DNA from: an uncultured Winogradskyella sp.
Lineage (GTDB): Bacteria; Bacteroidota; Bacteroidia; Flavobacteriales; Flavobacteriaceae
Reading direction: 5' to 3'
Length of the DNA: 64,000 nt
NCBI RefSeq assembly: GCF_937958655.1
Contig: NZ_CALGNH010000032.1
Location: forward strand, 1-64,000
Made by a program: the position numbers and the translations under genes. The notes under the pieces are model-generated. The model searched no databases. It was not told where the DNA came from and saw only the letters and a program-made list of their open reading frames with translations. Below, one piece after another: positions 1-64,000 of this stretch (positions are counted from its first letter, which is position 1; each line of letters starts with the position of its first letter).

Positions 1-135
1 GATATGTTACAATCTACAAGAGGCCCATTAATTATGGAAGTTAATTCTACACCTGGTTTAGAAGGTATTGAAGGGGCTACACAAAAAAATATTGCAAGAG
101 CTATTATTACGTTTATTGAGCGCAATCGACGATAG
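1..135 (+). CDS. rimK: RimK family ATP-grasp ligase, C-terminal fragment
   Basis: The window opens inside this gene; only the last 44 codons and the TAG stop are present. The fragment contains [17 protein letters not shown], the ATP-grasp C-terminal motif in which Glu and Asn bind Mg-ATP, and it matches the end of RimK, the ligase that adds glutamate to ribosomal protein S6. The next gene is an AstE/AspA-like deacylase, a pairing often seen with RimK in other bacteria. That supports the call, but related ATP-grasp ligases cannot be excluded from so short a piece. Confidence 0.8.
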
Positions 136-150
136 AGATAAGATAAATAA

Positions 151-207
151 AGAAATTCCTGCTTTCGCAGGAAGTAAATAAGATTCCCGTTTTCACGGGA
201 AGTAAAC
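151..207 (+). repeat. Two tandem 28-nt hairpin units before the AstE-like gene
   Basis: Unit 1 has stem TTCCTGC (156-162), loop TTTC and GCAGGAA (167-173). Unit 2 has stem TTCCCGT (184-190), loop TTTC and ACGGGAA (195-201). The loop and the trailing GTAAA are identical, while the stems differ by two paired, compensatory changes. The second unit ends in the start codon of the next gene. This resembles the short palindromic repeats scattered through Flavobacteriaceae genomes. A similar hairpin (ACCTGC-CTTT-GCAGGT) lies at 39251-39266. Confidence 0.7.
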
Positions 208-1173
208 ATGAGCGAAAAAGAAGTATTACACATATTAGGAGAAAGCGTTGCGCTTGGCGAAAGTGTTAAGGTAAGCTTTAATGTAGCTAAACTCCACACA
301 CAAAATACCATTGATGTGCCAGTAATTATTGAACGCTCTAAAAAGCCAGGCCCTACCGTTTTAATTACGGCAGGCATACACGGAGACGAAGTTAATGGTG
401 TAGAAATCGTTAGACAAATCATTGCTAAAGGCATAAATAAACCCAAAAAAGGAACTATTATTTGTATTCCGGTAATTAATGTGTTTGGGTTTATTCAGAT
501 GGATCGAGAGTTTCCAGATGGTCGCGATTTAAATCGGGTATTTCCTGGAGGAAAAGGAGGCTCACTAGCAAGCAGAGTGGCTCATAAATTAATGACTGAG
601 ATTGTACCTCATGCAGATTTAATATTAGATTTTCATACTGGAGGTGCAGATCGATTTAATGCCTCACAAATTAGAATTGTAAAGAACGAAGCTGTTTTAG
701 ATGAGTTGGCAAAAGTATTTGGCGCCCCTTTTATTTACTATTCAAAAAATTTAAATAAATCGTTTAGGAATTCATGTTATAAACTAGGAATACCTATGTT
801 ATTGTTTGAAGGTGGTAAATCCTCACATATTAATAATACCGTAACCAATACTGGCGTTAATGGCACAAAGCGTGTATTGCATCATTTAGGCATGTTAAAC
901 CACAAATTTAAGGTCTCTAAGCCTAAGAAAAATGGCATTATTATAGCAGATAGTAAATGGGTAAGAGCTAATCATTCTGGCATGTTTAAGTCTAACGTTT
1001 CAGTTAACACTCTGGTTAAAAAGGATGAAGTACTAGGTCATATTACAGATCCTTATGGTAGTTTTAATCACTTTGTTAAAGCCCCTAACGATGGTTATAT
1101 TTTTAACGTGAATGAATCTCCAATAATTTACCAAGGCGATGCTATTTTTCATATATCTACAAAGTTTGAATGA
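208..1173 (+). CDS. Succinylglutamate desuccinylase/aspartoacylase family protein
   Basis: A 321-residue zinc-dependent deacylase of the AstE/AspA group (M14-like fold). The zinc ligands are visible as HGDE (H58, E61) and H143 in LDFHTGG. DLNRVFPGG (107-115) is the substrate-binding arginine motif, and E201 in LLFEGGKS fits the catalytic Glu. The C-terminal third has the beta-barrel-like extension common in this family. There is no signal peptide, so it is probably cytosolic. It follows rimK by 72 bases and overlaps the next gene by 4 bases (ATGA), so the three are probably co-transcribed. The natural substrate is unknown; being beside rimK suggests an N-acyl or glutamyl-modified peptide, but that is inference. 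Confidence 0.85.
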   Translation: MSEKEVLHILGESVALGESVKVSFNVAKLHTQNTIDVPVIIERSKKPGPTVLITAGIHGDEVNGVEIVRQIIAKGINKPKKGTIICIPVINVFGFIQMDREFPDGRDLNRVFPGGKGGSLASRVAHKLMTEIVPHADLILDFHTGGADRFNASQIRIVKNEAVLDELAKVFGAPFIYYSKNLNKSFRNSCYKLGIPMLLFEGGKSSHINNTVTNTGVNGTKRVLHHLGMLNHKFKVSKPKKNGIIIADSKWVRANHSGMFKSNVSVNTLVKKDEVLGHITDPYGSFNHFVKAPNDGYIFNVNESPIIYQGDAIFHISTKFE

Positions 1174-1739
1174 TGACAAAGTCAGAACTTAGAAAACGAT
1201 ATAAACAACTACGTAAGAAACTCTCAATAGAAGACCTTGAAAATAAAAGCCTAATGATTGCCAATCGTTTATTGACTCTCAATATATGGGATAAATCATT
1301 TTATCATATCTTCTTGACTATTGAAGAACAGAAAGAAATCAACACCGAATATATACTAAACATATTAGCAGGAAAAGATAAAAACATTGTCATTTCTAAA
1401 AGTAATTTTGAAGATTACAGTATGACGCATTATCTACTGACAGATAATACTAGAATTAAAAAAAATGACTACAATATTCCTGAACCAATTGATGGTATCG
1501 CTATCGCTTCAGAAATTATAGATGTTGTTTTTATCCCTCTTTTGGCTTTTGATTATACAGGTAACCGCATTGGTTATGGCAAAGGATTTTACGACCGATT
1601 TTTAAGTCAGTGTAAACCTGAAACTCTAAAAATAGGTTTGTCGTTTTTTGAAGCTGTAAGCACTAGCATAAAAACATTAAAAGAAGATATTAGATTAGAC
1701 TATTGCATAACACCTCACAAGATTCATAGCTTTTTATAA
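1170..1739 (+). CDS. 5-formyltetrahydrofolate cyclo-ligase (MTHFS/YgfA family)
   Basis: A 189-residue enzyme that converts 5-formyl-THF to 5,10-methenyl-THF using ATP, returning the stored folate to the one-carbon pool. The signature GYGKGFYDRFL (135-145) is the phosphate/ATP-binding loop of the family, and N-terminal KSELRKRYKQLRK is the usual start. The length is typical. Its ATG overlaps the stop of the upstream deacylase (ATGA), so translation is probably coupled. Its end overlaps the convergent GH5 gene by 6 bases. Confidence 0.92.
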   Translation: MMTKSELRKRYKQLRKKLSIEDLENKSLMIANRLLTLNIWDKSFYHIFLTIEEQKEINTEYILNILAGKDKNIVISKSNFEDYSMTHYLLTDNTRIKKNDYNIPEPIDGIAIASEIIDVVFIPLLAFDYTGNRIGYGKGFYDRFLSQCKPETLKIGLSFFEAVSTSIKTLKEDIRLDYCITPHKIHSFL

Positions 1740-2738
1740 ACGATCCTTAAATGCAAAAAATCTAAAAAGTGTTCCCCAATTATTGTTATTAAAATTATTA
1801 GGTGATCCATCTGAAGTTAATAAAGCATCCTGATCTGTTTCGTCGTATTTCCAAAGCCAAGCAGCATAAGATAATTGATTATTATGTATGATATCTAAAA
1901 ACACTTCTGGGTTCATTAAAACGCCAGAATTTACAGGAGCTACTTCACCAAAAAATAATGGTAAATTTAAATCAACTAAATTTTGAATTCTATTTTCTAT
2001 TTCGGCTGTGGGTTCTAAAAGCCATTTTTCATAAGCGTGTATATCAAATAACACATTGTCTGTTGTATCTAAAAACAGATTACCAATATTAATTAATACA
2101 CTTTCATCTTGCCCTTGCTCTGCGCAAGGAATTAAAACAATATTGGTATTACCTGTATTTCTAATTATAGTGTAAAGTTCGGTCATAGTACTTAACCAAT
2201 TTTGATCTGTATAACCATCCATACGATCAAACCTGTAGGGCTCATTCCAAACCTCTATCCAAACATCTGATTGCTCTTTAAAATGCTCTGCCCAGAGTGC
2301 TAACTTAACCTTATACGCTTCCCAAAAAGCAGTTTCTGCAGGAAATTTTCCCGTCAGTAGATTACTAGCTTGTCCATCCCAGCCAAATGGACATAGAATT
2401 GTAACTAAATTATTAGCTCTATTATCGTCTACTATGGCTTGTAGTGAATGTAAAAATTGACCGTTCGCATCTTGTACTGGTGTTCCTTCAATAGGATTTT
2501 CATTTACATTACCAACAAACTCTCTGGCAATATTTAAATTCCATAATGGCATATCCTCACTGCCCGTTCCAAAGCTATGCAACGCATTGGCACCTACAAA
2601 CTGTTTTGCATTAGAATTGAAGGTAATTTTTGAATCCACAATACTATATGTAGTATTAGAAATAACGGAATCCTCCTTGGTATTGCAAGAGAGAAAAAAA
2701 CTAAGTAAAAACAATACAAATACGATCCTAAATCTCAT
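1734..2738 (-). CDS. GH5-like (cellulase family) glycoside hydrolase lipoprotein
   Basis: A 334-residue predicted lipoprotein. Numbering from the ATG at 2738, residues 1-17 are a signal peptide ending in the lipobox LSFFLSC with Cys18. This start is preferred over the in-frame ATG 39 bases upstream, which overlaps lspA and puts a charged stretch before the signal peptide. The catalytic domain has the clan GH-A pair: acid/base Glu166 in WIEVWNEPYRF and nucleophile Glu265 in FFGEVAP, with H234 in DIHAY. It therefore probably cleaves a beta-glucan or mannan at the cell surface; the substrate is not readable. It lies 10 bases downstream of lspA, whose product would process it. Confidence 0.8.
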   Translation of the reverse strand: MRFRIVFVLFLLSFFLSCNTKEDSVISNTTYSIVDSKITFNSNAKQFVGANALHSFGTGSEDMPLWNLNIAREFVGNVNENPIEGTPVQDANGQFLHSLQAIVDDNRANNLVTILCPFGWDGQASNLLTGKFPAETAFWEAYKVKLALWAEHFKEQSDVWIEVWNEPYRFDRMDGYTDQNWLSTMTELYTIIRNTGNTNIVLIPCAEQGQDESVLINIGNLFLDTTDNVLFDIHAYEKWLLEPTAEIENRIQNLVDLNLPLFFGEVAPVNSGVLMNPEVFLDIIHNNQLSYAAWLWKYDETDQDALLTSDGSPNNFNNNNWGTLFRFFAFKDRL

Positions 2739-2748
2739 TACAAAAATT

Positions 2749-3363
2749 TTATTTAAACGCTCTCTTATTAAACACAATCAAAATACCAATACCTGTACTT
2801 ATAGCCATATCTGCAACATTAAAAACAGGATCAAAGAATGAAAAATACTTACCGCCAACAAAAGGCAACCCTTCTGGTAATACACCACTCCAAATAGGAA
2901 AATGTAACATATCTACAACGTTACCATGAAAGACCTCCGTATATCCCCCTTTTTCTGGTAAAAAGGTGGCTACCTCAAACGTACTATCACCAAACATTAG
3001 TCCGTAAAATACAGAATCAATAATATTACCTAAAGCACCAGCAAAAATAATAGCAATAGCAAAAATTAAAATTTTAGGCTTTTGCTTTTTGGTAACATCC
3101 ACTAACCAAAAGCCAATCCCTGTTACAGCTACAATTCTAAATAAGGTTAAAATTAACTTGGCAGATTTATCTGAAATAGAAGTAAAAAAATCACTCAATT
3201 TTGCTCCCCAAGCCATACCGTTGTTTTCCACAAAAGCTATTTCAAACCATGATAGTACTTTAATGGTTTCACCCAATTGAAAATGTGTTTTTATATAAAT
3301 TTTACTAACCTGATCTATTAGCAAAATTAGGGTAATAATAATTGAGGCTTTCTTTAGAGACAT
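2749..3363 (-). CDS. lspA: Lipoprotein signal peptidase (signal peptidase II)
   Basis: A 204-residue inner-membrane aspartyl protease that removes signal peptides from prolipoproteins. The catalytic aspartates are D116 in GNIIDSVFYG and D185 in FNVADMAIS; VENNGMAWG (45-53) is the conserved N/G loop and LIDQVSK (15-21) the first conserved segment. The usual GNxxDR motif here reads GNIIDS. The insertion between the two catalytic motifs (about 120-178) is longer than in E. coli, as is common in Bacteroidetes LspA. It follows ileS and the DksA-like gene, a conserved order in the phylum. A TTG-N19-TACATTTG promoter lies just upstream. Confidence 0.95.
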   Translation of the reverse strand: MSLKKASIIITLILLIDQVSKIYIKTHFQLGETIKVLSWFEIAFVENNGMAWGAKLSDFFTSISDKSAKLILTLFRIVAVTGIGFWLVDVTKKQKPKILIFAIAIIFAGALGNIIDSVFYGLMFGDSTFEVATFLPEKGGYTEVFHGNVVDMLHFPIWSGVLPEGLPFVGGKYFSFFDPVFNVADMAISTGIGILIVFNKRAFK

Positions 3364-3402
3364 ATCATTTCCCTATTAAGATTTAATGTTATAGTATTGA
3401 AG

Positions 3403-3432
3403 CAAATGTAACCGTTTATTATGGTTTAACAA
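3403..3432 (-). promoter_or_regulatory. Promoter for lspA-GH5
   Basis: On the minus strand TTG (3430-3432) is followed after 19 bases by TACATTTG (3403-3410), matching the Bacteroidetes housekeeping consensus TTG/TAnnTTTG. It sits at the end of the GIN-domain gene and would give a leader of about 30 nt before lspA. Confidence 0.65.
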
Positions 3433-4072
3433 CTGTTATATTACCATTAATAGAATTCAAAGTCCAAACAAAATAGGGCGATTCAAAATCATCTATCATA
3501 ATTTTACCTTTATAAGATGAAGCACTAATTTTTGCATTCTTTGTAATAACTTTTATGTTGCCTTCAATTGTATTTATAACTGCGCTTTTTGATAATCCTT
3601 TTACATTACAATAGCCTTGCTTAAGTTTCACAAAAACTGTTTTAAAATTACCATCTAAATTAACTGAGCCAACATCGCTCACAATATTTAAGTTTAACTG
3701 TTCTGGAATTTCTAGATGAAGTTCTGCTGCAATAACCTTATGCGCATTTCGTTTATCGTCTGCTATATTCTCAAAGGACATAAGTTCTAAACTTAAAGTA
3801 AGTTGATTATTCTCTTCTTTTGAAACTATTTGATAATCGTTTTGGTATTCACCATCGAGTATCGATGCTATCGAGATATTAGTTGTATTAGATGTAGTAA
3901 TAAAAATATTAAAGATTTGATTACCATTAATTATAATATTTTCAATAGGTTTTGCCTCAATTTGTTTTTTCAAAATATTTTGCCCTTGAGCCGACAAGTT
4001 TATAATGCAAATGAGAACAAAAAAAGCCTTGACATTAAGAATACAAGGCTTTATAGTTTTATTTTGTTTCAA
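3419..4072 (-). CDS. Exported GIN-domain (DUF2807-like) protein
   Basis: A 217-residue protein with an N-terminal signal peptide (hydrophobic about 12-28, cleavage near SAQGQ). The remainder is a repetitive beta-strand pattern with regularly spaced I/V/N/G residues (for example NINIVSDVGSVNLDG-type strands near 125-140), as expected for the right-handed beta-helix GIN/DUF2807 adhesin-like domain. No catalytic residues are evident. It lies between the DksA-like gene and lspA, interrupting the more usual direct adjacency of those genes, so it may be a lineage-specific insertion. Function unknown; likely periplasmic or outer-membrane associated. Confidence 0.6.
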   Translation of the reverse strand: MKQNKTIKPCILNVKAFFVLICIINLSAQGQNILKKQIEAKPIENIIINGNQIFNIFITTSNTTNISIASILDGEYQNDYQIVSKEENNQLTLSLELMSFENIADDKRNAHKVIAAELHLEIPEQLNLNIVSDVGSVNLDGNFKTVFVKLKQGYCNVKGLSKSAVINTIEGNIKVITKNAKISASSYKGKIMIDDFESPYFVWTLNSINGNITVVKP

Positions 4073-4121
4073 AATATAAGTAACATCATTATTATGATGA
4101 AATCCCTTTTAAATAGGGACT

Positions 4122-4505
4122 TTACTTCTGCATATTTTTTGCTTCAATACTCAGCGTAGCATGCGGCACTAGCTTAAGACGCTCTGGATTTATTAATTTA
4201 CCCGTTACTCTACATACACCATAAGTCTTATTCTCAATACGAATCATTGCATTTTTAAGATCGCGAATAAATTTTTCTTGGCGAATAGCTAATGCAGAAT
4301 TTGCTTCCTTACTCATAGTAGCACTACCTTCTTCAAAAGCCTTAAACGTTGGCGAGGTATCATCGGTACCATTGTTATGATTATTCATATACGCACTTTT
4401 AATCAACTCTAAATCGTGCTCTGCCTTGTCTATTTTTTCTTGAATTAAAACTCTAAATGCTTCCAGATCTTTATCTGAATATCTGTTTTTTACATCTTCT
4501 GCCAT
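4122..4505 (-). CDS. TraR/DksA family protein lacking most zinc cysteines
   Basis: A 127-residue DksA-like protein: an N-terminal coiled-coil region (about 10-90) and a C-terminal zinc-finger-like segment starting YGVCRVTG. In classical DksA four cysteines in CxxC-x17-CxxC bind zinc; here the equivalent positions are C98, T101, S119 and A122, so only one Cys remains. Zinc-independent relatives are known (for example Pseudomonas DksA2). Family role: binding in the RNA polymerase secondary channel with ppGpp. The coiled-coil tip does not show the clear DxxDxA motif of DksA, so equivalence to DksA is uncertain. It starts 5 bases after ileS and is co-transcribed with it. Confidence 0.85.
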   Translation of the reverse strand: MAEDVKNRYSDKDLEAFRVLIQEKIDKAEHDLELIKSAYMNNHNNGTDDTSPTFKAFEEGSATMSKEANSALAIRQEKFIRDLKNAMIRIENKTYGVCRVTGKLINPERLKLVPHATLSIEAKNMQK

Positions 4506-4510
4506 ATCTA

Positions 4511-7500
4511 TTAGTGTTTTTGTATAAATAATTTGGTATTGACCTCATCAAAAGCAATTTCTATACCATCATTTATAGTATCCATTATTTTTAAATCTTC
4601 TGTTAATGTTTCAGACTTAATATAGGCTTCGTTAGAGGCTACTGCTGCTGAAACTAAATCGTCTTTTTGAAGCTGCACTTCTATACGATCTGTAACTTCA
4701 AAACCAGAATCTTTACGTAAATTTTGAATACGATTAACGAGCTCTCTTGCGATACCTTCTTTGCGTAATTCTTCTGTTATAGTTACATCTAAAGCTACTG
4801 TTAAAGCACCTTCATTGGCTACTAACCACCCTTCAATATCTTGTGATGTAATCTCTACATCACTCAATTCTAAAGTAATATTTTTTCCGTTAATTTCGAC
4901 ATCTAAATTACCATTTTGTTCAATTTTTTTGATGTCCTGTGCCGAAAACGTATTTATAGTGTTGGAAACCAGCTTCATATCTTTACCAAATCGAGGCCCT
5001 AAAGCTTTAAAATTAGGTTTTATTTGTTTTACCAAGATATCTGAGGCATCTTCTAATAACTCTATATCTTTTATATTAACTTCTTGTTTTATTAAATCAG
5101 AGACCGCTTCAATTTCTTCTTTTTGCTGTTGATTATCTACAGGAATCATAATTTTTTGCAAGGGTTGACGCACTTTAATCTTTTCCTTAGCTCTTAACGA
5201 TAATACTAAGGACGATATTGTCTGTGCATTTTCCATTTTACGCTCTAGCACTTTGTTAATAGCCGATGTATTTACTTTAGGAAAATCGGCCAAATGCACA
5301 CTTGTAAATGACTCTTTTTTGGTAACTGCATTTAAATCTAAATATAATCGGTCCATAAAAAACGGTGCAATTGGTGCGCCTAGCTTGGCAATGGTACTCA
5401 TACATGTGTATAAGGTCTGGTATGCCGAAATTTTGTCTGCTTGGTAGTCGCCTTTCCAGAAACGTCTTCTACTTAAACGTACGTACCAATTGCTTAAATA
5501 ATCTTGTGTAAAATTAGATATTGCACGCGCAGCCTTTGTTGGTTCGTAATCTGCATAAAAGGCATCTACTTTTTTAATAAGTGTGTTTAATTCTGATAAG
5601 ATCCAACGGTCTAATTCTGGTCTTTTATTCATGGGAACTTCATCCTCAGAATAGTTAAAACCATCTAAGTTAGTGTATAGCGAAAAGAATGAGTACGTAT
5701 TGTACAGTGTACCAAAAAATTTACGGCTTACTTCTGCAATACCATCGCTGTCGAACTTTAAGTTATCCCATGGATTTGCATTCATTATCATATACCAACG
5801 TGTGGCATCTGCTCCATATGTTGATAGGGTTTTAAAAGGATCTACAGCATTGCCTAATCGTTTAGACATCTTCTGCCCATTTTTGTCTAAAACTAATCCA
5901 TTAGATACCACATTTTTATAGGCTACAGAATCAAAAACCATAGTTGCGATGGCATGAAGCGTGTAAAACCAACCTCTTGTTTGGTCCACACCTTCGGCAA
6001 TAAAGTCTGCAGGGAAAGCCCCTTTTTTGTCAATAAAGTCTCGGTTTTCAAAAGGATAATGCCACTGCGCATAAGGCATAGAGCCAGAATCGAACCAAAC
6101 ATCTATTAAATCGCTTTCACGCTTCATAGGCTTGCCAGATTGTGAAACTAATACAATCTTATCAACCACATTTTTATGCAGATCAATTGTCTCGTAATTT
6201 TCATCAGACATATTACCAACTTGGAAATCGGCAAAAATATCTTCGGTCATTAATCCTGCTTTTACTGACTTTGCCATTTCGGTTTTAAGCTCTTCAACCG
6301 AACCTATACATAGTTGTTCTTTACCATCTTCGGTTCTCCAAATTGGTAATGGAATGCCCCAATAGCGTGAGCGCGATAAATTCCAATCATTAGCGTTAGC
6401 CAACCAATTACCAAAGCGTCCTTCGCCTGTTGATTTAGGTTTCCAGTTTATGCTTGTGTTTAACTCATGCATTCTCCCTTTTACATCTGTAACTTTAATA
6501 AACCATGAGTCTAGTGGATAATATAATATTGGCTTATCTGTTCTCCAACAATTAGGGTAACTGTGTTTATATTTTTCAACCTTAAAGGCTTTATTTTCTA
6601 TCTTTAATTTAATGGCTAATTCTACATCTACTGACTTATCTGGTGCTTCACCATCATTGTAATATTCATTCTTTACGTACTTGCCAGAAAACTCACCTAA
6701 CTCTGGTCTAAAACGCCCTTGTAAATCTACTAACGGTACTAAATTATCATACTCATCTTTTACCAATAGTGGTGGAATTTCTGGTGTGGCTTGTTTAGCT
6801 ACCAAAGCATCATCTGCACCAAAGGTTGGTGCCGTATGTACTATACCTGTACCGTCTTCTGTGGTTACAAAATCACCAGAAATTACGCGGAATGCATTTT
6901 GTTTGTTTTCAAATTGAAGATTAAAGTCTAGCAACTGTTCGTAAGTAATTCCAACTAAATCTTTTCCTTTGAATTCTTTAACTACATAAAAAGGAATCTT
7001 TTTATCTTCTTCTTTAAATTCTAAAAGTTCTGGCTTGGCTTCAACTTGTTTGTATTTTCCATCAAATTGCTTACCTATTAAACTCTTTGCTAAAACCACA
7101 TTCATTGGTCTGAATGTGTACTGATTATAGGTTTCTACTAAAACATAATCAATCTTAGGCCCAACGGTTAATGCTGTGTTACTCGGTAAGGTCCAAGGTG
7201 TTGTTGTCCAAGCTAAGAAATAAATATCGCCTTCGTTTTGCAAAAAATCAGGTAATGACGCTTCATTTGCCTTAAACTGAGCTACAACCGTAGTATCTGT
7301 TACGTCTTGGTAGGTGCCTGGCTGGTTTAATTCGTGCGAGCTTAAACCAGTACCTGCCTTGGGCGAATATGGCTGAATGGTGTAGCCTTTGTACAACAAG
7401 TTTTTATCATAAATCTGCTTTATTAGCCACCATACAGATTCCATATACTTAGGTTTATAGGTAATGTATGGATCATCCATATCTACCCAATAGCCCATTT

Positions 7501-7915
7501 TTTGTGTAAGATCATTCCAAATATCTGTATAACGCATTACAGCTTTTTTACAGGCTTCGTTATACTCCTCTACGGTAATTTTAGTCCCAATGTCTTCTTT
7601 GGTAATGCCGAGTTCTTTCTCAACGCCAAGTTCTACTGGTAGTCCGTGTGTATCCCAACCCGCTTTACGTTTTACCTGAAAACCTTTCATGGTTTTGTAA
7701 CGTGGAAAAATATCTTTTATCGCTCGCGCTAATACATGGTGAACTCCTGGTAAACCATTTGCAGAAGGTGGACCTTCAAAAAACACATAAGGTTCTGCAC
7801 CTTCTCTTGTAGATACACTTTTTTCGAAGATGTTATTTTCTTCCCAATAGTTACTAATTTCATTAGCAACTCTTGGCAAGTTAAGTCCTTTATATTCAGG
7901 GAACTTTTGGCTCAT
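4511..7915 (-). CDS. ileS: Isoleucine--tRNA ligase with a GVHH active-site motif
   Basis: A 1134-residue class I aminoacyl-tRNA synthetase that charges tRNA-Ile. The ATG at 7915 (MSQKFPEYKG) is chosen because a promoter box lies at 7940-7947, which would overlap the longer in-frame start at 7942. Visible motifs: GPPSANGLPGVHH (48-60), where E. coli has GPPYANGSIHIGH; GQKMSKRLGN near residue 680 (KMSKS loop); and an editing (CP1) domain with TTTPWTLPSN and GTGIVHTAP. The C-terminus lacks the zinc-finger Cys cluster of IleRS1, and the overall length fits the eukaryote-like IleRS2 type. It heads an operon with the DksA-like gene and probably lspA. Confidence 0.97.
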   Translation of the reverse strand: MSQKFPEYKGLNLPRVANEISNYWEENNIFEKSVSTREGAEPYVFFEGPPSANGLPGVHHVLARAIKDIFPRYKTMKGFQVKRKAGWDTHGLPVELGVEKELGITKEDIGTKITVEEYNEACKKAVMRYTDIWNDLTQKMGYWVDMDDPYITYKPKYMESVWWLIKQIYDKNLLYKGYTIQPYSPKAGTGLSSHELNQPGTYQDVTDTTVVAQFKANEASLPDFLQNEGDIYFLAWTTTPWTLPSNTALTVGPKIDYVLVETYNQYTFRPMNVVLAKSLIGKQFDGKYKQVEAKPELLEFKEEDKKIPFYVVKEFKGKDLVGITYEQLLDFNLQFENKQNAFRVISGDFVTTEDGTGIVHTAPTFGADDALVAKQATPEIPPLLVKDEYDNLVPLVDLQGRFRPELGEFSGKYVKNEYYNDGEAPDKSVDVELAIKLKIENKAFKVEKYKHSYPNCWRTDKPILYYPLDSWFIKVTDVKGRMHELNTSINWKPKSTGEGRFGNWLANANDWNLSRSRYWGIPLPIWRTEDGKEQLCIGSVEELKTEMAKSVKAGLMTEDIFADFQVGNMSDENYETIDLHKNVVDKIVLVSQSGKPMKRESDLIDVWFDSGSMPYAQWHYPFENRDFIDKKGAFPADFIAEGVDQTRGWFYTLHAIATMVFDSVAYKNVVSNGLVLDKNGQKMSKRLGNAVDPFKTLSTYGADATRWYMIMNANPWDNLKFDSDGIAEVSRKFFGTLYNTYSFFSLYTNLDGFNYSEDEVPMNKRPELDRWILSELNTLIKKVDAFYADYEPTKAARAISNFTQDYLSNWYVRLSRRRFWKGDYQADKISAYQTLYTCMSTIAKLGAPIAPFFMDRLYLDLNAVTKKESFTSVHLADFPKVNTSAINKVLERKMENAQTISSLVLSLRAKEKIKVRQPLQKIMIPVDNQQQKEEIEAVSDLIKQEVNIKDIELLEDASDILVKQIKPNFKALGPRFGKDMKLVSNTINTFSAQDIKKIEQNGNLDVEINGKNITLELSDVEITSQDIEGWLVANEGALTVALDVTITEELRKEGIARELVNRIQNLRKDSGFEVTDRIEVQLQKDDLVSAAVASNEAYIKSETLTEDLKIMDTINDGIEIAFDEVNTKLFIQKH

Positions 7916-7939
7916 TATTCGCATTTCTTTATAAGTGTG

Positions 7940-7947
7940 CAAAATTA
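7940..7947 (-). promoter_or_regulatory. Minus-7 box for ileS
   Basis: TAATTTTG on the minus strand matches TAnnTTTG and lies 24 bases before the chosen ileS ATG. No good TTG is seen at -33, so this is a partial match. Confidence 0.45.
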
Positions 7948-8029
7948 TGAAATTTGATGGATTTTTAGTGATCTTAAAGTCTAAATCACAATTTAAGGCT
8001 AAGAAATATTGTATAAAAGAATTTTGAAG

Positions 8030-8592
8030 TTAGTCCTCGACACAAAAATCATTATAATAATTAACAAGATCAATCAAAGTTGCTCAACGAAATTTATGAT
8101 TATCAATTCCTTTTTATTAAACAACTGCATTGACCGAAATATGCAATAATAGATTTTTTAAATCCTCCTTTAAGTTTTGTGGCGAGTTACTCTTCATTAC
8201 GTTTAACTTTTACCTTAGAATATGAATTTGGTACAGTCATAGCAATATCGCCATCTATTGAAGGTGCATTTACCGTTTTATTAACAATATTGCCATAGAG
8301 TGTAACTTCACCCTCAGTTAAAATATCTAATAATAAAGGAAAGCGCTTGTGGTTTTTTGCATATATATATTCAAATTTTACATCATGCTCAAAACCATGA
8401 AATGTAATTCCATTAACTATTATTTCATCCCAAATAGCAGATTCATCGTCTAAATTTAATTTTGTATCTCTGAAAAATTAGTCCATATCCCTCAATTGAT
8501 GTGCATCTAAAAAGTGTAATGTTGCTTCTTGTGTTTGGGAGTTACCAATAAAACATAAAAAAACATAACGCTATAACAATACTATTTTTCAT
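8030..8592 (-). pseudogene. Decayed gene for a small exported protein
   Basis: Reading from ATG at 8592, a signal-peptide start MKNSIVIALCFFM breaks at a run of seven T. The sequence resumes in another frame as FIGNSQTQEATLHFLD, shifts again to TSIEGYGLI, and then continues as FFRDTKLNLDDES...ITEGEVTLYG-like sequence, ending in VKVKRNEE and an in-frame TAA. The same frame goes on to KSIIAYFGQCSCLIKRN, and a further shift gives LVNYYNDFCVED with a stop at 8030. These pieces together resemble an intact exported protein of about 180 residues. At least three frameshifts and one stop make it a pseudogene. It starts 7 bases after radA, so it was once the operon's last gene. Confidence 0.7.
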
Positions 8593-8599
8593 TGTATAT

Positions 8600-9958
8600 C
8601 TATACCACAAACCCAACTAAATCTTCAATCTTTGAAATTAATTGAATTTTAATACCTGTATTTTTTAAAGCAATTTTATTGTATTTAGACACAAAAATGG
8701 TTGAAAATCCTAGTTTTTCGGCTTCCAAGATACGCTGCTCTACGCGTTGCACTGGTCTTATTTCTCCAGATAAACCAACTTCAGCTGCAAAACAATAATT
8801 ACTTGGTAAAGCAACATCTTCATTAGAAGATAATATGGATGCAACGACTGCTAAATCTATTGCAGGATCATCTACTGTGATACCACCTGTTATATTTAAA
8901 AATACATCTTTAGCACCTAAACGGAAGCCAGCTCGCTTTTCTAAAACTGCTAAAAGCATATTTAATCGTTTAGCATTAAAACCTGTTGCTGAACGCTGTG
9001 GTGTGCCATAAACTGCTGAACTCACTAAGGCCTGTACTTCAATCATTAATGGTCTTAAACCCTCTAATGTTGCAGCAATAGCATTACCAGATAATTCACC
9101 GTCTTTTTCAGAAATTAAAATTTCAGAAGGATTAGTCACTTCTCTTAAACCAGAACCTTGCATTTCGTAAATTCCTAACTCGTTTGTGGAACCAAAACGA
9201 TTTTTGTGAGCTCTTAAAATTCTAAATACATGATTACGATCTCCTTCAAATTGTAACACGGTATCTACCATGTGCTCTAATATTTTTGGACCAGCAATAT
9301 GGCCATCTTTTGTTATATGCCCTATTAGCAGAACGGGAGTAGAGGTTTCTTTAGCAAACTTTATAAGCTCTGTAGTGCACTCTTTAATTTGTGAAATACT
9401 ACCTGCTGAGGACTCTATATAATCACTATGTAGGGTCTGTATAGAATCTATAACAACAATATCTGGCTTTAAACTTTCAATTTGCTTAAATATATTCTGT
9501 GTTTTAGTTTCGGTTAAAATATAACAGTTATTATCGTTTGGATTTATGCGCTCTGCACGCATCTTTATTTGTTTTTGGCTTTCTTCACCAGAGACATAAA
9601 GGGTTTTATAGCTAAGTTTTAAAGCAATTTGAAGTAGTAATGTACTCTTACCTATACCTGGCTCACCACCTAAAAGCGTTAGTGATCCTTTTACCATACC
9701 TCCTCCGAGCACACGGTTAAATTCTGCATCGTACATGTTTAAACGATCCTCTTGCGTGGTATCTATCTCATTTATCTTTAAGGGTTTTGAGGCTCTTTTT
9801 GTTGTATCCGCTGAGGGCTTCCAATTACTTTTTTCGGGTTTTTGAATAACTTCTTCGGCTATAGTGTTCCATACTTTACAAGATGTACATTGCCCTTGCC
9901 ATTTACTATATTGACTACCACAATTTTGACAAAAAAAAGTTGTTTTTACTTTAGCCAT
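8600..9958 (-). CDS. radA: DNA repair protein RadA (Sms)
   Basis: A 452-residue RecA-like ATPase that helps branch migration and processing of recombination intermediates. The N-terminal C4 zinc finger is CQNC...CTSC (residues 10-30). Walker A is GEPGIGKST near residue 98, and KNRFGSTNELG is the RadA-specific KNRFG motif. The C-terminal part is the Lon-protease-like domain (VFLNITGGITVDDPAIDLAV), without proteolytic function in RadA. Full length. It starts 6 bases after the end of an esterase-fold gene and is followed 7 bases on by a pseudogene. Confidence 0.97.
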   Translation of the reverse strand: MAKVKTTFFCQNCGSQYSKWQGQCTSCKVWNTIAEEVIQKPEKSNWKPSADTTKRASKPLKINEIDTTQEDRLNMYDAEFNRVLGGGMVKGSLTLLGGEPGIGKSTLLLQIALKLSYKTLYVSGEESQKQIKMRAERINPNDNNCYILTETKTQNIFKQIESLKPDIVVIDSIQTLHSDYIESSAGSISQIKECTTELIKFAKETSTPVLLIGHITKDGHIAGPKILEHMVDTVLQFEGDRNHVFRILRAHKNRFGSTNELGIYEMQGSGLREVTNPSEILISEKDGELSGNAIAATLEGLRPLMIEVQALVSSAVYGTPQRSATGFNAKRLNMLLAVLEKRAGFRLGAKDVFLNITGGITVDDPAIDLAVVASILSSNEDVALPSNYCFAAEVGLSGEIRPVQRVEQRILEAEKLGFSTIFVSKYNKIALKNTGIKIQLISKIEDLVGFVV

Positions 9959-9964
9959 TACACA

Positions 9965-11278
9965 TTACTTGTTTTCTTCATTGTCTTCTTTCTTTGTTTT
10001 TTTGGCCTTAGCGTCTTCTTTGGCTTTCTGCTTTTTTAGTTTTTCTTCTTCTTTTTTAATCTGTTTCTCTTCTTTTTCAATTTCTTTTTCTAATGCAAGG
10101 GTTTCTACAACTCCCTTAAGTTCTTCGAGTTTAGATTCAATATATCCATATGTAATACGGTAACTTTCTTGCAGGGTTAAAGCTTCTTCGTATAATTTTA
10201 TGGCACGTTTTGTATTGTCTGTTTTCTCGGCGTGCAGAGCTAAATAATGATTTCCTAAAACAAGTTCTGGGCTTAATTTATTGGCAAGTTTACCTATACG
10301 CTCTATGGATTCTAAATCCTCTCTTTGTTCTGCAACTTCAACAAATTTTTCGTATTCATTTTCTGAAATTTGTTTTTTAATACCAAAAAAATCTTCTATT
10401 CTTTGGTACCTTTCTATTAGATATTTATCTAAAGTATCGTCATAAGGTTTTACTTTTTCTTCTAATTCTTTGTCTCTAATTGGCTTATAGAGTTCAAAAA
10501 TTTTATCAAAAGATTTTGCAATAGCACTGGTTACAAGTGTATAATGATTATCATCTTCAAAATCATCAAAATAATAGGTTAAGTACTGATTTTTTACTTC
10601 TAAAATCTGCGTATTAGCATCTAACACGGCTTCTCTAATGTATGGTAAATCTTTATTTGATGTGGCCATGTAATAAAATATATCACTTTTAAAAACCTCT
10701 AAACGTTTCCCTAAATAATCTCTAACCGTACCTACTAAATCTGGACTTATAGATACATAGGCATTAAAAATTGGATCTTCTTTAAAAAGATACGAGTTAA
10801 TAAAATTACCCATTAGGTCATGCCCAACTGCCACTCTAAAAGGGCTTGTATTGTAATTCTCATCTAAAAAAGGAATAAGCTCATTGGCAATAAAATTATG
10901 AAAATTTAAACCAGACTCTTTTGGCAAACCTGTATAGTCATCGCAGTATCCATCGTAACTGCGCTCTGATCCTTGTACAATACCAACAATAATAGAACTT
11001 GGCATCTCATCAAAGTAAGTTTGAAAATCAACTTGCCCTGCGACTGGCTCAAATAAATAATCTCCGTCAAAGACTATAATTACAGGATTCTTAACTTCTG
11101 AAGAAGGGTCGTAATTTTTAGGAAGCTTTACCTTTAGTTGCCGTACCGCATTTAGTTCGGACGATTTAATTTCTCTATAATCTACTTGGGCGCTAATTGA
11201 TAAACAAAGTAGAAGCAGTATAAGTGTTATTAGGGCATTTTCTGTTTTCAAAGTTGTTGACTTATGTATATTAAACAT
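9965..11278 (-). CDS. Exported esterase-fold protein with Asp at nucleophile site, C-terminal TPR region
   Basis: A 437-residue protein with a signal peptide (hydrophobic about 15-30, ending SISAQ). Residues about 33-265 are an alpha/beta-hydrolase domain of the putative esterase (Fes/EstD-like) family: PVIIVFDGDYLF, the nucleophile-elbow position VGHDLMGN and DDNHYTLV (His). The elbow reads GHD (D154) where active members have GHS. A helical region with TPR-like repeats follows (about 330-400), then a highly charged K/E tail. It is a paralogue of the gene upstream (11317-12465) and lies 6 bases before radA. It may be a non-canonical enzyme or a binding protein. Confidence 0.7.
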   Translation of the reverse strand: MFNIHKSTTLKTENALITLILLLLCLSISAQVDYREIKSSELNAVRQLKVKLPKNYDPSSEVKNPVIIVFDGDYLFEPVAGQVDFQTYFDEMPSSIIVGIVQGSERSYDGYCDDYTGLPKESGLNFHNFIANELIPFLDENYNTSPFRVAVGHDLMGNFINSYLFKEDPIFNAYVSISPDLVGTVRDYLGKRLEVFKSDIFYYMATSNKDLPYIREAVLDANTQILEVKNQYLTYYFDDFEDDNHYTLVTSAIAKSFDKIFELYKPIRDKELEEKVKPYDDTLDKYLIERYQRIEDFFGIKKQISENEYEKFVEVAEQREDLESIERIGKLANKLSPELVLGNHYLALHAEKTDNTKRAIKLYEEALTLQESYRITYGYIESKLEELKGVVETLALEKEIEKEEKQIKKEEEKLKKQKAKEDAKAKKTKKEDNEENK

Positions 11279-11316
11279 ATTGGATATTATTAAACTAAAA
11301 CGTTACTTGACTAAAA

Positions 11317-12465
11317 TTAATTTCCTAATGTATCTTGTGCTTCATACATTTTATCTAACATAATTTCTTTATCAATATACTGAGAAGGCTCATACAGTAG
11401 TCCGGATTTATATTGCAATAAGGCTTTTTTATAGTCTCCTATTTCTTCATAAAACATACCCATATAATAAGCTCCTAACATAGAATTAGGAAACTCTTTT
11501 TTAATGAGTAATGCAAGATTTTCTAATGAGTTTGTATCGTTTTTCTTTTTAGACGCTACAGCTACCGCTCTTATATCATTTTCGATTAGCCTTTTCTTAA
11601 AGCCATAGAAATGTTTAATAGCTTCATATTTATTTATTAAGTAATTATAAGGTGAGTCTTCAGCGTTTAAAAGCTTCTCTTTATACTCACTTCTACTTAT
11701 AGGTTTATATAACGCGAATATATGGGCTAATGCTTTGGGAATACCTCTACCAACTAACGAATAGTGATTAGCGTCTTCAAAATTTTTGAACTTATAATTT
11801 AATTTAGCATTTGTAATCGTTTTTAGCTTAGAATCGCACTCTATTATTTTATTTCTTTGTGCTTTTATATCCGCTTCTGCCGTAACTAAATAATAGAACG
11901 ATTCTTTTTCTAAACTTAATAACCATTGCGGCAATTGCTCCGATACTTTAGGTGATAAATCTGGACTTAACGCTACAAAGGCTCTAAAAATTGGTTGTTT
12001 TACTGCCAAAAAATAATTCATAAAATTTGCACTTAAATCGTGCCCTACCACTACTCTATAACTAGATGTTTTATAATTTCTGTCCATAAAAGCAATTAAC
12101 TCTTTATCTATAAAGTTATAAAATGCCAAACCATCCGCAGTTAAGTCATTAGTTTCTTCATCAAACGAAAAATCTTTAGCTTTAAATAGATCTTGCTCTA
12201 CACCAACAATTATACAATCTGGCACATCCTCCCAATATGCATTAAAATCTACATTACCTGCTACGGGCTCAAATAGATAATCTCCATCTAAAACAACTAT
12301 TAGTGGATAGGCACGTTCGGCTTTAGGGTTATAATTTCTTGGCAATTGTATTTTTAAATTGCGATTGCTATCTAAGCTATTAGATTCTATAGTTTCTCTA
12401 ATAACTTGTGCGTGTAAACTAACTGTTGTTAGTAGTAATAAAAGTAGTTGGTAAAATTTAGCCAT
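11317..12465 (-). CDS. Exported esterase-fold protein, paralogue with Asp nucleophile position
   Basis: A 382-residue paralogue of the downstream gene, sharing the architecture: signal peptide (1-19, LLLLLLTTVSLHAQ), alpha/beta-hydrolase domain with PLIVVLDGDYLFEPVAG and DANHYSLV, and a C-terminal TPR-like region (IGDYKKALLQYKSGL near 345-360). At the nucleophile elbow it reads VGHDLSAN (D143). The Asp codon is GAT here and GAC in the paralogue, so the residue has been kept through synonymous change. It lacks the K/E tail. The two genes are 38 bases apart and probably form an operon ending in radA. Confidence 0.68.
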   Translation of the reverse strand: MAKFYQLLLLLLTTVSLHAQVIRETIESNSLDSNRNLKIQLPRNYNPKAERAYPLIVVLDGDYLFEPVAGNVDFNAYWEDVPDCIIVGVEQDLFKAKDFSFDEETNDLTADGLAFYNFIDKELIAFMDRNYKTSSYRVVVGHDLSANFMNYFLAVKQPIFRAFVALSPDLSPKVSEQLPQWLLSLEKESFYYLVTAEADIKAQRNKIIECDSKLKTITNAKLNYKFKNFEDANHYSLVGRGIPKALAHIFALYKPISRSEYKEKLLNAEDSPYNYLINKYEAIKHFYGFKKRLIENDIRAVAVASKKKNDTNSLENLALLIKKEFPNSMLGAYYMGMFYEEIGDYKKALLQYKSGLLYEPSQYIDKEIMLDKMYEAQDTLGN

Positions 12466-12505
12466 GCTGTAGGTAGATTAAAGATACAGCAAGGTAAAAA
12501 AAAAT

Positions 12506-13465
12506 CTAAACAGTGCTTTTCTTTCTGTTATAGATTGGTAAATAAATTAAAGATAGTCCTCCTAATACTATTATCATAAGTGTTTGAGAGCCCCATAACA
12601 CCCAGCCAAATGCAAAACTAGGATCCTTTGATATACCAAAAATTGAAAATGCAGCATACACCGCAGCAGGATAAGCGCCTGTACCTCCATTTGTTGCGGC
12701 AACACTAAAACTGGCTGAAATAAAACCAATCATAACTGCTGCTAAAGGTATGTTCTCTAAAGGCTCAAAAGCAAACGTTGTAGTATAAAACATAAGCAAG
12801 TACATTCCCCAAATAAACAACGTATGCGCAATAAATGCCCATTTCTTTTTCATTTTAAAAATACTTAAAGCCCCTTCAATAAGTCCGTTAATAAATGTTT
12901 TTATTTTTTTAAAAATTTGCGACTTACTTTGTCTTAAAAAAAGAACTAAACCAGCAAAGACTATCATCAAAATTAATAACAGAACAAATAGATTAGTATT
13001 TAGCCGCTCAGAAAAAAATGCTTTTATATAGTCAAATTGAATAACTAATGTAATAGCAACAACAATCATCATCATAAACAAATCTGCCACGCGCTCTGCT
13101 ACAATAGTACCAAAGCCTTTCTCAAAAGGAACACCCTCATAATTTGATAAAATGGTTGCTCTGGCGACTTCTCCAGATCTAGGAATACCATAATTAATTA
13201 AATAAGTAGAAAACACAGCCATTGCACTGTTTTTAAACCTTACATTATAACCCAAAGGCTCTAGCATAAAAAGCCATCTATAAGCTCTAGATAAGTGACT
13301 TAGGGACAAACAAATAACGCTGAGAAAAATCCACTTAAAGTCCGCTTTTTTCGCCTCTACAATAATTTGACCTAAAGGAACTTTACTTAAAGAATACCAT
13401 ACTAAACCAACGCTAATTACTATGGGAATTACAATGGTTAGTATTTTTTTATACTTGGGTGTCAA
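12506..13465 (-). CDS. Lysylphosphatidylglycerol synthase TM-region/UPF0104 family membrane protein
   Basis: A 319-residue polytopic membrane protein (about eight transmembrane segments, first at 9-27 and last near 290-312) of the flippase-like COG0392 family. SRAYRWLFMLEPLGY (59-73), the segment INYGIPRSGEVARA and the GTIVAERVADL stretch are typical of the group, which resembles the MprF flippase half. There is no lysyl-transferase domain, so a lipid-translocation role is inference. It begins 3 bases after panD, completing a panC-panD-flippase order common in Bacteroidetes. Confidence 0.85.
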   Translation of the reverse strand: MTPKYKKILTIVIPIVISVGLVWYSLSKVPLGQIIVEAKKADFKWIFLSVICLSLSHLSRAYRWLFMLEPLGYNVRFKNSAMAVFSTYLINYGIPRSGEVARATILSNYEGVPFEKGFGTIVAERVADLFMMMIVVAITLVIQFDYIKAFFSERLNTNLFVLLLILMIVFAGLVLFLRQSKSQIFKKIKTFINGLIEGALSIFKMKKKWAFIAHTLFIWGMYLLMFYTTTFAFEPLENIPLAAVMIGFISASFSVAATNGGTGAYPAAVYAAFSIFGISKDPSFAFGWVLWGSQTLMIIVLGGLSLIYLPIYNRKKSTV

Positions 13466-13468
13466 AAC

Positions 13469-13819
13469 CTATTTTAGAAGATTATTATCCTCATTAGGAA
13501 ATACTAAGGAAGGTTTAAAAACTTTAGCCTCTTCAATATCCATAAAGGCGTATGTTATTAATATTAAAATATCGCCAACTGCAACTTTACGAGCCGCAGC
13601 TCCGTTTAACGTTATTTCACCACTGTTACGTGGTCCAGGAATACAATACGTTTCTAAACGCTCACCATTATTATTATTTACAATTTGAACTTTTTCACCT
13701 TGAATAATATTGGCTGCATCCATTAAATCCTCATCAATAGTTATACTCCCAATGTAATTGAGTTTAGCACCTGTACATTTTACGCGATGTATCTTGGATT
13801 TTACAACTTGAATTTGCAT
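13469..13819 (-). CDS. panD: Aspartate 1-decarboxylase
   Basis: A 116-residue pyruvoyl enzyme making beta-alanine from aspartate for pantothenate and CoA synthesis. Self-cleavage between G24 and S25 in [11 protein letters not shown] generates the pyruvoyl group. K9 (KSKIHR), R54 and Y58 ([11 protein letters not shown]) match the substrate-binding and proton-donor residues of the family. Normal length. It lies 13 bases after panC, so beta-alanine production and its use are encoded together. Confidence 0.97.
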
Positions 13820-13832
13820 GTGGTAAAGGTAA

Positions 13833-14684
13833 TTAATTTAAGGCGATATTGTCTATAAGTCTTACATCTCCTGCATATACAGCTATAAACGCCCTATATG
13901 TTTTTTTAGTTGATTTACGTTTTACTGGTTTTAAGGTTTTGGAATCTGCAATTATAAAATACTCTAACTTTAGTAGTTCTTGTTTTTTAAATTGTTTCTC
14001 AACCCATTCCGTTACATTTTTCGCACTTTTTGTGCCAAACTTTACTTTAGCAGCTTTTAAGGTTTTGTATATAAATGGCGCTGCCGTTCTATGATGCTTT
14101 GTTAATCTTGTGTTTCTAGAACTCATTGCTAAGCCATCTTCTGCTCTATGAATTGGACAACCTATAACCTCAACAGGCATACGGTGTAATTCTACCAATT
14201 TCTTAATGATCTGCAACTGCTGAAAATCTTTTTCACCAAAATAAGCCCTATTTGGTTTTACAATCTCAAACAAGCGTTTAACAATAGTACCAACACCATT
14301 AAAGTGTCCATCTCTAAAAGCACCTTCCATCTCATGTTCTAAACCATCAAATCTAAAGGATTGAGATTTTACAGTATCGGTATAAATATCCTCTACACTT
14401 GGCGCATAAACAATAATTGTTTTGTCACTTACTGTTTTTAAAAGCGACACATCAGCCTCTAATGTTCTTGGGTATTTAACTAAGTCTTCTGGGTTATCAA
14501 ACTGAGTTGGGTTAACAAATATGCTCACAACAATATAATCATTTTCACTCAAGCCTTTTGTTACTAATGATAAATGCCCATTATGAAGTGCTCCCATTGT
14601 AGGTACAAACCCAACAGAACCTTTATTTACCCTTAAATTGGATAAATGGTGAGATAATTCTGATTTATTGTGAAAAATTTTCAA
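13833..14684 (-). CDS. panC: Pantothenate synthetase (pantoate--beta-alanine ligase)
   Basis: A 283-residue cytosolic ligase joining pantoate and beta-alanine with ATP. It shows [15 protein letters not shown] (HIGH-type motif, about residues 23-37), the FVNPTQF loop, [11 protein letters not shown] (substrate and ATP binding) and MSSRNTRL (KMSKS-like). Length is standard. It is the first gene of the panC-panD-flippase operon, preceded by a good promoter match at 14710-14742 and divergent from the starch-synthase-like gene. Confidence 0.97.
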
Positions 14685-14709
14685 CTTATTAACTAAAATT
14701 TAATGCGTG

Positions 14710-14742
14710 CAAACATAATATTTTACTAGCAATCTGCACAAA
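14710..14742 (-). promoter_or_regulatory. Promoter for panC operon
   Basis: Minus-strand TTTG (14739-14742), a 21-base spacer, then TATGTTTG (14710-14717): a full match to the Bacteroidetes TTG/TAnnTTTG pattern. The leader before panC would be about 20 nt. Confidence 0.6.
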
Positions 14743-14748
14743 TTTTTG

Positions 14749-14756
14749 TAATTTTG
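14749..14756 (+). promoter_or_regulatory. Minus-7 box for the starch-synthase-like gene
   Basis: TAATTTTG matches TAnnTTTG, 38 bases before the ATG at 14795. No convincing TTG at -33. It sits back to back with the panC promoter. Confidence 0.45.
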
Positions 14757-14794
14757 CATGTTTTTTACTTTTAATTTTCAAAAGCAGTAGATTT

Positions 14795-15607
14795 ATGAAA
14801 GATAAACGAATATTATATGTATCCTCGGAAGTTGTGCCTTATTTACCAGAAACGGAAATTTCGTCCATGTCGTTTGAAGCTCCTAGAATGGTAAACAAGC
14901 AAGGAGGGCAAATACGTATATTTATGCCTCGCTTTGGAAACATTAACGAAAGAAGGCATCAGCTGCATGAGGTCATTCGCCTTTCTGGAATAAACTTAGT
15001 GATTAACGACCTAGACATGCCTTTAATAATAAAGGTAGCCTCAATTCCTAAAGAGCGCATTCAGGTTTATTTTATAGATAATGAAGACTATTTTAAACGC
15101 AAAGCTACATTAACGGATGAAGATGGTAACCTTTTCTCAGACAATGATGAACGCGCTATATTTTTTGCAAAAGGAGTTATAGAAACCGTTAAAAAATTGA
15201 ATTGGGCACCAGACATTATTCATGTTAACGGATGGTTAGCGTCACTGCTTCCATTGTATCTTAAAGAATTTTATAAAACAGAACCTTTATTTACAGAGAG
15301 TAAAATTGTTACTTCGGTATACAATCAAAGCTTCGAAGGTACGTTAGATAAAGGTATGATTGAAAAAGTTAAGTTTGATGGACTAGAAGGTGAAAGTATA
15401 GCACCGTTATTAAAACCTAACTACATTAATTTAATGAAAATAGCCATTGATAATTCTGATGCAATTATTAGAGGTTCAGAAGTGTTACCTACTGAGCTAG
15501 ACGAATACATTAATGATGCAACTAAACCTGTTTTAGATTATCATACTATTGAAGAATTTGCAGATCCATATACAGAATTCTATACTAATACGGTATTAAG
15601 TAGTTAA
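14795..15607 (+). CDS. Glycogen/starch synthase N-terminal-domain protein
   Basis: A 270-residue protein containing only the GT5 N-terminal domain: KRILYVSSEVVPYL at the start, LINLVIND-type strands, and APDIIHVNGWLASLLPLYL, which resembles the ADP-glucose synthase H-x-x-D/N-W segment. The second Rossmann domain with the nucleotide-binding site (about 200 further residues in true GlgA) is absent, and the KxGGL motif is replaced by ETEISSM. Glycogen synthesis is therefore unlikely without a partner. Such single-domain versions next to panC and DUF4270/glmS are frequent in Flavobacteriaceae. Role unknown. Confidence 0.75.
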   Translation: MKDKRILYVSSEVVPYLPETEISSMSFEAPRMVNKQGGQIRIFMPRFGNINERRHQLHEVIRLSGINLVINDLDMPLIIKVASIPKERIQVYFIDNEDYFKRKATLTDEDGNLFSDNDERAIFFAKGVIETVKKLNWAPDIIHVNGWLASLLPLYLKEFYKTEPLFTESKIVTSVYNQSFEGTLDKGMIEKVKFDGLEGESIAPLLKPNYINLMKIAIDNSDAIIRGSEVLPTELDEYINDATKPVLDYHTIEEFADPYTEFYTNTVLSS

Positions 15608-15612
15608 ACCCT

Positions 15613-17307
15613 ATGAAGAAAAATAAATTTGCCCTAAAAATAATAGCACCTCTGTTGGTGATTTTAAGTTTTATTGCTTGCGACAGTGATTTTACAACAC
15701 TAGAGTCTGATGTCATTAACGACGATGTGGCTACTAATTTTGATATTTTATCACTTAGCGAAACCAATCCGTCGTTTACAGAAATAATAAGCTATACAGA
15801 TGCCCTTGGTCCTGTACAAACCAATTCACTTGGTATTAATAGCTTAGGGGTTTATGATGATTTATATGGTAGAACCACATCAACTTTTGTAACGCAATTG
15901 ACACCTTCTACTTTAAATTCAGATTTAGGTGAAGAGATTGAAATTGATTCTGTGGTATTAACAATTCCTTATTTTTCATTTGTGTCTGATGTGTCAGAAG
16001 ATGGTGACTTAACTTATGAAATTGATTCCGTAATAGGAAGAAATCCTATAAAATTAAGTCTTTTTGAAAGCAACTATTTTTTAAGAGATTTCAATCCTGA
16101 GGGAGAATTTAATGAGAGTCAAGCTTATTTTTCAAATCAATCTGCATCAGCATCCGAAAGTATCTCTGATGCCGCTTTAGAAGGCACACCAATACCTTTT
16201 GTTGCAAACCCTGAAAATAACGAAGAGGTATCCTTAAATGCCGATGGTAATATAAATATTACTGAAAATGGATATATTTTAACTGAAGAAAATGAAGATG
16301 GAGACCAGCAATTATTAGAAAGGGTACCACCTGGTTTACGGTTAAAATTAGACCCAGAGTATTGGCAGGGTAAAATTATGGATGAACAAGTGCAACCTTT
16401 TTTAAGCAGCCAAAACGTATTTTCAGAATATTTTAGAGGTCTATATTTTAAAGTAGAACCGGTAAATGAAAATGGCAGTTTTTTAATTTTAAATTTTGCA
16501 TCTCAAAACGCTAATATCACTATATATTATAAGAGATCAAATCTATTAACAGACGATGAGGAAGACAGAGAACGAACAAGTCTTAATTTTTCGTTTGCAC
16601 CTAATAGAGTAAATTTTTTCAATAATGAGTTTACTACACCAATTAATGAAGGAGAACCAAGTACTGGTGATGCAAGATTATTCCTTAAAGGAGGCGAAGG
16701 TTCAGTTGCTAAAATTAAATTGTTTAATGGAGATAATCTTACATTTAATGCTTGGAAAGACTTCTTCGTAGAAACGGATAATGATGGAAAGTTTCAGCGT
16801 TCAAGACGTTTAGTTAATGAGGCCAACTTAGTTTTTTATGTAGATAGAGACGCCCTAGATTTAGCAATGCAAAGTGCAGAATCAGAGCCCAATCGCCTCT
16901 ATATTTACGACGCTGATAATAATGTGCCATTGCCAGATTTTTTCTTTGATCTTACAAACAACACCTTCCCTAATTTTTCTAAAATTAATCACTTAGGTCC
17001 TTTAGAGCGCGTGGCTAATGAATCTACAGGAGATGGCATTAAATACAAATTAAAGATTACTGAACATATTAACAATTTATTATTACGAGACTCCACTAAT
17101 GTAGAGTTGGGTGTAGCCGTATCCCTAAATGTTAATTTAGAAGAACAAGTAGCCCAAAGAAATGTGCAGACTGCAGATGACTCTGATTTAAGGCTACCTG
17201 TAAGTTCTATAGTATCACCAAGAGGTACAATACTTCATGGAAGTAATTCAGAAGACGAAAATAAAAGGGTATATTTAGAAATCTTTTATACTGAACCAAA
17301 CAATTAA
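15613..17307 (+). CDS. DUF4270 family lipoprotein
   Basis: A 564-residue predicted lipoprotein: signal peptide 1-22 with lipobox LSFIACD (Cys23). The body matches the Bacteroidetes DUF4270 family in position and character: a beta-rich extracytoplasmic protein with VDRDALDLAM and PNRLYIYDADNN segments, GTILHGS near the end and a terminal RVYLEIFYTE strand. It starts 5 bases after the starch-synthase-like gene and ends 11 bases before glmS, so the three probably form one operon. No enzymatic motif is seen; the family has no established function. Confidence 0.82.
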   Translation: MKKNKFALKIIAPLLVILSFIACDSDFTTLESDVINDDVATNFDILSLSETNPSFTEIISYTDALGPVQTNSLGINSLGVYDDLYGRTTSTFVTQLTPSTLNSDLGEEIEIDSVVLTIPYFSFVSDVSEDGDLTYEIDSVIGRNPIKLSLFESNYFLRDFNPEGEFNESQAYFSNQSASASESISDAALEGTPIPFVANPENNEEVSLNADGNINITENGYILTEENEDGDQQLLERVPPGLRLKLDPEYWQGKIMDEQVQPFLSSQNVFSEYFRGLYFKVEPVNENGSFLILNFASQNANITIYYKRSNLLTDDEEDRERTSLNFSFAPNRVNFFNNEFTTPINEGEPSTGDARLFLKGGEGSVAKIKLFNGDNLTFNAWKDFFVETDNDGKFQRSRRLVNEANLVFYVDRDALDLAMQSAESEPNRLYIYDADNNVPLPDFFFDLTNNTFPNFSKINHLGPLERVANESTGDGIKYKLKITEHINNLLLRDSTNVELGVAVSLNVNLEEQVAQRNVQTADDSDLRLPVSSIVSPRGTILHGSNSEDENKRVYLEIFYTEPNN

Positions 17308-17318
17308 AAAACTTAAAT

Positions 17319-19166
17319 ATGTGTGGAATCGTTGGATATATAGGTCATCGTGACGCTTATCCTATTATTATAAAGGGACTACAAAGACTAGAATATCGTG
17401 GATACGATAGTGCAGGAATAGCACTTTATGATGGTAATACTATTAAATTATCTAAAACAAAAGGTAAAGTTGCTGATCTTAAAGAAAGACTAGAACGAGA
17501 AATTACCACTAACGGATCACTAGGTATCGGTCATACACGTTGGGCAACGCATGGTGTACCAAACGATGTTAACTCTCACCCTCATTATTCTAACTCTGGC
17601 GATTTAGTTATTATACACAATGGTATAATTGAAAATTATGACGCTCTTAAAAAAGAACTTATTAAAAGAGGTTATACTTTTAAATCTGATACAGACACCG
17701 AAGTACTAGTTAATCTTATAGAAGACGTTAAGAAAAATGAGAACACTAAACTTGGTAAAGCGGTACAAATTGCTTTAAACCAAGTTATAGGAGCTTACGC
17801 CATTGCTGTCTTTGATAAAAACAAGCCTAACGAAATTGTAGTAGCAAGATTAGGAAGTCCCCTAGCTATTGGTATTGGTGACGATGAATTTTTTATAGCT
17901 AGCGACGCATCACCATTTATAGAGTTTACTAAAAATGCCATTTATTTAGAGGATGAAGAAATGGCTATTATTAGAAGAGGCAAAGAGGTAAAGATCAGAA
18001 AAATTAAAGATGATGCCCTTGTAGACCCTTATATTCAAGAGCTTCAATTAAACCTTGAACAAATTGAAAAAGGTGGTTATGATCATTTCATGTTAAAAGA
18101 AATCTACGAACAGCCAGAGGCTATTTTTGACACTTTTAGAGGACGTCTTTTAAGTAATGAAGCTGTAGTAAAATTAGCTGGTGTAGAGGATAACATGAAG
18201 AAGTTTTTAGCTGCAGATAGGATTATAGTTGTAGCTTGTGGTACATCATGGCATGCAGGCTTGGTTTCAGAGTATATATTTGAAGATTTAGCAAGGATAC
18301 CTGTTGAGGTGGAATATGCTTCAGAATTTAGATATAGAAACCCTGTTATTACAGAAAAAGATATTGTTATTGCCATATCTCAATCTGGTGAAACTGCTGA
18401 TACGTTAGCTGCCATAAAACTTGCAAAGTCTAAAGGAGCCTTTGTTTTTGGCGTTTGTAATGTTGTAGGCTCATCTATTGCCAGAGAAACAGATGCAGGT
18501 GCTTACACACATGCTGGCCCAGAAATTGGCGTGGCTTCTACTAAAGCATTTACAACGCAGATTACAGTATTAACTTTAATGGCACTTCGTTTAGCACGTG
18601 CAAAAGGCACTATTTCGAGTTCGGAGTTTAGACATTATTTAATAGAATTAGAAACCATTCCGAGTAAAGTTGAAGAAGCTTTAAAATCTGATAGTTATGT
18701 AAAAACAGTTTCGGATATCTATAAAGAAGCTACTAATTTCTTATACCTTGGCCGAGGCTATAATTTCCCTGTAGCTTTAGAGGGTGCTTTAAAGCTTAAG
18801 GAGATTTCATATATACATGCAGAAGGCTACCCTGCGGCAGAAATGAAACATGGTCCAATTGCATTGATTGATGAACAGATGCCAGTAGTGGTTATAGCCA
18901 CCAAAAAAGGACATTACGAAAAAGTTGTTAGTAATATACAAGAAATAAAATCTCGTAAAGGTAAAATCATTGGTATTGTTACAAAAGGAGATGAGAGCGT
19001 TAAAGAATTAGCGGATCATGTCATTGAGGTTCCGGAGACATTAGAATGTCTTACGCCATTATTAACCACAATACCACTTCAATTACTATCTTATCATATC
19101 GCAGTAATGCTAGGTAAAAATGTAGACCAGCCTAGAAACTTAGCAAAGTCTGTTACTGTAGAATAA
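17319..19166 (+). CDS. glmS: Glutamine--fructose-6-phosphate transaminase (isomerizing)
   Basis: A 615-residue enzyme making glucosamine-6-phosphate, the first step towards UDP-GlcNAc for peptidoglycan and LPS. N-terminal MCGIVGYIG places the glutaminase nucleophile at Cys2; HTRWATHG and HNGIIENY are glutaminase-site motifs. Two SIS isomerase domains follow (SQSGETADTLAAI; STKAFTTQ), and the protein ends in LAKSVTVE. Full length. It is last in an operon that closes with a strong terminator at 19176. Confidence 0.98.
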   Translation: MCGIVGYIGHRDAYPIIIKGLQRLEYRGYDSAGIALYDGNTIKLSKTKGKVADLKERLEREITTNGSLGIGHTRWATHGVPNDVNSHPHYSNSGDLVIIHNGIIENYDALKKELIKRGYTFKSDTDTEVLVNLIEDVKKNENTKLGKAVQIALNQVIGAYAIAVFDKNKPNEIVVARLGSPLAIGIGDDEFFIASDASPFIEFTKNAIYLEDEEMAIIRRGKEVKIRKIKDDALVDPYIQELQLNLEQIEKGGYDHFMLKEIYEQPEAIFDTFRGRLLSNEAVVKLAGVEDNMKKFLAADRIIVVACGTSWHAGLVSEYIFEDLARIPVEVEYASEFRYRNPVITEKDIVIAISQSGETADTLAAIKLAKSKGAFVFGVCNVVGSSIARETDAGAYTHAGPEIGVASTKAFTTQITVLTLMALRLARAKGTISSSEFRHYLIELETIPSKVEEALKSDSYVKTVSDIYKEATNFLYLGRGYNFPVALEGALKLKEISYIHAEGYPAAEMKHGPIALIDEQMPVVVIATKKGHYEKVVSNIQEIKSRKGKIIGIVTKGDESVKELADHVIEVPETLECLTPLLTTIPLQLLSYHIAVMLGKNVDQPRNLAKSVTVE

Positions 19167-19175
19167 ATAGATTTA

Positions 19176-19215
19176 AAACAAACAACTATTTGAAACAATA
19201 GTTGTTTGTTTATTT
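19176..19215. terminator. Terminator between glmS and the sulfotransferase gene
   Basis: A perfect 15-bp stem (19176-19190 with 19197-19211) around a 6-nt loop TGAAAC, followed by a T-rich tract on the plus strand. Because the arms are A- and T-rich at the ends, it can serve both convergent genes. Confidence 0.85.
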
Positions 19216-19218
19216 ATT

Positions 19219-20613
19219 TTATTTAAATAAAATCTTTTGTTTCACTAAACTATTGTACACTTCAGAAACAGAAGCTAATAGACTTTTATCACAACTAGAG
19301 GTGTCAATATTTTTGGTGTTCGTAAATGGCTCTACATGAGAATAATCAAAATCCATACTCATTTTAGACTCTAAATACTCTAATACAACTTTTGGTTGCT
19401 CTAGGTAGTCTTTATATTCTATTAACATAAAGTTAGAATTATCTAATGTTAAAAGATAGCTGTAATAATTAAACCATACAGCCAACCAATAATCGAGCGA
19501 ATCTCTATCATATTTTATATCTACAGATGCCTCTTCATTAAAACTAAACACCTTGTGATTACCACCAAACTCATGGTGTCCTAACCAATCCATATACGTT
19601 TCAATAAAATCATCATCATTTTGAAACTGTTTAAATCTTGTATGTTGATTAAATAAAGAATCGGCATGTTCTACGGGGTTTCTAAAAAGAAAAATGGCTT
19701 TAAATTCCTTATTATATTTTCTTAATGAAGGATATCTTAAAATTAAATTATTATTCTTAGACAGGTATAAATGAGAATTATCAGCCCTAATTAATGAATG
19801 GTACTTTAAATATTTATCATATACGTCCTCGTTGATGGTATGCTTTACGAGGGTACTGTCTTTAATAAATTCATCATTTAAAAACGCTTTAAAGAAATAT
19901 TCTTCAAGCGCTTCTATGGTATTTAAACCAAACATCATTTTATCTCCATGCTTTCTTTCCTTTAGCTGCGCTTTCTTTGGATTGTACATTTTTTTCCAAA
20001 GGTTTGGTGCTAATAGAAAAGGCATATTAGAATAATCTAAAGAACTAAATTTACCAGCCTTAAATAATTGATCGGTCAAACTTGTGGTGCCTGCACGTGC
20101 CAAACCAGAAACGATTAAAAAATTAGAGTTATCATTAATAGTTTCTCCTTTTTTAAATCTTTTGTCAAATGAAAATAAAAATTTAGAAAGATTATAATTG
20201 TTGAGTATTAGCTTATGTAAAAGCATAGAAGCTTCAGAATAATTCTCAACTTTTTTCTTTTTCTTAAAAACAAATGGAAAAATACTACCTATAGAAAGAC
20301 TTAATAGAAACCACCCAGAACTAAAGTCTAGATTTTTAAAACTTATATCCGAAAAATAACCGTAAATTAATAACGGTAAAATTGTACCTAAAATAATTAC
20401 AGTAACAACACCAATTACCTTAAATAAAGCTATTAGAATTCGCTTTAAAGCAGATATAAGTTTAATCTGCTTAATTTGTTCGTCCTCGTTAGAAAGTACT
20501 TCATTAGCCAGACCTATTGAGGCTTCTAGCATTTCAAAAAACACTTTTCTAAAGGCAATAATTAGACTTGCAAATACAATACCTGCAATGCCTGCTATAA
20601 TAAAATAAAGCAT
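19219..20613 (-). CDS. Membrane-anchored sulfotransferase family protein
   Basis: A 464-residue protein with three predicted transmembrane segments (about 3-22, 62-86, 100-116) followed by a PAPS-dependent sulfotransferase domain. The 5'-phosphosulfate-binding loop is SGLARAGTTSLTD (169-181), and FLFRNPVEHADSLFNQH (about 310-326) fits the 3'-phosphate-binding segment. The acceptor is unknown. Its ATG overlaps the stop of a 47-residue membrane peptide (TAATG), which in turn follows an arylsulfotransferase-like gene, so the three genes look like a sulfate-transfer operon at the inner membrane. Confidence 0.8.
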   Translation of the reverse strand: MLYFIIAGIAGIVFASLIIAFRKVFFEMLEASIGLANEVLSNEDEQIKQIKLISALKRILIALFKVIGVVTVIILGTILPLLIYGYFSDISFKNLDFSSGWFLLSLSIGSIFPFVFKKKKKVENYSEASMLLHKLILNNYNLSKFLFSFDKRFKKGETINDNSNFLIVSGLARAGTTSLTDQLFKAGKFSSLDYSNMPFLLAPNLWKKMYNPKKAQLKERKHGDKMMFGLNTIEALEEYFFKAFLNDEFIKDSTLVKHTINEDVYDKYLKYHSLIRADNSHLYLSKNNNLILRYPSLRKYNKEFKAIFLFRNPVEHADSLFNQHTRFKQFQNDDDFIETYMDWLGHHEFGGNHKVFSFNEEASVDIKYDRDSLDYWLAVWFNYYSYLLTLDNSNFMLIEYKDYLEQPKVVLEYLESKMSMDFDYSHVEPFTNTKNIDTSSCDKSLLASVSEVYNSLVKQKILFK

Positions 20614-20756
20614 TATTCTTTCTTAAATAGTTTACGGAAAAATCTTTTTATAGGAATCCAAAGTACAACTCCAAAAGCAAAGATTACCAATAATAAGATG
20701 AAGATAATAATGAGTAATGTTCCAAGCCCTAATCCGGGTCCGATATAAGTTAGCAT
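20613..20756 (-). CDS. Small membrane protein, 47 residues
   Basis: An ATG at 20756 opens 47 codons ending in TAA at 20613-20615. The peptide begins MLTYIGPGLGLGTLL, has one long hydrophobic helix (about 11-33) and ends in a basic tail WIPIKRFFRKLFKKE, the composition of a true small membrane protein with the tail in the cytoplasm. The stop shares one base with the sulfotransferase ATG (TAATG), implying coupled translation, and it lies 11 bases after the arylsulfotransferase-like gene. It is too short for most gene finders. A 66-codon frame over the same bases (20632-20832) looks non-coding. Confidence 0.75.
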   Translation of the reverse strand: MLTYIGPGLGLGTLLIIIFILLLVIFAFGVVLWIPIKRFFRKLFKKE

Positions 20757-20767
20757 AAGAGTAGATT

Positions 20768-22072
20768 TTAAAAATTAATGTTTGTATAAATAGATGTCCA
20801 GTTGGGGAGATAATGGTAGCCTTCAATATCACTTTTTAAAGTGGTTTTTAAAACAACACCATTTTCGTTTAAAACCCATAAGATACCTGAATTTTGTTCT
20901 TCAACAAAAAGGTCTCCGTTAGGTAAAAGATCGTATAAGCCTTCTGCTCCAGTATATATTTTATTATCTATAAACGCTTTTTCATAAAGTGCGTTATAAG
21001 TATCTTCTTCAAAATTATACACAAGGATATTTGAGTTTATAATCTCTCTTTGTACGTTAGTTTTAGGATAAGTATCATAATTTTCGTAGTTACTATTGTC
21101 TTTAACCAATCCATTATTATTAAATAAAGCAATAGTGTTTGGCGATAAAATATCAACATCGTGCTGATAGGTAAAAGGACCTTCTATAACCTTAATAACT
21201 TTCTCTGTACTTGGCCTGTATTGAATTATGGCTGATAGGTGTCTAAAACTCATAAACACATCGCCTGTATTAAAATATGTAGAGTCCTGCAATACTACAG
21301 GTTCTACATCATTTAAATGAAAAGGATCTTCTACAACACTGGCTCTGTTTATAAGCTCAGACAAATTGTTTTCTTTAAAGAGTTCAGTTAAGGATTTGCT
21401 GTAAAGCGTTTTACCTGTTTTAGCATCTACATTAACAATTAGATCGTCCCTGTAATTAATTTTTTTACCATCTACAGAAACAGTACTTGGAGCTACACTA
21501 CCATTTTTATGTTTTGCCCCACAAATCCAAGCATTTCCTTTGGCGTCAAAATTAACAGCATGATGAAATATAAAATCTTTATTGTGCCACACTACATTAG
21601 ATGCTGAATCTAGTCGTATTAAACCCGGCCTTTCATCACAACTTACAATCACACCTCTATTTTCCATCAGCTTAGAAGGGTATAATCTATCGTTAGTTCC
21701 TACTTCATGGTGCTTAGATAAATATTCCACTGGTAAATCCCAAGTTTTAATGAGCTCATCATTCTTAAAATTTTTCAATTCAATTTTAAAAGCGTCACCA
21801 TTTCTATAAGCATAACTTCCATATAAATCATAACTTAATTTATTGATAGTCTCTTTATCAGCATCCTTTGTTTTTAAATAATAGTCAGGAGCTAAAAAAA
21901 TAAAGTTGTATGCTGCCTTCATATCGGAAGGCAATTCAGAGAATTTTTTTACCGGTTCTGTTAAAGATCCAAATGTTCTTTGTCCTAAAGTAACGTGTCT
22001 AACAATGCCACTCCATATCATCAACAGAAAGATAATGATAAGTCCTATGGCAAATTTCCTAACGATTTTCAA
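20768..22072 (-). CDS. Arylsulfotransferase (ASST) family protein
   Basis: A 434-residue protein anchored by one N-terminal transmembrane helix (7-24), with the rest outside the cytoplasm. It has the His-rich pattern of PAPS-independent arylsulfotransferases on a beta-propeller: FHHAVNFDAKGNAWI (H170/H171), FHLNDVEPV (H252), SFRHLSAI (H278) and YQHDVDIL (H304). In characterised ASST a His forms the sulfohistidine intermediate; which one does so here is not certain. It is first in an operon with a 47-residue membrane peptide and a cytosol-facing sulfotransferase, suggesting a shared sulfated substrate. Confidence 0.8.
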   Translation of the reverse strand: MKIVRKFAIGLIIIFLLMIWSGIVRHVTLGQRTFGSLTEPVKKFSELPSDMKAAYNFIFLAPDYYLKTKDADKETINKLSYDLYGSYAYRNGDAFKIELKNFKNDELIKTWDLPVEYLSKHHEVGTNDRLYPSKLMENRGVIVSCDERPGLIRLDSASNVVWHNKDFIFHHAVNFDAKGNAWICGAKHKNGSVAPSTVSVDGKKINYRDDLIVNVDAKTGKTLYSKSLTELFKENNLSELINRASVVEDPFHLNDVEPVVLQDSTYFNTGDVFMSFRHLSAIIQYRPSTEKVIKVIEGPFTYQHDVDILSPNTIALFNNNGLVKDNSNYENYDTYPKTNVQREIINSNILVYNFEEDTYNALYEKAFIDNKIYTGAEGLYDLLPNGDLFVEEQNSGILWVLNENGVVLKTTLKSDIEGYHYLPNWTSIYTNINF

Positions 22073-22382
22073 TTTTAGTAGGTTTTAATGATTAAATCAT
22101 GTAATAACAAGGGGTAATGTTAGTTATAAAATTGGTTAAAGCAAAAATTTTATCTACAAAAGGTCATTTTATAAGGTACTCTACTCTAATCAATTCATTT
22201 ATAACACTAAAAATTCTTTTCAAGAAAACAAATGATTAACCAAACAAAATTGCGGATATCTCAATCTTTTGGTCTAATTATTTTGAAATTTATTATGCAT
22301 GCATAATTTTTTGAGAATTTCTTACTAAAATACCATATATTTATTTAAATTGCTCACCTAATAAAATAACTAATTCTCTAAA
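22073..22382. other. Intergenic region between divergent ASST and TonB-receptor genes
   Basis: 310 bases with no coding sequence. It must hold the promoters for both divergent operons, but I found no full TTG/TAnnTTTG match. The one distinct element is a perfect 16-bp palindrome at 22292-22307. Confidence 0.5.
22292..22307. promoter_or_regulatory. 16-bp perfect palindrome, possible operator
   Basis: ATTATGCATGCATAAT reads the same on both strands and lies 76 bases before the TonB-receptor ATG. Its size and symmetry fit a dimeric regulator site; the regulator is unknown. Confidence 0.4.
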
Positions 22383-25190
22383 ATGAAGGCAACCTTAAAA
22401 ATTTTTGCAATGCTTTTTTGCGTGGTAGCATATTCGCAAACCACTGTTAAAGGTAAAATTACGGATAATACTGGGCTCCCCTTACCTGGTGCAAATGTTG
22501 TAGTTGTTGGCACAAGTTCTGGAACAGTTTCAGATTTTGATGGTAATTACACGTTAACTACAAATATAGATCCACCATTCTCAATCCGTGTAAGTTATAC
22601 AGGCTTTGAAGCTAAAACCGCTGAGGTCACTACAAATAACCAGACTGTAAATCTTAGCCTTGAAGAAGGAAACGAATTAGATGAGGTGGTTATTTCAGCA
22701 TCTAGAACTCCAGAACGTATCTTTGAATCTCCTGTAACAGTAGAACGTTTTGGACTTAAAGAAATAAAAAATACAGCTTCTGTAGATTTTTACGACGGCT
22801 TAGAAAACTTAAAAGGTGTAGATATAAATACTAATAGTTTAACCTTTAAATCCATAAACACCAGAGGTTTTGCAACATTTGCTAATACTCGTTTTATGCA
22901 ATTAGTAGATGGTATGGATAACGCTGCACCTGCCCTCAACTTTCCATTAGGAAATCTATTGGGTATGACTGAAACAGACGTATTAAGTGTTGAGCTTCTT
23001 CCAGGTGCCTCATCTGCTCTATATGGTGCAAATGCATTTAATGGTATCCTTTTTATGCGAAGTAAAAACCCTTTTGACCACAGCGGTATAAGTGGTTATG
23101 TAAAAAGAGGCATTACTTCTCAAGAAGCTGCTGGCGATAATGATTATACAGACTTAGGAATTAGAATGGCCTATAAATTTAGTGAAAAATTTGCGGCGAA
23201 GGTTAATTTTGGATACTTAAAAGGAACAGATTGGTTTGCTGATAATGACGCAGACAAACTAAATAGAGGTCTTACCAGGGATGATACTGATTATGACGGA
23301 ATCAATGTCTATGGTGATGAAGTATCTACAAACATTAGAGATGCTTCTGGCTTAGGTATTATACCAGACGTAGAAGTGAGTAGAACGGGTTATAATGAAA
23401 GAGATTTAACCAATTATAATGCAGAGAGTGTTAAAGCAGATTGGGGCTTATATTTCCGTCCATGGGAAAACGATTTCGAAATACAATATGTTGGTAAACT
23501 AGGTTTTGGTAATACGCTTTACCAAGGTGCTAACCGTTATAACATTAAGAATTTTTTCCTTCAACAACACAAATTAGAAATTAAAAACGATAACTTCTTT
23601 GTTAGAGGTTATATTACCGAGGATAAAGCTGGTGATTCTTACGATATGGTCTTTACAGGTATTAATATTAATCGTGCTTGGAAAAGTGATGCAGATTGGT
23701 TTGGAGATTATATAGAAACTTACGCTGGTATAGAGCTTTCTGGTAACCCGCAAGGATTAACCACAGCTCAAAAACATGCTTTTGCAAGACAAGTTGCTGA
23801 CGAAGTCATAGATCCTACTGGAGATGATGGAATTGAAAGATTAGTGCCTGGCACGCCAGAATTTCAAGCCGCTTTTGATAGAATTACAAGCAACCCAGAT
23901 TTAGGTACGGGTTCTAGATTTCAAGACAACTCTCAAATATACCATGCTGATGCTAATTATAATTTTGGTGATAATATAGAGTTTGCAGAAGTACAAGTTG
24001 GTGGTTCGTTTAGAACGTATCGCTTAAATTCTTTTGGTACTATTTATACCGATATAGATGGTCCTATTACATATTCTGAATTAGGAGTTTACACACAATT
24101 ACAAAGATCGTTAGAGTTATCTGAGTCTGTTGAACTTAAGTTAACAGGATCACTTCGTTATGATAAATCCGAATTATTTGATGGCTTCTTTTCACCGAGA
24201 CTATCAGCAGGTTTTACTATCAACGACAATCATAATATTAGAGCTTCATTTCAAACTGGTTTTAGAAACCCAACTACTCAAGACTTATATATTGGCTTAG
24301 ACGTTGGACGTGCTATATTAATTGGTGGTGCATCAGATAATCCTGCAAGAGATATTAGAAACTACGATTTAAGTACTAATGGTACGGCAATTACTGGTCA
24401 AACCAATATAGATGTGGATGGCACAGGAGCTTACAATAATTCATTTTTTGCTAACTCTGTTACAGATTTTGGTGATTCTGGTAATCCTGCAGATTTGCGA
24501 GTTGCTAACTCAAATTTAGCACAACCTGAACAAGTAAGTTCTTTTGAGCTTGGTTATCGTGGAAAATTCGATGGTGTAATTATAGATGCTTCAGCATATT
24601 ATAACCAATATCAAGATTTCTTAGCTAATGAAACTGTGGTGTCACCTTTCTACGGAGACGTAGCATTGACACAAACCCTACCAAATGGTACTCCTTTAGC
24701 TATTGCTGCTATTGCCAATGGTGATTTTGAAGCTTACCAGACATATACCAACTCGGATGAAGAAGTTAATTCTTATGGAGCTGCTATACAGGTTTCTACT
24801 AAAGTATTTGGAGGATTTGATTTGAGCGCTAATTACACCTATGCAAAATTAGACTTTGATGTAAATAATAACCCTGATTTTAGAACAAATTTTAATACAC
24901 CAGAACATAAGGCAAAAGCCTCTTTTGGTAAAACAGAATTATTTAAAAACTTTGGTTTTAATGTCTCTTGGAGATGGAGTGACAACTACTTCTGGGAAGC
25001 GTCTTTTGGTGATGGTGATATCCCTTCATTTAATGTACTCGATGCACAGGTTAATTTTAGAGTTCCTAGTTTAAAATCTACGTTCAAAGCTGGTGCAACC
25101 AATTTATTACAAGACGAGTACTTTACCGCATTTGGTACAGGGTTCATTGGATCACAATATTATGTGTCTTGGACCATTAACAATTTATAA
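22383..25190 (+). CDS. TonB-dependent receptor, SusC-like with carboxypeptidase-regulatory domain
   Basis: A 935-residue outer-membrane transporter. Signal peptide 1-18 (AMLFCVVAYSQ), then a carboxypeptidase-D regulatory-like domain (about 20-105: GKITDNTGLPLPGANV, VSDFDGNYTL). A plug domain follows (LDEVVISASR, LLPGASSALYGANAFNGIL) and then a long beta-barrel ending in YYVSWTINNL. It imports a large ligand with energy from TonB-ExbBD; the ligand is not readable. Two bases later comes an SGNH lipoprotein, in the place SusD usually occupies, so the pair may bind and hydrolyse an ester-containing substrate at the surface. Confidence 0.9.
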   Translation: MKATLKIFAMLFCVVAYSQTTVKGKITDNTGLPLPGANVVVVGTSSGTVSDFDGNYTLTTNIDPPFSIRVSYTGFEAKTAEVTTNNQTVNLSLEEGNELDEVVISASRTPERIFESPVTVERFGLKEIKNTASVDFYDGLENLKGVDINTNSLTFKSINTRGFATFANTRFMQLVDGMDNAAPALNFPLGNLLGMTETDVLSVELLPGASSALYGANAFNGILFMRSKNPFDHSGISGYVKRGITSQEAAGDNDYTDLGIRMAYKFSEKFAAKVNFGYLKGTDWFADNDADKLNRGLTRDDTDYDGINVYGDEVSTNIRDASGLGIIPDVEVSRTGYNERDLTNYNAESVKADWGLYFRPWENDFEIQYVGKLGFGNTLYQGANRYNIKNFFLQQHKLEIKNDNFFVRGYITEDKAGDSYDMVFTGININRAWKSDADWFGDYIETYAGIELSGNPQGLTTAQKHAFARQVADEVIDPTGDDGIERLVPGTPEFQAAFDRITSNPDLGTGSRFQDNSQIYHADANYNFGDNIEFAEVQVGGSFRTYRLNSFGTIYTDIDGPITYSELGVYTQLQRSLELSESVELKLTGSLRYDKSELFDGFFSPRLSAGFTINDNHNIRASFQTGFRNPTTQDLYIGLDVGRAILIGGASDNPARDIRNYDLSTNGTAITGQTNIDVDGTGAYNNSFFANSVTDFGDSGNPADLRVANSNLAQPEQVSSFELGYRGKFDGVIIDASAYYNQYQDFLANETVVSPFYGDVALTQTLPNGTPLAIAAIANGDFEAYQTYTNSDEEVNSYGAAIQVSTKVFGGFDLSANYTYAKLDFDVNNNPDFRTNFNTPEHKAKASFGKTELFKNFGFNVSWRWSDNYFWEASFGDGDIPSFNVLDAQVNFRVPSLKSTFKAGATNLLQDEYFTAFGTGFIGSQYYVSWTINNL

Positions 25191-25192
25191 TA

Positions 25193-26716
25193 ATGAAAAG
25201 CATAAAGAATATGAAAACATTAAAATATATAGCATTATCAATTATAACCTTTGGGATGCTCTCGTGCGAAAATGAGTTGGTTGACGATTTAAGAAACAGA
25301 AATAGTGAAGACCCTATTGTGCTAGAGGAATTCAATAGAGGTTCCGCAGACTTTTCAAAATTTGTTGCTTTAGGTAACTCACTAACTGCAGGTTTTGCAG
25401 ATGGTGCATTATACCGTATAGCTCAAGAAAATTCAACACCAGCAATTCTTGCAGAACAGTTTGCCGCTTTAGGAAATGGTGGTGCTTTTACGCAACCATT
25501 AACTAATGATAATGTAGGTGGTTTACTCGCAGGTGGCAATCCGCTTCCTGGTTTTGGTCCTAGATTAGTTTTTGATGGTTCTGGTCCTGCTCCATTATCT
25601 AGTGTCGTTGGCCCTATACAACCATCTACTGATATTGTCTTAAATAATCCAACAGGTCCTTTTAATAATTTGGGAGTACCAGGTGCAAAAAGTTTTCATT
25701 TATTAGCGCCAGGATATGGTAATTTTACAAATTTATTTACTAGCCCACCTACCGCAAATCCTTATTTTGTAAGAATGGCGAGTGACCCTAGCACAAGCGT
25801 TTTAGCCGATGCAATAGCACAACAGCCTACTTTTATATCCTTATGGATTGGTAATAATGATGTTTTAGGTTATGCACTATCTGGTGGAGATGGCACTGAT
25901 CCAATAACCCCAATGGCTGGGCCTCCTGGTGTAGGTTTTGAGCAAACGTATCAGGCATTAGTGGCTTCTTTAGTTGGTAATATACCAAATGTTCAGGGTA
26001 TATTAGCTAACATTCCAAACGTTACAGCAATACCACATTTTACTACTGTACCTTATAACCCAATACCTTTAAATAGTTCTTCTGCTAGTGCTTTAAACCA
26101 AGCTTATGCGACATATAATGGTGGTTTACAATTTGCCGCTCAAAACGGTTTATTATCTGCCGAAGAAGTAGAGCAACGAACAATAACCTTTTTTGAAGGT
26201 GAAGGTAATACCATGGTTTTAATTGATGAAGATTTAACAGATCTATCGAGCTTTGGCATCCCAAGTTTTAGACAATCAACTGATGAAGATTTATTTGTAC
26301 TACCATTAGCCTCTTTAATTCCACAGGGATTTGGTACGCAAATTCAATTAACAGATAATCTTGTTCTAACTCCGCAAGAACAAGAAGAAATTGCGGAAGC
26401 TACAGCACAATATAACCAAGTGATTTCAGCAGCAGCTTCAGCTAGTGGTTTTGCATTATTAGATGCCAATACATTATTAGATCAGTTAGCTTCAACAGGT
26501 ATAGAAACTAGTGGTGTAATTATAACATCAGATTTAGTAACGGGTGGTGCTTTCTCATTAGATGGTGTTCATCCAACATCTAGAGGTTATGCATTTATTG
26601 CTAACGAAATGCTTAAAGCTATCGATGCTACCTACGGAACTAATTTTGAAGCATCCGGTAATTTAGTAGACGTTTCTGCCTTCAATACAAATTATTCACC
26701 AACACTTTTACAATAA
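25193..26716 (+). CDS. SGNH/GDSL-family hydrolase lipoprotein
   Basis: A 507-residue predicted lipoprotein with lipobox FGMLSCE (Cys25). An alternative ATG 18 bases downstream gives a cleaner signal peptide (MKTLKYIALS). The catalytic blocks of an SGNH hydrolase are all present: VALGNSLTAGFADG (Ser63), WIGNNDVLGY (Asn block III) and DGVHPTSRGY (Asp and His, near 463). It therefore probably cleaves ester bonds (lipid, acetyl or polysaccharide). It is co-transcribed with the TonB receptor and ends at a good terminator. Confidence 0.87.
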   Translation: MKSIKNMKTLKYIALSIITFGMLSCENELVDDLRNRNSEDPIVLEEFNRGSADFSKFVALGNSLTAGFADGALYRIAQENSTPAILAEQFAALGNGGAFTQPLTNDNVGGLLAGGNPLPGFGPRLVFDGSGPAPLSSVVGPIQPSTDIVLNNPTGPFNNLGVPGAKSFHLLAPGYGNFTNLFTSPPTANPYFVRMASDPSTSVLADAIAQQPTFISLWIGNNDVLGYALSGGDGTDPITPMAGPPGVGFEQTYQALVASLVGNIPNVQGILANIPNVTAIPHFTTVPYNPIPLNSSSASALNQAYATYNGGLQFAAQNGLLSAEEVEQRTITFFEGEGNTMVLIDEDLTDLSSFGIPSFRQSTDEDLFVLPLASLIPQGFGTQIQLTDNLVLTPQEQEEIAEATAQYNQVISAAASASGFALLDANTLLDQLASTGIETSGVIITSDLVTGGAFSLDGVHPTSRGYAFIANEMLKAIDATYGTNFEASGNLVDVSAFNTNYSPTLLQ

Positions 26717-26740
26717 AAAAGTGTTACACTATAATTAAAG

Positions 26741-26773
26741 AAACACGCTTTTTACGAAGCGTGTTTTTTTATT
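26741..26773 (+). terminator. Terminator after the SGNH hydrolase
   Basis: AAACACGCTT (26741-26750), loop TTTACG, AAGCGTGTTT (26757-26766) and a T run. Confidence 0.85.
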
Positions 26774-26807
26774 CAAAAAAAGACATCAATTTTTTAAATA
26801 ATAACTC

Positions 26808-26815
26808 TATCTTTG
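26808..26815 (+). promoter_or_regulatory. Minus-7 box for atpD-atpC
   Basis: TATCTTTG matches TAnnTTTG, giving a leader of about 80 nt before atpD. No TTG is seen at -33. Confidence 0.5.
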
Positions 26816-26896
26816 CAGCGCGAAAAACGCACGTACTCAACTTGATTGGGTAAGGTTTTTTTCACATTTAAATTATCGCAAAACAAAAACAAATAA

Positions 26897-28408
<1,512 letters not shown>

Positions 28409-28430
28409 ATGGTTAATAGTTTATAGTTGT

Positions 28431-28464
28431 TGGTTGTTAATATTCTTAATATTCCAACAACCAA
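28431..28464 (+). promoter_or_regulatory. Hairpin in the atpD-atpC intercistronic region
   Basis: TTGGTTGTT pairs with AACAACCAA, and inside it AATATT pairs with AATATT around a CTT loop, with a two-base CC bulge. No T run follows, so it is not an intrinsic terminator. It could affect mRNA stability or relative expression of the two subunits. Confidence 0.4.
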
Positions 28465-28491
28465 AAACTAACAACAAATAACTAAAAGAAT

Positions 28492-28785
28492 ATGTATTTA
28501 GAAATCGTATCACCAGAAGCTACTCTATTAAGTACAGAAGTTGACTCTGTTGTTGTGCCAGGTGTTAATGGTGAGTTTGAAATGCTTAAAAATCACGCTC
28601 CTATTATTTCAATTTTAAAAGCTGGTACAATTAAGATTAATACGCACACACAAAACCACTTGGTTTTTGATGAATTACATGCAGATGTTATTCCGCACAA
28701 GGATGATAAAAAAGTATTAACTGTGAAAATAAACTCTGGTACCATTGAAATGAAAGATAATAAGCTTATAATACTAGCGGACTAA
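28492..28785 (+). CDS. atpC: F1F0 ATP synthase subunit epsilon (short form)
   Basis: A 97-residue protein made of the N-terminal beta-sandwich of epsilon only: MYLEIVSPEATLLS and VVVPGVNGEFEMLKNHAPIISIL-type segments. The C-terminal two-helix inhibitory arm found in E. coli epsilon (about 138 residues in total) is absent, as in other Bacteroidetes. It couples F1 to the c-ring through gamma. It follows atpD by 83 bases containing a hairpin, and is closed by a terminator at 28811. Confidence 0.95.
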   Translation: MYLEIVSPEATLLSTEVDSVVVPGVNGEFEMLKNHAPIISILKAGTIKINTHTQNHLVFDELHADVIPHKDDKKVLTVKINSGTIEMKDNKLIILAD

Positions 28786-28810
28786 AGATTTTTAGCAAAT
28801 TATTTTAGAT

Positions 28811-28855
28811 AAAAAAAGACGAGGTCTATTAATTTAAACCTCGTCTTTTTTATTT
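28811..28855. terminator. Terminator downstream of atpC
   Basis: The stem AAAAAAGACGAGGT pairs with ACCTCGTCTTTTTT around a 12-nt loop. Symmetric A/T ends let it act for atpC and for the convergent TPR gene. Confidence 0.85.
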
Positions 28856-28875
28856 AGAGTATATAAAAACCTGTT

Positions 28876-29592
28876 TTAGTTTTTATTTGCTGCTGCAGCT
28901 TTTTGAGCTTTCTGACTTTCTAAAGCTTGTCTGCTTACCTTAGCCATATTAAAATTTGGATCAATTGCTAAAGCCTCATTAAGCAGTTTTAATGCAGGAT
29001 CAATATTTGTATCCCTATTTTCAGAAAACAATACTATTCCTTTAAGATAAAGTAATGCTGCTTTCATCGTTGTTTCATAGGGTTGTTGTGATTCGTAAAA
29101 TGCACGTTTCATATCGTCTTTTACATTAGCTAAGCCATATTCAATATCTCGCCTAGCTCCTGCAATATCATTAATCTGAACTTTAATATCTGCCATTTCA
29201 TAAGCTAAGTATACATTTGGATTTCTTTTAAATAAGACCTCGTAATGCTCAATGGCCATCTTAGGCTGTTTTAAGTTTTTTAAGGCCAATGCTTTCACTT
29301 CTACATTCATATCAGAATCAGATACATTCTTTTCTACTCCAATGGTATTAAGTGCCTGTAAATATTTTCCATCCGATAAATAGAGATAAGCTAGCGTATC
29401 TTGCCTTTCTATAGACGGTTCTATAATATTTAGATGTGTTAAAGCATTAATAATCCCTTGCACATCTCCTTGTTTTTTCATTTGTTTATAAAAGGTCTCA
29501 TAATGCGTTTTTAATTCTGCATTAGTCTGTGCATAACTAAAAGCACATAATAACATCACAAAGCATGTTGCAATAATTTTAAACTGTTTCAT
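28876..29592 (-). CDS. Exported TPR-repeat protein
   Basis: A 238-residue protein with a signal peptide (ATCFVMLLCAFSYAQ, cleavage near residue 21) and a mainly helical body with tetratricopeptide-like repeats (KQPKMAIEHYEVLFKRNPN; DPALKLLNEALAIDPNFN). The C-terminus is Ala/Lys-rich. TPR domains hold proteins together, so it is probably a periplasmic scaffold; no partner can be named. It ends close to the atpC terminator and is monocistronic or paired loosely with the next minus-strand gene. Confidence 0.65.
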   Translation of the reverse strand: MKQFKIIATCFVMLLCAFSYAQTNAELKTHYETFYKQMKKQGDVQGIINALTHLNIIEPSIERQDTLAYLYLSDGKYLQALNTIGVEKNVSDSDMNVEVKALALKNLKQPKMAIEHYEVLFKRNPNVYLAYEMADIKVQINDIAGARRDIEYGLANVKDDMKRAFYESQQPYETTMKAALLYLKGIVLFSENRDTNIDPALKLLNEALAIDPNFNMAKVSRQALESQKAQKAAAANKN

Positions 29593-29668
29593 TTCTATAT
29601 TAATTTTAAGAGCTAAATCTAAAAAAATTAAATATAATAGGCTTAAAAAACTATTAATATAATTTAAT

Positions 29669-30478
29669 TCAAATAGCGTGTTTGAATTTATAATTCAAAA
29701 GCTGTTCCAAGTTGTTATTTTTAATTCGTTTTCCTTTACTTAATTCTTTATTATTAAAACGTGGCAAAGGTAATTTATGACCTTTACAAAAAGATACGTA
29801 ATAATCTTCTTTTTTAGGATGGTGTGGATATGCAGCATTAAATGTTGTATTCCACATATTCTTATCAATAATTTCAGAGATGATCCCAATACAATCTTTG
29901 AGATGAATTAGATTTAATGGAGCACTTGGGTTGGGTATATTATCTTTTCCAGACAAATACTTCCCTGGGTGACGTTGAGCACCAATAAGGCCACCAAATC
30001 TCAGAATTGTGGTATTAAAATTTGAGTTTTCACTAAGCATTCTTTCAATAGTTATAAGTTGCTGTGCGATTTTTGATGTAGCATTTGGTAGTGTGGTATC
30101 AGTGATTAGAGGCAAACGCTCTTCATTTTTAAATACAGTCGTAGAGCTAATGTATAATACATTTTTTACTTGATGCTTTTCTAACACCTTTATAAAGTGT
30201 TCTATTTCAGCGATGTGATTTTTAGAAGGGTTTCTTCTTAAACCTGGCGGAACATTAATAATGACAGTATTACTGCCATCAATAAACCCAGAACTATCAC
30301 CAACAATTTCAGCTTCCGTTAATTGAACTAAATACCCTTTTATAGAGGCATTTATTAGTAATTTTAATTTATCATTTGAGGTCGTAGACCCCTTAATTTT
30401 ATATCCTTTTTTAATAAGGGATTTTGCTAGTGGAAAGCCTAACCAACCACAGCCAATTATACTAATATGAGAGTTCAA
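29669..30478 (-). CDS. NAD(P)-binding epimerase/dehydratase-like protein
   Basis: A 269-residue Rossmann-fold protein. ISIIGCGWLGFPLAKSLIKKG (6-26) is a GxGxxG-type dinucleotide-binding loop, VLYISSTTVF holds an SDR-like Ser region, and ILRFGGLIGAQRHPGKYL resembles extended SDR proteins of the YeeZ type. The classical YxxxK catalytic pair is not evident, so it may be an atypical SDR. Substrate unknown. It is divergent from the CBS-domain gene. Confidence 0.65.
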   Translation of the reverse strand: MNSHISIIGCGWLGFPLAKSLIKKGYKIKGSTTSNDKLKLLINASIKGYLVQLTEAEIVGDSSGFIDGSNTVIINVPPGLRRNPSKNHIAEIEHFIKVLEKHQVKNVLYISSTTVFKNEERLPLITDTTLPNATSKIAQQLITIERMLSENSNFNTTILRFGGLIGAQRHPGKYLSGKDNIPNPSAPLNLIHLKDCIGIISEIIDKNMWNTTFNAAYPHHPKKEDYYVSFCKGHKLPLPRFNNKELSKGKRIKNNNLEQLLNYKFKHAI

Positions 30479-30535
30479 TTACGTATCTGTTTTTAATGTG
30501 TAAAGTTAAGTAAGTATTCTATGGTTCGGTTAGAT

Positions 30536-30566
30536 TTTGCTAAACAATTAATTTTCAGTAACTTTA
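30536..30566 (+). promoter_or_regulatory. Promoter for the CBS-domain gene
   Basis: TTTG (30536-30539), 19 bases, then TAACTTTA (30559-30566), one mismatch from TAnnTTTG. The leader would be about 20 nt. Confidence 0.5.
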
Positions 30567-30591
30567 AGTAAACTCTTAAAAAATTAAGGTT

Positions 30592-31080
30592 ATGGGAATA
30601 AAAAGTTTTCAGGGTTCGCGCAAACAACAGCAAAGTACTTCGCAACCAGTGGCACTAAAAGTAAAGGACTATATGACCACTAGTCTTATAACGTTTAAGC
30701 CCGAACAATCCGTACAAGACGTTGTTGAATCGTTAATAAAACATAAAATCTCTGGAGGCCCTGTTGTGAATGAAAAAAATGAAATAGTAGGTATAATTTC
30801 TGAAGGAGATTGTTTAAAACAACTGAGTGAAAGTAGATACTACAATATGCCACTAAAGCATGATAATGTTGAAAAACGAATGGCTAAAAATGTAGAAACT
30901 ATTGACGGAAATATGGATGTTTTTGATGCGGCAAATAAATTCTTACAATCAAAAATAAGACGTTTCCCTATTGTTGAAAATGGAAAACTTGTGGGGCAAA
31001 TTAGTCAAAAAGATATATTAAAAGCTGCATTGCAATTAAAAGGTGAAAATTGGAATAGTAGCACCAAGAGTAGTTCTTAG
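30592..31080 (+). CDS. CBS-domain protein
   Basis: A 162-residue protein made of two CBS motifs in tandem: residues about 22-78 (VKDYMTTSLITFKPEQSVQD, ending GIISEGDCLKQL) and about 90-150 (VEKRMAKNVETIDGNMDVFD, ending GQISQKDILKAAL). A CBS pair binds adenine nucleotides such as AMP, ATP or SAM and usually regulates another protein. There is no attached catalytic domain. The N-terminus is Gln/Ser-rich. Its end overlaps the convergent zinc-ribbon gene by 4 bases. Confidence 0.88.
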   Translation: MGIKSFQGSRKQQQSTSQPVALKVKDYMTTSLITFKPEQSVQDVVESLIKHKISGGPVVNEKNEIVGIISEGDCLKQLSESRYYNMPLKHDNVEKRMAKNVETIDGNMDVFDAANKFLQSKIRRFPIVENGKLVGQISQKDILKAALQLKGENWNSSTKSSS

Positions 31081-31427
31081 TCATCTCGCTTTACTAAGGC
31101 ATAATATTCGCCTTTTAAGGGTAAGTAACCTTGGTCGTATACAAAGTAATAGACAGTACCTACTTTTGTTGTGTACAAACTTGTTATATAGTTAAAATCA
31201 AAGCCTTTTTCTATTAGTTTGGCTCTAGAGCATTTTGTTTTTTTATTAGGATTTAAAGCTTCTAAGATTCTATAGTTTTTTCTAAGCCTATTATTTGTAT
31301 TTCTTATAAGGTTTTTAGAATCTTTATTAAGGCGATTATTATAAGTATTCCTGCAGCCATCATTACAGAATTTTTTATCAATTCTGCCAATGATTCTATT
31401 GCCACATTCTAAACAATTTACCTGCAT
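31077..31427 (-). CDS. Small zinc-ribbon protein
   Basis: A 116-residue protein with a treble-clef/zinc-ribbon start: C5, C8, C21 and C25 in NCLECGN and KFCNDGCRNTYNN. A basic, Asn/Arg-rich helix follows (about 28-50), then a beta-rich C-terminus (GTVYYFVYDQGYLPL). Similar short proteins occur in Flavobacteriaceae without assigned function; nucleic-acid binding is plausible from the zinc site and positive charge. It is convergent with the CBS gene and divergent from ssb. Confidence 0.7.
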   Translation of the reverse strand: MQVNCLECGNRIIGRIDKKFCNDGCRNTYNNRLNKDSKNLIRNTNNRLRKNYRILEALNPNKKTKCSRAKLIEKGFDFNYITSLYTTKVGTVYYFVYDQGYLPLKGEYYALVKRDD

Positions 31428-31737
31428 CTTATTACTTTATATCTACAAGATATAAAAACATTAATAAGGACCCAAAATATCATAAAAATTCATTTTTAAT
31501 ATTTTAATTATTAAGTCTTAGAGCTAAAGTAAGTTCTTTTTAATCGATTACTTATACCCAATCGAATTTCTATTTAAACATTATATAATTGATATACAAA
31601 TATTTATTCATTTACAATCATTTACAAACGTATGTAAATGAATAACAACCGAATACTAGAGCAAACACTTATCAACTTTGTACTGTTGAGAATAAATCTC
31701 GATATTATTAACTGTTTAACACATAAAATTAGAACAC
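31428..31737. other. AT-rich divergent promoter region of ssb and zinc-ribbon gene
   Basis: 310 bases without a gene. It holds an inverted repeat (31604-31645) and, closer to ssb, CAACTTTG, which is one base from a TAnnTTTG box. Otherwise I see nothing distinctive. Confidence 0.5.
31604..31645. promoter_or_regulatory. 13-bp inverted repeat upstream of ssb
   Basis: TTATTCATTTACA (31604-31616) and TGTAAATGAATAA (31633-31645) are exact reverse complements, 16 bases apart. The spacer repeats CATTTACA once more and forms an imperfect palindrome with the right arm (TTTACAAACGTATGTAAA). This arrangement fits a multi-site operator, about 90-130 bases before ssb. Confidence 0.45.
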
Positions 31738-32070
31738 ATGAACACATTAAGAAACAAAGTACAGTTAATTGGTAACTTAGGTAATGATCCTCAAATTATC
31801 AATTTGGAAAATGGCAAAAAACTAGCAAAATTTTCTTTAGCTACAAATGAGAGTTATAAGAATGCAAAAGGTGAGAAGGTCAATCAGACCGATTGGCATA
31901 ATCTAATCGCATGGGGAAAGACCGCTGACATTATCGAAAAATTTGTTACTAAGGGTAAAGAAATAGCCATTGAAGGTAAGTTAACAACCCGCAGTTGGGA
32001 AGACAAAGATGGTGTTAAACGTTACACCACTGAAGTGGTTTGTAACGAGCTTTTAATGCTTAGTAAATAA
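31738..32070 (+). CDS. ssb: Single-stranded DNA-binding protein, short form
   Basis: A 110-residue OB-fold SSB: NKVQLIGNLGNDPQI at the start, KFSLATNESYK, WHNLIAWGKTADII and GKLTTRSWEDKDGVKRYTTEV. The usual Gly/Pro-rich linker and acidic C-terminal tip (DDDIPF type) are missing; the gene stops right after the OB fold (NELLMLSK). It should bind ssDNA but lacks the tail that recruits partner proteins. This suggests a second, specialised SSB beside a full-length one elsewhere. A terminator follows. Confidence 0.9.
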   Translation: MNTLRNKVQLIGNLGNDPQIINLENGKKLAKFSLATNESYKNAKGEKVNQTDWHNLIAWGKTADIIEKFVTKGKEIAIEGKLTTRSWEDKDGVKRYTTEVVCNELLMLSK

Positions 32071-32095
32071 CGCATAAATAACTATTTAATTTAAT

Positions 32096-32131
32096 AAAAA
32101 AAAGGAGATGTTTGTAGCATCTCCTTTTTTT
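32096..32131 (+). terminator. Terminator after ssb
   Basis: AAAAGGAGATG and CATCTCCTTTT form an 11-bp stem with loop TTTGTAG, followed by a T run. Confidence 0.85.
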
Positions 32132-32139
32132 AAAATATT

Positions 32140-32396
32140 TCATATAATTATTTTAACTACTTTTTTAGTAACGCTTATACCAGAATCTGTCTTAGCTATC
32201 TTTATAAAGTAAAGTTCCCTTTCTAAATCTTGCAGATTAGATATCGTTCGCCAGCCGTCATCTGTAGTAGTTGCTTCAATACTTTTAACAAGTCTACCTA
32301 TTTACATCCAATAAATCTAGATTGTATACTGCACCACTATTACCCTTATTAATCCTAATAGAAACACGGCCTAAAAATGGATTAGGTTTATCAACT
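32140..32396 (-). pseudogene. Relic of a T9SS type A C-terminal sorting domain
   Basis: On the minus strand the sequence reads NPFLGRVSIRINKGNSG, then VYNLDLLDVN, breaks at an extra A, and resumes in the next frame as GRLVKSIEATTTDDG, SNLQDLERELYFIKIAKTD and SVTKKVVKI, ending at TGA 32140. It closely matches the sorting domain at the end of the metalloprotease-like gene at 61321 (for example NLQDLERALYFIKV). The body of the protein is gone and a second indel seems to lie just before the PNPF motif. It is an orphan fragment of a lost or recombined secreted protein. Confidence 0.8.
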
Positions 32397-32423
32397 CAAC
32401 AATCTTAGTTGCAATATTTCTAT

Positions 32424-32456
32424 AAAAAAAGCGTCCAAAATATTATTGGACGCTTT
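32424..32456 (-). terminator. Terminator for the OmpA/TSP3 gene
   Basis: GCGTCCAA and TTGGACGC form the core stem, extended by A/T pairs, with seven T at the 3' end on the minus strand (32424-32430). Confidence 0.8.
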
Positions 32457-32510
32457 TAATTATAATAATAATCAAGTTTTTACACTACGATTATATAGGA
32501 GTTGATGAAA

Positions 32511-33914
32511 TTAATTTCTTAATTTAACTTCTACTCTTCTATTTTCTTTTCTACCAGCTCTGGTTTTATTATTAGCAATTGGATTATCTTCACCAAAACC
32601 TCTAGCTATTAACCTATCAGCGTTAATACCATTAGCAATTAAATAATCTCTAACTGCATTTGCTCTTCTATCAGATAATGCTTGATTACTAGATTTAGAA
32701 CCTACACTATCAGTATGTCCTTCGATAGTAAAGTTAGCTCTAGGGTATTCCTTAAATATAGCCACCATTGCTTGTAATACTTGATCAGTCTCTTTTTTAA
32801 ACGAGGCTTTACCTGTATCAAATAATATACGTCTTGCGTACGAATTTAATTCGTTTACTACCTCTACAGTAGGTGCAACTTCTGGGCATCCATTGTTAGC
32901 AACAACACCTGCTTCGTTAGGACACTTATCGTCTTTATCTAAAATACCATCACCATCGGTATCTGGCCAAGGGCAACCTTTGTTAGCAACAGGACCAGCT
33001 TCGTTAGGACAAGCGTCGTCACCATCTGCAACACCGTCACCATCAGCATCTGGACAACCCATTAATGCTTTTAAACCTGCAACAGAAGGGCATTTGTCAT
33101 CTTTATCTACAATACCATCACCATCAGTATCTGGACAGCCGTTAAACTCAGCTAAACCAGCAGTATTTGGACAATCATCTTTAGAATCTTGTATACCGTC
33201 ACCATCACTATCTGGACAACCATTAAAAATCTCTAATCCTGCTTCTTCTGGACAAGCATCATCTTTATCGTAAATACCATCACCGTCAGTATCAGTGCCA
33301 CCAAATTGGAATATAATACCTGCAGAGTGTTGAAAATGCTTTGGACGATTATCTTCAAATGAATGCTTGTATGTAGATTGCAATTCAATACCAAACTTTT
33401 CAGATAACCAAATTTTAACAGAAGCCTGACCGTTAAGTGATGCTGTGCCTAATTCATCTGCCCAGAAATAACCACCACCAACTCCGATAGATGGGTCAAA
33501 CCATCCACCTTCGCCGTTAATAAGATTTCTAAAACTATAAGATAAAAGAGCATCTGCGGCATAATAGGTTATTCCGTTTATTTTAGCAGTGGTTTCTTCA
33601 CCTGTTATAAGGTCAACATTTGAACCAACTTTAGAAATTCTGTTAACAGAACCAGCACCCGTTAACGTAAAACCGTCACTAAGGTATCTAGATACTGTAA
33701 ATCTCGATATTGAAGGTAAAATATTCCAATGATCATTGGCATTAAAAAACTCATCAAAATAGTCTCCTTGAGGTAAATCCTCTCCAACAGGATAAAGGTC
33801 AATAGCATTAGTACCGATACCAAAGGCCCATGGATTGTTTTTATCTTGAGCGTTGGTAGTACTTAATCCTATAAAAAGTACTGCAACAAATAATAATCTG
33901 CTAAGATTTTTCAT
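32511..33914 (-). CDS. OmpA-family outer-membrane protein with TSP3 repeats
   Basis: A 467-residue protein: signal peptide (1-22, [17 protein letters not shown]), an N-terminal beta-barrel-like domain (about 25-200), and five thrombospondin type 3 calcium-binding repeats (about 205-340) of the form [15 protein letters not shown]. The C-terminal OmpA domain (about 350-467) contains [20 protein letters not shown] and NRRVEVKL, which bind peptidoglycan. It tethers the outer membrane to the wall and is probably abundant: it has the best promoter match in the window and its own terminator. Confidence 0.93.
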
Positions 33915-33953
33915 ATTCTTAATTAATTTAATTTTTTAAGTGTTAATTGTTGG

Positions 33954-33984
33954 CAAATGTAAGTTGTTAAACTTTATTAACAAA
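33954..33984 (-). promoter_or_regulatory. Promoter for the OmpA/TSP3 gene
   Basis: Minus-strand TTTG (33981-33984), a 19-base spacer and TACATTTG (33954-33961): full consensus. A second -7-like box, TATATTTG, lies at 33987-33994. The leader would be about 33 nt, the same geometry as at lspA. Confidence 0.68.
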
Positions 33985-34040
33985 GACAAATATATAAAAA
34001 TATTGTTACAACGCCCTAAAATAGTGAGTTTGTAACCATT

Positions 34041-35234
34041 TTAAATAACTTTAAGTTCTTTGCCTACTTTAACAAAAGCCTTAATAGCTTTGTCTAATTG
34101 CTTCTGTGTGTGTGCTGCTGATAATTGCACTCTAATTCTTGCTCTTTCTTTGGGAACTACAGGATAAAAGAAACCAATAACATACACCCCTTCTTCTAAA
34201 AGCATGTTTGCCATAGTTTGAGATAATTTGGCATCGTATAACATTACTGGTACTATTGCAGAATCACCATCTACAATATCAAACCCAGCATCTTTCATTC
34301 CTTTTTTAAAATATTTTGTATTCCAATCTACTTTATCTCTTAGGCTATTGTCATTTTTTAGCATATCAAATACTTTTATAGACGCCCCAACAATACCTGG
34401 AGCTAAAGAGTTTGAAAACAAGTAGGGACGCGAGCGCTGACGTAAGATTTCAATGATTTCTTTTTTTGCTGTGGTATAACCTCCCATAGCTCCTCCCATG
34501 GCTTTTCCTAAAGTACCTGTAATAATATCTATTCTACCTAATACTCCTTTTTCTTCGAGGGTACCTATACCTGTTTCACCAATAAAACCTGTGGCATGAC
34601 ACTCGTCTATCATTACCATTGCATCGTATTCATCGGCTAGGTCACAAATTTTATCTAGCGGTGCAACGAGGCCATCCATAGAAAATACTCCATCTGTAAC
34701 TATGATTTTGAAACGTGCACCATTTTCATTTGCAGCAATGAGTTGTTGCTCTAAATCTGCCATGTTGTTGTTTTGGTAACGATACCTTGCAGCTTTGCAA
34801 AGCCTAACACCATCTATTATTGATGCATGGTTTAAAGAATCTGATATAATTGCATCTTCTTTGGTTAATAAGGGCTCAAAAACACCACCATTAGCATCAA
34901 AAGCAGCAGCATATAAAATAGTACCTTCAGTACCATAGAAATCTGCTATTTTTTGTTCGAGTTCCTTATGAATGTCCTGTGTTCCACAAATAAAACGCAC
35001 AGAAGACATACCAAAACCATGAGAATCCATAGTGTCTTTTGCAGCTTTTATAACTTCTGGATGTGAGGATAAACCTAAATAATTGTTAGCACAAAAATTT
35101 AAAACTTTTTGGCCAGTATTTAGCGTAATTTCTGCCCCTTGAGGTGATGTTATAATGCGTTCTTCTTTAAAAAGACCAGCATCTTTTATAGATTCTATTT
35201 GTTGCTGTAAATGTGTTTTTATATTGCCGTACAT
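34041..35234 (-). CDS. kbl: Glycine C-acetyltransferase (2-amino-3-ketobutyrate CoA ligase)
   Basis: A 397-residue PLP enzyme of the alpha-oxoamine synthase family that converts 2-amino-3-ketobutyrate and CoA to glycine and acetyl-CoA in threonine breakdown. Visible: [16 protein letters not shown] near the start, [13 protein letters not shown] (PLP-ring Asp and His), and [15 protein letters not shown] with the PLP lysine (about residue 245). Length and N-terminus match Kbl. Threonine dehydrogenase, its usual partner, is not adjacent. Confidence 0.93.
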
Positions 35235-35274
35235 CTCTTGAATATTTATTTTTTGTAAAGATACTATCTATAAA

Positions 35275-38200
35275 TTATACTTCAATAACACCTACATCTT
35301 CATTTATATAGACTATATACTTATGCTTAGTTGTAAGATCCATAGACTCAACAACAGAGGCATACTGGTTTAGTTGAGACTTATAACTCGGTTTGTGTTC
35401 TCCAGTTTTATAATCAATAATTATCACTTCGTTATTAGCGTTTATATTTAGGCGATCTGGCCTTAAAAGTTGACCAGAACTGGTAATAATATCGCGCTCG
35501 TTGTAGATTTCATAATTATTGGTATAATAGGGTTTTAAAACAGGGTGCTGAATAACTTCTAAAACCAAGTGTCGTAATTCTTCCTCATCTGTTGTTGTGA
35601 TATCTCCTGATAATAGTAATTCATTAAACGCAAAATCTAAATCCACTACAGTTTTAATTTTTGATAATAAAAGATGAACCAAATTACCACGCTCTATCGC
35701 TTTTTCTTGTTTTGTATCCCAAAGCTGACCAGATTTGGTAATAATATTTAGATTATGTACCTCTTTAGGCACAGATATGAGTTGTATAATTTCTGATGTT
35801 TCTTCTTTTTCTTTAGCCTCTTTACTGGTATTAAAGGTGCCAAATTCGTAGCTAAATCGCTGATCGGACCACACGTTTATACTCTGTAAGTACTTAATAA
35901 ACATACCAGAATATGTATTTTCATTTACATCACCTTTAGCACTTATATCCTTTTTAGATATTACATAAAGTTGGTCTACAGCTCTTGTTAGCGTAACATA
36001 GAGTAGATTAATATTATCTAGTTGCAGTTGGGATTCATGCTCATTATATATTTGAGTTCCGGTTTCGCCAAAATGTTCAATATCCTTATTGTAATTTATG
36101 AGCAATGATTCAAAATTAGCAAACTTACTTTTATCTACAGGAAACCAGACTTTAGGTTCTAACTCTTTAGAGATATTAAGATCGGCAAAAGGAAAAATAA
36201 CTATAGGAAACTCTAGCCCTTTAGATTTATGGATAGTTATAATTTGCACCGCATTAGCGTTTTGAGGCGAAACTATACTAAGATTCTCTTTTTTCTTTTC
36301 AAAATAAGTGAGAAATGAAGATAAGTCCGATTTTTGTTTTTGAGTAAACTCTAAAACTACGTCTAAGTAAAACTGAATATAAGCATCGGACGTTTCATTA
36401 AGCTTAAAAATTCTAATAAGCTGCTCAATAAGTTCATAAAGTGGTAACCGCAAAAGCTGATTTTTATTTACAATAATGTTTAGAGTTTCTAAGCTTTTAA
36501 ATACCTTTTCTAAGGTATTATGAAGATGGGTTTCAAAAAATAAATGATAGTCTTCTACATGATGTTGTTTTGCCAAGAATGATAACACTTCAATTTTTAA
36601 ACTATCATTTTCTGGCTGCAGTAATAGTTTTAAAAACGCATTTAAAAATTTTACCCTATTGGAGTTTTTTAGAAGTAAAGTTTCCGAAGATGTAATATTA
36701 ATACCTCTCTCACTAAGATATTCTGCTACTGCAACACCTTGCTTTCCTTTTCTAACAATAACACAAATGTCTTCTAATTTACAACCACGCTTTACACATG
36801 TATTAATAGTGTCATAAACGGCTTTGGTATACAATTCTGTAGAATTATCCTCTTTAGATATCTCTAAAAATTTTAGGTTAACAAAACCATTTAAATTACT
36901 ATTAAAATCTTGCTCAGCGTTTTTGTAAAGTTCTGTATAATCTTGATTTGAAAAATAGCTAGCACTCAAAAAATTAAAGAAGGCATTGTTAAAATTAATT
37001 ATTTCTTTGGCACTTCTGTAATTGGTGCCAAGACTTAAAACTTCAGCTTTAATCTGAAATGGGTTTTTGGTTTTATTATATAAGTTTATAAACTGTTCTG
37101 CTTCTCCACCTCTCCATCTATAAATGGCCTGTTTTGCATCACCTACCAACATAGCAGATCCGTTTGATGCTGATAATGCGTTGTCTAAAAGTGGCACCAA
37201 GTTATCCCATTGCATTTGGGAGGTGTCTTGAAACTCGTCAATAAAATAATGCTTAAATTTTTCTCCTAAACGTTCATAAATAAAAGGGGTAGGTTGATCT
37301 TTTATTTCATTGCTTATAATTTTATTAAATTCTGAAATAAGCATTTTATTTTGCTCCTCTTTAAGACTGTTTAACTCTTTTTGAATAGCATTTAATAGAG
37401 AAAGTGGTGTTATATGTTTTAAAAATCCTTTCTGTTGTTTGAGTTTATAAATTAAGGTTTTTGTTTTTGTAAAAGCTTTGGCAATATTTGGCTGAATACT
37501 ATCTATAGTTTCTGCAATGTTACTTGTTACCCGCTTAGGGTATAGTGCACCACCTTCTAATAAATTATCTTGCCAAATATTTCCGTAAGAAACATTAATT
37601 GTTTTTTCTGATAATTTAATGAAATATTTAGGTATATACTTGCCACTAAAGTCATCATATTTTAACCCACATTCCTCTAATAGGGTTAAAATTGAAGTTG
37701 CCGTTTTTACAATTTCTTCCTCTAAAGTTATTATAGAATTAGATAAAATTTCTTTTAATTGTTTAAAATCCGTTAAGGATTTATCTTTTAAAGCATCTAA
37801 TGATTTTATATCATTTTCGTTGACTAATAGTTTAGCAATTTTATTAAAGTCGTAACTAATATCCCAGCTTTTATCATCATCCGCCTTTTCTATTGCAAAA
37901 TCAACAAGTATAGTTGTTAGCGCGTCATCCTTACCAGCTCTAGAAATTAAGCTATCTACTGCCTCATTAATTAAACGATCTTGATCTAGCTCTACTTCAA
38001 AGTTTACTGGCAACTTTAAGTCGTGTGCAAACGTTCTAATAATACGATGTGTAAAACCGTCTATTGTTGATATATCAAAAGCTCCATAATTATGTATTAT
38101 GTGCTTTAATATGTGTTTAGATTTATTGTGTAGGTACTCAGCAGAAATAGATAACTCACAGCAAATTGTGCTAAACATTGGGTGAGGTGCAGTTAAGGAT

Positions 38201-38406
38201 GTTTTGTCAGAAAATAATTTTAGCATGTTAATAACACGCATTTTCATTTCTCCTACGGCTTTGTTGGTAAATGTAATAGCAAGAACAGACTTAAAATGAT
38301 TATAATTCTTAGCCAAAACCAAAAGTTTTATATACGATTTTGCTATTGTAAATGTTTTACCACTCCCTGCTGAGGCATTATATATAGTGTAAGTAGAATT
38401 TTGCAA
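35275..38406 (-). CDS. UvrD-family helicase/nuclease (AddA/RecB-like), TTG start
   Basis: A 1043-residue superfamily 1 helicase with a C-terminal nuclease. Walker A is [11 protein letters not shown] (10-20), and [27 protein letters not shown] (Walker B), [16 protein letters not shown] and [17 protein letters not shown] are helicase motifs. Near the C-terminus, GNLVHLLL and [15 protein letters not shown] are RecB/AddA-type nuclease motifs. It would process double-strand breaks for recombination. The start must be TTG at 38406: the in-frame upstream stop is 27 bases away and no ATG lies before Walker A. The expected AddB-like nuclease partner is not adjacent. Confidence 0.9.
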
Positions 38407-38473
38407 AAGATAATTTTTATACCAAAATAGTTAATCTTAATGTTTTATTTAGAACATCTTGCGTTCAAAATTG

Positions 38474-38481
38474 TAAATTTG
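38474..38481 (+). promoter_or_regulatory. Minus-7 box for superoxide dismutase
   Basis: TAAATTTG matches TAnnTTTG, 38 bases before the ATG. The nearest upstream TTG (38459-38461) is only 12 bases away, so the -33 element is unclear. Confidence 0.4.
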
Positions 38482-38519
38482 TTATAATTAAATTACTAAC
38501 ACTAAAAAACATACGTATT

Positions 38520-39128
38520 ATGGCTTTTGAATTACCACAATTAAAATATGCATATGATGCATTAGAACCACACATTGATGCGCGCACAATGGAAATCCAC
38601 CATTCTAAGCATCATAATGGATATACAACAAAATTAAATGCGGCTATTGAAGGAACCGATTTAGAAGGAAAATCTATCGAAGCGATTTTAAGTAATTTAG
38701 ATATGAATAACTCTGGAGTTAGAAATAATGGTGGCGGTTTTTACAATCACTCATTATTTTGGGAAGTAATGAACCCGGAAGATAGAGGTTATCTTTCAGG
38801 GGATTTAAAAGATGCTATCGATGAAGAATTTGGATCTAAAGAGGCATTTATAGAAGCATTTTCTAAAGCTGCTGCAACTCAATTTGGTTCTGGTTGGGCA
38901 TGGTTATGTGTACATAAAGGTGGTAAAGTAGAGGTTTGTTCAACTCCTAATCAAGATAATCCACTAATGCCAGGCGTTAGTTGTGGTGGCACACCGATAT
39001 TAGGTTTAGACGTATGGGAGCATGCATATTACTTAAATTACCAGAATAAAAGACCAGACTATATCGATGCTTTCTTTAATGTAATTAACTGGAATGAGGT
39101 TGAGCGTCGTTACGCTGAGGCAAAGTAG
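38520..39128 (+). CDS. Superoxide dismutase, Fe/Mn family
   Basis: A 202-residue cytosolic enzyme that dismutates superoxide. Metal ligands are H27 ([12 protein letters not shown]), a His in FYNHSLFW, and Asp and His in [11 protein letters not shown]. The segment NQDNPLMPG carries the Gln that is typical of the manganese form, so Mn is favoured, though cambialistic use is possible. Length is normal. It is monocistronic, with a box upstream and a terminator at 39152. Confidence 0.96.
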
Positions 39129-39151
39129 TTCTGCATTTTAAATAAACTTTG

Positions 39152-39181
39152 AAGCTCAAGTAAAATTACTTGAGCTTTTTT
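39152..39181 (+). terminator. Terminator after superoxide dismutase
   Basis: AAGCTCAAGTAA pairs perfectly with TTACTTGAGCTT across a 2-base centre (the innermost pairs open to form the loop), followed by seven T. Confidence 0.85.
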
Positions 39182-39250
39182 TGTTGAAAATTGAAGTTAA
39201 GATTGTAGGAAAGAACTCTTTATTATACTTATGAATCGAAATTACAAGAT

Positions 39251-39266
39251 ACCTGCCTTTGCAGGT
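39251..39266. repeat. Small palindromic hairpin
   Basis: ACCTGC-CTTT-GCAGGT: a 6-bp perfect stem with a 4-nt loop. It resembles the tandem units at 151-207 and lies 9 bases beyond the 3' end of the first sRNA-like unit. Confidence 0.5.
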
Positions 39267-39274
39267 ATAAAATG

Positions 39275-39346
39275 AAAAAAGGTGAACAGAAGTTCACCTT
39301 TTTTGCCCCAAATCTACCATAAACTTAACCTACTTATGTTATGGTG
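39275..39346 (-). ncRNA. Candidate small RNA, copy A
   Basis: On the minus strand a TATATTTG box (39350-39357) is followed by CACCATAACATAAGTAGG and a body through TGGTAGATTTGGGGC, then a terminator with stem GGTGAAC/GTTCACC and flanking A and T runs (T run 39275-39280). The first part can fold as CCATAA/TTATGG. The 42-nt body is identical to copy B except for one base, while the flanks are unrelated. No reading frame of note. Expected transcript about 70 nt. It could match a known Bacteroidetes RNA family I cannot identify by eye. Confidence 0.55.
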
Positions 39347-39507
39347 AGTCAAATATAGGTTTACAATAATCTAACTTCTGTATTTATTGGATAAACGACC
39401 TATATATTAGTCTAAGCGTGGAAACTAGAACGAATCTCTAATATTAAGTAAAAAATTGAAAGTTTCTTTTACTAAACAACTTAAAGTATAACTTTAAGAG
39501 GGTGTAT

Positions 39508-39580
39508 AAAAAAAGGTGAACGATGTTCACCTTTTTTTGCCCCAAATCTACCATGAACTTAACCTACTTATGTTATGGTG
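39508..39580 (-). ncRNA. Candidate small RNA, copy B
   Basis: This second unit lies 233 bases from copy A and in the same orientation. It has TACATTAG (39584-39591, one mismatch from TAnnTTTG) exactly three bases before CACCATAACATAAG, the same spacing as copy A. The body has one substitution (TTCATGG for TTTATGG), and the terminator stem GGTGAAC/GTTCACC is kept while its loop differs (ATC against TTCT). It lies about 110 bases downstream of the purF stop on the same strand. Confidence 0.55.
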
Positions 39581-39692
39581 ATACTAATGTAACGCTATTT
39601 GTTAATAACTTATTACTTATCGGATGAAATACATTAAAATACGGTTAAATACAATATTTTTCGGATTAAATGCTTCTTAAAGGCTTATAAAT

Positions 39693-41591
39693 TTAATAAG
39701 CCCGCTCCTTGTTTCCTTCGTAGAAATTAATAAAGGCTCTGTTTACTACTCTATTTCCTCCATTTGTTGGATAATTTCCGGTAAAGTACCAGTCCCCTAA
39801 ATTTTTAGGGCATGCTTTATGAAGGTTTTCTACCGGTTGAAAAATAATTTTAACTTCTGCATTAACATCTTTAGCACTTAAGAGTTTAGATATCTTATCT
39901 GAAATTTGTTCATCAGAAAAATTATCGTAAATCTCTTTTACGTAATTAACAACGTTTGCATCGTCTAAATTAACCTGTTTTAAACATTTATTATAAACGT
40001 CCTCAACAATATGGTATTGATTATTGTCTTTTAGCAATGCCAAAGCTGCTCTAAAGGCTACTAAACTTTCAAGATTTGCCATATCAATGCCATAACAATC
40101 TGGATACCGAATTTGAGGAGCAGAAGATACCACTACGATTTTTTTAGGACCCAAACGATCCATCATTTTTATAATACTTTTTTTAAGTGTAGTACCTCGC
40201 ACAATACTATCGTCAATTATTACCAAGTTATCTGTTGGTTTTATGACACCATAAGTAACATCATATACATGCGCCACTAAATCATCTCTACTACTATCTT
40301 CTGTAATAAAGGTTCTTAGCTTAACATCTTTTATTGCTATTTTTTCTATTCGAGGTCTTTCAGATAATATCTCTGTTACTTTAGCTGCGGATAGTTTTCC
40401 ACCTCCATTTAAAATAGACTTTGTCTTTTTTGTGTTAAGGTGCTCTTCAACAGTATCTATCATTCCAAAGAATGAGGTTTCTGCCGTGTTAGGTATGAAT
40501 GAAAATACTGTATTCTCTGTATCATTATTTATAGCCTCAAGAACTTTAGGCATTAATAATCTTCCTAGCTCTTTGCGCTCTTCATAAATTTCGGCATCAC
40601 TACCTCGAGAAAAATAAATACGCTCAAAGGAACACGCTTTTCGTTCTAAAGGTTCTAGAATTTTTTTAATTTTTGTAGCACCAGACTTTTTAGTAATAAT
40701 AGCATGGCCAGGTTCTAGCTCCTTAACATCCTCAAAAGGTACATTAAACACAGTCTGTATTACGGGACGCTCAGAGGCAACCACCACAATTTCATCATCT
40801 TTATAATAATATGTTGGTCTTATACCTGCCGGATCTCTAAGTACAAAAGAATCTCCATGCCCTAGCAAACCAGCCATAGCATAACCACCATCCCAATTTT
40901 TTGCGGCACGTTTTAATATTTTTCCAACTTTAAGCCGTTCAGCAATAAGAGGTGATGATTCGTTTTTATTATAGCCTTCTTTTTTTAGATCTCTATATAT
41001 TTTTGAAACAGCATCATCTAAAAAATGACCAATCTTTTCCATTATTGTTATGGTATCTGTGTATTCTTTTGGGTGTTGACCTAACTCAATAAGGTTACCG
41101 AAAAGCTCTTTAACATTGGTCATGTTAAAGTTACCAGCCATAATTAAGTTTCTGTGTTGCCAATTATTTTGTCTTAAAAAAGGATGAACACTTTCTACAC
41201 TATTTTTACCAAAAGTACCATAACGCACGTGCCCAAGTAAAACTTCACCTATATAAGGAATATTCTTTTTTTGAGCAGTAACATCGTTGTTGTATTCTGG
41301 GTGAGCTGTTAATTCTTTATTGATGCGTTCGTTAATTTGTCCAAAAATATCTTGGATGGGTTGTTGCGCAACAGAACGCACTCTACTAATGTAACGTTCT
41401 CCTGGTTTAGTATCTAATTTTATACTTGCAAAACCAGCACCATCTTGGCCTCGGTTGTGCTGCTTTTCCATCATTAAATACATTTTATTTACACCATAAA
41501 ATGCACTACCATATTTTTTTTTGTAATAATCTAATGGTTTTAATAGTCTAATAAGTGCTATACCACACTCATGTTTTAAAGCATCACTCAT
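39693..41591 (-). CDS. purF: Amidophosphoribosyltransferase, long form
   Basis: A 632-residue enzyme for the first committed step of purine synthesis (PRPP plus glutamine to phosphoribosylamine). The nucleophile is Cys9 in HECGIALIRL after a short propeptide, and the glutaminase domain continues with HNRGQDGAGF and GHVRYGTFG. The PRPP-binding loop is VIIDDSIVRGTT (about 455-467). It is longer than E. coli PurF (505), as in the second Bacteroidetes PurF type, with a C-terminal extension. PurN is nearby on the same strand. A terminator-like hairpin stands directly before its start codon. Confidence 0.93.
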   Translation of the reverse strand: MSDALKHECGIALIRLLKPLDYYKKKYGSAFYGVNKMYLMMEKQHNRGQDGAGFASIKLDTKPGERYISRVRSVAQQPIQDIFGQINERINKELTAHPEYNNDVTAQKKNIPYIGEVLLGHVRYGTFGKNSVESVHPFLRQNNWQHRNLIMAGNFNMTNVKELFGNLIELGQHPKEYTDTITIMEKIGHFLDDAVSKIYRDLKKEGYNKNESSPLIAERLKVGKILKRAAKNWDGGYAMAGLLGHGDSFVLRDPAGIRPTYYYKDDEIVVVASERPVIQTVFNVPFEDVKELEPGHAIITKKSGATKIKKILEPLERKACSFERIYFSRGSDAEIYEERKELGRLLMPKVLEAINNDTENTVFSFIPNTAETSFFGMIDTVEEHLNTKKTKSILNGGGKLSAAKVTEILSERPRIEKIAIKDVKLRTFITEDSSRDDLVAHVYDVTYGVIKPTDNLVIIDDSIVRGTTLKKSIIKMMDRLGPKKIVVVSSAPQIRYPDCYGIDMANLESLVAFRAALALLKDNNQYHIVEDVYNKCLKQVNLDDANVVNYVKEIYDNFSDEQISDKISKLLSAKDVNAEVKIIFQPVENLHKACPKNLGDWYFTGNYPTNGGNRVVNRAFINFYEGNKERAY

Positions 41592-41601
41592 ATTATGTAA
41601 T

Positions 41602-41631
41602 AAAAAAACGCGCTTGGTTTTAAAGCGCGTT
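41602..41631 (-). terminator. Terminator-like hairpin between pfkB and purF
   Basis: AACGCGCTT and AAGCGCGTT form a 9-bp stem, with seven T at its 3' end on the minus strand, ending 10 bases before the purF ATG. It either ends the PfkB transcript or works as an attenuator for purF. Confidence 0.8.
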
Positions 41632-41636
41632 GGTTT

Positions 41637-42563
41637 TTAGGTTAATTCTATATCAAATTGTGTTAGACTCTTAAATTGACCTAAGCGTTTATGTATTTCT
41701 GTTACTGTTAGGTTTTGCATACGTTCTGTTCCAAATTTCTCAACACAGAAAGAGGCTAACGTAGAACCATATATAACGGCAGTTTTCATGTTTTCAAAAG
41801 AAAAGTTTCCTGTTTTAGCTAAATAACCTGTAAAACCACCAGCAAATGTATCGCCAGCACCAGTGGGATCAAATACTTCTTCTAGAGGTAAAGCAGGTGC
41901 ATAGAAAACATTATCATTATAAAACAACAATGCACCATGTTCTCCTTTTTTAATTACCACATATTTAGGACCCATTTCCTGAATTTTTTTGGCAGCTACT
42001 AGCAAAGCATATTCTCCTGTTAATTGCCTAGCTTCTTCGTCATTTATTGTAATGACATCTATATGCTTTATAGTATGATGTAAATCTTCGAGTGCACAAT
42101 CCATCCAAAAATTCATGGTATCCAAAACAACTAGTTTTGGTTTGGTGCTCATCTGATTAAGAACACTCATTTGTACAGCAGGATGTAAATTACCCAGCAT
42201 TACAACTTCAGCATCTTTATAGTTTTCTGGAACAACAGGATTAAAATGTTCTAATACATTAAGCTCTGTTACTAAGGTATCTCTAGAATTCATGTCATTA
42301 TGATATTTACCACTCCAGAAAAAGGTTTTACCTTCTTTTACAATTTCAATACCAGAAACGTCAATATTTTTATTAGACATTAAGTCTAAATATTCTTGCG
42401 GAAAATCACCACCAACAACAGATACAACTGTTGCATCTACATTAAAATTTGAAGCTGCTAAGCCTATAAAAGTACCAGCTCCTCCAAGAATTTTGTCGGT
42501 TTTACCAAATGGTGTTTCAATAGCATCAAAAGCTACAGTACCGACAATTACTAGTTTACTCAT
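41637..42563 (-). CDS. PfkB-family carbohydrate/nucleoside kinase
   Basis: A 308-residue ribokinase-fold kinase. N-terminal VGTVAFDAIETPFG and GGAGTFIGLAA form the substrate site, and DPTGAGDTFAGGFTGYL (about 232-248) is the family signature with the catalytic Asp and anion hole. The substrate is uncertain; being upstream of purF makes a nucleoside such as adenosine or a ribose derivative possible. Full length, preceded by a TATATTTG box at 42587. Confidence 0.88.
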   Translation of the reverse strand: MSKLVIVGTVAFDAIETPFGKTDKILGGAGTFIGLAASNFNVDATVVSVVGGDFPQEYLDLMSNKNIDVSGIEIVKEGKTFFWSGKYHNDMNSRDTLVTELNVLEHFNPVVPENYKDAEVVMLGNLHPAVQMSVLNQMSTKPKLVVLDTMNFWMDCALEDLHHTIKHIDVITINDEEARQLTGEYALLVAAKKIQEMGPKYVVIKKGEHGALLFYNDNVFYAPALPLEEVFDPTGAGDTFAGGFTGYLAKTGNFSFENMKTAVIYGSTLASFCVEKFGTERMQNLTVTEIHKRLGQFKSLTQFDIELT

Positions 42564-42586
42564 TAAAGTAAGTTTAAATTAGGGTA

Positions 42587-42594
42587 CAAATATA
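42587..42594 (-). promoter_or_regulatory. Minus-7 box for the PfkB kinase
   Basis: TATATTTG on the minus strand, about 24 bases before the ATG; no clear -33 TTG. Confidence 0.4.
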
Positions 42595-42618
42595 AGGTGA
42601 TTAATGGTAATCTCCATT

Positions 42619-43239
42619 TTATTTTTTTGAAACAAAAGCCTCCGTTTTATCTAGAGTTTTTCGTAGATGAGAAAATGTTTTAAACGGCCCTTTTATTAAT
42701 AATAAATTAATTATAAATGGTGGTAATGAACCTTCAGGGTTAACGAATAATTGTTGCGTTACTTTAGTTTTTCCATTAATTTCTTCTAATAGCCAATGGC
42801 CCTGTAAATCTTTTATTCTAATCGTTTGATCTTTTTTAGGTAGCGCATCTGGCAAACCTTCTAAGACCAGTTTTATTTTATGTTCCGAAAGTCTATGAAC
42901 AGTAAGAAGGGTAATTAAATCCCTATTCTTTATTGGCCAGGGTAGCGCTTTATAAACGTAAAATGTATGCTGATTATTTGAAACTTTATCGACATAGTAA
43001 CTTACTCCTGGTTGGTAAGATTTATTATAGCTTGGTGCGGTAAGAAGCTCGTCTAAAATTGCTTCAATTGAATTATTGATGATTGTTTCTGCTTTATATT
43101 CATCTAATGCTTTTTTCGGAAGTGCTCTTGTCAATATTTTAATATTATTCTCATATTTTCTAAGTTTCCAGTCATCTTTTTGGGAGAAAATAGGTAAAGA
43201 AAATAATATTACAAACAGACAGATAAATCTTTTACACAT
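42619..43239 (-). CDS. Exported START-domain lipid-binding-like protein
   Basis: A 206-residue protein with a signal peptide (CLFVILFSLPIFSQ, about 1-20) and a START/Bet v1-like domain. Typical START pattern elements: VKI-type ILTRALPKKALDEYKAE, YYVDKVSNNQHTFYVYKALPWPIKNRD (read in two parts) and VTQQLFVNPEGSLPPFIINLLL with a C-terminal helix. The domain forms a hydrophobic cavity for lipids or sterol-like ligands. Ligand unknown; location is periplasmic if the signal is used. Confidence 0.8.
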   Translation of the reverse strand: MCKRFICLFVILFSLPIFSQKDDWKLRKYENNIKILTRALPKKALDEYKAETIINNSIEAILDELLTAPSYNKSYQPGVSYYVDKVSNNQHTFYVYKALPWPIKNRDLITLLTVHRLSEHKIKLVLEGLPDALPKKDQTIRIKDLQGHWLLEEINGKTKVTQQLFVNPEGSLPPFIINLLLIKGPFKTFSHLRKTLDKTEAFVSKK

Positions 43240-43302
43240 AACGGCAACTTACTTTAAAGCCATATTAGTTGTAATAAAGTTTGTTCCATTACAAAAATGA
43301 TA

Positions 43303-43944
43303 TTATTTTCTTCCAAAATCTGCAGGAATTTCTCCCCAAGCTTTGGTTTCCCATTTTACTATGGTTGTTTCATATTTATTGGTGTTTAACCATTTTAAGG
43401 CTCTATCTACTAACTCAAACAAATCTTTATTTTTTTCGTTTCGCTTTAGTTTAGAGTTGCATGTTTTTTTTCGAACCCAGCTCATGGCTGTTTTAGAATC
43501 TGTATAAAGTATTCTATTGCTATTATGTTGTTTCAAAAATGCTAAACCGTGCACAATAGCCAAAAACTCACCTATATTATTTGTACCCTCTTTAAAAGGC
43601 CCTTGTATAAAAAGTTGTTTTTTAGTTTTGGTGTCTACACCTCTATATTCCATTTTACCAGGATTACCGCTAGATGCTGCGTCTACGGCAATAGAATTAA
43701 AATTAGGTAACCCTATTTTTTTCAACTGCTCGCTAGTCAGTTGGCTCTTAAAAATTTTAGACTTTCCTATATATGCCTTAGCCCCTTCTTTGTAGGCTTT
43801 CTTAGCAGCATTAAACGTTAAGAATGATTTGTACTGAGCGCCTTTAAAATCTTTTATTTGTGCTTTGCAGTCCTCCCAAGATTCAAAAACTCCTGTTTTT
43901 AGTCCTTTCCAAACAACGTAATATTTCTTCTTCTTTTTTGACAT
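43303..43944 (-). CDS. Ribonuclease H family protein with viroplasmin domain
   Basis: A 213-residue RNase HI-like protein (start MSKKKKKYYVVW; an ATG 9 bases upstream is possible). The N-terminal caulimovirus viroplasmin/HBD domain (YYVVWKGLKTGVFESWEDC) binds RNA/DNA hybrids. The RNase H domain starts near 85: the active-site acids fit D in AVDAASSGNPG, E in NNIGEFLAIVHGL, D in LYTDSKTA and D in PADFGRK. It removes RNA from RNA-DNA hybrids. It lies between the START gene and purN. Confidence 0.92.
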   Translation of the reverse strand: MSKKKKKYYVVWKGLKTGVFESWEDCKAQIKDFKGAQYKSFLTFNAAKKAYKEGAKAYIGKSKIFKSQLTSEQLKKIGLPNFNSIAVDAASSGNPGKMEYRGVDTKTKKQLFIQGPFKEGTNNIGEFLAIVHGLAFLKQHNSNRILYTDSKTAMSWVRKKTCNSKLKRNEKNKDLFELVDRALKWLNTNKYETTIVKWETKAWGEIPADFGRK

Positions 43945-43979
43945 ATGTGTCATCTTAAACTTGTTTCAGGATCTTTAGT

Positions 43980-44549
43980 TTAGTTGTTAAGAAGGAGTTT
44001 CTCAACTACCTTGGGAAAATGCTCCATCTCCAACTCATGAATCTTGGCAGCCACATCTTCAGCAGAATCAGAAGCTAAAACCTTGCACTTTGCCTGAAAA
44101 ATAATAGCACCCTCGTCATAATTTTCATTAACAAAATGGATTGTAATACCAGTTTTCTCTTCTTTATTGGCGACAACAGCTTTATGAACATGCATACCAT
44201 ACATACCTTTACCTCCATAGTTAGGTAAAAGTGCAGGATGAATATTTATGACCTTATTTACAAATTCTTTTAAAATAAATTCGGGGAATTTCCAGAGGAA
44301 ACCTGCCAAAACAATTAAATCTGGTTTTGAAGCTCTAAGAACATTAAGAACATCATCAGATTTGGAAAATGCAATTCTATTGAATGATAATGCGCTTATT
44401 TTCAAACTCTTGCAGCGATGTAGTACTTTGGCATGAGGATTGTTAGTTAGTACCTGAATAACAGACGCATTATCGCTGTTGTGAAAAAACTTAATTAAAT
44501 TTTCAGCATTAGATCCACTTCCGGACGCAAAAATTACAATACGTTTCAT
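43980..44549 (-). CDS. purN: Phosphoribosylglycinamide formyltransferase
   Basis: A 189-residue folate-dependent enzyme for the third step of purine synthesis (GAR to FGAR with 10-formyl-THF). IVIFASGSGSNAENLIKFF (4-22) binds the substrate phosphate. NIHPALLPNYGGKGMYG supplies catalytic Asn and His, and NYDEGAIIFQ the catalytic Asp. Length is typical. A TTG-N17-TATTTTTG promoter lies upstream; the gene is divergent from acpP. Confidence 0.96.
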   Translation of the reverse strand: MKRIVIFASGSGSNAENLIKFFHNSDNASVIQVLTNNPHAKVLHRCKSLKISALSFNRIAFSKSDDVLNVLRASKPDLIVLAGFLWKFPEFILKEFVNKVINIHPALLPNYGGKGMYGMHVHKAVVANKEEKTGITIHFVNENYDEGAIIFQAKCKVLASDSAEDVAAKIHELEMEHFPKVVEKLLLNN

Positions 44550-44615
44550 TTACAGGTATATTGATTTATTATTCAAAACAAAAAAAAGAATAATAATTTA
44601 CAATTAGACGCAAAA

Positions 44616-44643
44616 CAAAAATACTTCTATCGATTTTTTGCAA
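44616..44643 (-). promoter_or_regulatory. Promoter for purN
   Basis: Minus-strand TTG (44641-44643), 17 bases, then TATTTTTG (44616-44623). Leader about 60 nt. Confidence 0.5.
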
Positions 44644-44691
44644 TTAAAGGCACATTTTATCGGTAAAGGTGATTTTTAAAATAAAGTTTTT

Positions 44692-44699
44692 TATTTTTG
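44692..44699 (+). promoter_or_regulatory. Minus-7 box for acpP-fabF-rnc
   Basis: TATTTTTG matches TAnnTTTG, 31 bases before acpP. No clear -33 TTG at the usual spacing. Confidence 0.45.
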
Positions 44700-44730
44700 C
44701 GGTCTAATTAAAACTTAAAATTAAAAGATT

Positions 44731-44964
44731 ATGTCAGACATTGCATCAAGAGTAAAAGCGATTATCGTAGACAAATTAGGTGTTGATGAAAACGAAGTTG
44801 TAACTGAAGCGAGCTTCACTAACGACTTAGGTGCAGATTCATTAGATACTGTAGAATTAATAATGGAATTTGAAAAAGAATTTGATATTCAAATCCCAGA
44901 CGATCAAGCTGAAAATATTGCAACAGTTGGTCAAGCTATTTCTTATATAGAAGAAGCTAAATAA
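44731..44964 (+). CDS. acpP: Acyl carrier protein
   Basis: A 77-residue acidic protein carrying fatty-acid intermediates. The phosphopantetheine attachment site is Ser37 in [16 protein letters not shown]. Helix-forming start [16 protein letters not shown] and end AISYIEEAK are standard. It is 12 bases before fabF and forms the acpP-fabF-rnc cluster typical of Bacteroidetes. Confidence 0.98.
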
Positions 44965-44976
44965 GAACTTTATTTT

Positions 44977-46227
44977 ATGGAATTAAAGCGAGTTGTAGTT
45001 ACTGGTTTAGGAGCACTTACACCAATAGGCAATACCAAAGAAGAATATTGGGATGGGCTAGTTAATGGTAAAAGTGGTGCTGCGCCAATCACATATTTTG
45101 ATGCTGAAAAGTTCAAAACACAGTTTGCTTGTGAAGTAAAAAACTTTGAAGTTACTGACTTTATTGATAGAAAGTTAGCACGTCAAATGGACAAGTTTTC
45201 GCAGTATGCTATGGTAGCTTCAGATGAAGCTATAGCGGACTCAAAATTAGACCTAGACGCTCTAAATAAATTGAGAGTTGGAGTAATTTGGGGTGCTGGT
45301 ATTGGCGGTTTGGAGACATTTCAAGACGAAGTGTTAAACTATGCTGCTGGTGACGGTACACCAAGATTTAATCCACGATTCATTCCAAAAATGATTGCTG
45401 ATATAGCTCCAGGAAACATATCTATAAAATATGGTTTCATGGGACCAAACTACACAACAGTTTCTGCATGTGCCTCTTCTGCTAATTCAATGATTGATGC
45501 TTTAAACACTATACGTTTAGGGCATTGTGATGTTGTTATTACTGGTGGAAGTGAAGCCGCAGTTACCATTGCTGGTATGGGAGGTTTTAATGCAATGCAT
45601 GCTATGAGTACAAGAAATGATAGTCCTCAAACAGCATCTAGACCTTTTGATGCAAACCGCGATGGTTTTGTATTAGGTGAAGGTGCAGGTTCTATTGTTT
45701 TAGAAGAGTATGAGCACGCAAAAGCTAGAGGCGCTAAAATTTACGCAGAAGTTGTAGGTGGAGGTCTATCATCTGACGCATATCACATGACAGCACCACA
45801 CCCTGATGGTATTGGCGTTGTTGCGGTAATGAAAAATTGTTTAGAAAATGCTGGTTTAAATCCAGAAGATGTAGATTATATTAATACACACGGCACATCT
45901 ACACCATTAGGAGATGTTGCAGAATTAAAAGCTATATCTGAAGTATTTGGCAGCCATGCTAAAAATTTAAATATTAATTCTACAAAATCTATGACAGGTC
46001 ACTTGTTGGGTGCTGCCGGAGCTATTGAGGCTATTGCTTCAATTATGGCAATGCAACATGGTATTATACCACCAACAATAAACCACGAAACGGTTGATGA
46101 AAACATTGATCCAGAATTAAATTTAACACTCAATAAAGCTCAGAAACGAGATATTAAAGTCGCAATGAGTAATACATTTGGATTTGGCGGACACAACGCT
46201 TGTGTATTATTTAAAAAATTAGATTAA
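44977..46227 (+). CDS. fabF: Beta-ketoacyl-[ACP] synthase II
   Basis: A 416-residue condensing enzyme that extends acyl-ACP by two carbons. The active-site Cys is in TTVSACASSANSM (about residue 165), with the two His residues in NTHGTSTPLGD and STKSMTGHLLGAAGAIE. N-terminal VVVTGLGALTPIG is standard. It works with acpP directly upstream. Only 7 bases separate it from rnc. Confidence 0.98.
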   Translation: MELKRVVVTGLGALTPIGNTKEEYWDGLVNGKSGAAPITYFDAEKFKTQFACEVKNFEVTDFIDRKLARQMDKFSQYAMVASDEAIADSKLDLDALNKLRVGVIWGAGIGGLETFQDEVLNYAAGDGTPRFNPRFIPKMIADIAPGNISIKYGFMGPNYTTVSACASSANSMIDALNTIRLGHCDVVITGGSEAAVTIAGMGGFNAMHAMSTRNDSPQTASRPFDANRDGFVLGEGAGSIVLEEYEHAKARGAKIYAEVVGGGLSSDAYHMTAPHPDGIGVVAVMKNCLENAGLNPEDVDYINTHGTSTPLGDVAELKAISEVFGSHAKNLNINSTKSMTGHLLGAAGAIEAIASIMAMQHGIIPPTINHETVDENIDPELNLTLNKAQKRDIKVAMSNTFGFGGHNACVLFKKLD

Positions 46228-46231
46228 ATCC

Positions 46232-46248
46232 CGAATGAATTTCATTCG
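46232..46248 (+). promoter_or_regulatory. Hairpin enclosing the rnc start codon
   Basis: CGAATGAA and TTCATTCG are complementary around a single T; in RNA this gives seven pairs and a 3-nt loop. The rnc ATG (46235-46237) lies in the left arm and would be paired. Confidence 0.5.
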
Positions 46249-46978
46249 TAACATATTAAAAAATTCCCGTTCTCAAGAAGACGGGAATTTTTTTTTAATA
46301 CTAAAAGATATTCTTGGTTACAAGCCTAAACACGAGACACTTTATATTAAAGCATTTACCCATAGATCTATGAATATAAAGGACAAAAAGGGTAATCCTA
46401 TTAATTATGAACGTTTAGAGTTTGTTGGTGATGCTATGATAAGTTCGGTTATTGCAGCCTACCTCTATGAGCAAGTTCCGCATGGTGATGAAGGTTATTT
46501 AACAAAAATGCGTTCTAAAGTAGTGAGTAGAGAGCATCTTAATGACCTTGGTAAAGATTTGAAACTCATAGATTTAGTAAAAAGTAGAATTCCTAAATCT
46601 AATTTCGGTAATAATATTCATGGCAATTTATTTGAAGCTTTAGTTGGAGCTATTTATTTAGATAAAGGCTATAAAGTTTGTGAAAAGTTTTTATTTGACC
46701 GCGTTATTAATCCACATGTAGATATTGAAACATTAGAAGGTAAAGTTATAAGCTATAAAAGCTTACTTATAGAATGGTGCCAAAAAGAAAAAAACACGTT
46801 TTCTTATAATGTCTATGAAGATACCGGAAAAGATGAATTAAAACACTTTTCAGTTAAGCTAAGTATTAACGATAAAGTTGTTGCAAAAGCCAGAGCTACC
46901 TCAAAGAAAAAAGCAGAAGAAAAAGCCTCTAAGCGTGCCTTTTTTGCCCTCCAAAACCAAATCAATAAACTCATTTAA
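46235..46978 (+). CDS. rnc: Ribonuclease III
   Basis: A 247-residue double-strand-specific endonuclease that matures rRNA and processes mRNA. ERLEFVGDAMIS (59-70) is the signature; the second acidic cluster is in FEALVGAIYLDKGY (about 138-151). A double-stranded-RNA-binding domain follows (about 180-247, KARATSKKKAEEKASKRAF). The N-terminus (MNFIRNILKNSRSQEDGNFF) fits relatives, so the ATG at 46235 is kept even though it is in a hairpin and codons 8-20 form a terminator-like structure. Confidence 0.96.
   Translation: MNFIRNILKNSRSQEDGNFFLILKDILGYKPKHETLYIKAFTHRSMNIKDKKGNPINYERLEFVGDAMISSVIAAYLYEQVPHGDEGYLTKMRSKVVSREHLNDLGKDLKLIDLVKSRIPKSNFGNNIHGNLFEALVGAIYLDKGYKVCEKFLFDRVINPHVDIETLEGKVISYKSLLIEWCQKEKNTFSYNVYEDTGKDELKHFSVKLSINDKVVAKARATSKKKAEEKASKRAFFALQNQINKLI
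46258..46296 (+). terminator. Terminator-like hairpin inside the rnc 5' coding region
   Basis: AAAAATTCCCGT (46259-46270) pairs with ACGGGAATTTTT (46281-46292) around a 10-nt loop, followed by further T. It lies 10-20 codons into rnc, so it would have to be conditional: either attenuation of rnc or partial termination after fabF. Confidence 0.55.
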
Positions 46979-47098
46979 TTAGTTGTATTTTTCTTAGACA
47001 CTATAACGTTTTCGTTGGTTTTATAGGGTAAGAATACTACTTAGTAGATAATTCTATCCTATTTATACTCTATATTTACGTTTTAAAGTTATAAGTAT

Positions 47099-47575
47099 AT
47101 GGCTTTACATAAAATTTTGCTCGACGATTTTAATGACGATTCTTATAAACTCATAGCAGTACATTGTGGGTTAAAAGATTATCGTTTAGCATATCTGCTA
47201 AATAAACAATTAGAATTAAATCTAGCGCGTAAAGCCAATGACTTAGACTTTGAATATTTGAAAGCGACCTATAGTATTTTTGAATGGAATAATACATCAC
47301 AATACGTTACTTGGAATTTAATTTCTAACGTATGTAAAAAAGAAGAAGACAGCTTATATAGTGTAGGATTATTTCAAAATAATGAAAAAGGATTAAAGAC
47401 ATTTAATCTTGTACCAGAACATAAAAAGGTCGATTATTTTATTAAGATTTCTGATGAGATTCAGCATGTTAATGAACAATTAATTTTGAATAGGCTACAA
47501 ACTATTCCACAAATTGTAACGAGCTATTCAATAAATCCGTCAGAACTTAAATCTAAAAATCACTTAATTTTTTGA
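47099..47575 (+). CDS. IPExxxVDY family protein
   Basis: A 158-residue protein of the Bacteroidetes family named for the motif IPExxxVDY, here LVPEHKKVDYFIKI near residue 105-118. It is rich in aromatic and charged residues without a signal peptide, so it is probably cytosolic. It stands between rnc and pyk and its stop is 4 bases before the pyk ATG, an arrangement common in Flavobacteriaceae. Function is not established. Confidence 0.88.
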   Translation: MALHKILLDDFNDDSYKLIAVHCGLKDYRLAYLLNKQLELNLARKANDLDFEYLKATYSIFEWNNTSQYVTWNLISNVCKKEEDSLYSVGLFQNNEKGLKTFNLVPEHKKVDYFIKISDEIQHVNEQLILNRLQTIPQIVTSYSINPSELKSKNHLIF

Positions 47576-47579
47576 ATTG

Positions 47580-49019
47580 ATGTTAAATAAAAAAACAAAA
47601 ATAGTAGCCACATTAGGACCTGCAACCAGTAATAAAGAGACTTTAAAAGCGATGTTAGACGAAGGTGCTAACGTCTTTAGAATTAACTTCTCTCATGCGG
47701 ATTACGACGATGTTATTGAGCGTATTAATATGATAAGAGAACTCAATGAAGAATACGGTTATAATGCTGCCATTCTGGGAGACTTACAAGGACCAAAACT
47801 TAGGGTAGGCGTAATGAAAGAGGAAGTTGTAGTAAATGAGGGAGATGAAATTATTTTTGCAACAGGTACACGTTTTGAAGGAACTAAAGAACGGGTTTAC
47901 ATGACGTATGATAATTTTCCTCAAGATGCTAAACCTGGTGAGCGTATTTTGCTAGATGACGGTAAATTGATTTTTGAAGTAGTATCCACTGACGGTAAAA
48001 AAGAAGTAACAGCTAGGGTTATACAAGGAGGTCCACTAAAATCTAAAAAAGGAGTAAATCTTCCAAATACTAATATTTCGCAGCCCGCTCTTACAGAAAA
48101 GGATATTGACGATGCCATTTTTGCAATAGCTCAAAAGGTAGATTGGATAGCCTTATCCTTTGTACGTCATGCAGAGGACTTAATGCAGTTAGAGGAATTA
48201 ATTAAAAAACATTGTGACCATAAAATACCTATTATAGCCAAAATAGAAAAACCAGAAGCTGTAGAAAATATTGATAAAATAGTAGCCTACTGTGATGGTT
48301 TAATGGTAGCTCGTGGTGATTTGGGAGTTGAAATTCCGGCAGAAGAAGTGCCTTTAATCCAAAAGAAATTGGTGCAAAGAGCCAAGCGTGCAAGAATACC
48401 TGTTATCATTGCAACACAGATGATGGAGACTATGATTACAAGTTTAACTCCAACACGCGCAGAAGTTAATGATGTAGCTAATTCTGTTATGGATGGCGCA
48501 GATGCGGTAATGCTCTCGGGAGAAACATCGGTTGGTCAGTATCCTGTTCAGGTTATTAGACAAATGGCAAATATTATTCGCAGTGTTGAAGATTCGCCAT
48601 TAATTGAGGTGCCACAATCACCTCCTCACATTCGCACTAAACGTTATATAACAAAGGCTATTTGTTACCATGCTGCTAATATGGCTAATGAAATTAATGC
48701 TAAGGCAATTTCTACATTAACAAATAGTGGTTATACAGCGTTTCAAATTTCGGCTTGGAGACCACAATCTCATATTTTAGTATTTACTTCTAACAAACGA
48801 ATTTTAACACAGCTAAGTTTGCTTTGGGGAGTAGAAGCGTTTTATTATGATAAGTTTGTAAGTACAGACGAAACTATAGAAGATGTAAATGCTATAGCTT
48901 GCAAAAAAGGTTATCTAGAAGTTGGTGATATGCTCATTAGTTTAGCAGCAATGCCTATACAAGCTAAAGGTATGGTAAATACACTACGTGTAACCGAGAT
49001 AGAAAGTTGTAATTTTTAA
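47580..49019 (+). CDS. pyk: Pyruvate kinase
   Basis: A 479-residue glycolytic enzyme that makes pyruvate and ATP from PEP. The ATG at 47580 is preferred over the in-frame TTG just before it. Visible motifs: KTKIVATLGPATSN, GDLQGPKLRVG, IAKIEKPEAVENID (catalytic Lys), MVARGDLGVEIP and TRAEVNDVANSVMDGADAVM. The C-terminal regulatory domain is present. It is probably co-transcribed with the IPExxxVDY gene and abuts dinB tail to tail with no gap. Confidence 0.98.
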   Translation: MLNKKTKIVATLGPATSNKETLKAMLDEGANVFRINFSHADYDDVIERINMIRELNEEYGYNAAILGDLQGPKLRVGVMKEEVVVNEGDEIIFATGTRFEGTKERVYMTYDNFPQDAKPGERILLDDGKLIFEVVSTDGKKEVTARVIQGGPLKSKKGVNLPNTNISQPALTEKDIDDAIFAIAQKVDWIALSFVRHAEDLMQLEELIKKHCDHKIPIIAKIEKPEAVENIDKIVAYCDGLMVARGDLGVEIPAEEVPLIQKKLVQRAKRARIPVIIATQMMETMITSLTPTRAEVNDVANSVMDGADAVMLSGETSVGQYPVQVIRQMANIIRSVEDSPLIEVPQSPPHIRTKRYITKAICYHAANMANEINAKAISTLTNSGYTAFQISAWRPQSHILVFTSNKRILTQLSLLWGVEAFYYDKFVSTDETIEDVNAIACKKGYLEVGDMLISLAAMPIQAKGMVNTLRVTEIESCNF

Positions 49020-50129
49020 TTATAAATCAAATTTTAACTGTACACTAACAGACTTTTCTTTTTCTTTTTTTTGTTGTATTTTCTTTAAGTCTGTGTTTAA
49101 GTTAGACAGAGAAATACCCAAAAGGCGCACAGAATTATTGAGTTTATCTTGGTATAGAAGACTCTTGGCTGTCTCAAGTATTATGGATGTATCATTAACA
49201 AAGTAGGGTAGGGTTTTACTTCTGGTTTGTAATGTAAAATCGCTATACTTTATTTTAAGGGTAATTGTTTTACCGGCAACTTTAGTTTTATTTAGCCGTT
49301 TAGCCACTTCATCAGCTATAAGCTCTAATTTTTGAAGCATAAAGATTTCAGAAGATAGGTTTTCACTAAAAGTACGCTCTGCAGCCAATGACTTTCTAAT
49401 ACGATTTGGTTTTACTTCACTCAGATGAATTCCTCTAACAATATTGTAGTAGGAACGACCAGATTTACCAAAGTGCGTTTCTAAATAATCTGCGGATTTA
49501 GATTTTAAATCTTTACCCGTAAAAATTCCTTTTTGATACATCTTTTCAGTTGTAACCTTACCAATACCATAGAATTTTCTAATATCTAATTTTTCTAAAA
49601 ACACTAGCACATCCTCTGGATTAACTGTTTTTTGACCATTAGGCTTATTGATGTCGCTTGCTACTTTAGCAATAAACTTATTAATAGAGATACCTGCCGA
49701 GGCCGTTAAACCAATATCTTTAGAAATACGAGTTCTTATCTTTTGGGCTATTAAAGTAGCGCTAGGCAGCCCTATTTTGTTTTCAGTAACATCTAAATAG
49801 GCTTCGTCTAAAGAAAGTGGTTCAACTAAGTCCGTATAATCAAAGAAGATTTTACGAATACGCCCAGAGATTTCCTTATAACGTTCAAAATCTGTTTTTA
49901 CAAAAATTAATTTAGGACACAGTTTTTCTGCTAATCGACCAGACATAGCACTTTTTACACCAAACTTACGTGCTTCATAACTTGCTGCACTAATAACACC
50001 TCGTTTACCTCCACCACCTACTGCAATGGGTTTACCTTTTAGCTGTGGATTATCCATTTGAGCTACAGAAGCATAAAATGCATCCATATCTACATGAATT
50101 ATCTTTCGTATTGGTAAATCGCTTAGCAT
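49020..50129 (-). CDS. dinB: DNA polymerase IV
   Basis: A 369-residue Y-family translesion polymerase. IIHVDMDAFYASVAQMD includes D14, and EPLSLDEAYLDVT includes D108 and E109, the metal-binding acids. The helix-hairpin-helix region (LDIRKFYGIGKVT) and the little-finger domain follow. The C-terminus ends in QLKFDL, which resembles a beta-clamp-binding peptide. It overlaps nothing but shares its end with pyk (adjacent stops at 49019/49020). Confidence 0.96.
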   Translation of the reverse strand: MLSDLPIRKIIHVDMDAFYASVAQMDNPQLKGKPIAVGGGGKRGVISAASYEARKFGVKSAMSGRLAEKLCPKLIFVKTDFERYKEISGRIRKIFFDYTDLVEPLSLDEAYLDVTENKIGLPSATLIAQKIRTRISKDIGLTASAGISINKFIAKVASDINKPNGQKTVNPEDVLVFLEKLDIRKFYGIGKVTTEKMYQKGIFTGKDLKSKSADYLETHFGKSGRSYYNIVRGIHLSEVKPNRIRKSLAAERTFSENLSSEIFMLQKLELIADEVAKRLNKTKVAGKTITLKIKYSDFTLQTRSKTLPYFVNDTSIILETAKSLLYQDKLNNSVRLLGISLSNLNTDLKKIQQKKEKEKSVSVQLKFDL

Positions 50130-50141
50130 CCTGTAAATTTA
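50111..50141 (+). promoter_or_regulatory. Promoter for the CYTH gene
   Basis: TTG (50111 to 50113), 20 bases, then TAAATTTA (50134-50141, one mismatch). It overlaps the beginning of dinB on the other strand. Confidence 0.4.
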
Positions 50142-50169
50142 GAAATTAAATGTCTTTTAAATATATCTT

Positions 50170-50646
50170 ATGGCAGTAGAAATAGAACGGAAATTTTTAG
50201 TAACATCTAATGCTTTTAAAGAAATGGCCTTTAACTCTTACATTATAAAGCAAGGCTTTTTAAACAGGGATGCTAACAGAACTGTTAGAGTGCGACTAAA
50301 AGAGGATAAAGGTTATATAACCGTTAAAGGGAAGTCTTCTAACGACGGTCTATCTCGTTTTGAATGGGAAAAAGAAATTTCAAAAGATGATGCAGAACAT
50401 CTTTTAACTTTGTGTGAAGACGGAATAATTGATAAAATAAGATATGAAGTTAAATTCGGGAATCATTTGTTTGAGGTTGATGAATTTTTTGGAGATAATA
50501 AAGGACTAATCATTGCTGAGATAGAATTAAAATTTGAAAACGAAAGCTTTAATAAACCAAATTGGCTAAGTGAAGAAGTAACCGGAGACGTAAAATATTA
50601 TAATTCTCAATTAAGCAAATTTCCATATAAACAATGGATCAAATAA
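50170..50646 (+). CDS. CYTH-domain protein (triphosphate tunnel enzyme-like)
   Basis: A 158-residue protein with the CYTH signature ExExK at E4-I-E-R-K8 (VEIERKFLV). Basic and acidic pairs line the predicted tunnel (RTVRVRLKEDKGYITVKGK, FEWEKEI, YEVKFGNHLFEVDEFFG, AEIELKFENE). Family members hydrolyse triphosphates such as tripolyphosphate or thiamine triphosphate; substrate here is unknown. Monocistronic, with a terminator shared with the convergent OmpA gene. Confidence 0.9.
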   Translation: MAVEIERKFLVTSNAFKEMAFNSYIIKQGFLNRDANRTVRVRLKEDKGYITVKGKSSNDGLSRFEWEKEISKDDAEHLLTLCEDGIIDKIRYEVKFGNHLFEVDEFFGDNKGLIIAEIELKFENESFNKPNWLSEEVTGDVKYYNSQLSKFPYKQWIK

Positions 50647-50674
50647 AAAAGCTCTGAATAAATCAGAGCTTTTT
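50645..50674. terminator. Bidirectional terminator between CYTH and PorE-like genes
   Basis: AAAAAGCTCTGA pairs with TCAGAGCTTTTT-type arms around a 5-nt loop; A and T runs lie on both sides. Confidence 0.8.
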
Positions 50675-50697
50675 AATATTGATTGAAGTGTTAAAAT

Positions 50698-52614
50698 TTA
50701 TTTTTTAGCTTGAGGACCACCACTTATAATCAAAAATTCTGAACGTCTATTTTGTTGATGATCTTCCTCACTACAAGTAGAACCACAGACTACTTTTAAG
50801 TCACTCTCTCCTTTACCTTCGGCAGAGATACGAGACGCATCAATACCTTTAGAAATAACATATTGCTGCGTGCTTGTTGCTCTTCGTTGAGATAATCTTT
50901 CATTATAAGAAGCTGGGCCTCTGCTATCTGTATGTGATGTTGCATTAATTACTAAGTCTGGATATTTAGTCATTATTTGAACCAGTTTATCTAATTCAAA
51001 AGCAGCCGCGGCCGTAATGTTAGATTTATCAAAATCAAAATAAATAGGACTCAATATAATTTCTTCTTTTGTAATGATCTCTTCAATAGGATCTAAAGAA
51101 ATTTGAACGGCTAATTCTTCTTCACTTGTTTTTTCTACAGGTACTTTTTTACTTTCAAAGCCATCTTTTACCACCTCGAGTTCTACATCTTGTTCGCACT
51201 CTACAATAAACTCCACAACACCTTGGTCATTAGTAGTTTTAGTAACTACATTGTTACCTTCAGCATCTAATAAAGTAACAGACGCTCCTCCTACAGGCTC
51301 ACGGTTGGTATCATCTAAAACTGTAGTTGTAATTAAAACATCACATAAGGGCTGAAGTTTCTTAAATGCATAAATATCGTCGCTTCCCTGTCCTCCATCT
51401 CTATTTGAGGATACGAATCCTTCTTCAGCGTCTTCATCAATGGTAAATGCAAAATCATCTCCGTTACTATTAATAGGAATACCTACGTTTCTTATTGGTG
51501 CCATTTTACCATCAATGGCTTTAGTATAAAAAACATCCATTCCACCAAGACCTAAGTGGCCATTAGATGAAAAATAAAGCGTATTGTTACTACTAATAAA
51601 CGGAAACATCTCTTGTCCTTCTGTATTTACTTTTTGTCCTAAATTTTGCGGTTCTCCAAGAGTACCATTAGCTTTGATTGGCGCCATATAAATATCAAAG
51701 TTACCGTAGCCACCTGGCATATTAGATGCAAAATAAAGTGTTTTACCATCTGCACTTACCGAAGGATTTTTTACAGAGTAGTTTTCGCTATTTACAGATA
51801 GACTTTCTACCGTATCCCAATCTGAGCCTAACTTTGTAGCCTTAAATAGATATAATTGGCCGTAACGTGTACTCGATATAGAATCCTTAATAAAATCTTT
51901 TTCAAAATAACTTTCTCTAGAGAAATACATGGTATTACCATCTGGTGAAAATGACACAAGACCCTCATGATATTTTGTGTTTATTTTATCGTTCATTAAT
52001 TCTGCAGCTTGGTATGAGCCATCAGAATTTTTTGATAATCTGTAAATATCAAGAAACGGTTGTTTATTCCAACCATAGGTTTTACGATTGTCGTTACGTC
52101 CCGATGTAATATAAAGTTTACCATCGTGGGTAACACCACCAAAGTCTGACTGCTCAGTATTAAAACCAGCGTCTTGTACATTAAATTTTTTACCTTGTTC
52201 TAAAATTTTAGGAAGGTAATTTGGGTTTTTTCTAAATGCAGATGCTCTATCATCTGAAGGGCGCATAGAGGCAAATTTTTCCATTTGCTGATTTGATGCT
52301 TCGTAATTACCATTAGCTTTAAGCATCTCAGAGTACTTATAGATCATTTCTGGATCTTGTGAGGATTCTAAGGCTTTAGCATACCAACGTTCGGCCTCAA
52401 CGGTACTGTAAATATTATAGTAACTCTCTGCTAATTGTGCATAAACATAAGGAGAACCTTTGCCTTTTTCAACAAGCTTTTTATAGTTTTCAGCGGCATC
52501 TACAAATTGAAATCTAGCAAATTTTTTATCTGCCTTTTTTGTCGCTTTATTTTGAGCAGTTAAGCATAAACTACTCATCAACGTAATAAATAATAATGTT
52601 TTAAAGTTTTTCAT
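50698..52614 (-). CDS. PorE-like OmpA protein with TPR, PD40/WD40-like and carboxypeptidase-regulatory domains
   Basis: A 638-residue exported protein: signal peptide (1-20, SSLCLTAQ), TPR-like helices (about 25-120), a beta-propeller of PD40/WD40-like strands (about 150-415: GVTHDGKLYITSGRND, SFSPDGNTMYFSRES, SVSADGKTLYFASN), a carboxypeptidase-regulatory-like domain (about 420-510) and a C-terminal OmpA domain (IYFDFDKSNITAAAA; NATSHTDSRGPASYNERLS). This order matches PorE, a T9SS-associated protein bound to peptidoglycan. It lies downstream of sprF and a type-B adhesin, 19 bases from sprF. Confidence 0.88.
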   Translation of the reverse strand: MKNFKTLLFITLMSSLCLTAQNKATKKADKKFARFQFVDAAENYKKLVEKGKGSPYVYAQLAESYYNIYSTVEAERWYAKALESSQDPEMIYKYSEMLKANGNYEASNQQMEKFASMRPSDDRASAFRKNPNYLPKILEQGKKFNVQDAGFNTEQSDFGGVTHDGKLYITSGRNDNRKTYGWNKQPFLDIYRLSKNSDGSYQAAELMNDKINTKYHEGLVSFSPDGNTMYFSRESYFEKDFIKDSISSTRYGQLYLFKATKLGSDWDTVESLSVNSENYSVKNPSVSADGKTLYFASNMPGGYGNFDIYMAPIKANGTLGEPQNLGQKVNTEGQEMFPFISSNNTLYFSSNGHLGLGGMDVFYTKAIDGKMAPIRNVGIPINSNGDDFAFTIDEDAEEGFVSSNRDGGQGSDDIYAFKKLQPLCDVLITTTVLDDTNREPVGGASVTLLDAEGNNVVTKTTNDQGVVEFIVECEQDVELEVVKDGFESKKVPVEKTSEEELAVQISLDPIEEIITKEEIILSPIYFDFDKSNITAAAAFELDKLVQIMTKYPDLVINATSHTDSRGPASYNERLSQRRATSTQQYVISKGIDASRISAEGKGESDLKVVCGSTCSEEDHQQNRRSEFLIISGGPQAKK

Positions 52615-52633
52615 AATGGTTTAGCTTAACGGA

Positions 52634-53545
52634 TTAAAAGTATCTAGGCGAACGCGATACACGCTTTGGAAAATTGAGATCAAATAATAACATAACTTCG
52701 TGTGAAGCTGGTGCAAAAGCTTTTATCTCTGATGATATAGCATCATAAGCATAACCAACTCTAACCGCAGGTGATATTGCAAAATTAACAAGGCCTGAGA
52801 AGGAATCGTTTAATCTGTAAGAGGCTCCGATTTCAAATTTCTTAAAGAATCTAGCATTTAAATTAACATCAAAAGATGTCGGTGCATCAAAAGCTGATTT
52901 TACCATAAATGATGGTTTTAATTCTGTATTTGGTGATAAATCAAATACATAGCCACCTGTTAAAAAATAATGCTGGGTTTCTGAACCAATTTTATTACCA
53001 TTACTATCTAAATGTACAGAGGATAATAAATTAGGTACTGAAAGTGAGAGGTAATATTTATTGGTATAATAAAAGAATCCTGCTCCAAAATTAGGGGTTG
53101 TTTCGTTAATACCAATACCAAAGAAAGGATCACCAGGATCAACTACTGCTACATTACCACTTGTAAGGTTAATATCATGAAAAGTAGCACCCGCTTTAAC
53201 ACCAAAGGCTAAACGATGTTCTCCACCAAGTTTTAGGGTATAAGATAGATCAACATAAGCATTCGTTTCTTTTACAGGCCCTATTTGATCTGCAATTAGA
53301 GAAACTCCTAAACCTAGATTGTTACCTATTGGTGAGTGTCCAAAGAACGTACCCGTCTCTGGCCCACCATCTATTTTGGTCCATTGATTTCTGTATAATA
53401 ATCCAAAAGAGAGGTTGTCTCTAGACCCAGCATAGGCTGGATTAATAATATTCATATTATACATGTACTGTGTGTACTGTGGGTCTTGCTGTCCATACAT
53501 TTGTAATGCAAGGAGTAAAACCGTTATAATCGAAAGTTTTTTCAT
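52634..53545 (-). CDS. PorP/SprF family T9SS outer-membrane protein
   Basis: A 303-residue beta-barrel protein. Signal peptide 1-18 (TVLLLALQMYGQ), then the family start QDPQYTQYMYNMNIINPAYAG (in two overlapping parts) and regular amphipathic strands (LGLGVSLIADQIGPVKE, LAFGVKAGATFHD). In Flavobacterium, SprF is needed for SprB to reach the surface, and type-B sorting domains are usually paired with a neighbouring SprF-like protein. Here the partner is the 1694-residue adhesin directly upstream, 28 bases away. Confidence 0.93.
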   Translation of the reverse strand: MKKLSIITVLLLALQMYGQQDPQYTQYMYNMNIINPAYAGSRDNLSFGLLYRNQWTKIDGGPETGTFFGHSPIGNNLGLGVSLIADQIGPVKETNAYVDLSYTLKLGGEHRLAFGVKAGATFHDINLTSGNVAVVDPGDPFFGIGINETTPNFGAGFFYYTNKYYLSLSVPNLLSSVHLDSNGNKIGSETQHYFLTGGYVFDLSPNTELKPSFMVKSAFDAPTSFDVNLNARFFKKFEIGASYRLNDSFSGLVNFAISPAVRVGYAYDAISSEIKAFAPASHEVMLLFDLNFPKRVSRSPRYF

Positions 53546-53573
53546 TATAATTTAAGTTGATTCAGTTAGTTGA

Positions 53574-56500
53574 TTATCTGTTAATGTAAACCCATGCACT
53601 TTTCTGTTTAGTGCCTCCTTCGTAAATTACTGTATAAAAATAGGTACCAACTGGCAATTCTTCGCCATCATTAGTTTGCCCCTCCCATTCATCTGTGTAA
53701 TCCGTTTTAGAATAGACCAATGTTCCATTTCTATTAAATATTTTTAATTCAGTAACTCCAAAACTGCTTAAGTCAAAACGGTCGTTTTGTCCAGGACTAA
53801 CACCTGGAGAAATTCCTTCTGGGAAAATACAAGACTCTAATTCTTCTACAAAGGTTGTTATTGTATTTACACAACCCGTAGTATTAAATGAAAGCTCTGC
53901 AGAATAATCTCCTTCAACCAAAACAGTATCTAAGGTTAAGTCTGTTTCACCAGCTATAACAACTCCATCTAATAACCATGTTACGGTAACGTCTGTTGCC
54001 GTAAAGTTATCTGGAATAATACCTATGGTTACAGGTACTGTTGCATTTGGACATACCTGATAATCGAACTGATCATCAAATGTTGCTAATGGAACAACAT
54101 TTACAACCAAGTTAAATGATGTTGTTTCAAAACAACCCGTAGCGCTATCCTCTACTCTCGCAAATATAGTTTCCCCACTACTCGTATAAGGGCTGCTTAG
54201 TGCCCCTACATTAGTATCGGCATCTGCTTGAGATGTATGATAAGTTATTGTAGCATTAGGGTTTGTACTAATTTCATCATCTATTGATGTAAGGTTAAAA
54301 TCTGTCTGTCCATCTACACTACCGTCTAAATCATCGCAAACAATAAAATCTTGTGGTTGCATAGCGTCTGGTCTCACATTTACAACTAATTCAAGCTGAG
54401 ATAATTGACGGCATCCTAAGAAACCATCACTTGCTGCATCAGCATCTTCTACCCTTAATATTAAAGTTTCACCAGATGAAGTGTAAGGCGAAGTTACAGC
54501 GTTTATAGTCTGATTTGCATCTGAAGTATTGGTGTAATAAGATACTGTAAAGTCAGATCCATAACCTAATGATGCAGAAAATGCATCTAAATCAAAAGTT
54601 TCTGAACCATCTGAGCCTGGACCATCACAAACAGTTAAATTTTGCGGATCAACGGTACCAGGATCTTGATAAAGGTTTACGATTACAATCTGAGAAAATG
54701 CATCGGAACCACATTGACTATCAAAAGCTTGTACTTGGTAATTGTCTGATTCTGTAACCGTTATAGAAGGCCCTGTTTCTCCCTCTATTACAAAACCATC
54801 TCTAAACCATATATAGGAATCAGCAAATGGTGAGTCTGTTTCAATAGTTACGGAATCAAAACCACAAACTGATACTTCATCTACTTCTGTAGGGTCATTA
54901 GACGGATCTATAAAAACATCATTACTAACAATTTCGGCTTCTATATCTGCAATCGTTGAACCTGCATCATTATCACCAATATTGGTTTGTCTTACTTGAA
55001 TAACCCCTGCATCTTGAGCAAAGTTGGTGATTAATAATAAATAAATTTCACCTTGCTGTGCATTTAATAACGTTACATTTTCAACAGGTGCCGCAGAGTA
55101 ACTACAGTCAACAACAGCTCCAAGATTACATAGATCATCACCTGGTGCATATGGTCCCCAAAGTAAGAAATCCACATCAAGTTCATCACCTATAGGATTG
55201 TCGTTTTCATCAAAAGCAGTGTTTTGTACCATTTCTATAAGTATATCTCCTGATGACCCTATCTCTAATGTACTAAACGTAGGATTAGGAGTCGTAAATA
55301 AACAGTCTATTTGTCCGTCGCCAGGTGAAATACCTATTGTATTATAAGTATATAAAATATCCGTTGCGTCACTACCACTACAGAAGTTTGCAGCTACGTC
55401 GCAGGTAACATTGGAAGGTGCAATGTAAGGTGTAATACATAATTCAAAAAAGGTGTCTTCATCGTCGGTGCCACCAGAATATATTCTAACAAAATAAGTT
55501 TCTCCTACAGTAAGCCCACTTGCAACACTAGATAATTCATCAAAACCAGAGGTACAAGATATTTCTGTTAGATTATCGCAAGTACCTTCATATACCGAGT
55601 GATCCGTATCAAACACACTACTGCCATTGACATTAGCTAAAGAGATTAGGTGACTTTCACTTTCTGCAACAAACTGAAACCAAACATCATCATCTGGTGA
55701 ACCACCACAGGTAGGATCTGGTACTCCGGATGCGGACGCACCAAATATAGTTCCAGGTGTGGTACTTTCACATAAAATGCCTTCATTTACTACTGCAATT
55801 GTTGCTTCACAAGGAGTATCGTTACTTGGTGGACATATAAATTGTAATTCTGGACTTGTTATTGTGCAAAGACTCTCTGAAGTATTCGCAACTGAGACAT
55901 TTAACGTTGTTAGAGAAGGATAAGGCCCTAGCTGCACAACTCCAGTTGTTGTAACTATTTGAGTATTTGTATTAAAGGTATTTGAGATTTCAAGAGAAGG
56001 CGCATCACCAAAATCTGTGATGTCAACATCGATAAAAAATTGTTGGTTATCACAATCATCTACAATATTAAAACTAACTTCATGAAGTACACATGGTAAA
56101 ACCCCTACGTTTACAGTGAAGTCCAATGTAACACCAAAAGCTCCATTAAAACATGGGTCAGGTGTAGATTGCCCAAAATCAGCTGTACCCATACGCATCC
56201 TGTGCTGCCCTGGTGTAGCTGTAACAGGCATAACAAAAGAAGCGTCTAGAGTTGTAGGATTTGCATTTGTTGACTCTCCTTGGAAAACCAATTCAGAAGC
56301 TTCAAACGTTAGGTTATCATTAAAATCTATCCAGATATTCGTATTATAAGTAAACCCAGTTGCAAAAGTAATAGCTACACTGGTATTTACTCCTGGTAAA
56401 ACATCAATCACTGGCGATGTTTGATCTTCGTAGGTAACATCTCCTAGACTAGGAAAATCTATTGTTTCAATTGTTACGTTAGTTACACCTTGTCCATCAT

Positions 56501-58658
56501 TACTTGTCGGTTCAGAATCACAATAATCAATATTAAATTCAAATGGCCCAGACCAGTCACTTACATCACCTCCGTCACAGATAGATTGTACGTAAAATTC
56601 ATAGGAGGTTTGTGTAGCTAGTCCTGTAACTTCAAGAGGATTATCTGTTGTACCATTTATTAATGTTCCAGTACCTTGCGTAAATCCTGTAAGGCCATAT
56701 TCTACATTCCAATTGGTAGCTGTACCAAATTCTGTCCAACCTAGTTCTACAGAAGTTGTAGTTAGGATATTAAAAGTTAAATCTACTGGCTGGGGACAAG
56801 TTGGACCAGCTTCAATGCAAATATCAGCAGTACCTGAAGCAGTATCTCTCCAAATTACGGCAACGTATGTATCACCAGGAACAAGACCACCAATAATACC
56901 TGAATCATCACCTGCATCAAAAGCATTATTAGTACAATCCGAAACAGCTGTACCACCACAAGAATCGTAAACTTCTAAACCAATGTTATCTGCAGCACCA
57001 TCAAAATTAATAACTACTGAACCCACAGCAGGTGCTGTAAAACTTATAAAATAACCAAAATTACCAAAGGCATCACAAGTTGGATTTTCATCATTAGCAT
57101 CTATATCTCCTCCATTAGCGAAATTGAATGTTACTGCGTTTGTCCCATCGCAATCTGTTTCTACAGTCATAGGAAAAGCATTTGCACATGTCTCACCTGG
57201 CGTATCTGTAATAAAGTTAGATGGTCCAGAAAGTGTAGAAGATGTAGTAGCACAATTTGTTAATACATAGTAATCATAAGATGTACCTGCCGTTAAACCA
57301 GTAAGTAAATAATTTGTTACGGTTAAACCAGGGACTTGTGTTCCTGTACCTGGTGTAAAACCAGCTGGCCCCCATTCTAAATCCCAAGTTACGCCTGTTC
57401 CTGCTATATCAGTCCAAGAAAGATCTGCTGTGGTTTCCGTAATATTTTCAGCAATTAAAGAAGATGCAGGTGCACATTCAGGTGCTGCTGTTACATTGAC
57501 AGTAAAGTCCGCGGTTACCCCAAAAGATCCATTGTAGCATGGATTAGGGGTTCCCTGACCAAAATCTGCTGAACCCATTCTCATATTGTAAACACCCAAA
57601 GGTGCGTTAGGCATTACAAAAGAAGCATCAAAGACTGTTGGGTTATCATTTGTAGTTTCTCCTTGAAATACTAATTCCGTTGCGTTATCAAACACTAAAT
57701 CATTATTAAAATCTATCCAAACATTAACATCGTAAGTGAAACCTGTAGCAAATGTTATTTGGAAATTTGCCGTAACACTAGATGCTAAATCTACTGTTGG
57801 TATTCTAAAATCCTCATAAACTTCGTCACCTGCCGAGGTAAATGTTTGATTACCTAGGATAACCTGCGTAATTCCTTGACCATCATTAGAAGATGGCATG
57901 GACTCACAATAGCCTGTTAAGAAATTAAAAGGACCTACCCATTCACTTAAGTCACCAGCACTACAATTAGCTTGATAATACACAAAATATTCTGTAAACG
58001 CAGTAAGACCACTTAATGATGTTGATGGTGTCGTAGTTACATTTACAGCACCTTCTGCTTCACCATTTCCAGGTGTAAAGTCAGCACCACCGTTATATTC
58101 TACGTTCCATGCGGATTCACTATCTCCAGCCATCCAGTTTAAATCAACAGAAGTTGTTGTTAAATTTGCAATTGTCATTCCTGTTGGAACAACACACGTC
58201 GGACTTTCAAACAGTGTTACCACTATATTAGACCAATTCGCATCAGAACCTGCAAAACTTTGATTAAAAACTAAGTCTATATAACCATCTACAGTAGGAT
58301 TATATACGCCAGGTAAATCTCCTTCAAAGATTAAAGTAGCATTGGCGTTTGAGTTTGCACCACCAGTTGTTGGTGGATCCACGGTTACAGAGCCAGCAGA
58401 TGTTGTAAAGGTTAAATCTGCTTCTGAAGACCAAGGATTTCCTCCGCCAGCAACCCAATCTACAGTTATTGAAAATGCATTATAAGATCCTGTAGAAGAC
58501 GCAGCAGCACCAGCAGTGTTTGCAGTATCGTTTAAATTAACCGTTGGTGGTGCGCCTGCGAGCACATTTATAGGGCCTGCAACGGGATTAAATACATATT
58601 GAGCATGTGCCGTAAACACAAAACTCAGCATGATTAGAATGAGAGTAATCTTTTTCAT
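53574..58658 (-). CDS. Giant T9SS type B adhesin with FnIII and GEVED repeats
   Basis: A 1694-residue secreted protein. After the signal peptide (1-19) come an N-terminal beta domain, three fibronectin type III-like domains (about 155, 393 and 622 onward, each with TTTSVDLNW- or TSVELGWTE-like strands), two near-duplicate GEVED domains (about 250-392 and 708-850, both with SNDGQG, FATGFTY and WIDFN) and PPC-like domains. Two adhesin modules carrying SPYTSSGET follow (about 1340-1520). The C-terminal type-B sorting domain includes ELKIFNRNGTLVYSK and GTYFYTVIYEGG. It probably acts in adhesion or gliding. It is first in the operon with SprF and a PorE-like protein. Confidence 0.9.
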   Translation of the reverse strand: MKKITLILIMLSFVFTAHAQYVFNPVAGPINVLAGAPPTVNLNDTANTAGAAASSTGSYNAFSITVDWVAGGGNPWSSEADLTFTTSAGSVTVDPPTTGGANSNANATLIFEGDLPGVYNPTVDGYIDLVFNQSFAGSDANWSNIVVTLFESPTCVVPTGMTIANLTTTSVDLNWMAGDSESAWNVEYNGGADFTPGNGEAEGAVNVTTTPSTSLSGLTAFTEYFVYYQANCSAGDLSEWVGPFNFLTGYCESMPSSNDGQGITQVILGNQTFTSAGDEVYEDFRIPTVDLASSVTANFQITFATGFTYDVNVWIDFNNDLVFDNATELVFQGETTNDNPTVFDASFVMPNAPLGVYNMRMGSADFGQGTPNPCYNGSFGVTADFTVNVTAAPECAPASSLIAENITETTADLSWTDIAGTGVTWDLEWGPAGFTPGTGTQVPGLTVTNYLLTGLTAGTSYDYYVLTNCATTSSTLSGPSNFITDTPGETCANAFPMTVETDCDGTNAVTFNFANGGDIDANDENPTCDAFGNFGYFISFTAPAVGSVVINFDGAADNIGLEVYDSCGGTAVSDCTNNAFDAGDDSGIIGGLVPGDTYVAVIWRDTASGTADICIEAGPTCPQPVDLTFNILTTTSVELGWTEFGTATNWNVEYGLTGFTQGTGTLINGTTDNPLEVTGLATQTSYEFYVQSICDGGDVSDWSGPFEFNIDYCDSEPTSNDGQGVTNVTIETIDFPSLGDVTYEDQTSPVIDVLPGVNTSVAITFATGFTYNTNIWIDFNDNLTFEASELVFQGESTNANPTTLDASFVMPVTATPGQHRMRMGTADFGQSTPDPCFNGAFGVTLDFTVNVGVLPCVLHEVSFNIVDDCDNQQFFIDVDITDFGDAPSLEISNTFNTNTQIVTTTGVVQLGPYPSLTTLNVSVANTSESLCTITSPELQFICPPSNDTPCEATIAVVNEGILCESTTPGTIFGASASGVPDPTCGGSPDDDVWFQFVAESESHLISLANVNGSSVFDTDHSVYEGTCDNLTEISCTSGFDELSSVASGLTVGETYFVRIYSGGTDDEDTFFELCITPYIAPSNVTCDVAANFCSGSDATDILYTYNTIGISPGDGQIDCLFTTPNPTFSTLEIGSSGDILIEMVQNTAFDENDNPIGDELDVDFLLWGPYAPGDDLCNLGAVVDCSYSAAPVENVTLLNAQQGEIYLLLITNFAQDAGVIQVRQTNIGDNDAGSTIADIEAEIVSNDVFIDPSNDPTEVDEVSVCGFDSVTIETDSPFADSYIWFRDGFVIEGETGPSITVTESDNYQVQAFDSQCGSDAFSQIVIVNLYQDPGTVDPQNLTVCDGPGSDGSETFDLDAFSASLGYGSDFTVSYYTNTSDANQTINAVTSPYTSSGETLILRVEDADAASDGFLGCRQLSQLELVVNVRPDAMQPQDFIVCDDLDGSVDGQTDFNLTSIDDEISTNPNATITYHTSQADADTNVGALSSPYTSSGETIFARVEDSATGCFETTSFNLVVNVVPLATFDDQFDYQVCPNATVPVTIGIIPDNFTATDVTVTWLLDGVVIAGETDLTLDTVLVEGDYSAELSFNTTGCVNTITTFVEELESCIFPEGISPGVSPGQNDRFDLSSFGVTELKIFNRNGTLVYSKTDYTDEWEGQTNDGEELPVGTYFYTVIYEGGTKQKSAWVYINR

Positions 58659-58856
58659 TATTAATCGGTTTGTTAGAAATTATGTAAAAATTTGTAATAG
58701 ATTGATTACAAAGTATTTATTGTTTTTAAATACTCAATTTGGGACAAAACAGATAAGAATACCAGTAGGTTGGTCGATTTTTCTTACCTAGACCGAATAT
58801 ATAAAAATAGATTATTAACAGTATGTTAACAGTGTTATAATAGATTAAATGCTGTA

Positions 58857-59822
58857 TTAATCGACAAATGACTTAAGAGATTTAAGCGTTATGTAAACTG
58901 GAAAATGATCGCTATATCCACCTTTATATTTTTTGCCTACATAAGTTCTGTAGGGCTGGCCTTTATATTTACCATGGTATTGGGTTAAAAATTTTGAATT
59001 AAAAACCTCGGCATTTACAAATTTTAGTGATGTGTTATTAGTGTCAAAAAATCGAGTTGAAAATAATATTTGATCAAAAAGATTCCATTCAAAATCATAA
59101 CTTAAACTGCCTTTATCTCTAGACCATACTGTTTTAAAAGGGTTATAAAGTCTACTTTTTTCCTCTAAAGATTTTACACTATTATTGTTAGGATTATCGT
59201 TAAAATCTCCCATTACAATGATTTTAGCCGTACTGTCCTTATTGTTTATTGCATCTATGATTGTATTAATCTTATTAGCCGCAGCCATACGTTTATATTC
59301 TGTCTCTTTTTCTCCTTCTCTCCGAGACGACCAATGCGCAACTATAATATAAAGTGTCTCACCACTCAATTTGCCTTTTACCAAAAGAATATCTCTAGTG
59401 TAATCTCGTTCGCCATTTTCTTTCTGCAAATACACGGAGAAAGTTTCGCTAAGTTCTACATTAAAAACAGACTTTTTATATAGTAAAGCCACATCAATAC
59501 CGCGCTCATCAGATGAATCATAATGCACATAACTGTAATTTTCTTCACTAAGATGTTTACTATCTACGAGATCATTTAAGACGCGCTTATTTTCAACTTC
59601 TGCAAGCCCAACGATTACAGGAGCAATTTCAATATTTTCATCTCCAATCTTAGAAATTACAGAGCCAAGCTTTCGCAATTTATTTTTGTAACGTTTATAG
59701 GTCCATCGCTTTTTAGCGTAAGGAAGAAAGTCATCGTCGTCTGTATTAGGATCATTTTCAATATCGAATAAATTTTCAATATTGTAGAATGCAATAGTAT
59801 GGGTCTTAGGTATAGAATTCAT
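58857..59822 (-). CDS. Endonuclease/exonuclease/phosphatase family protein
   Basis: A 321-residue EEP-fold hydrolase. IAFYNIENLFD (Asn and Glu), IIVAHWSSRR, VMGDFNDNP (Asp and Asn) and YSDHFPVYI (Asp-His) are the family active-site blocks. There is no signal peptide on the given start, so a cytosolic metal-dependent phosphodiesterase or nuclease is likely; the substrate is unknown. It is divergent from hflX. Confidence 0.88.
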   Translation of the reverse strand: MNSIPKTHTIAFYNIENLFDIENDPNTDDDDFLPYAKKRWTYKRYKNKLRKLGSVISKIGDENIEIAPVIVGLAEVENKRVLNDLVDSKHLSEENYSYVHYDSSDERGIDVALLYKKSVFNVELSETFSVYLQKENGERDYTRDILLVKGKLSGETLYIIVAHWSSRREGEKETEYKRMAAANKINTIIDAINNKDSTAKIIVMGDFNDNPNNNSVKSLEEKSRLYNPFKTVWSRDKGSLSYDFEWNLFDQILFSTRFFDTNNTSLKFVNAEVFNSKFLTQYHGKYKGQPYRTYVGKKYKGGYSDHFPVYITLKSLKSFVD

Positions 59823-59869
59823 ACGCTAAATATAACTTTTTTAAACGTCTTTAAAATAGGGTATTTACT

Positions 59870-59877
59870 TAACTTTG
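59870..59877 (+). promoter_or_regulatory. Minus-7 box for hflX
   Basis: TAACTTTG matches TAnnTTTG and lies only 15 bases before the ATG at 59893, so the transcript leader would be about 10 nt. It also rules against the in-frame TTG at 59875 as the start. Confidence 0.5.
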
Positions 59878-59892
59878 TACTTTAATACATTT

Positions 59893-61104
59893 ATGCTAGA
59901 AAAAAAAGATATAGAATTAGAAAGTGTTGTACTTATTGGTATTGTAACACAAGAACAAAACGAAGAACAGTCTAAAGAATATTTAGATGAATTAGAATTT
60001 TTAACCTTTACCGCTGGTGGTGATGTTATAAAACGCTTTACTCAGAAGTTGAGCATGCCTAATCCTAAGACATTTATAGGATCTGGTAAAATGGAAGAGG
60101 TTATGGATTTTGTAAAAGCACATAATGTTGGAACTGTTATTTTTGATGATGAATTATCCCCTGCCCAAGAACGTAACATTAGTAAAATTCTTAATTGTAA
60201 AATTTTAGATAGAACTAACCTCATTCTAGATATTTTTGCCCAACGCGCTCAAACTAGTTATGCCAGAACACAAGTAGAATTAGCACAATGTGAATATTTA
60301 TTACCAAGATTAAAGGGCATGTGGACCCACCTTGAGCGTCAAAAAGGAGGTATTGGTATGCGTGGTCCTGGTGAAACAGAAATTGAAACCGATCGACGTA
60401 TTGTTAGAGATAAAATAACCCTCTTAAAGGCTAAAATTAAAACCATAGATAAGCAGATGGCTGTGCAGCGTGGTAATAGAGGAAAAATGGTTAGAGTAGC
60501 TTTAGTAGGTTATACCAACGTTGGTAAATCTACATTAATGAACATTATTAGTAAAAGTAAAGTGTTCGCTGAAAATAAATTATTTGCAACCTTAGATACC
60601 ACTGTGCGAAAAGTTGTGATTGGCAACTTACCCTTTTTAGTTAGTGATACCGTTGGGTTTATTAGAAAGTTACCTACACAATTAGTAGAATCCTTTAAGA
60701 GTACTTTAGATGAAGTTAGAGAAGCCGATTTGTTATTGCATGTTGTAGATATCTCTCACTCTAATTTTGAAGAACATATTGCTTCGGTAAACCAAATTTT
60801 AGATGAAATTGAGAGTAAGGGGAAACCAACTATAATGGTTTTTAATAAAATAGATGCTTATGAAGCCGAACCATTTGACGAAGATGATTTAATTGCCGAA
60901 CGATCGAAAGCTAATTATACTATTGAGGAGTGGAAAAACACATGGATGGCAAAAGTTGGAGATAATGCCCTGTTTATATCAGCCTTAAATAAAGAAAATT
61001 TAGATGAATTTAGAAAACGGGTCTATAAGGAGGTAAGAGAAATTCATGTAACACGGTTTCCTTATAATCATTTTCTGTATCCAGATGTTGAGGATATTGA
61101 ATGA
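59893..61104 (+). CDS. hflX: GTPase HflX
   Basis: A 403-residue ribosome-associated GTPase that splits stalled 70S ribosomes. The start MLEKKDIELES is chosen over an upstream TTG. LERQKGGIGMRGPGETEIE is the HflX linker signature; GTPase motifs are GYTNVGKSTLMN (G1), DTVGFIRKLP (G3) and FNKID (G4). The N-terminal HflX domain is intact. It is followed by an imperfect terminator at 61235. Confidence 0.96.
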   Translation: MLEKKDIELESVVLIGIVTQEQNEEQSKEYLDELEFLTFTAGGDVIKRFTQKLSMPNPKTFIGSGKMEEVMDFVKAHNVGTVIFDDELSPAQERNISKILNCKILDRTNLILDIFAQRAQTSYARTQVELAQCEYLLPRLKGMWTHLERQKGGIGMRGPGETEIETDRRIVRDKITLLKAKIKTIDKQMAVQRGNRGKMVRVALVGYTNVGKSTLMNIISKSKVFAENKLFATLDTTVRKVVIGNLPFLVSDTVGFIRKLPTQLVESFKSTLDEVREADLLLHVVDISHSNFEEHIASVNQILDEIESKGKPTIMVFNKIDAYEAEPFDEDDLIAERSKANYTIEEWKNTWMAKVGDNALFISALNKENLDEFRKRVYKEVREIHVTRFPYNHFLYPDVEDIE

Positions 61105-61234
61105 AAAAATTAAAGATGAATCTCCAACCACGTGGTCTGGGAATTCAATAAAATTTATAATGATAAAATAGTTAACTTAACACGTAAGGAAATTTACATT
61201 AGCAAGGTGTAGTATTAAACCCTTATTTTATAAT

Positions 61235-61275
61235 AAAAATGCCTAGCAGAATGAATACTACTAAGCATTTTTAAT
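61235..61275 (+). terminator. Terminator after hflX
   Basis: AAAAATGC pairs with GCATTTTT, with TAG/CTA inside and two mismatches, then T-rich sequence. A weaker stem than the others. Confidence 0.6.
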
Positions 61276-61320
61276 AATTTTGACAGTCTTAAACCGCTGA
61301 AAAGCGTTTAAATAAGAAGC

Positions 61321-62625
61321 TTAATTTTTTACTATTTTTTTGGTAATACTGAGTCCTGTATCCATTTCAGTAACTTTAATAAAGTAAAGTGCACGTTCTA
61401 AATCTTGTAGGTTAGACATCATTAGCCTACCATCTGTAGTAGTAGCTCCACTACTTTTAATAAGTCTACCATTTATATCAAATAAATCTAAATTGTATAC
61501 TCCACTATTACCATTATTAATCGTAATAAAAACACGATCCGAAAACGGATTAGGATTTATGTTTAAGTCCGCTACTTCAAATTCTTCTGTGGATAATGAG
61601 GCACATAGCGACCATCCCATATCTTCAAAAAATCCAAGAGTAATTGGGCCTGGGTTATGGTTAGCCTCACCAGGACCAATTTGCGGTGTCATTAATGAGT
61701 TTATATCTCCAGCAAGGAAAGTGGACTCGTCCCAATGACTATAGCTTGAACCACCATTATAAGGATTTGGCGCGAAAATTTTAGGTTCATCACCTCCATT
61801 CTCTGCTACTGCTTGTGGCCCATTACAAAATAAATTATTACCTGTAAGCTGATTTTGTAAAGCCATTGACGGATCATCAAAACCTAATATACTGGTATTA
61901 CTACCGTTTTCTATAAAGTTAGAATAAACGCTAGGTCTAGGCGGATTTCCAACTCTTATAGTTCCCTCTGAACCATCACTTGATGCTAAACCAACAAAAC
62001 CTAAGCCATGGCCCAGCTCATGTAATACTATAGAAACGAAATCAAATTGTCCGTTAGGCGGATTTGCATCTGTACCAAAGTAAAAGTTAAAAGTACTACT
62101 AAACGTACAAGAAATATCAACAGAGTCAGAATTACCAAATGGTGGCGGATCTTCACTATCTCGATCTTCTAATTTTTCCCATAACGCTATCGGATAAAAT
62201 ACATCAGGAAGTGCTCCAGGTGCATTAGATGTAAAGAAATTAGTTGGACCTGCTTGCCCTAATACGCCAGCATTTAATGGAGCGAAATTTGCATTAATTC
62301 TAATGGGTTGAGACGACTCAATAGAATTAGCCCAAATATCAACAGCAAATTGAAATGCTGCTTCAGCCTCTGGCGTAAATCCATTATAAGTAACAATAAA
62401 TGATGAGCACGCAGAACCTCTGGACATATTGTTTGCAACTGCTTGAGACCTGAAGGTGGAATGAGCACCTCTATAATTATCCGCATAATATACACAAGCA
62501 GGCTCTGCTGGCGTATATTGTTGTCTTACAAATTCTTGGTCTTGTGCTTTAGTTATTTGATAAATAAGTAAGCATAGAACTAAAGGAATAAATTTTGTGT
62601 TTTGTTTAAAGGTAAAGTTCTTCAT
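61321..62625 (-). CDS. Secreted metalloprotease-like protein with T9SS type A sorting domain
   Basis: A 434-residue protein: signal peptide (about 1-27, ending ITKAQ), a catalytic-like domain with TPEAEAAFQFAVDIWANSI and FDFVSIVLHELGHGLGFVG (H202, E203, H206), and a C-terminal type A sorting domain (about 360-434, NPNPFSDRVFITI, NLDLFDINGRLIKS, LYFIKVTE, KKIVKN). The third metzincin ligand expected ten residues after H202 is Gly212, so zinc binding needs another residue or is weak. It would be exported by T9SS and anchored or released outside. A relic of the same sorting domain lies at 32140. Confidence 0.85.
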   Translation of the reverse strand: MKNFTFKQNTKFIPLVLCLLIYQITKAQDQEFVRQQYTPAEPACVYYADNYRGAHSTFRSQAVANNMSRGSACSSFIVTYNGFTPEAEAAFQFAVDIWANSIESSQPIRINANFAPLNAGVLGQAGPTNFFTSNAPGALPDVFYPIALWEKLEDRDSEDPPPFGNSDSVDISCTFSSTFNFYFGTDANPPNGQFDFVSIVLHELGHGLGFVGLASSDGSEGTIRVGNPPRPSVYSNFIENGSNTSILGFDDPSMALQNQLTGNNLFCNGPQAVAENGGDEPKIFAPNPYNGGSSYSHWDESTFLAGDINSLMTPQIGPGEANHNPGPITLGFFEDMGWSLCASLSTEEFEVADLNINPNPFSDRVFITINNGNSGVYNLDLFDINGRLIKSSGATTTDGRLMMSNLQDLERALYFIKVTEMDTGLSITKKIVKN

Positions 62626-62824
62626 AATATTTCTTTTGAGATTTTAAAAATAACTTAATTTTAGATAATAACTCATACTTGAGATCTAATTCAACCTAAT
62701 AAAATGTTAATTTATTGCTAAAATTCTATTTTATTTTTAAACGCCTAATATACTACTTTACAAGTTTAATTTTAATTTAGAACCTAGTAATTCTTTGAAT
62801 GTTTTAACTGGCTTGTAATTATCA

Positions 62825-62860
62825 CAAAAGCGCGACTCTATTATAAAAAGATGTCGCGCT
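62825..62860 (-). terminator. Terminator for the cupredoxin-like gene
   Basis: AGCGCGAC (62829-62836) pairs with GTCGCGCT (62853-62860), and the minus-strand 3' end is followed by a short T run. Confidence 0.7.
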
Positions 62861-62884
62861 CTGTATTTAACTATAAGGTTCTAA

Positions 62885-63271
62885 CTATTCAACTGTTAAT
62901 GTATATTGAGGTGTTGGGTTTAAAGGGCAGAAATACACGTACTCTCCTTTTGTTAATACAGTTGCTTGCGTTTTTTGAGTTTCCCCATCTTTAACAACCT
63001 CCGTAACATAAGCCGTTTGTATGTGATTTTCTGGGTTACTCGCATCAGCTCCCTTTTTTACTAAAACCAAACCTACTTCTTTAGCCGCATGATTATTTGC
63101 TACTTCAAAGATATAAGTACCTTCACTAACAGTTAATGCTTTTTGTACAAACTCTCCCTTGGTTTGTTCTAAGGAAATAGTTTTTACTTCTTTTGCCATC
63201 ATTTTATCTTGCGCATTACCGTTAATTACAAACCCTAATGCTATTACTAAAATTGCGATTGTTTTTTTCAT
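62885..63271 (-). CDS. Cupredoxin-like exported protein with incomplete copper site
   Basis: A 128-residue protein with a signal peptide (1-20, ending INGNAQ) and a small beta-sandwich like plastocyanin/cupredoxins. His61 in VANNHAAKEVGL and Cys115 in YVYFCPLNPT fit the first two copper ligands, but the second His expected after the Cys is absent (the equivalent segment reads PQYTL) and there is no Met at the end. It may not bind type I copper. It lies near an AhpD-like gene, so a redox or stress context is possible. Confidence 0.6.
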   Translation of the reverse strand: MKKTIAILVIALGFVINGNAQDKMMAKEVKTISLEQTKGEFVQKALTVSEGTYIFEVANNHAAKEVGLVLVKKGADASNPENHIQTAYVTEVVKDGETQKTQATVLTKGEYVYFCPLNPTPQYTLTVE

Positions 63272-63463
63272 TTTTTTAAATTTTATTTAGATTATTAATT
63301 TATATTATTTTTAAGCTTCACTCTAAACACTTCGACGTTTTAATTGACATATACTTACTAATACTCTACTTTAATTATCCTTATTTGTCATTAGACATTA
63401 TAAGAAGTACTTTAAACAATATTCAATCTTGAATTACTTAACGCTTTGGTGCTTTATCTGGTG

Positions 63464-64000
63464 TTATACTAATTCTGGTGTTAATGGTTGTGCTACCGGA
63501 AAATCTACAGCCACTTGTGTTGTACTGTGTACATAATTAGAGATCGTTTTGTCTCCTACTAAAGAAATAGTATCGATTAAATTTCCTTTTGTATAGCCTG
63601 CATTAAAAAAGTTCTCTAAAACAGTTTCATCTGTTCTACCTCTATTCTCAGTAACGTTTTTAGCTAATTTTGCTAAAGCATCTAGTTTAGGATTTACAGA
63701 AGAATAACCCGCTCTTAATTCTAAGATTTGATCGTCTGTAAAACCATTCATTTTGCCAATTGCAGTATGTGCAGATAAACAGTATACACAATTATTAACT
63801 TGGCTAACTGCTAAGTTTACAACTTCTTTTTCTTTAGCAGATAATGATGTTTTGGCGTTAGCAAAGTTTAAATAGTTTTCTAAGGCAGTATCACTATGCG
63901 CATACGTTGCATATAGATTTGGTACAAAGCCTAAACCTTTATTAAGGTTATCAAAAATAGCTTGATTGTTTGTGCTTACTTCTTCTCTCGTTGGTACATT
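63464..64000 (-). CDS. Carboxymuconolactone decarboxylase/AhpD-like protein, N-terminus beyond the window
   Basis: The last 178 codons of a gene running off the right edge. The frame is open to 64000, so the internal ATG at 63751 is not the true start. NNCVYCLSAHTAIGK is the AhpD/CMD active site, with CxxC and a nearby His that work as a peroxidase-type thiol pair. NVPTREEVSTNNQAIFDNL, GFVPNLYATYAHSD and the C-terminal helices match peroxidase-related alkylhydroperoxidase proteins. It probably reduces peroxides or a related thiol substrate. Confidence 0.88.
   Translation of the reverse strand, partial: NVPTREEVSTNNQAIFDNLNKGLGFVPNLYATYAHSDTALENYLNFANAKTSLSAKEKEVVNLAVSQVNNCVYCLSAHTAIGKMNGFTDDQILELRAGYSSVNPKLDALAKLAKNVTENRGRTDETVLENFFNAGYTKGNLIDTISLVGDKTISNYVHSTTQVAVDFPVAQPLTPELV

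Follow-up and report, generated by a model that had tools for sequence, protein, structure and literature searches.

Two short units lie on the minus strand of the window, by which we mean the whole stretch of 64,000 nucleotides that was analysed. They are flanked upstream by a gene that we take to be purF (39693..41591, minus strand), a name given in an earlier note, and downstream by a convergent gene, presumably sodA (38520..39128, plus strand), which from its sequence would encode a superoxide dismutase. The earlier note had described two minus-strand units of about 71 nt, and both the letters and a repeat search bear this out. Copy A occupies 39275..39345 (71 nt; covariance-model match 39274-39345) and copy B 39508..39579 (72 nt; covariance-model match 39508-39579), with a spacing of 234 bp in the repeat search. 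The copies share the body ACCATAACATAAGTAGGTTAAGTTYATGGTAGATTTGGGGCAAAA with one substitution, at RNA position 25 (T in A, C in B). On the 3' side of the body both continue with GGTGAAC-loop-GTTCACC and a T run, the loops being TTCT in A and ATC in B; this part is read from its letters as an intrinsic terminator (39275..39304 in A, 39508..39538 in B), and its stem covaries across the family.

Layout, constraint and promoter of the two units

The predicted RNA consists of a 5' hairpin with the loop GUAGG, an 11-nt linker, AGAUUUGGGGC, and the terminator, with fold z values of -4.0 and -4.2. Loop and linker are near-invariant across the family, and their predicted unpaired probability is 0.97-1.00. 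We refer to the loop as seed 1 (39329..39333 in copy A, RNA positions 13-17, predicted unpaired at 0.98-1.00; 39563..39567 in copy B) and to the linker as seed 2 (39305..39315 in copy A, RNA positions 31-41, at 0.97-1.00; 39539..39549 in copy B), all on the minus strand.

Covariation, which the earlier note had proposed as a check, favoured the terminator stem and not the 5' hairpin. In an alignment of 26 sequences, 6 of 14 terminator pairs have changed at both partners; the 5' hairpin has compensatory changes at none of its 11 pairs, and three pairs are broken in 4 of the 26 sequences, so its fold rests on energy. The covariance model R2 was built on a subset of 26 sequences that align without gaps, with a manually specified structure; it replaced model R1, a mixed alignment in which the sliding terminator kept RNAalifold from finding a useful fold. 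In divergent copies, many of them from genus g152 (probably Flavobacterium), the stem letters drift, and AGUAGGUU and GAUUUGGGG, which roughly coincide with the bases predicted to be unpaired, are kept with few exceptions.

As had been noted earlier, the boxes TATATTTG of copy A (39357-39350, minus strand) and TACATTAG of copy B (39591-39584, minus strand) stand three bases 5' of CACC. Both occupy -12 to -5 relative to the inferred +1 (A39345 and A39579), and the profile of 155 copies keeps the same letters (T-12 93%, A-11 94%, T-8 99%, T-7 94%, G-5 82%). This is the position of the flavobacterial sigma-A box described for Flavobacterium psychrophilum in PMC9723704. With a sigma-A box at -12 to -5, transcription would be expected to start at ACCATAAC in both copies, giving RNAs of 71 and 72 nt.

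The upstream flanks, which the earlier note had called unrelated, do have something in common: in the 155-copy profile a TTT..C.AAAA-like element recurs at a constant position, -50 to -39 (T at -49 in 94%, A at -42 in 85%). In the window its TTT falls at 39395 and 39629, and the copy A element, TTTATCC (39389..39395, minus strand), lies at -50, as that of copy B does. Copy B is preceded by direct repeats (39619..39674, minus strand) that start at about 39674, 39653 and 39633, the last being TGTATTTCATCCGAT; they resemble TGYATTTCATCCGA and follow one another at steps of 20-21 bp. We refer to this operator-like repeat as the TGYATTTCATCGA repeat. A strict test singles out the upstream motif in no more than 39 of 77 first RNA copies, and in 2 of 44 later ones. 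A well-kept block, TTCCACGCTTAGACTAATATATAGGTCGTTTATCC, precedes copy A (39389-39423, minus strand) in most of 30 loci of the genus and is absent before copy B; the two copies may thus answer to different signals.

Distribution and genomic neighbourhood

A search of Flavobacteriaceae genomes, as the earlier note had advised for the body, proved productive: at E<=0.01 the covariance model matched 170 of 199 genomes, of which 161 reached E<=4.8e-9, and gave no match in the other 29. The first sequence search matched 62 of 99 genomes, including 59 of the 60 of the same genus (our own counted) at E <= 4.0e-24. The sixtieth, G023, which is 78% complete, had a weak match only, to a target gene, and the two matches outside the genus (G081, G095) lacked the body. 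Many same-genus genomes carry, among the matches listed, two copies about 200-240 bp apart. When the model was run across 296 genomes of the phylum, 51 matched, 26 from the same family (E <= 2e-10) and 25 from outside it. The outside matches are weak, none exceeding 39.3 bits, and were not accepted as members: in the four sequences that were read, the common part was the terminator only. Plasmid and phage collections returned no match to the RNA.

An exact-pattern scan of named genomes yielded at least 115 stretches at no fewer than 80 loci, in Aquimarina, Algibacter, Kordia, Salegentibacter, Flavobacterium, Formosa, Mangrovimonas and others. Among the 80 loci listed, 41 hold one copy, 34 two and five three, and arrays of five to six copies occur elsewhere (L361, L359). 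In one genome of a related genus, five near-identical copies follow one another at steps of about 242 bp (L361:1501-2541). On the evidence of these sequences, the units are best described as paralogous small RNAs of one family, present in most of the sampled Flavobacteriaceae genera and absent from Rfam 15.

In 68 of the 80 named loci listed, purF precedes the RNA on the same strand at a distance of no more than 1.5 kb, and in most of the 80 the first copy begins about 85-150 bp beyond the end of the purF match. Among the 12 loci without purF, some, such as L222 and L264, have little sequence before the RNA; L195, L201, L212, L247, L249 and L272 have ample room there, yet no purF. Apart from this position, nothing speaks for the purine link that had been suggested: purF is the usual neighbour, but the products of the genes with conserved complementarity are small or secreted-type proteins.

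Complementary start-codon regions and the proposed mechanism

The loop and linker seeds are complementary to the start-codon regions of genes for a 41-aa protein, a CAP-domain lipoprotein and a 58-aa protein, with the target-leader letters ACCTACTT as the counterpart of the RNA seed GTAGG. The target genes of our own genome were first noticed through their sites, and relatives were then fetched by protein similarity, taking the best 30 loci for each protein (3 of 30 CAP and 1 of 30 58-aa loci could not be parsed). All 30 of the best 41-aa leaders pair with the RNA better than each of 100 dinucleotide shuffles (mean z -6.8), and the first run likewise gave 25 of 25 parsed loci with 200 shuffles. 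For the CAP lipoprotein, 26 of 27 parsed loci rank within the best 5 of 100 shuffles (mean z -3.5), as do 28 of 29 for the 58-aa protein (mean z -2.9), whose gene in our own genome has mainly the loop-seed site. The letters ACCTACTTATG stand at the start codon chosen by the script in 24 of 27 CAP and 24 of 29 58-aa loci. Start regions of control genes, which we presume to be sodA, purF, pfkB and scoB, gave mean z values of -0.15 (n=78), 0.29 (n=52), -0.56 (n=34) and -1.11 (n=14), respectively, and 3 of the 14 scoB regions fell within 2 of 50 shuffles. If one mismatch is allowed, the motif found upstream of the RNA also recurs before 26 of 27 CAP, 26 of 29 58-aa and 24 of 30 41-aa genes, in the best 30 loci of each.

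The CAP domain scores 41.2 bits against a cut-off of 21.1, and the label lipoprotein was given by eye. The 41-aa and 58-aa proteins have no match at cut-off, the former in Pfam or NCBIfam, and the C-terminal part of the 41-aa protein is conserved. Its gene was found in 80 of 199 family genomes by a protein profile search; a protein search found the CAP gene in 57 and the 58-aa gene in 59 of 60 genomes of the genus. Weak matches to the RNA in our own genome and its relatives are the complementary strand of 41-aa leaders, for example TTTTGCCCCAAATCTACCATAAACTAAAGCTTATG, and a third paralogue suggested by weaker matches in the genus was dropped, being the opposite strand of a target gene.

Across 60 genomes the two-block pattern occurs 254 times, against 198 for the reversed pattern, and about two matches per genome are the small-RNA genes themselves. 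The pattern thus has no genome-wide enrichment in these 60 genomes beyond the RNA genes, and for this reason single pattern matches are not claimed as targets. The 13 matches in our own genome comprise the two small-RNA genes, one CAP gene, one 22-aa ORF and nine positions inside longer frames.

Several individual sites deserve to be recorded. In our own genome, the 22-aa hydrophobic ORF (L110; C2:47175) has the leader AGTCCCAAATCTAAGAACTGACCGAGTTTATG (duplex -30.8), and a 236-aa protein with a signal-like start (L141; C69:5536) has the leader TTCCCAAACTATAAACCTACTTATTATG (duplex -24.0) and is a possible target. At L139:1480-1580 (C63:22022), likewise in our own genome, CCCAAAT and AACCTACTTAAG (duplex -30.3 kcal/mol) precede a gene that, from its sequence, we take to be gldL-like (gliding/T9SS). 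Near position 1036 of L048 the 41-aa leader contains a short upstream ORF of five codons (MNYCL) that overlaps the start codon, and similar leaders occur among the genome-wide matches to the two-block pattern. At L039:1000-1130 (G029:C58), two sites for the RNA are accompanied by a 3' hairpin, CCAGATCTTAACCTACTTAAGTTCTGG, and a T run, which makes this stretch a candidate sponge.

The early codons of the 41-aa gene form a further two-block site, (C)AAATCTACC-GAA-CCTACT, and in many loci two leader sites are joined by this third one in the coding region. Codon use in NLPEPT was counted in the 50 loci that have the gene out of 53 given (L039, L041 and L047 are without it): Leu is CTA in 44 (background 0.13), Pro is CCT in 47 (0.45) and Thr is ACT in 34 (0.29), the background being the long ORFs of the window. 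The binomial values for codon use refer to an earlier count (CTA 38/42) and leave relatedness aside. In NLPEQPT versions one codon is inserted and the spacer grows, with both pairing blocks kept. These patterns indicate that the synonymous codons in NLPEPT are fixed such that both pairing blocks persist; if the codon evidence holds, this would be a case of RNA pairing shaping protein sequence.

We assign a probability of about 0.82 to the whole explanation that the units are paralogous trans-acting antisense RNAs blocking translation initiation. Each unit would be transcribed from its own sigma-A-type promoter, starting at ACCAUAAC, and would end at its own terminator. The RNA would expose two single-stranded seeds, the GUAGG loop with its flanks (CAUAAGUAGGUU) and the linker, which would pair at flexible spacing with ACCUACUUAUG, bearing the start codon, and, upstream of it, with (C)CCAAAUCU in the messages for the 41-aa, CAP-domain and 58-aa proteins. 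Such pairing would most likely keep ribosomes from binding and so repress translation: coverage of the start codon points to repression of initiation, and because the exposed bases correspond to the start signals of a limited number of messages, translation of these is very probably turned down. Since one and the same operator-like repeat precedes the first RNA copy and the targets, RNA and targets are probably expressed jointly, with the RNA keeping target output in check; sharing an operator, it would damp or time the response. The regulator of the shared repeat could, as a guess, be a response regulator that binds direct repeats. The basis is sequence throughout: the genes, their conservation, the predicted fold, the complementary sites and the shared repeat are read from it, and from these we infer transcription, pairing in the cell, repression and the regulator. 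Two marks of a trans-acting antisense small RNA, an independent unit with promoter and intrinsic terminator and conserved complementarity to the initiation sites of unlinked mRNAs, are present at the level of sequence. Conservation across the family, the promoter box, the terminator and the conserved complementary sites appear to lend good support to the earlier view of two trans-acting small-RNA genes. As a tentative extension, on which we would not bet at even odds, the RNA may be a two-seed hub across the family, with an operator common to it and its targets, whose pairing fixed the codons, and through them the amino acids NLPxPT, of a small protein, and for which the 41-aa message is both target and sponge.

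A stronger role for that message would make the RNA mainly the regulated party, with the 41-aa leader and early codons, carrying up to three sites, acting as a sponge that titrates it. The two leader sites and the third coding-region site in many loci fit this, as does the G029 leader, which is similar, is without the 41-aa ORF and has a terminator-like hairpin whose loop CCTAC mirrors GTAGG (duplex -48.5 kcal/mol); the conserved C-terminal part of the 41-aa protein, however, makes it look like a real gene, and the last leader site extends as far as the start codon, in keeping with repression, so we consider this reading unlikely, if still the strongest competitor. We judge it improbable that the RNA instead acts as an activator, whether by unfolding an inhibitory leader or by shielding the mRNA: an upstream repeat common to RNA and targets is what co-activated partners would have, but the start codon itself lies within the sites, and pairing there should impede initiation. 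CsrB and 6S are decoy RNAs that sequester proteins, and very strong sequence conservation in multiple copies would suit such a decoy, or an mRNA for a short peptide; the two target-matched seeds nevertheless explain the conservation, and the ORF from ATGGTAG enters the variable terminator and ends differently in A and B, which leaves this reading with very little probability. Least probable of all is that the units are the purF 3'UTR or cis elements (an attenuator or processed 3' end) with no trans role, as the closeness of the first copy to purF might suggest, given their own promoter box, their one to three copies in named loci and up to five to six elsewhere, and the conserved complementary sites in unlinked genes.

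Comparison with known systems

The earlier suggestion of Flavo-1 was not borne out: no Rfam family matched at its gathering score in the window or in the loci of eight relatives, and Flavo-1 is missing from the lax lists too. RmaA, BTnc231, STnc250 and other Rfam families were rejected as all below gathering, the RmaA match lying on the other strand and aligning chiefly along the terminator palindrome. BTncRNA_FopS (RF04319) scored 21.3 bits (E 0.66 and 0.15) where its gathering threshold is 56, short of membership. The titles and abstract openings of the papers found by literature search contain no report of this RNA, which could stand unnamed in supplements such as the Rfp list or the F. columnare candidates (PMC5395568).

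According to PMC9723704, F. psychrophilum has 45 non-antisense RNAs (Rfp), a deletion mutant of a base-pairing small RNA has been described in the Flavobacteriaceae, and F. psychrophilum lacks Shine-Dalgarno signals. Rfp18 of that species is described there as conserved and as predicted to pair with mRNAs through its third stem-loop, with metalloprotease targets; our RNA has two predicted hairpins and other targets, though it may nonetheless be identical with Rfp18 or another of the 45. Base-pairing small RNAs have been little studied in the Flavobacteriaceae, to which this family adds a conserved target set and a candidate operator, and it offers a direct way into start-codon control in bacteria without Shine-Dalgarno signals.

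As regards a type I toxin-antitoxin pair, in which a toxic small hydrophobic protein is joined by an antisense RNA, the 41-aa protein matches no known family at cut-off, the RNA and the 41-aa mRNA are encoded on different contigs, and there are further candidate targets. The sibling RNAs OmrA/OmrB and LhrC1-7 belong to other phyla and are unrelated in sequence to the RNA described here. Like them it comes in near-identical copies with common seeds, in this case two separate, near-invariant ones. These siblings are named in PMC11697453, which presents FopS/GibS of Bacteroides as multicopy paralogous small RNAs that pair through a conserved 5' part and end in an intrinsic terminator; FopS represses translation of susC-like mRNAs. 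Our RNA resembles FopS in its multiple copies, its terminator and its complementarity to initiation regions, and shares with it UUCAUGGU and the letters AGAUUU. FopS alone, as described in the same paper, begins with a single-stranded part and has no hairpin there, is present in 14 copies spread over multiple loci and acts on susC-like targets. FopS is thus a member of another family that works alike, the likeness on our side being one of complementarity only and directed at other targets.
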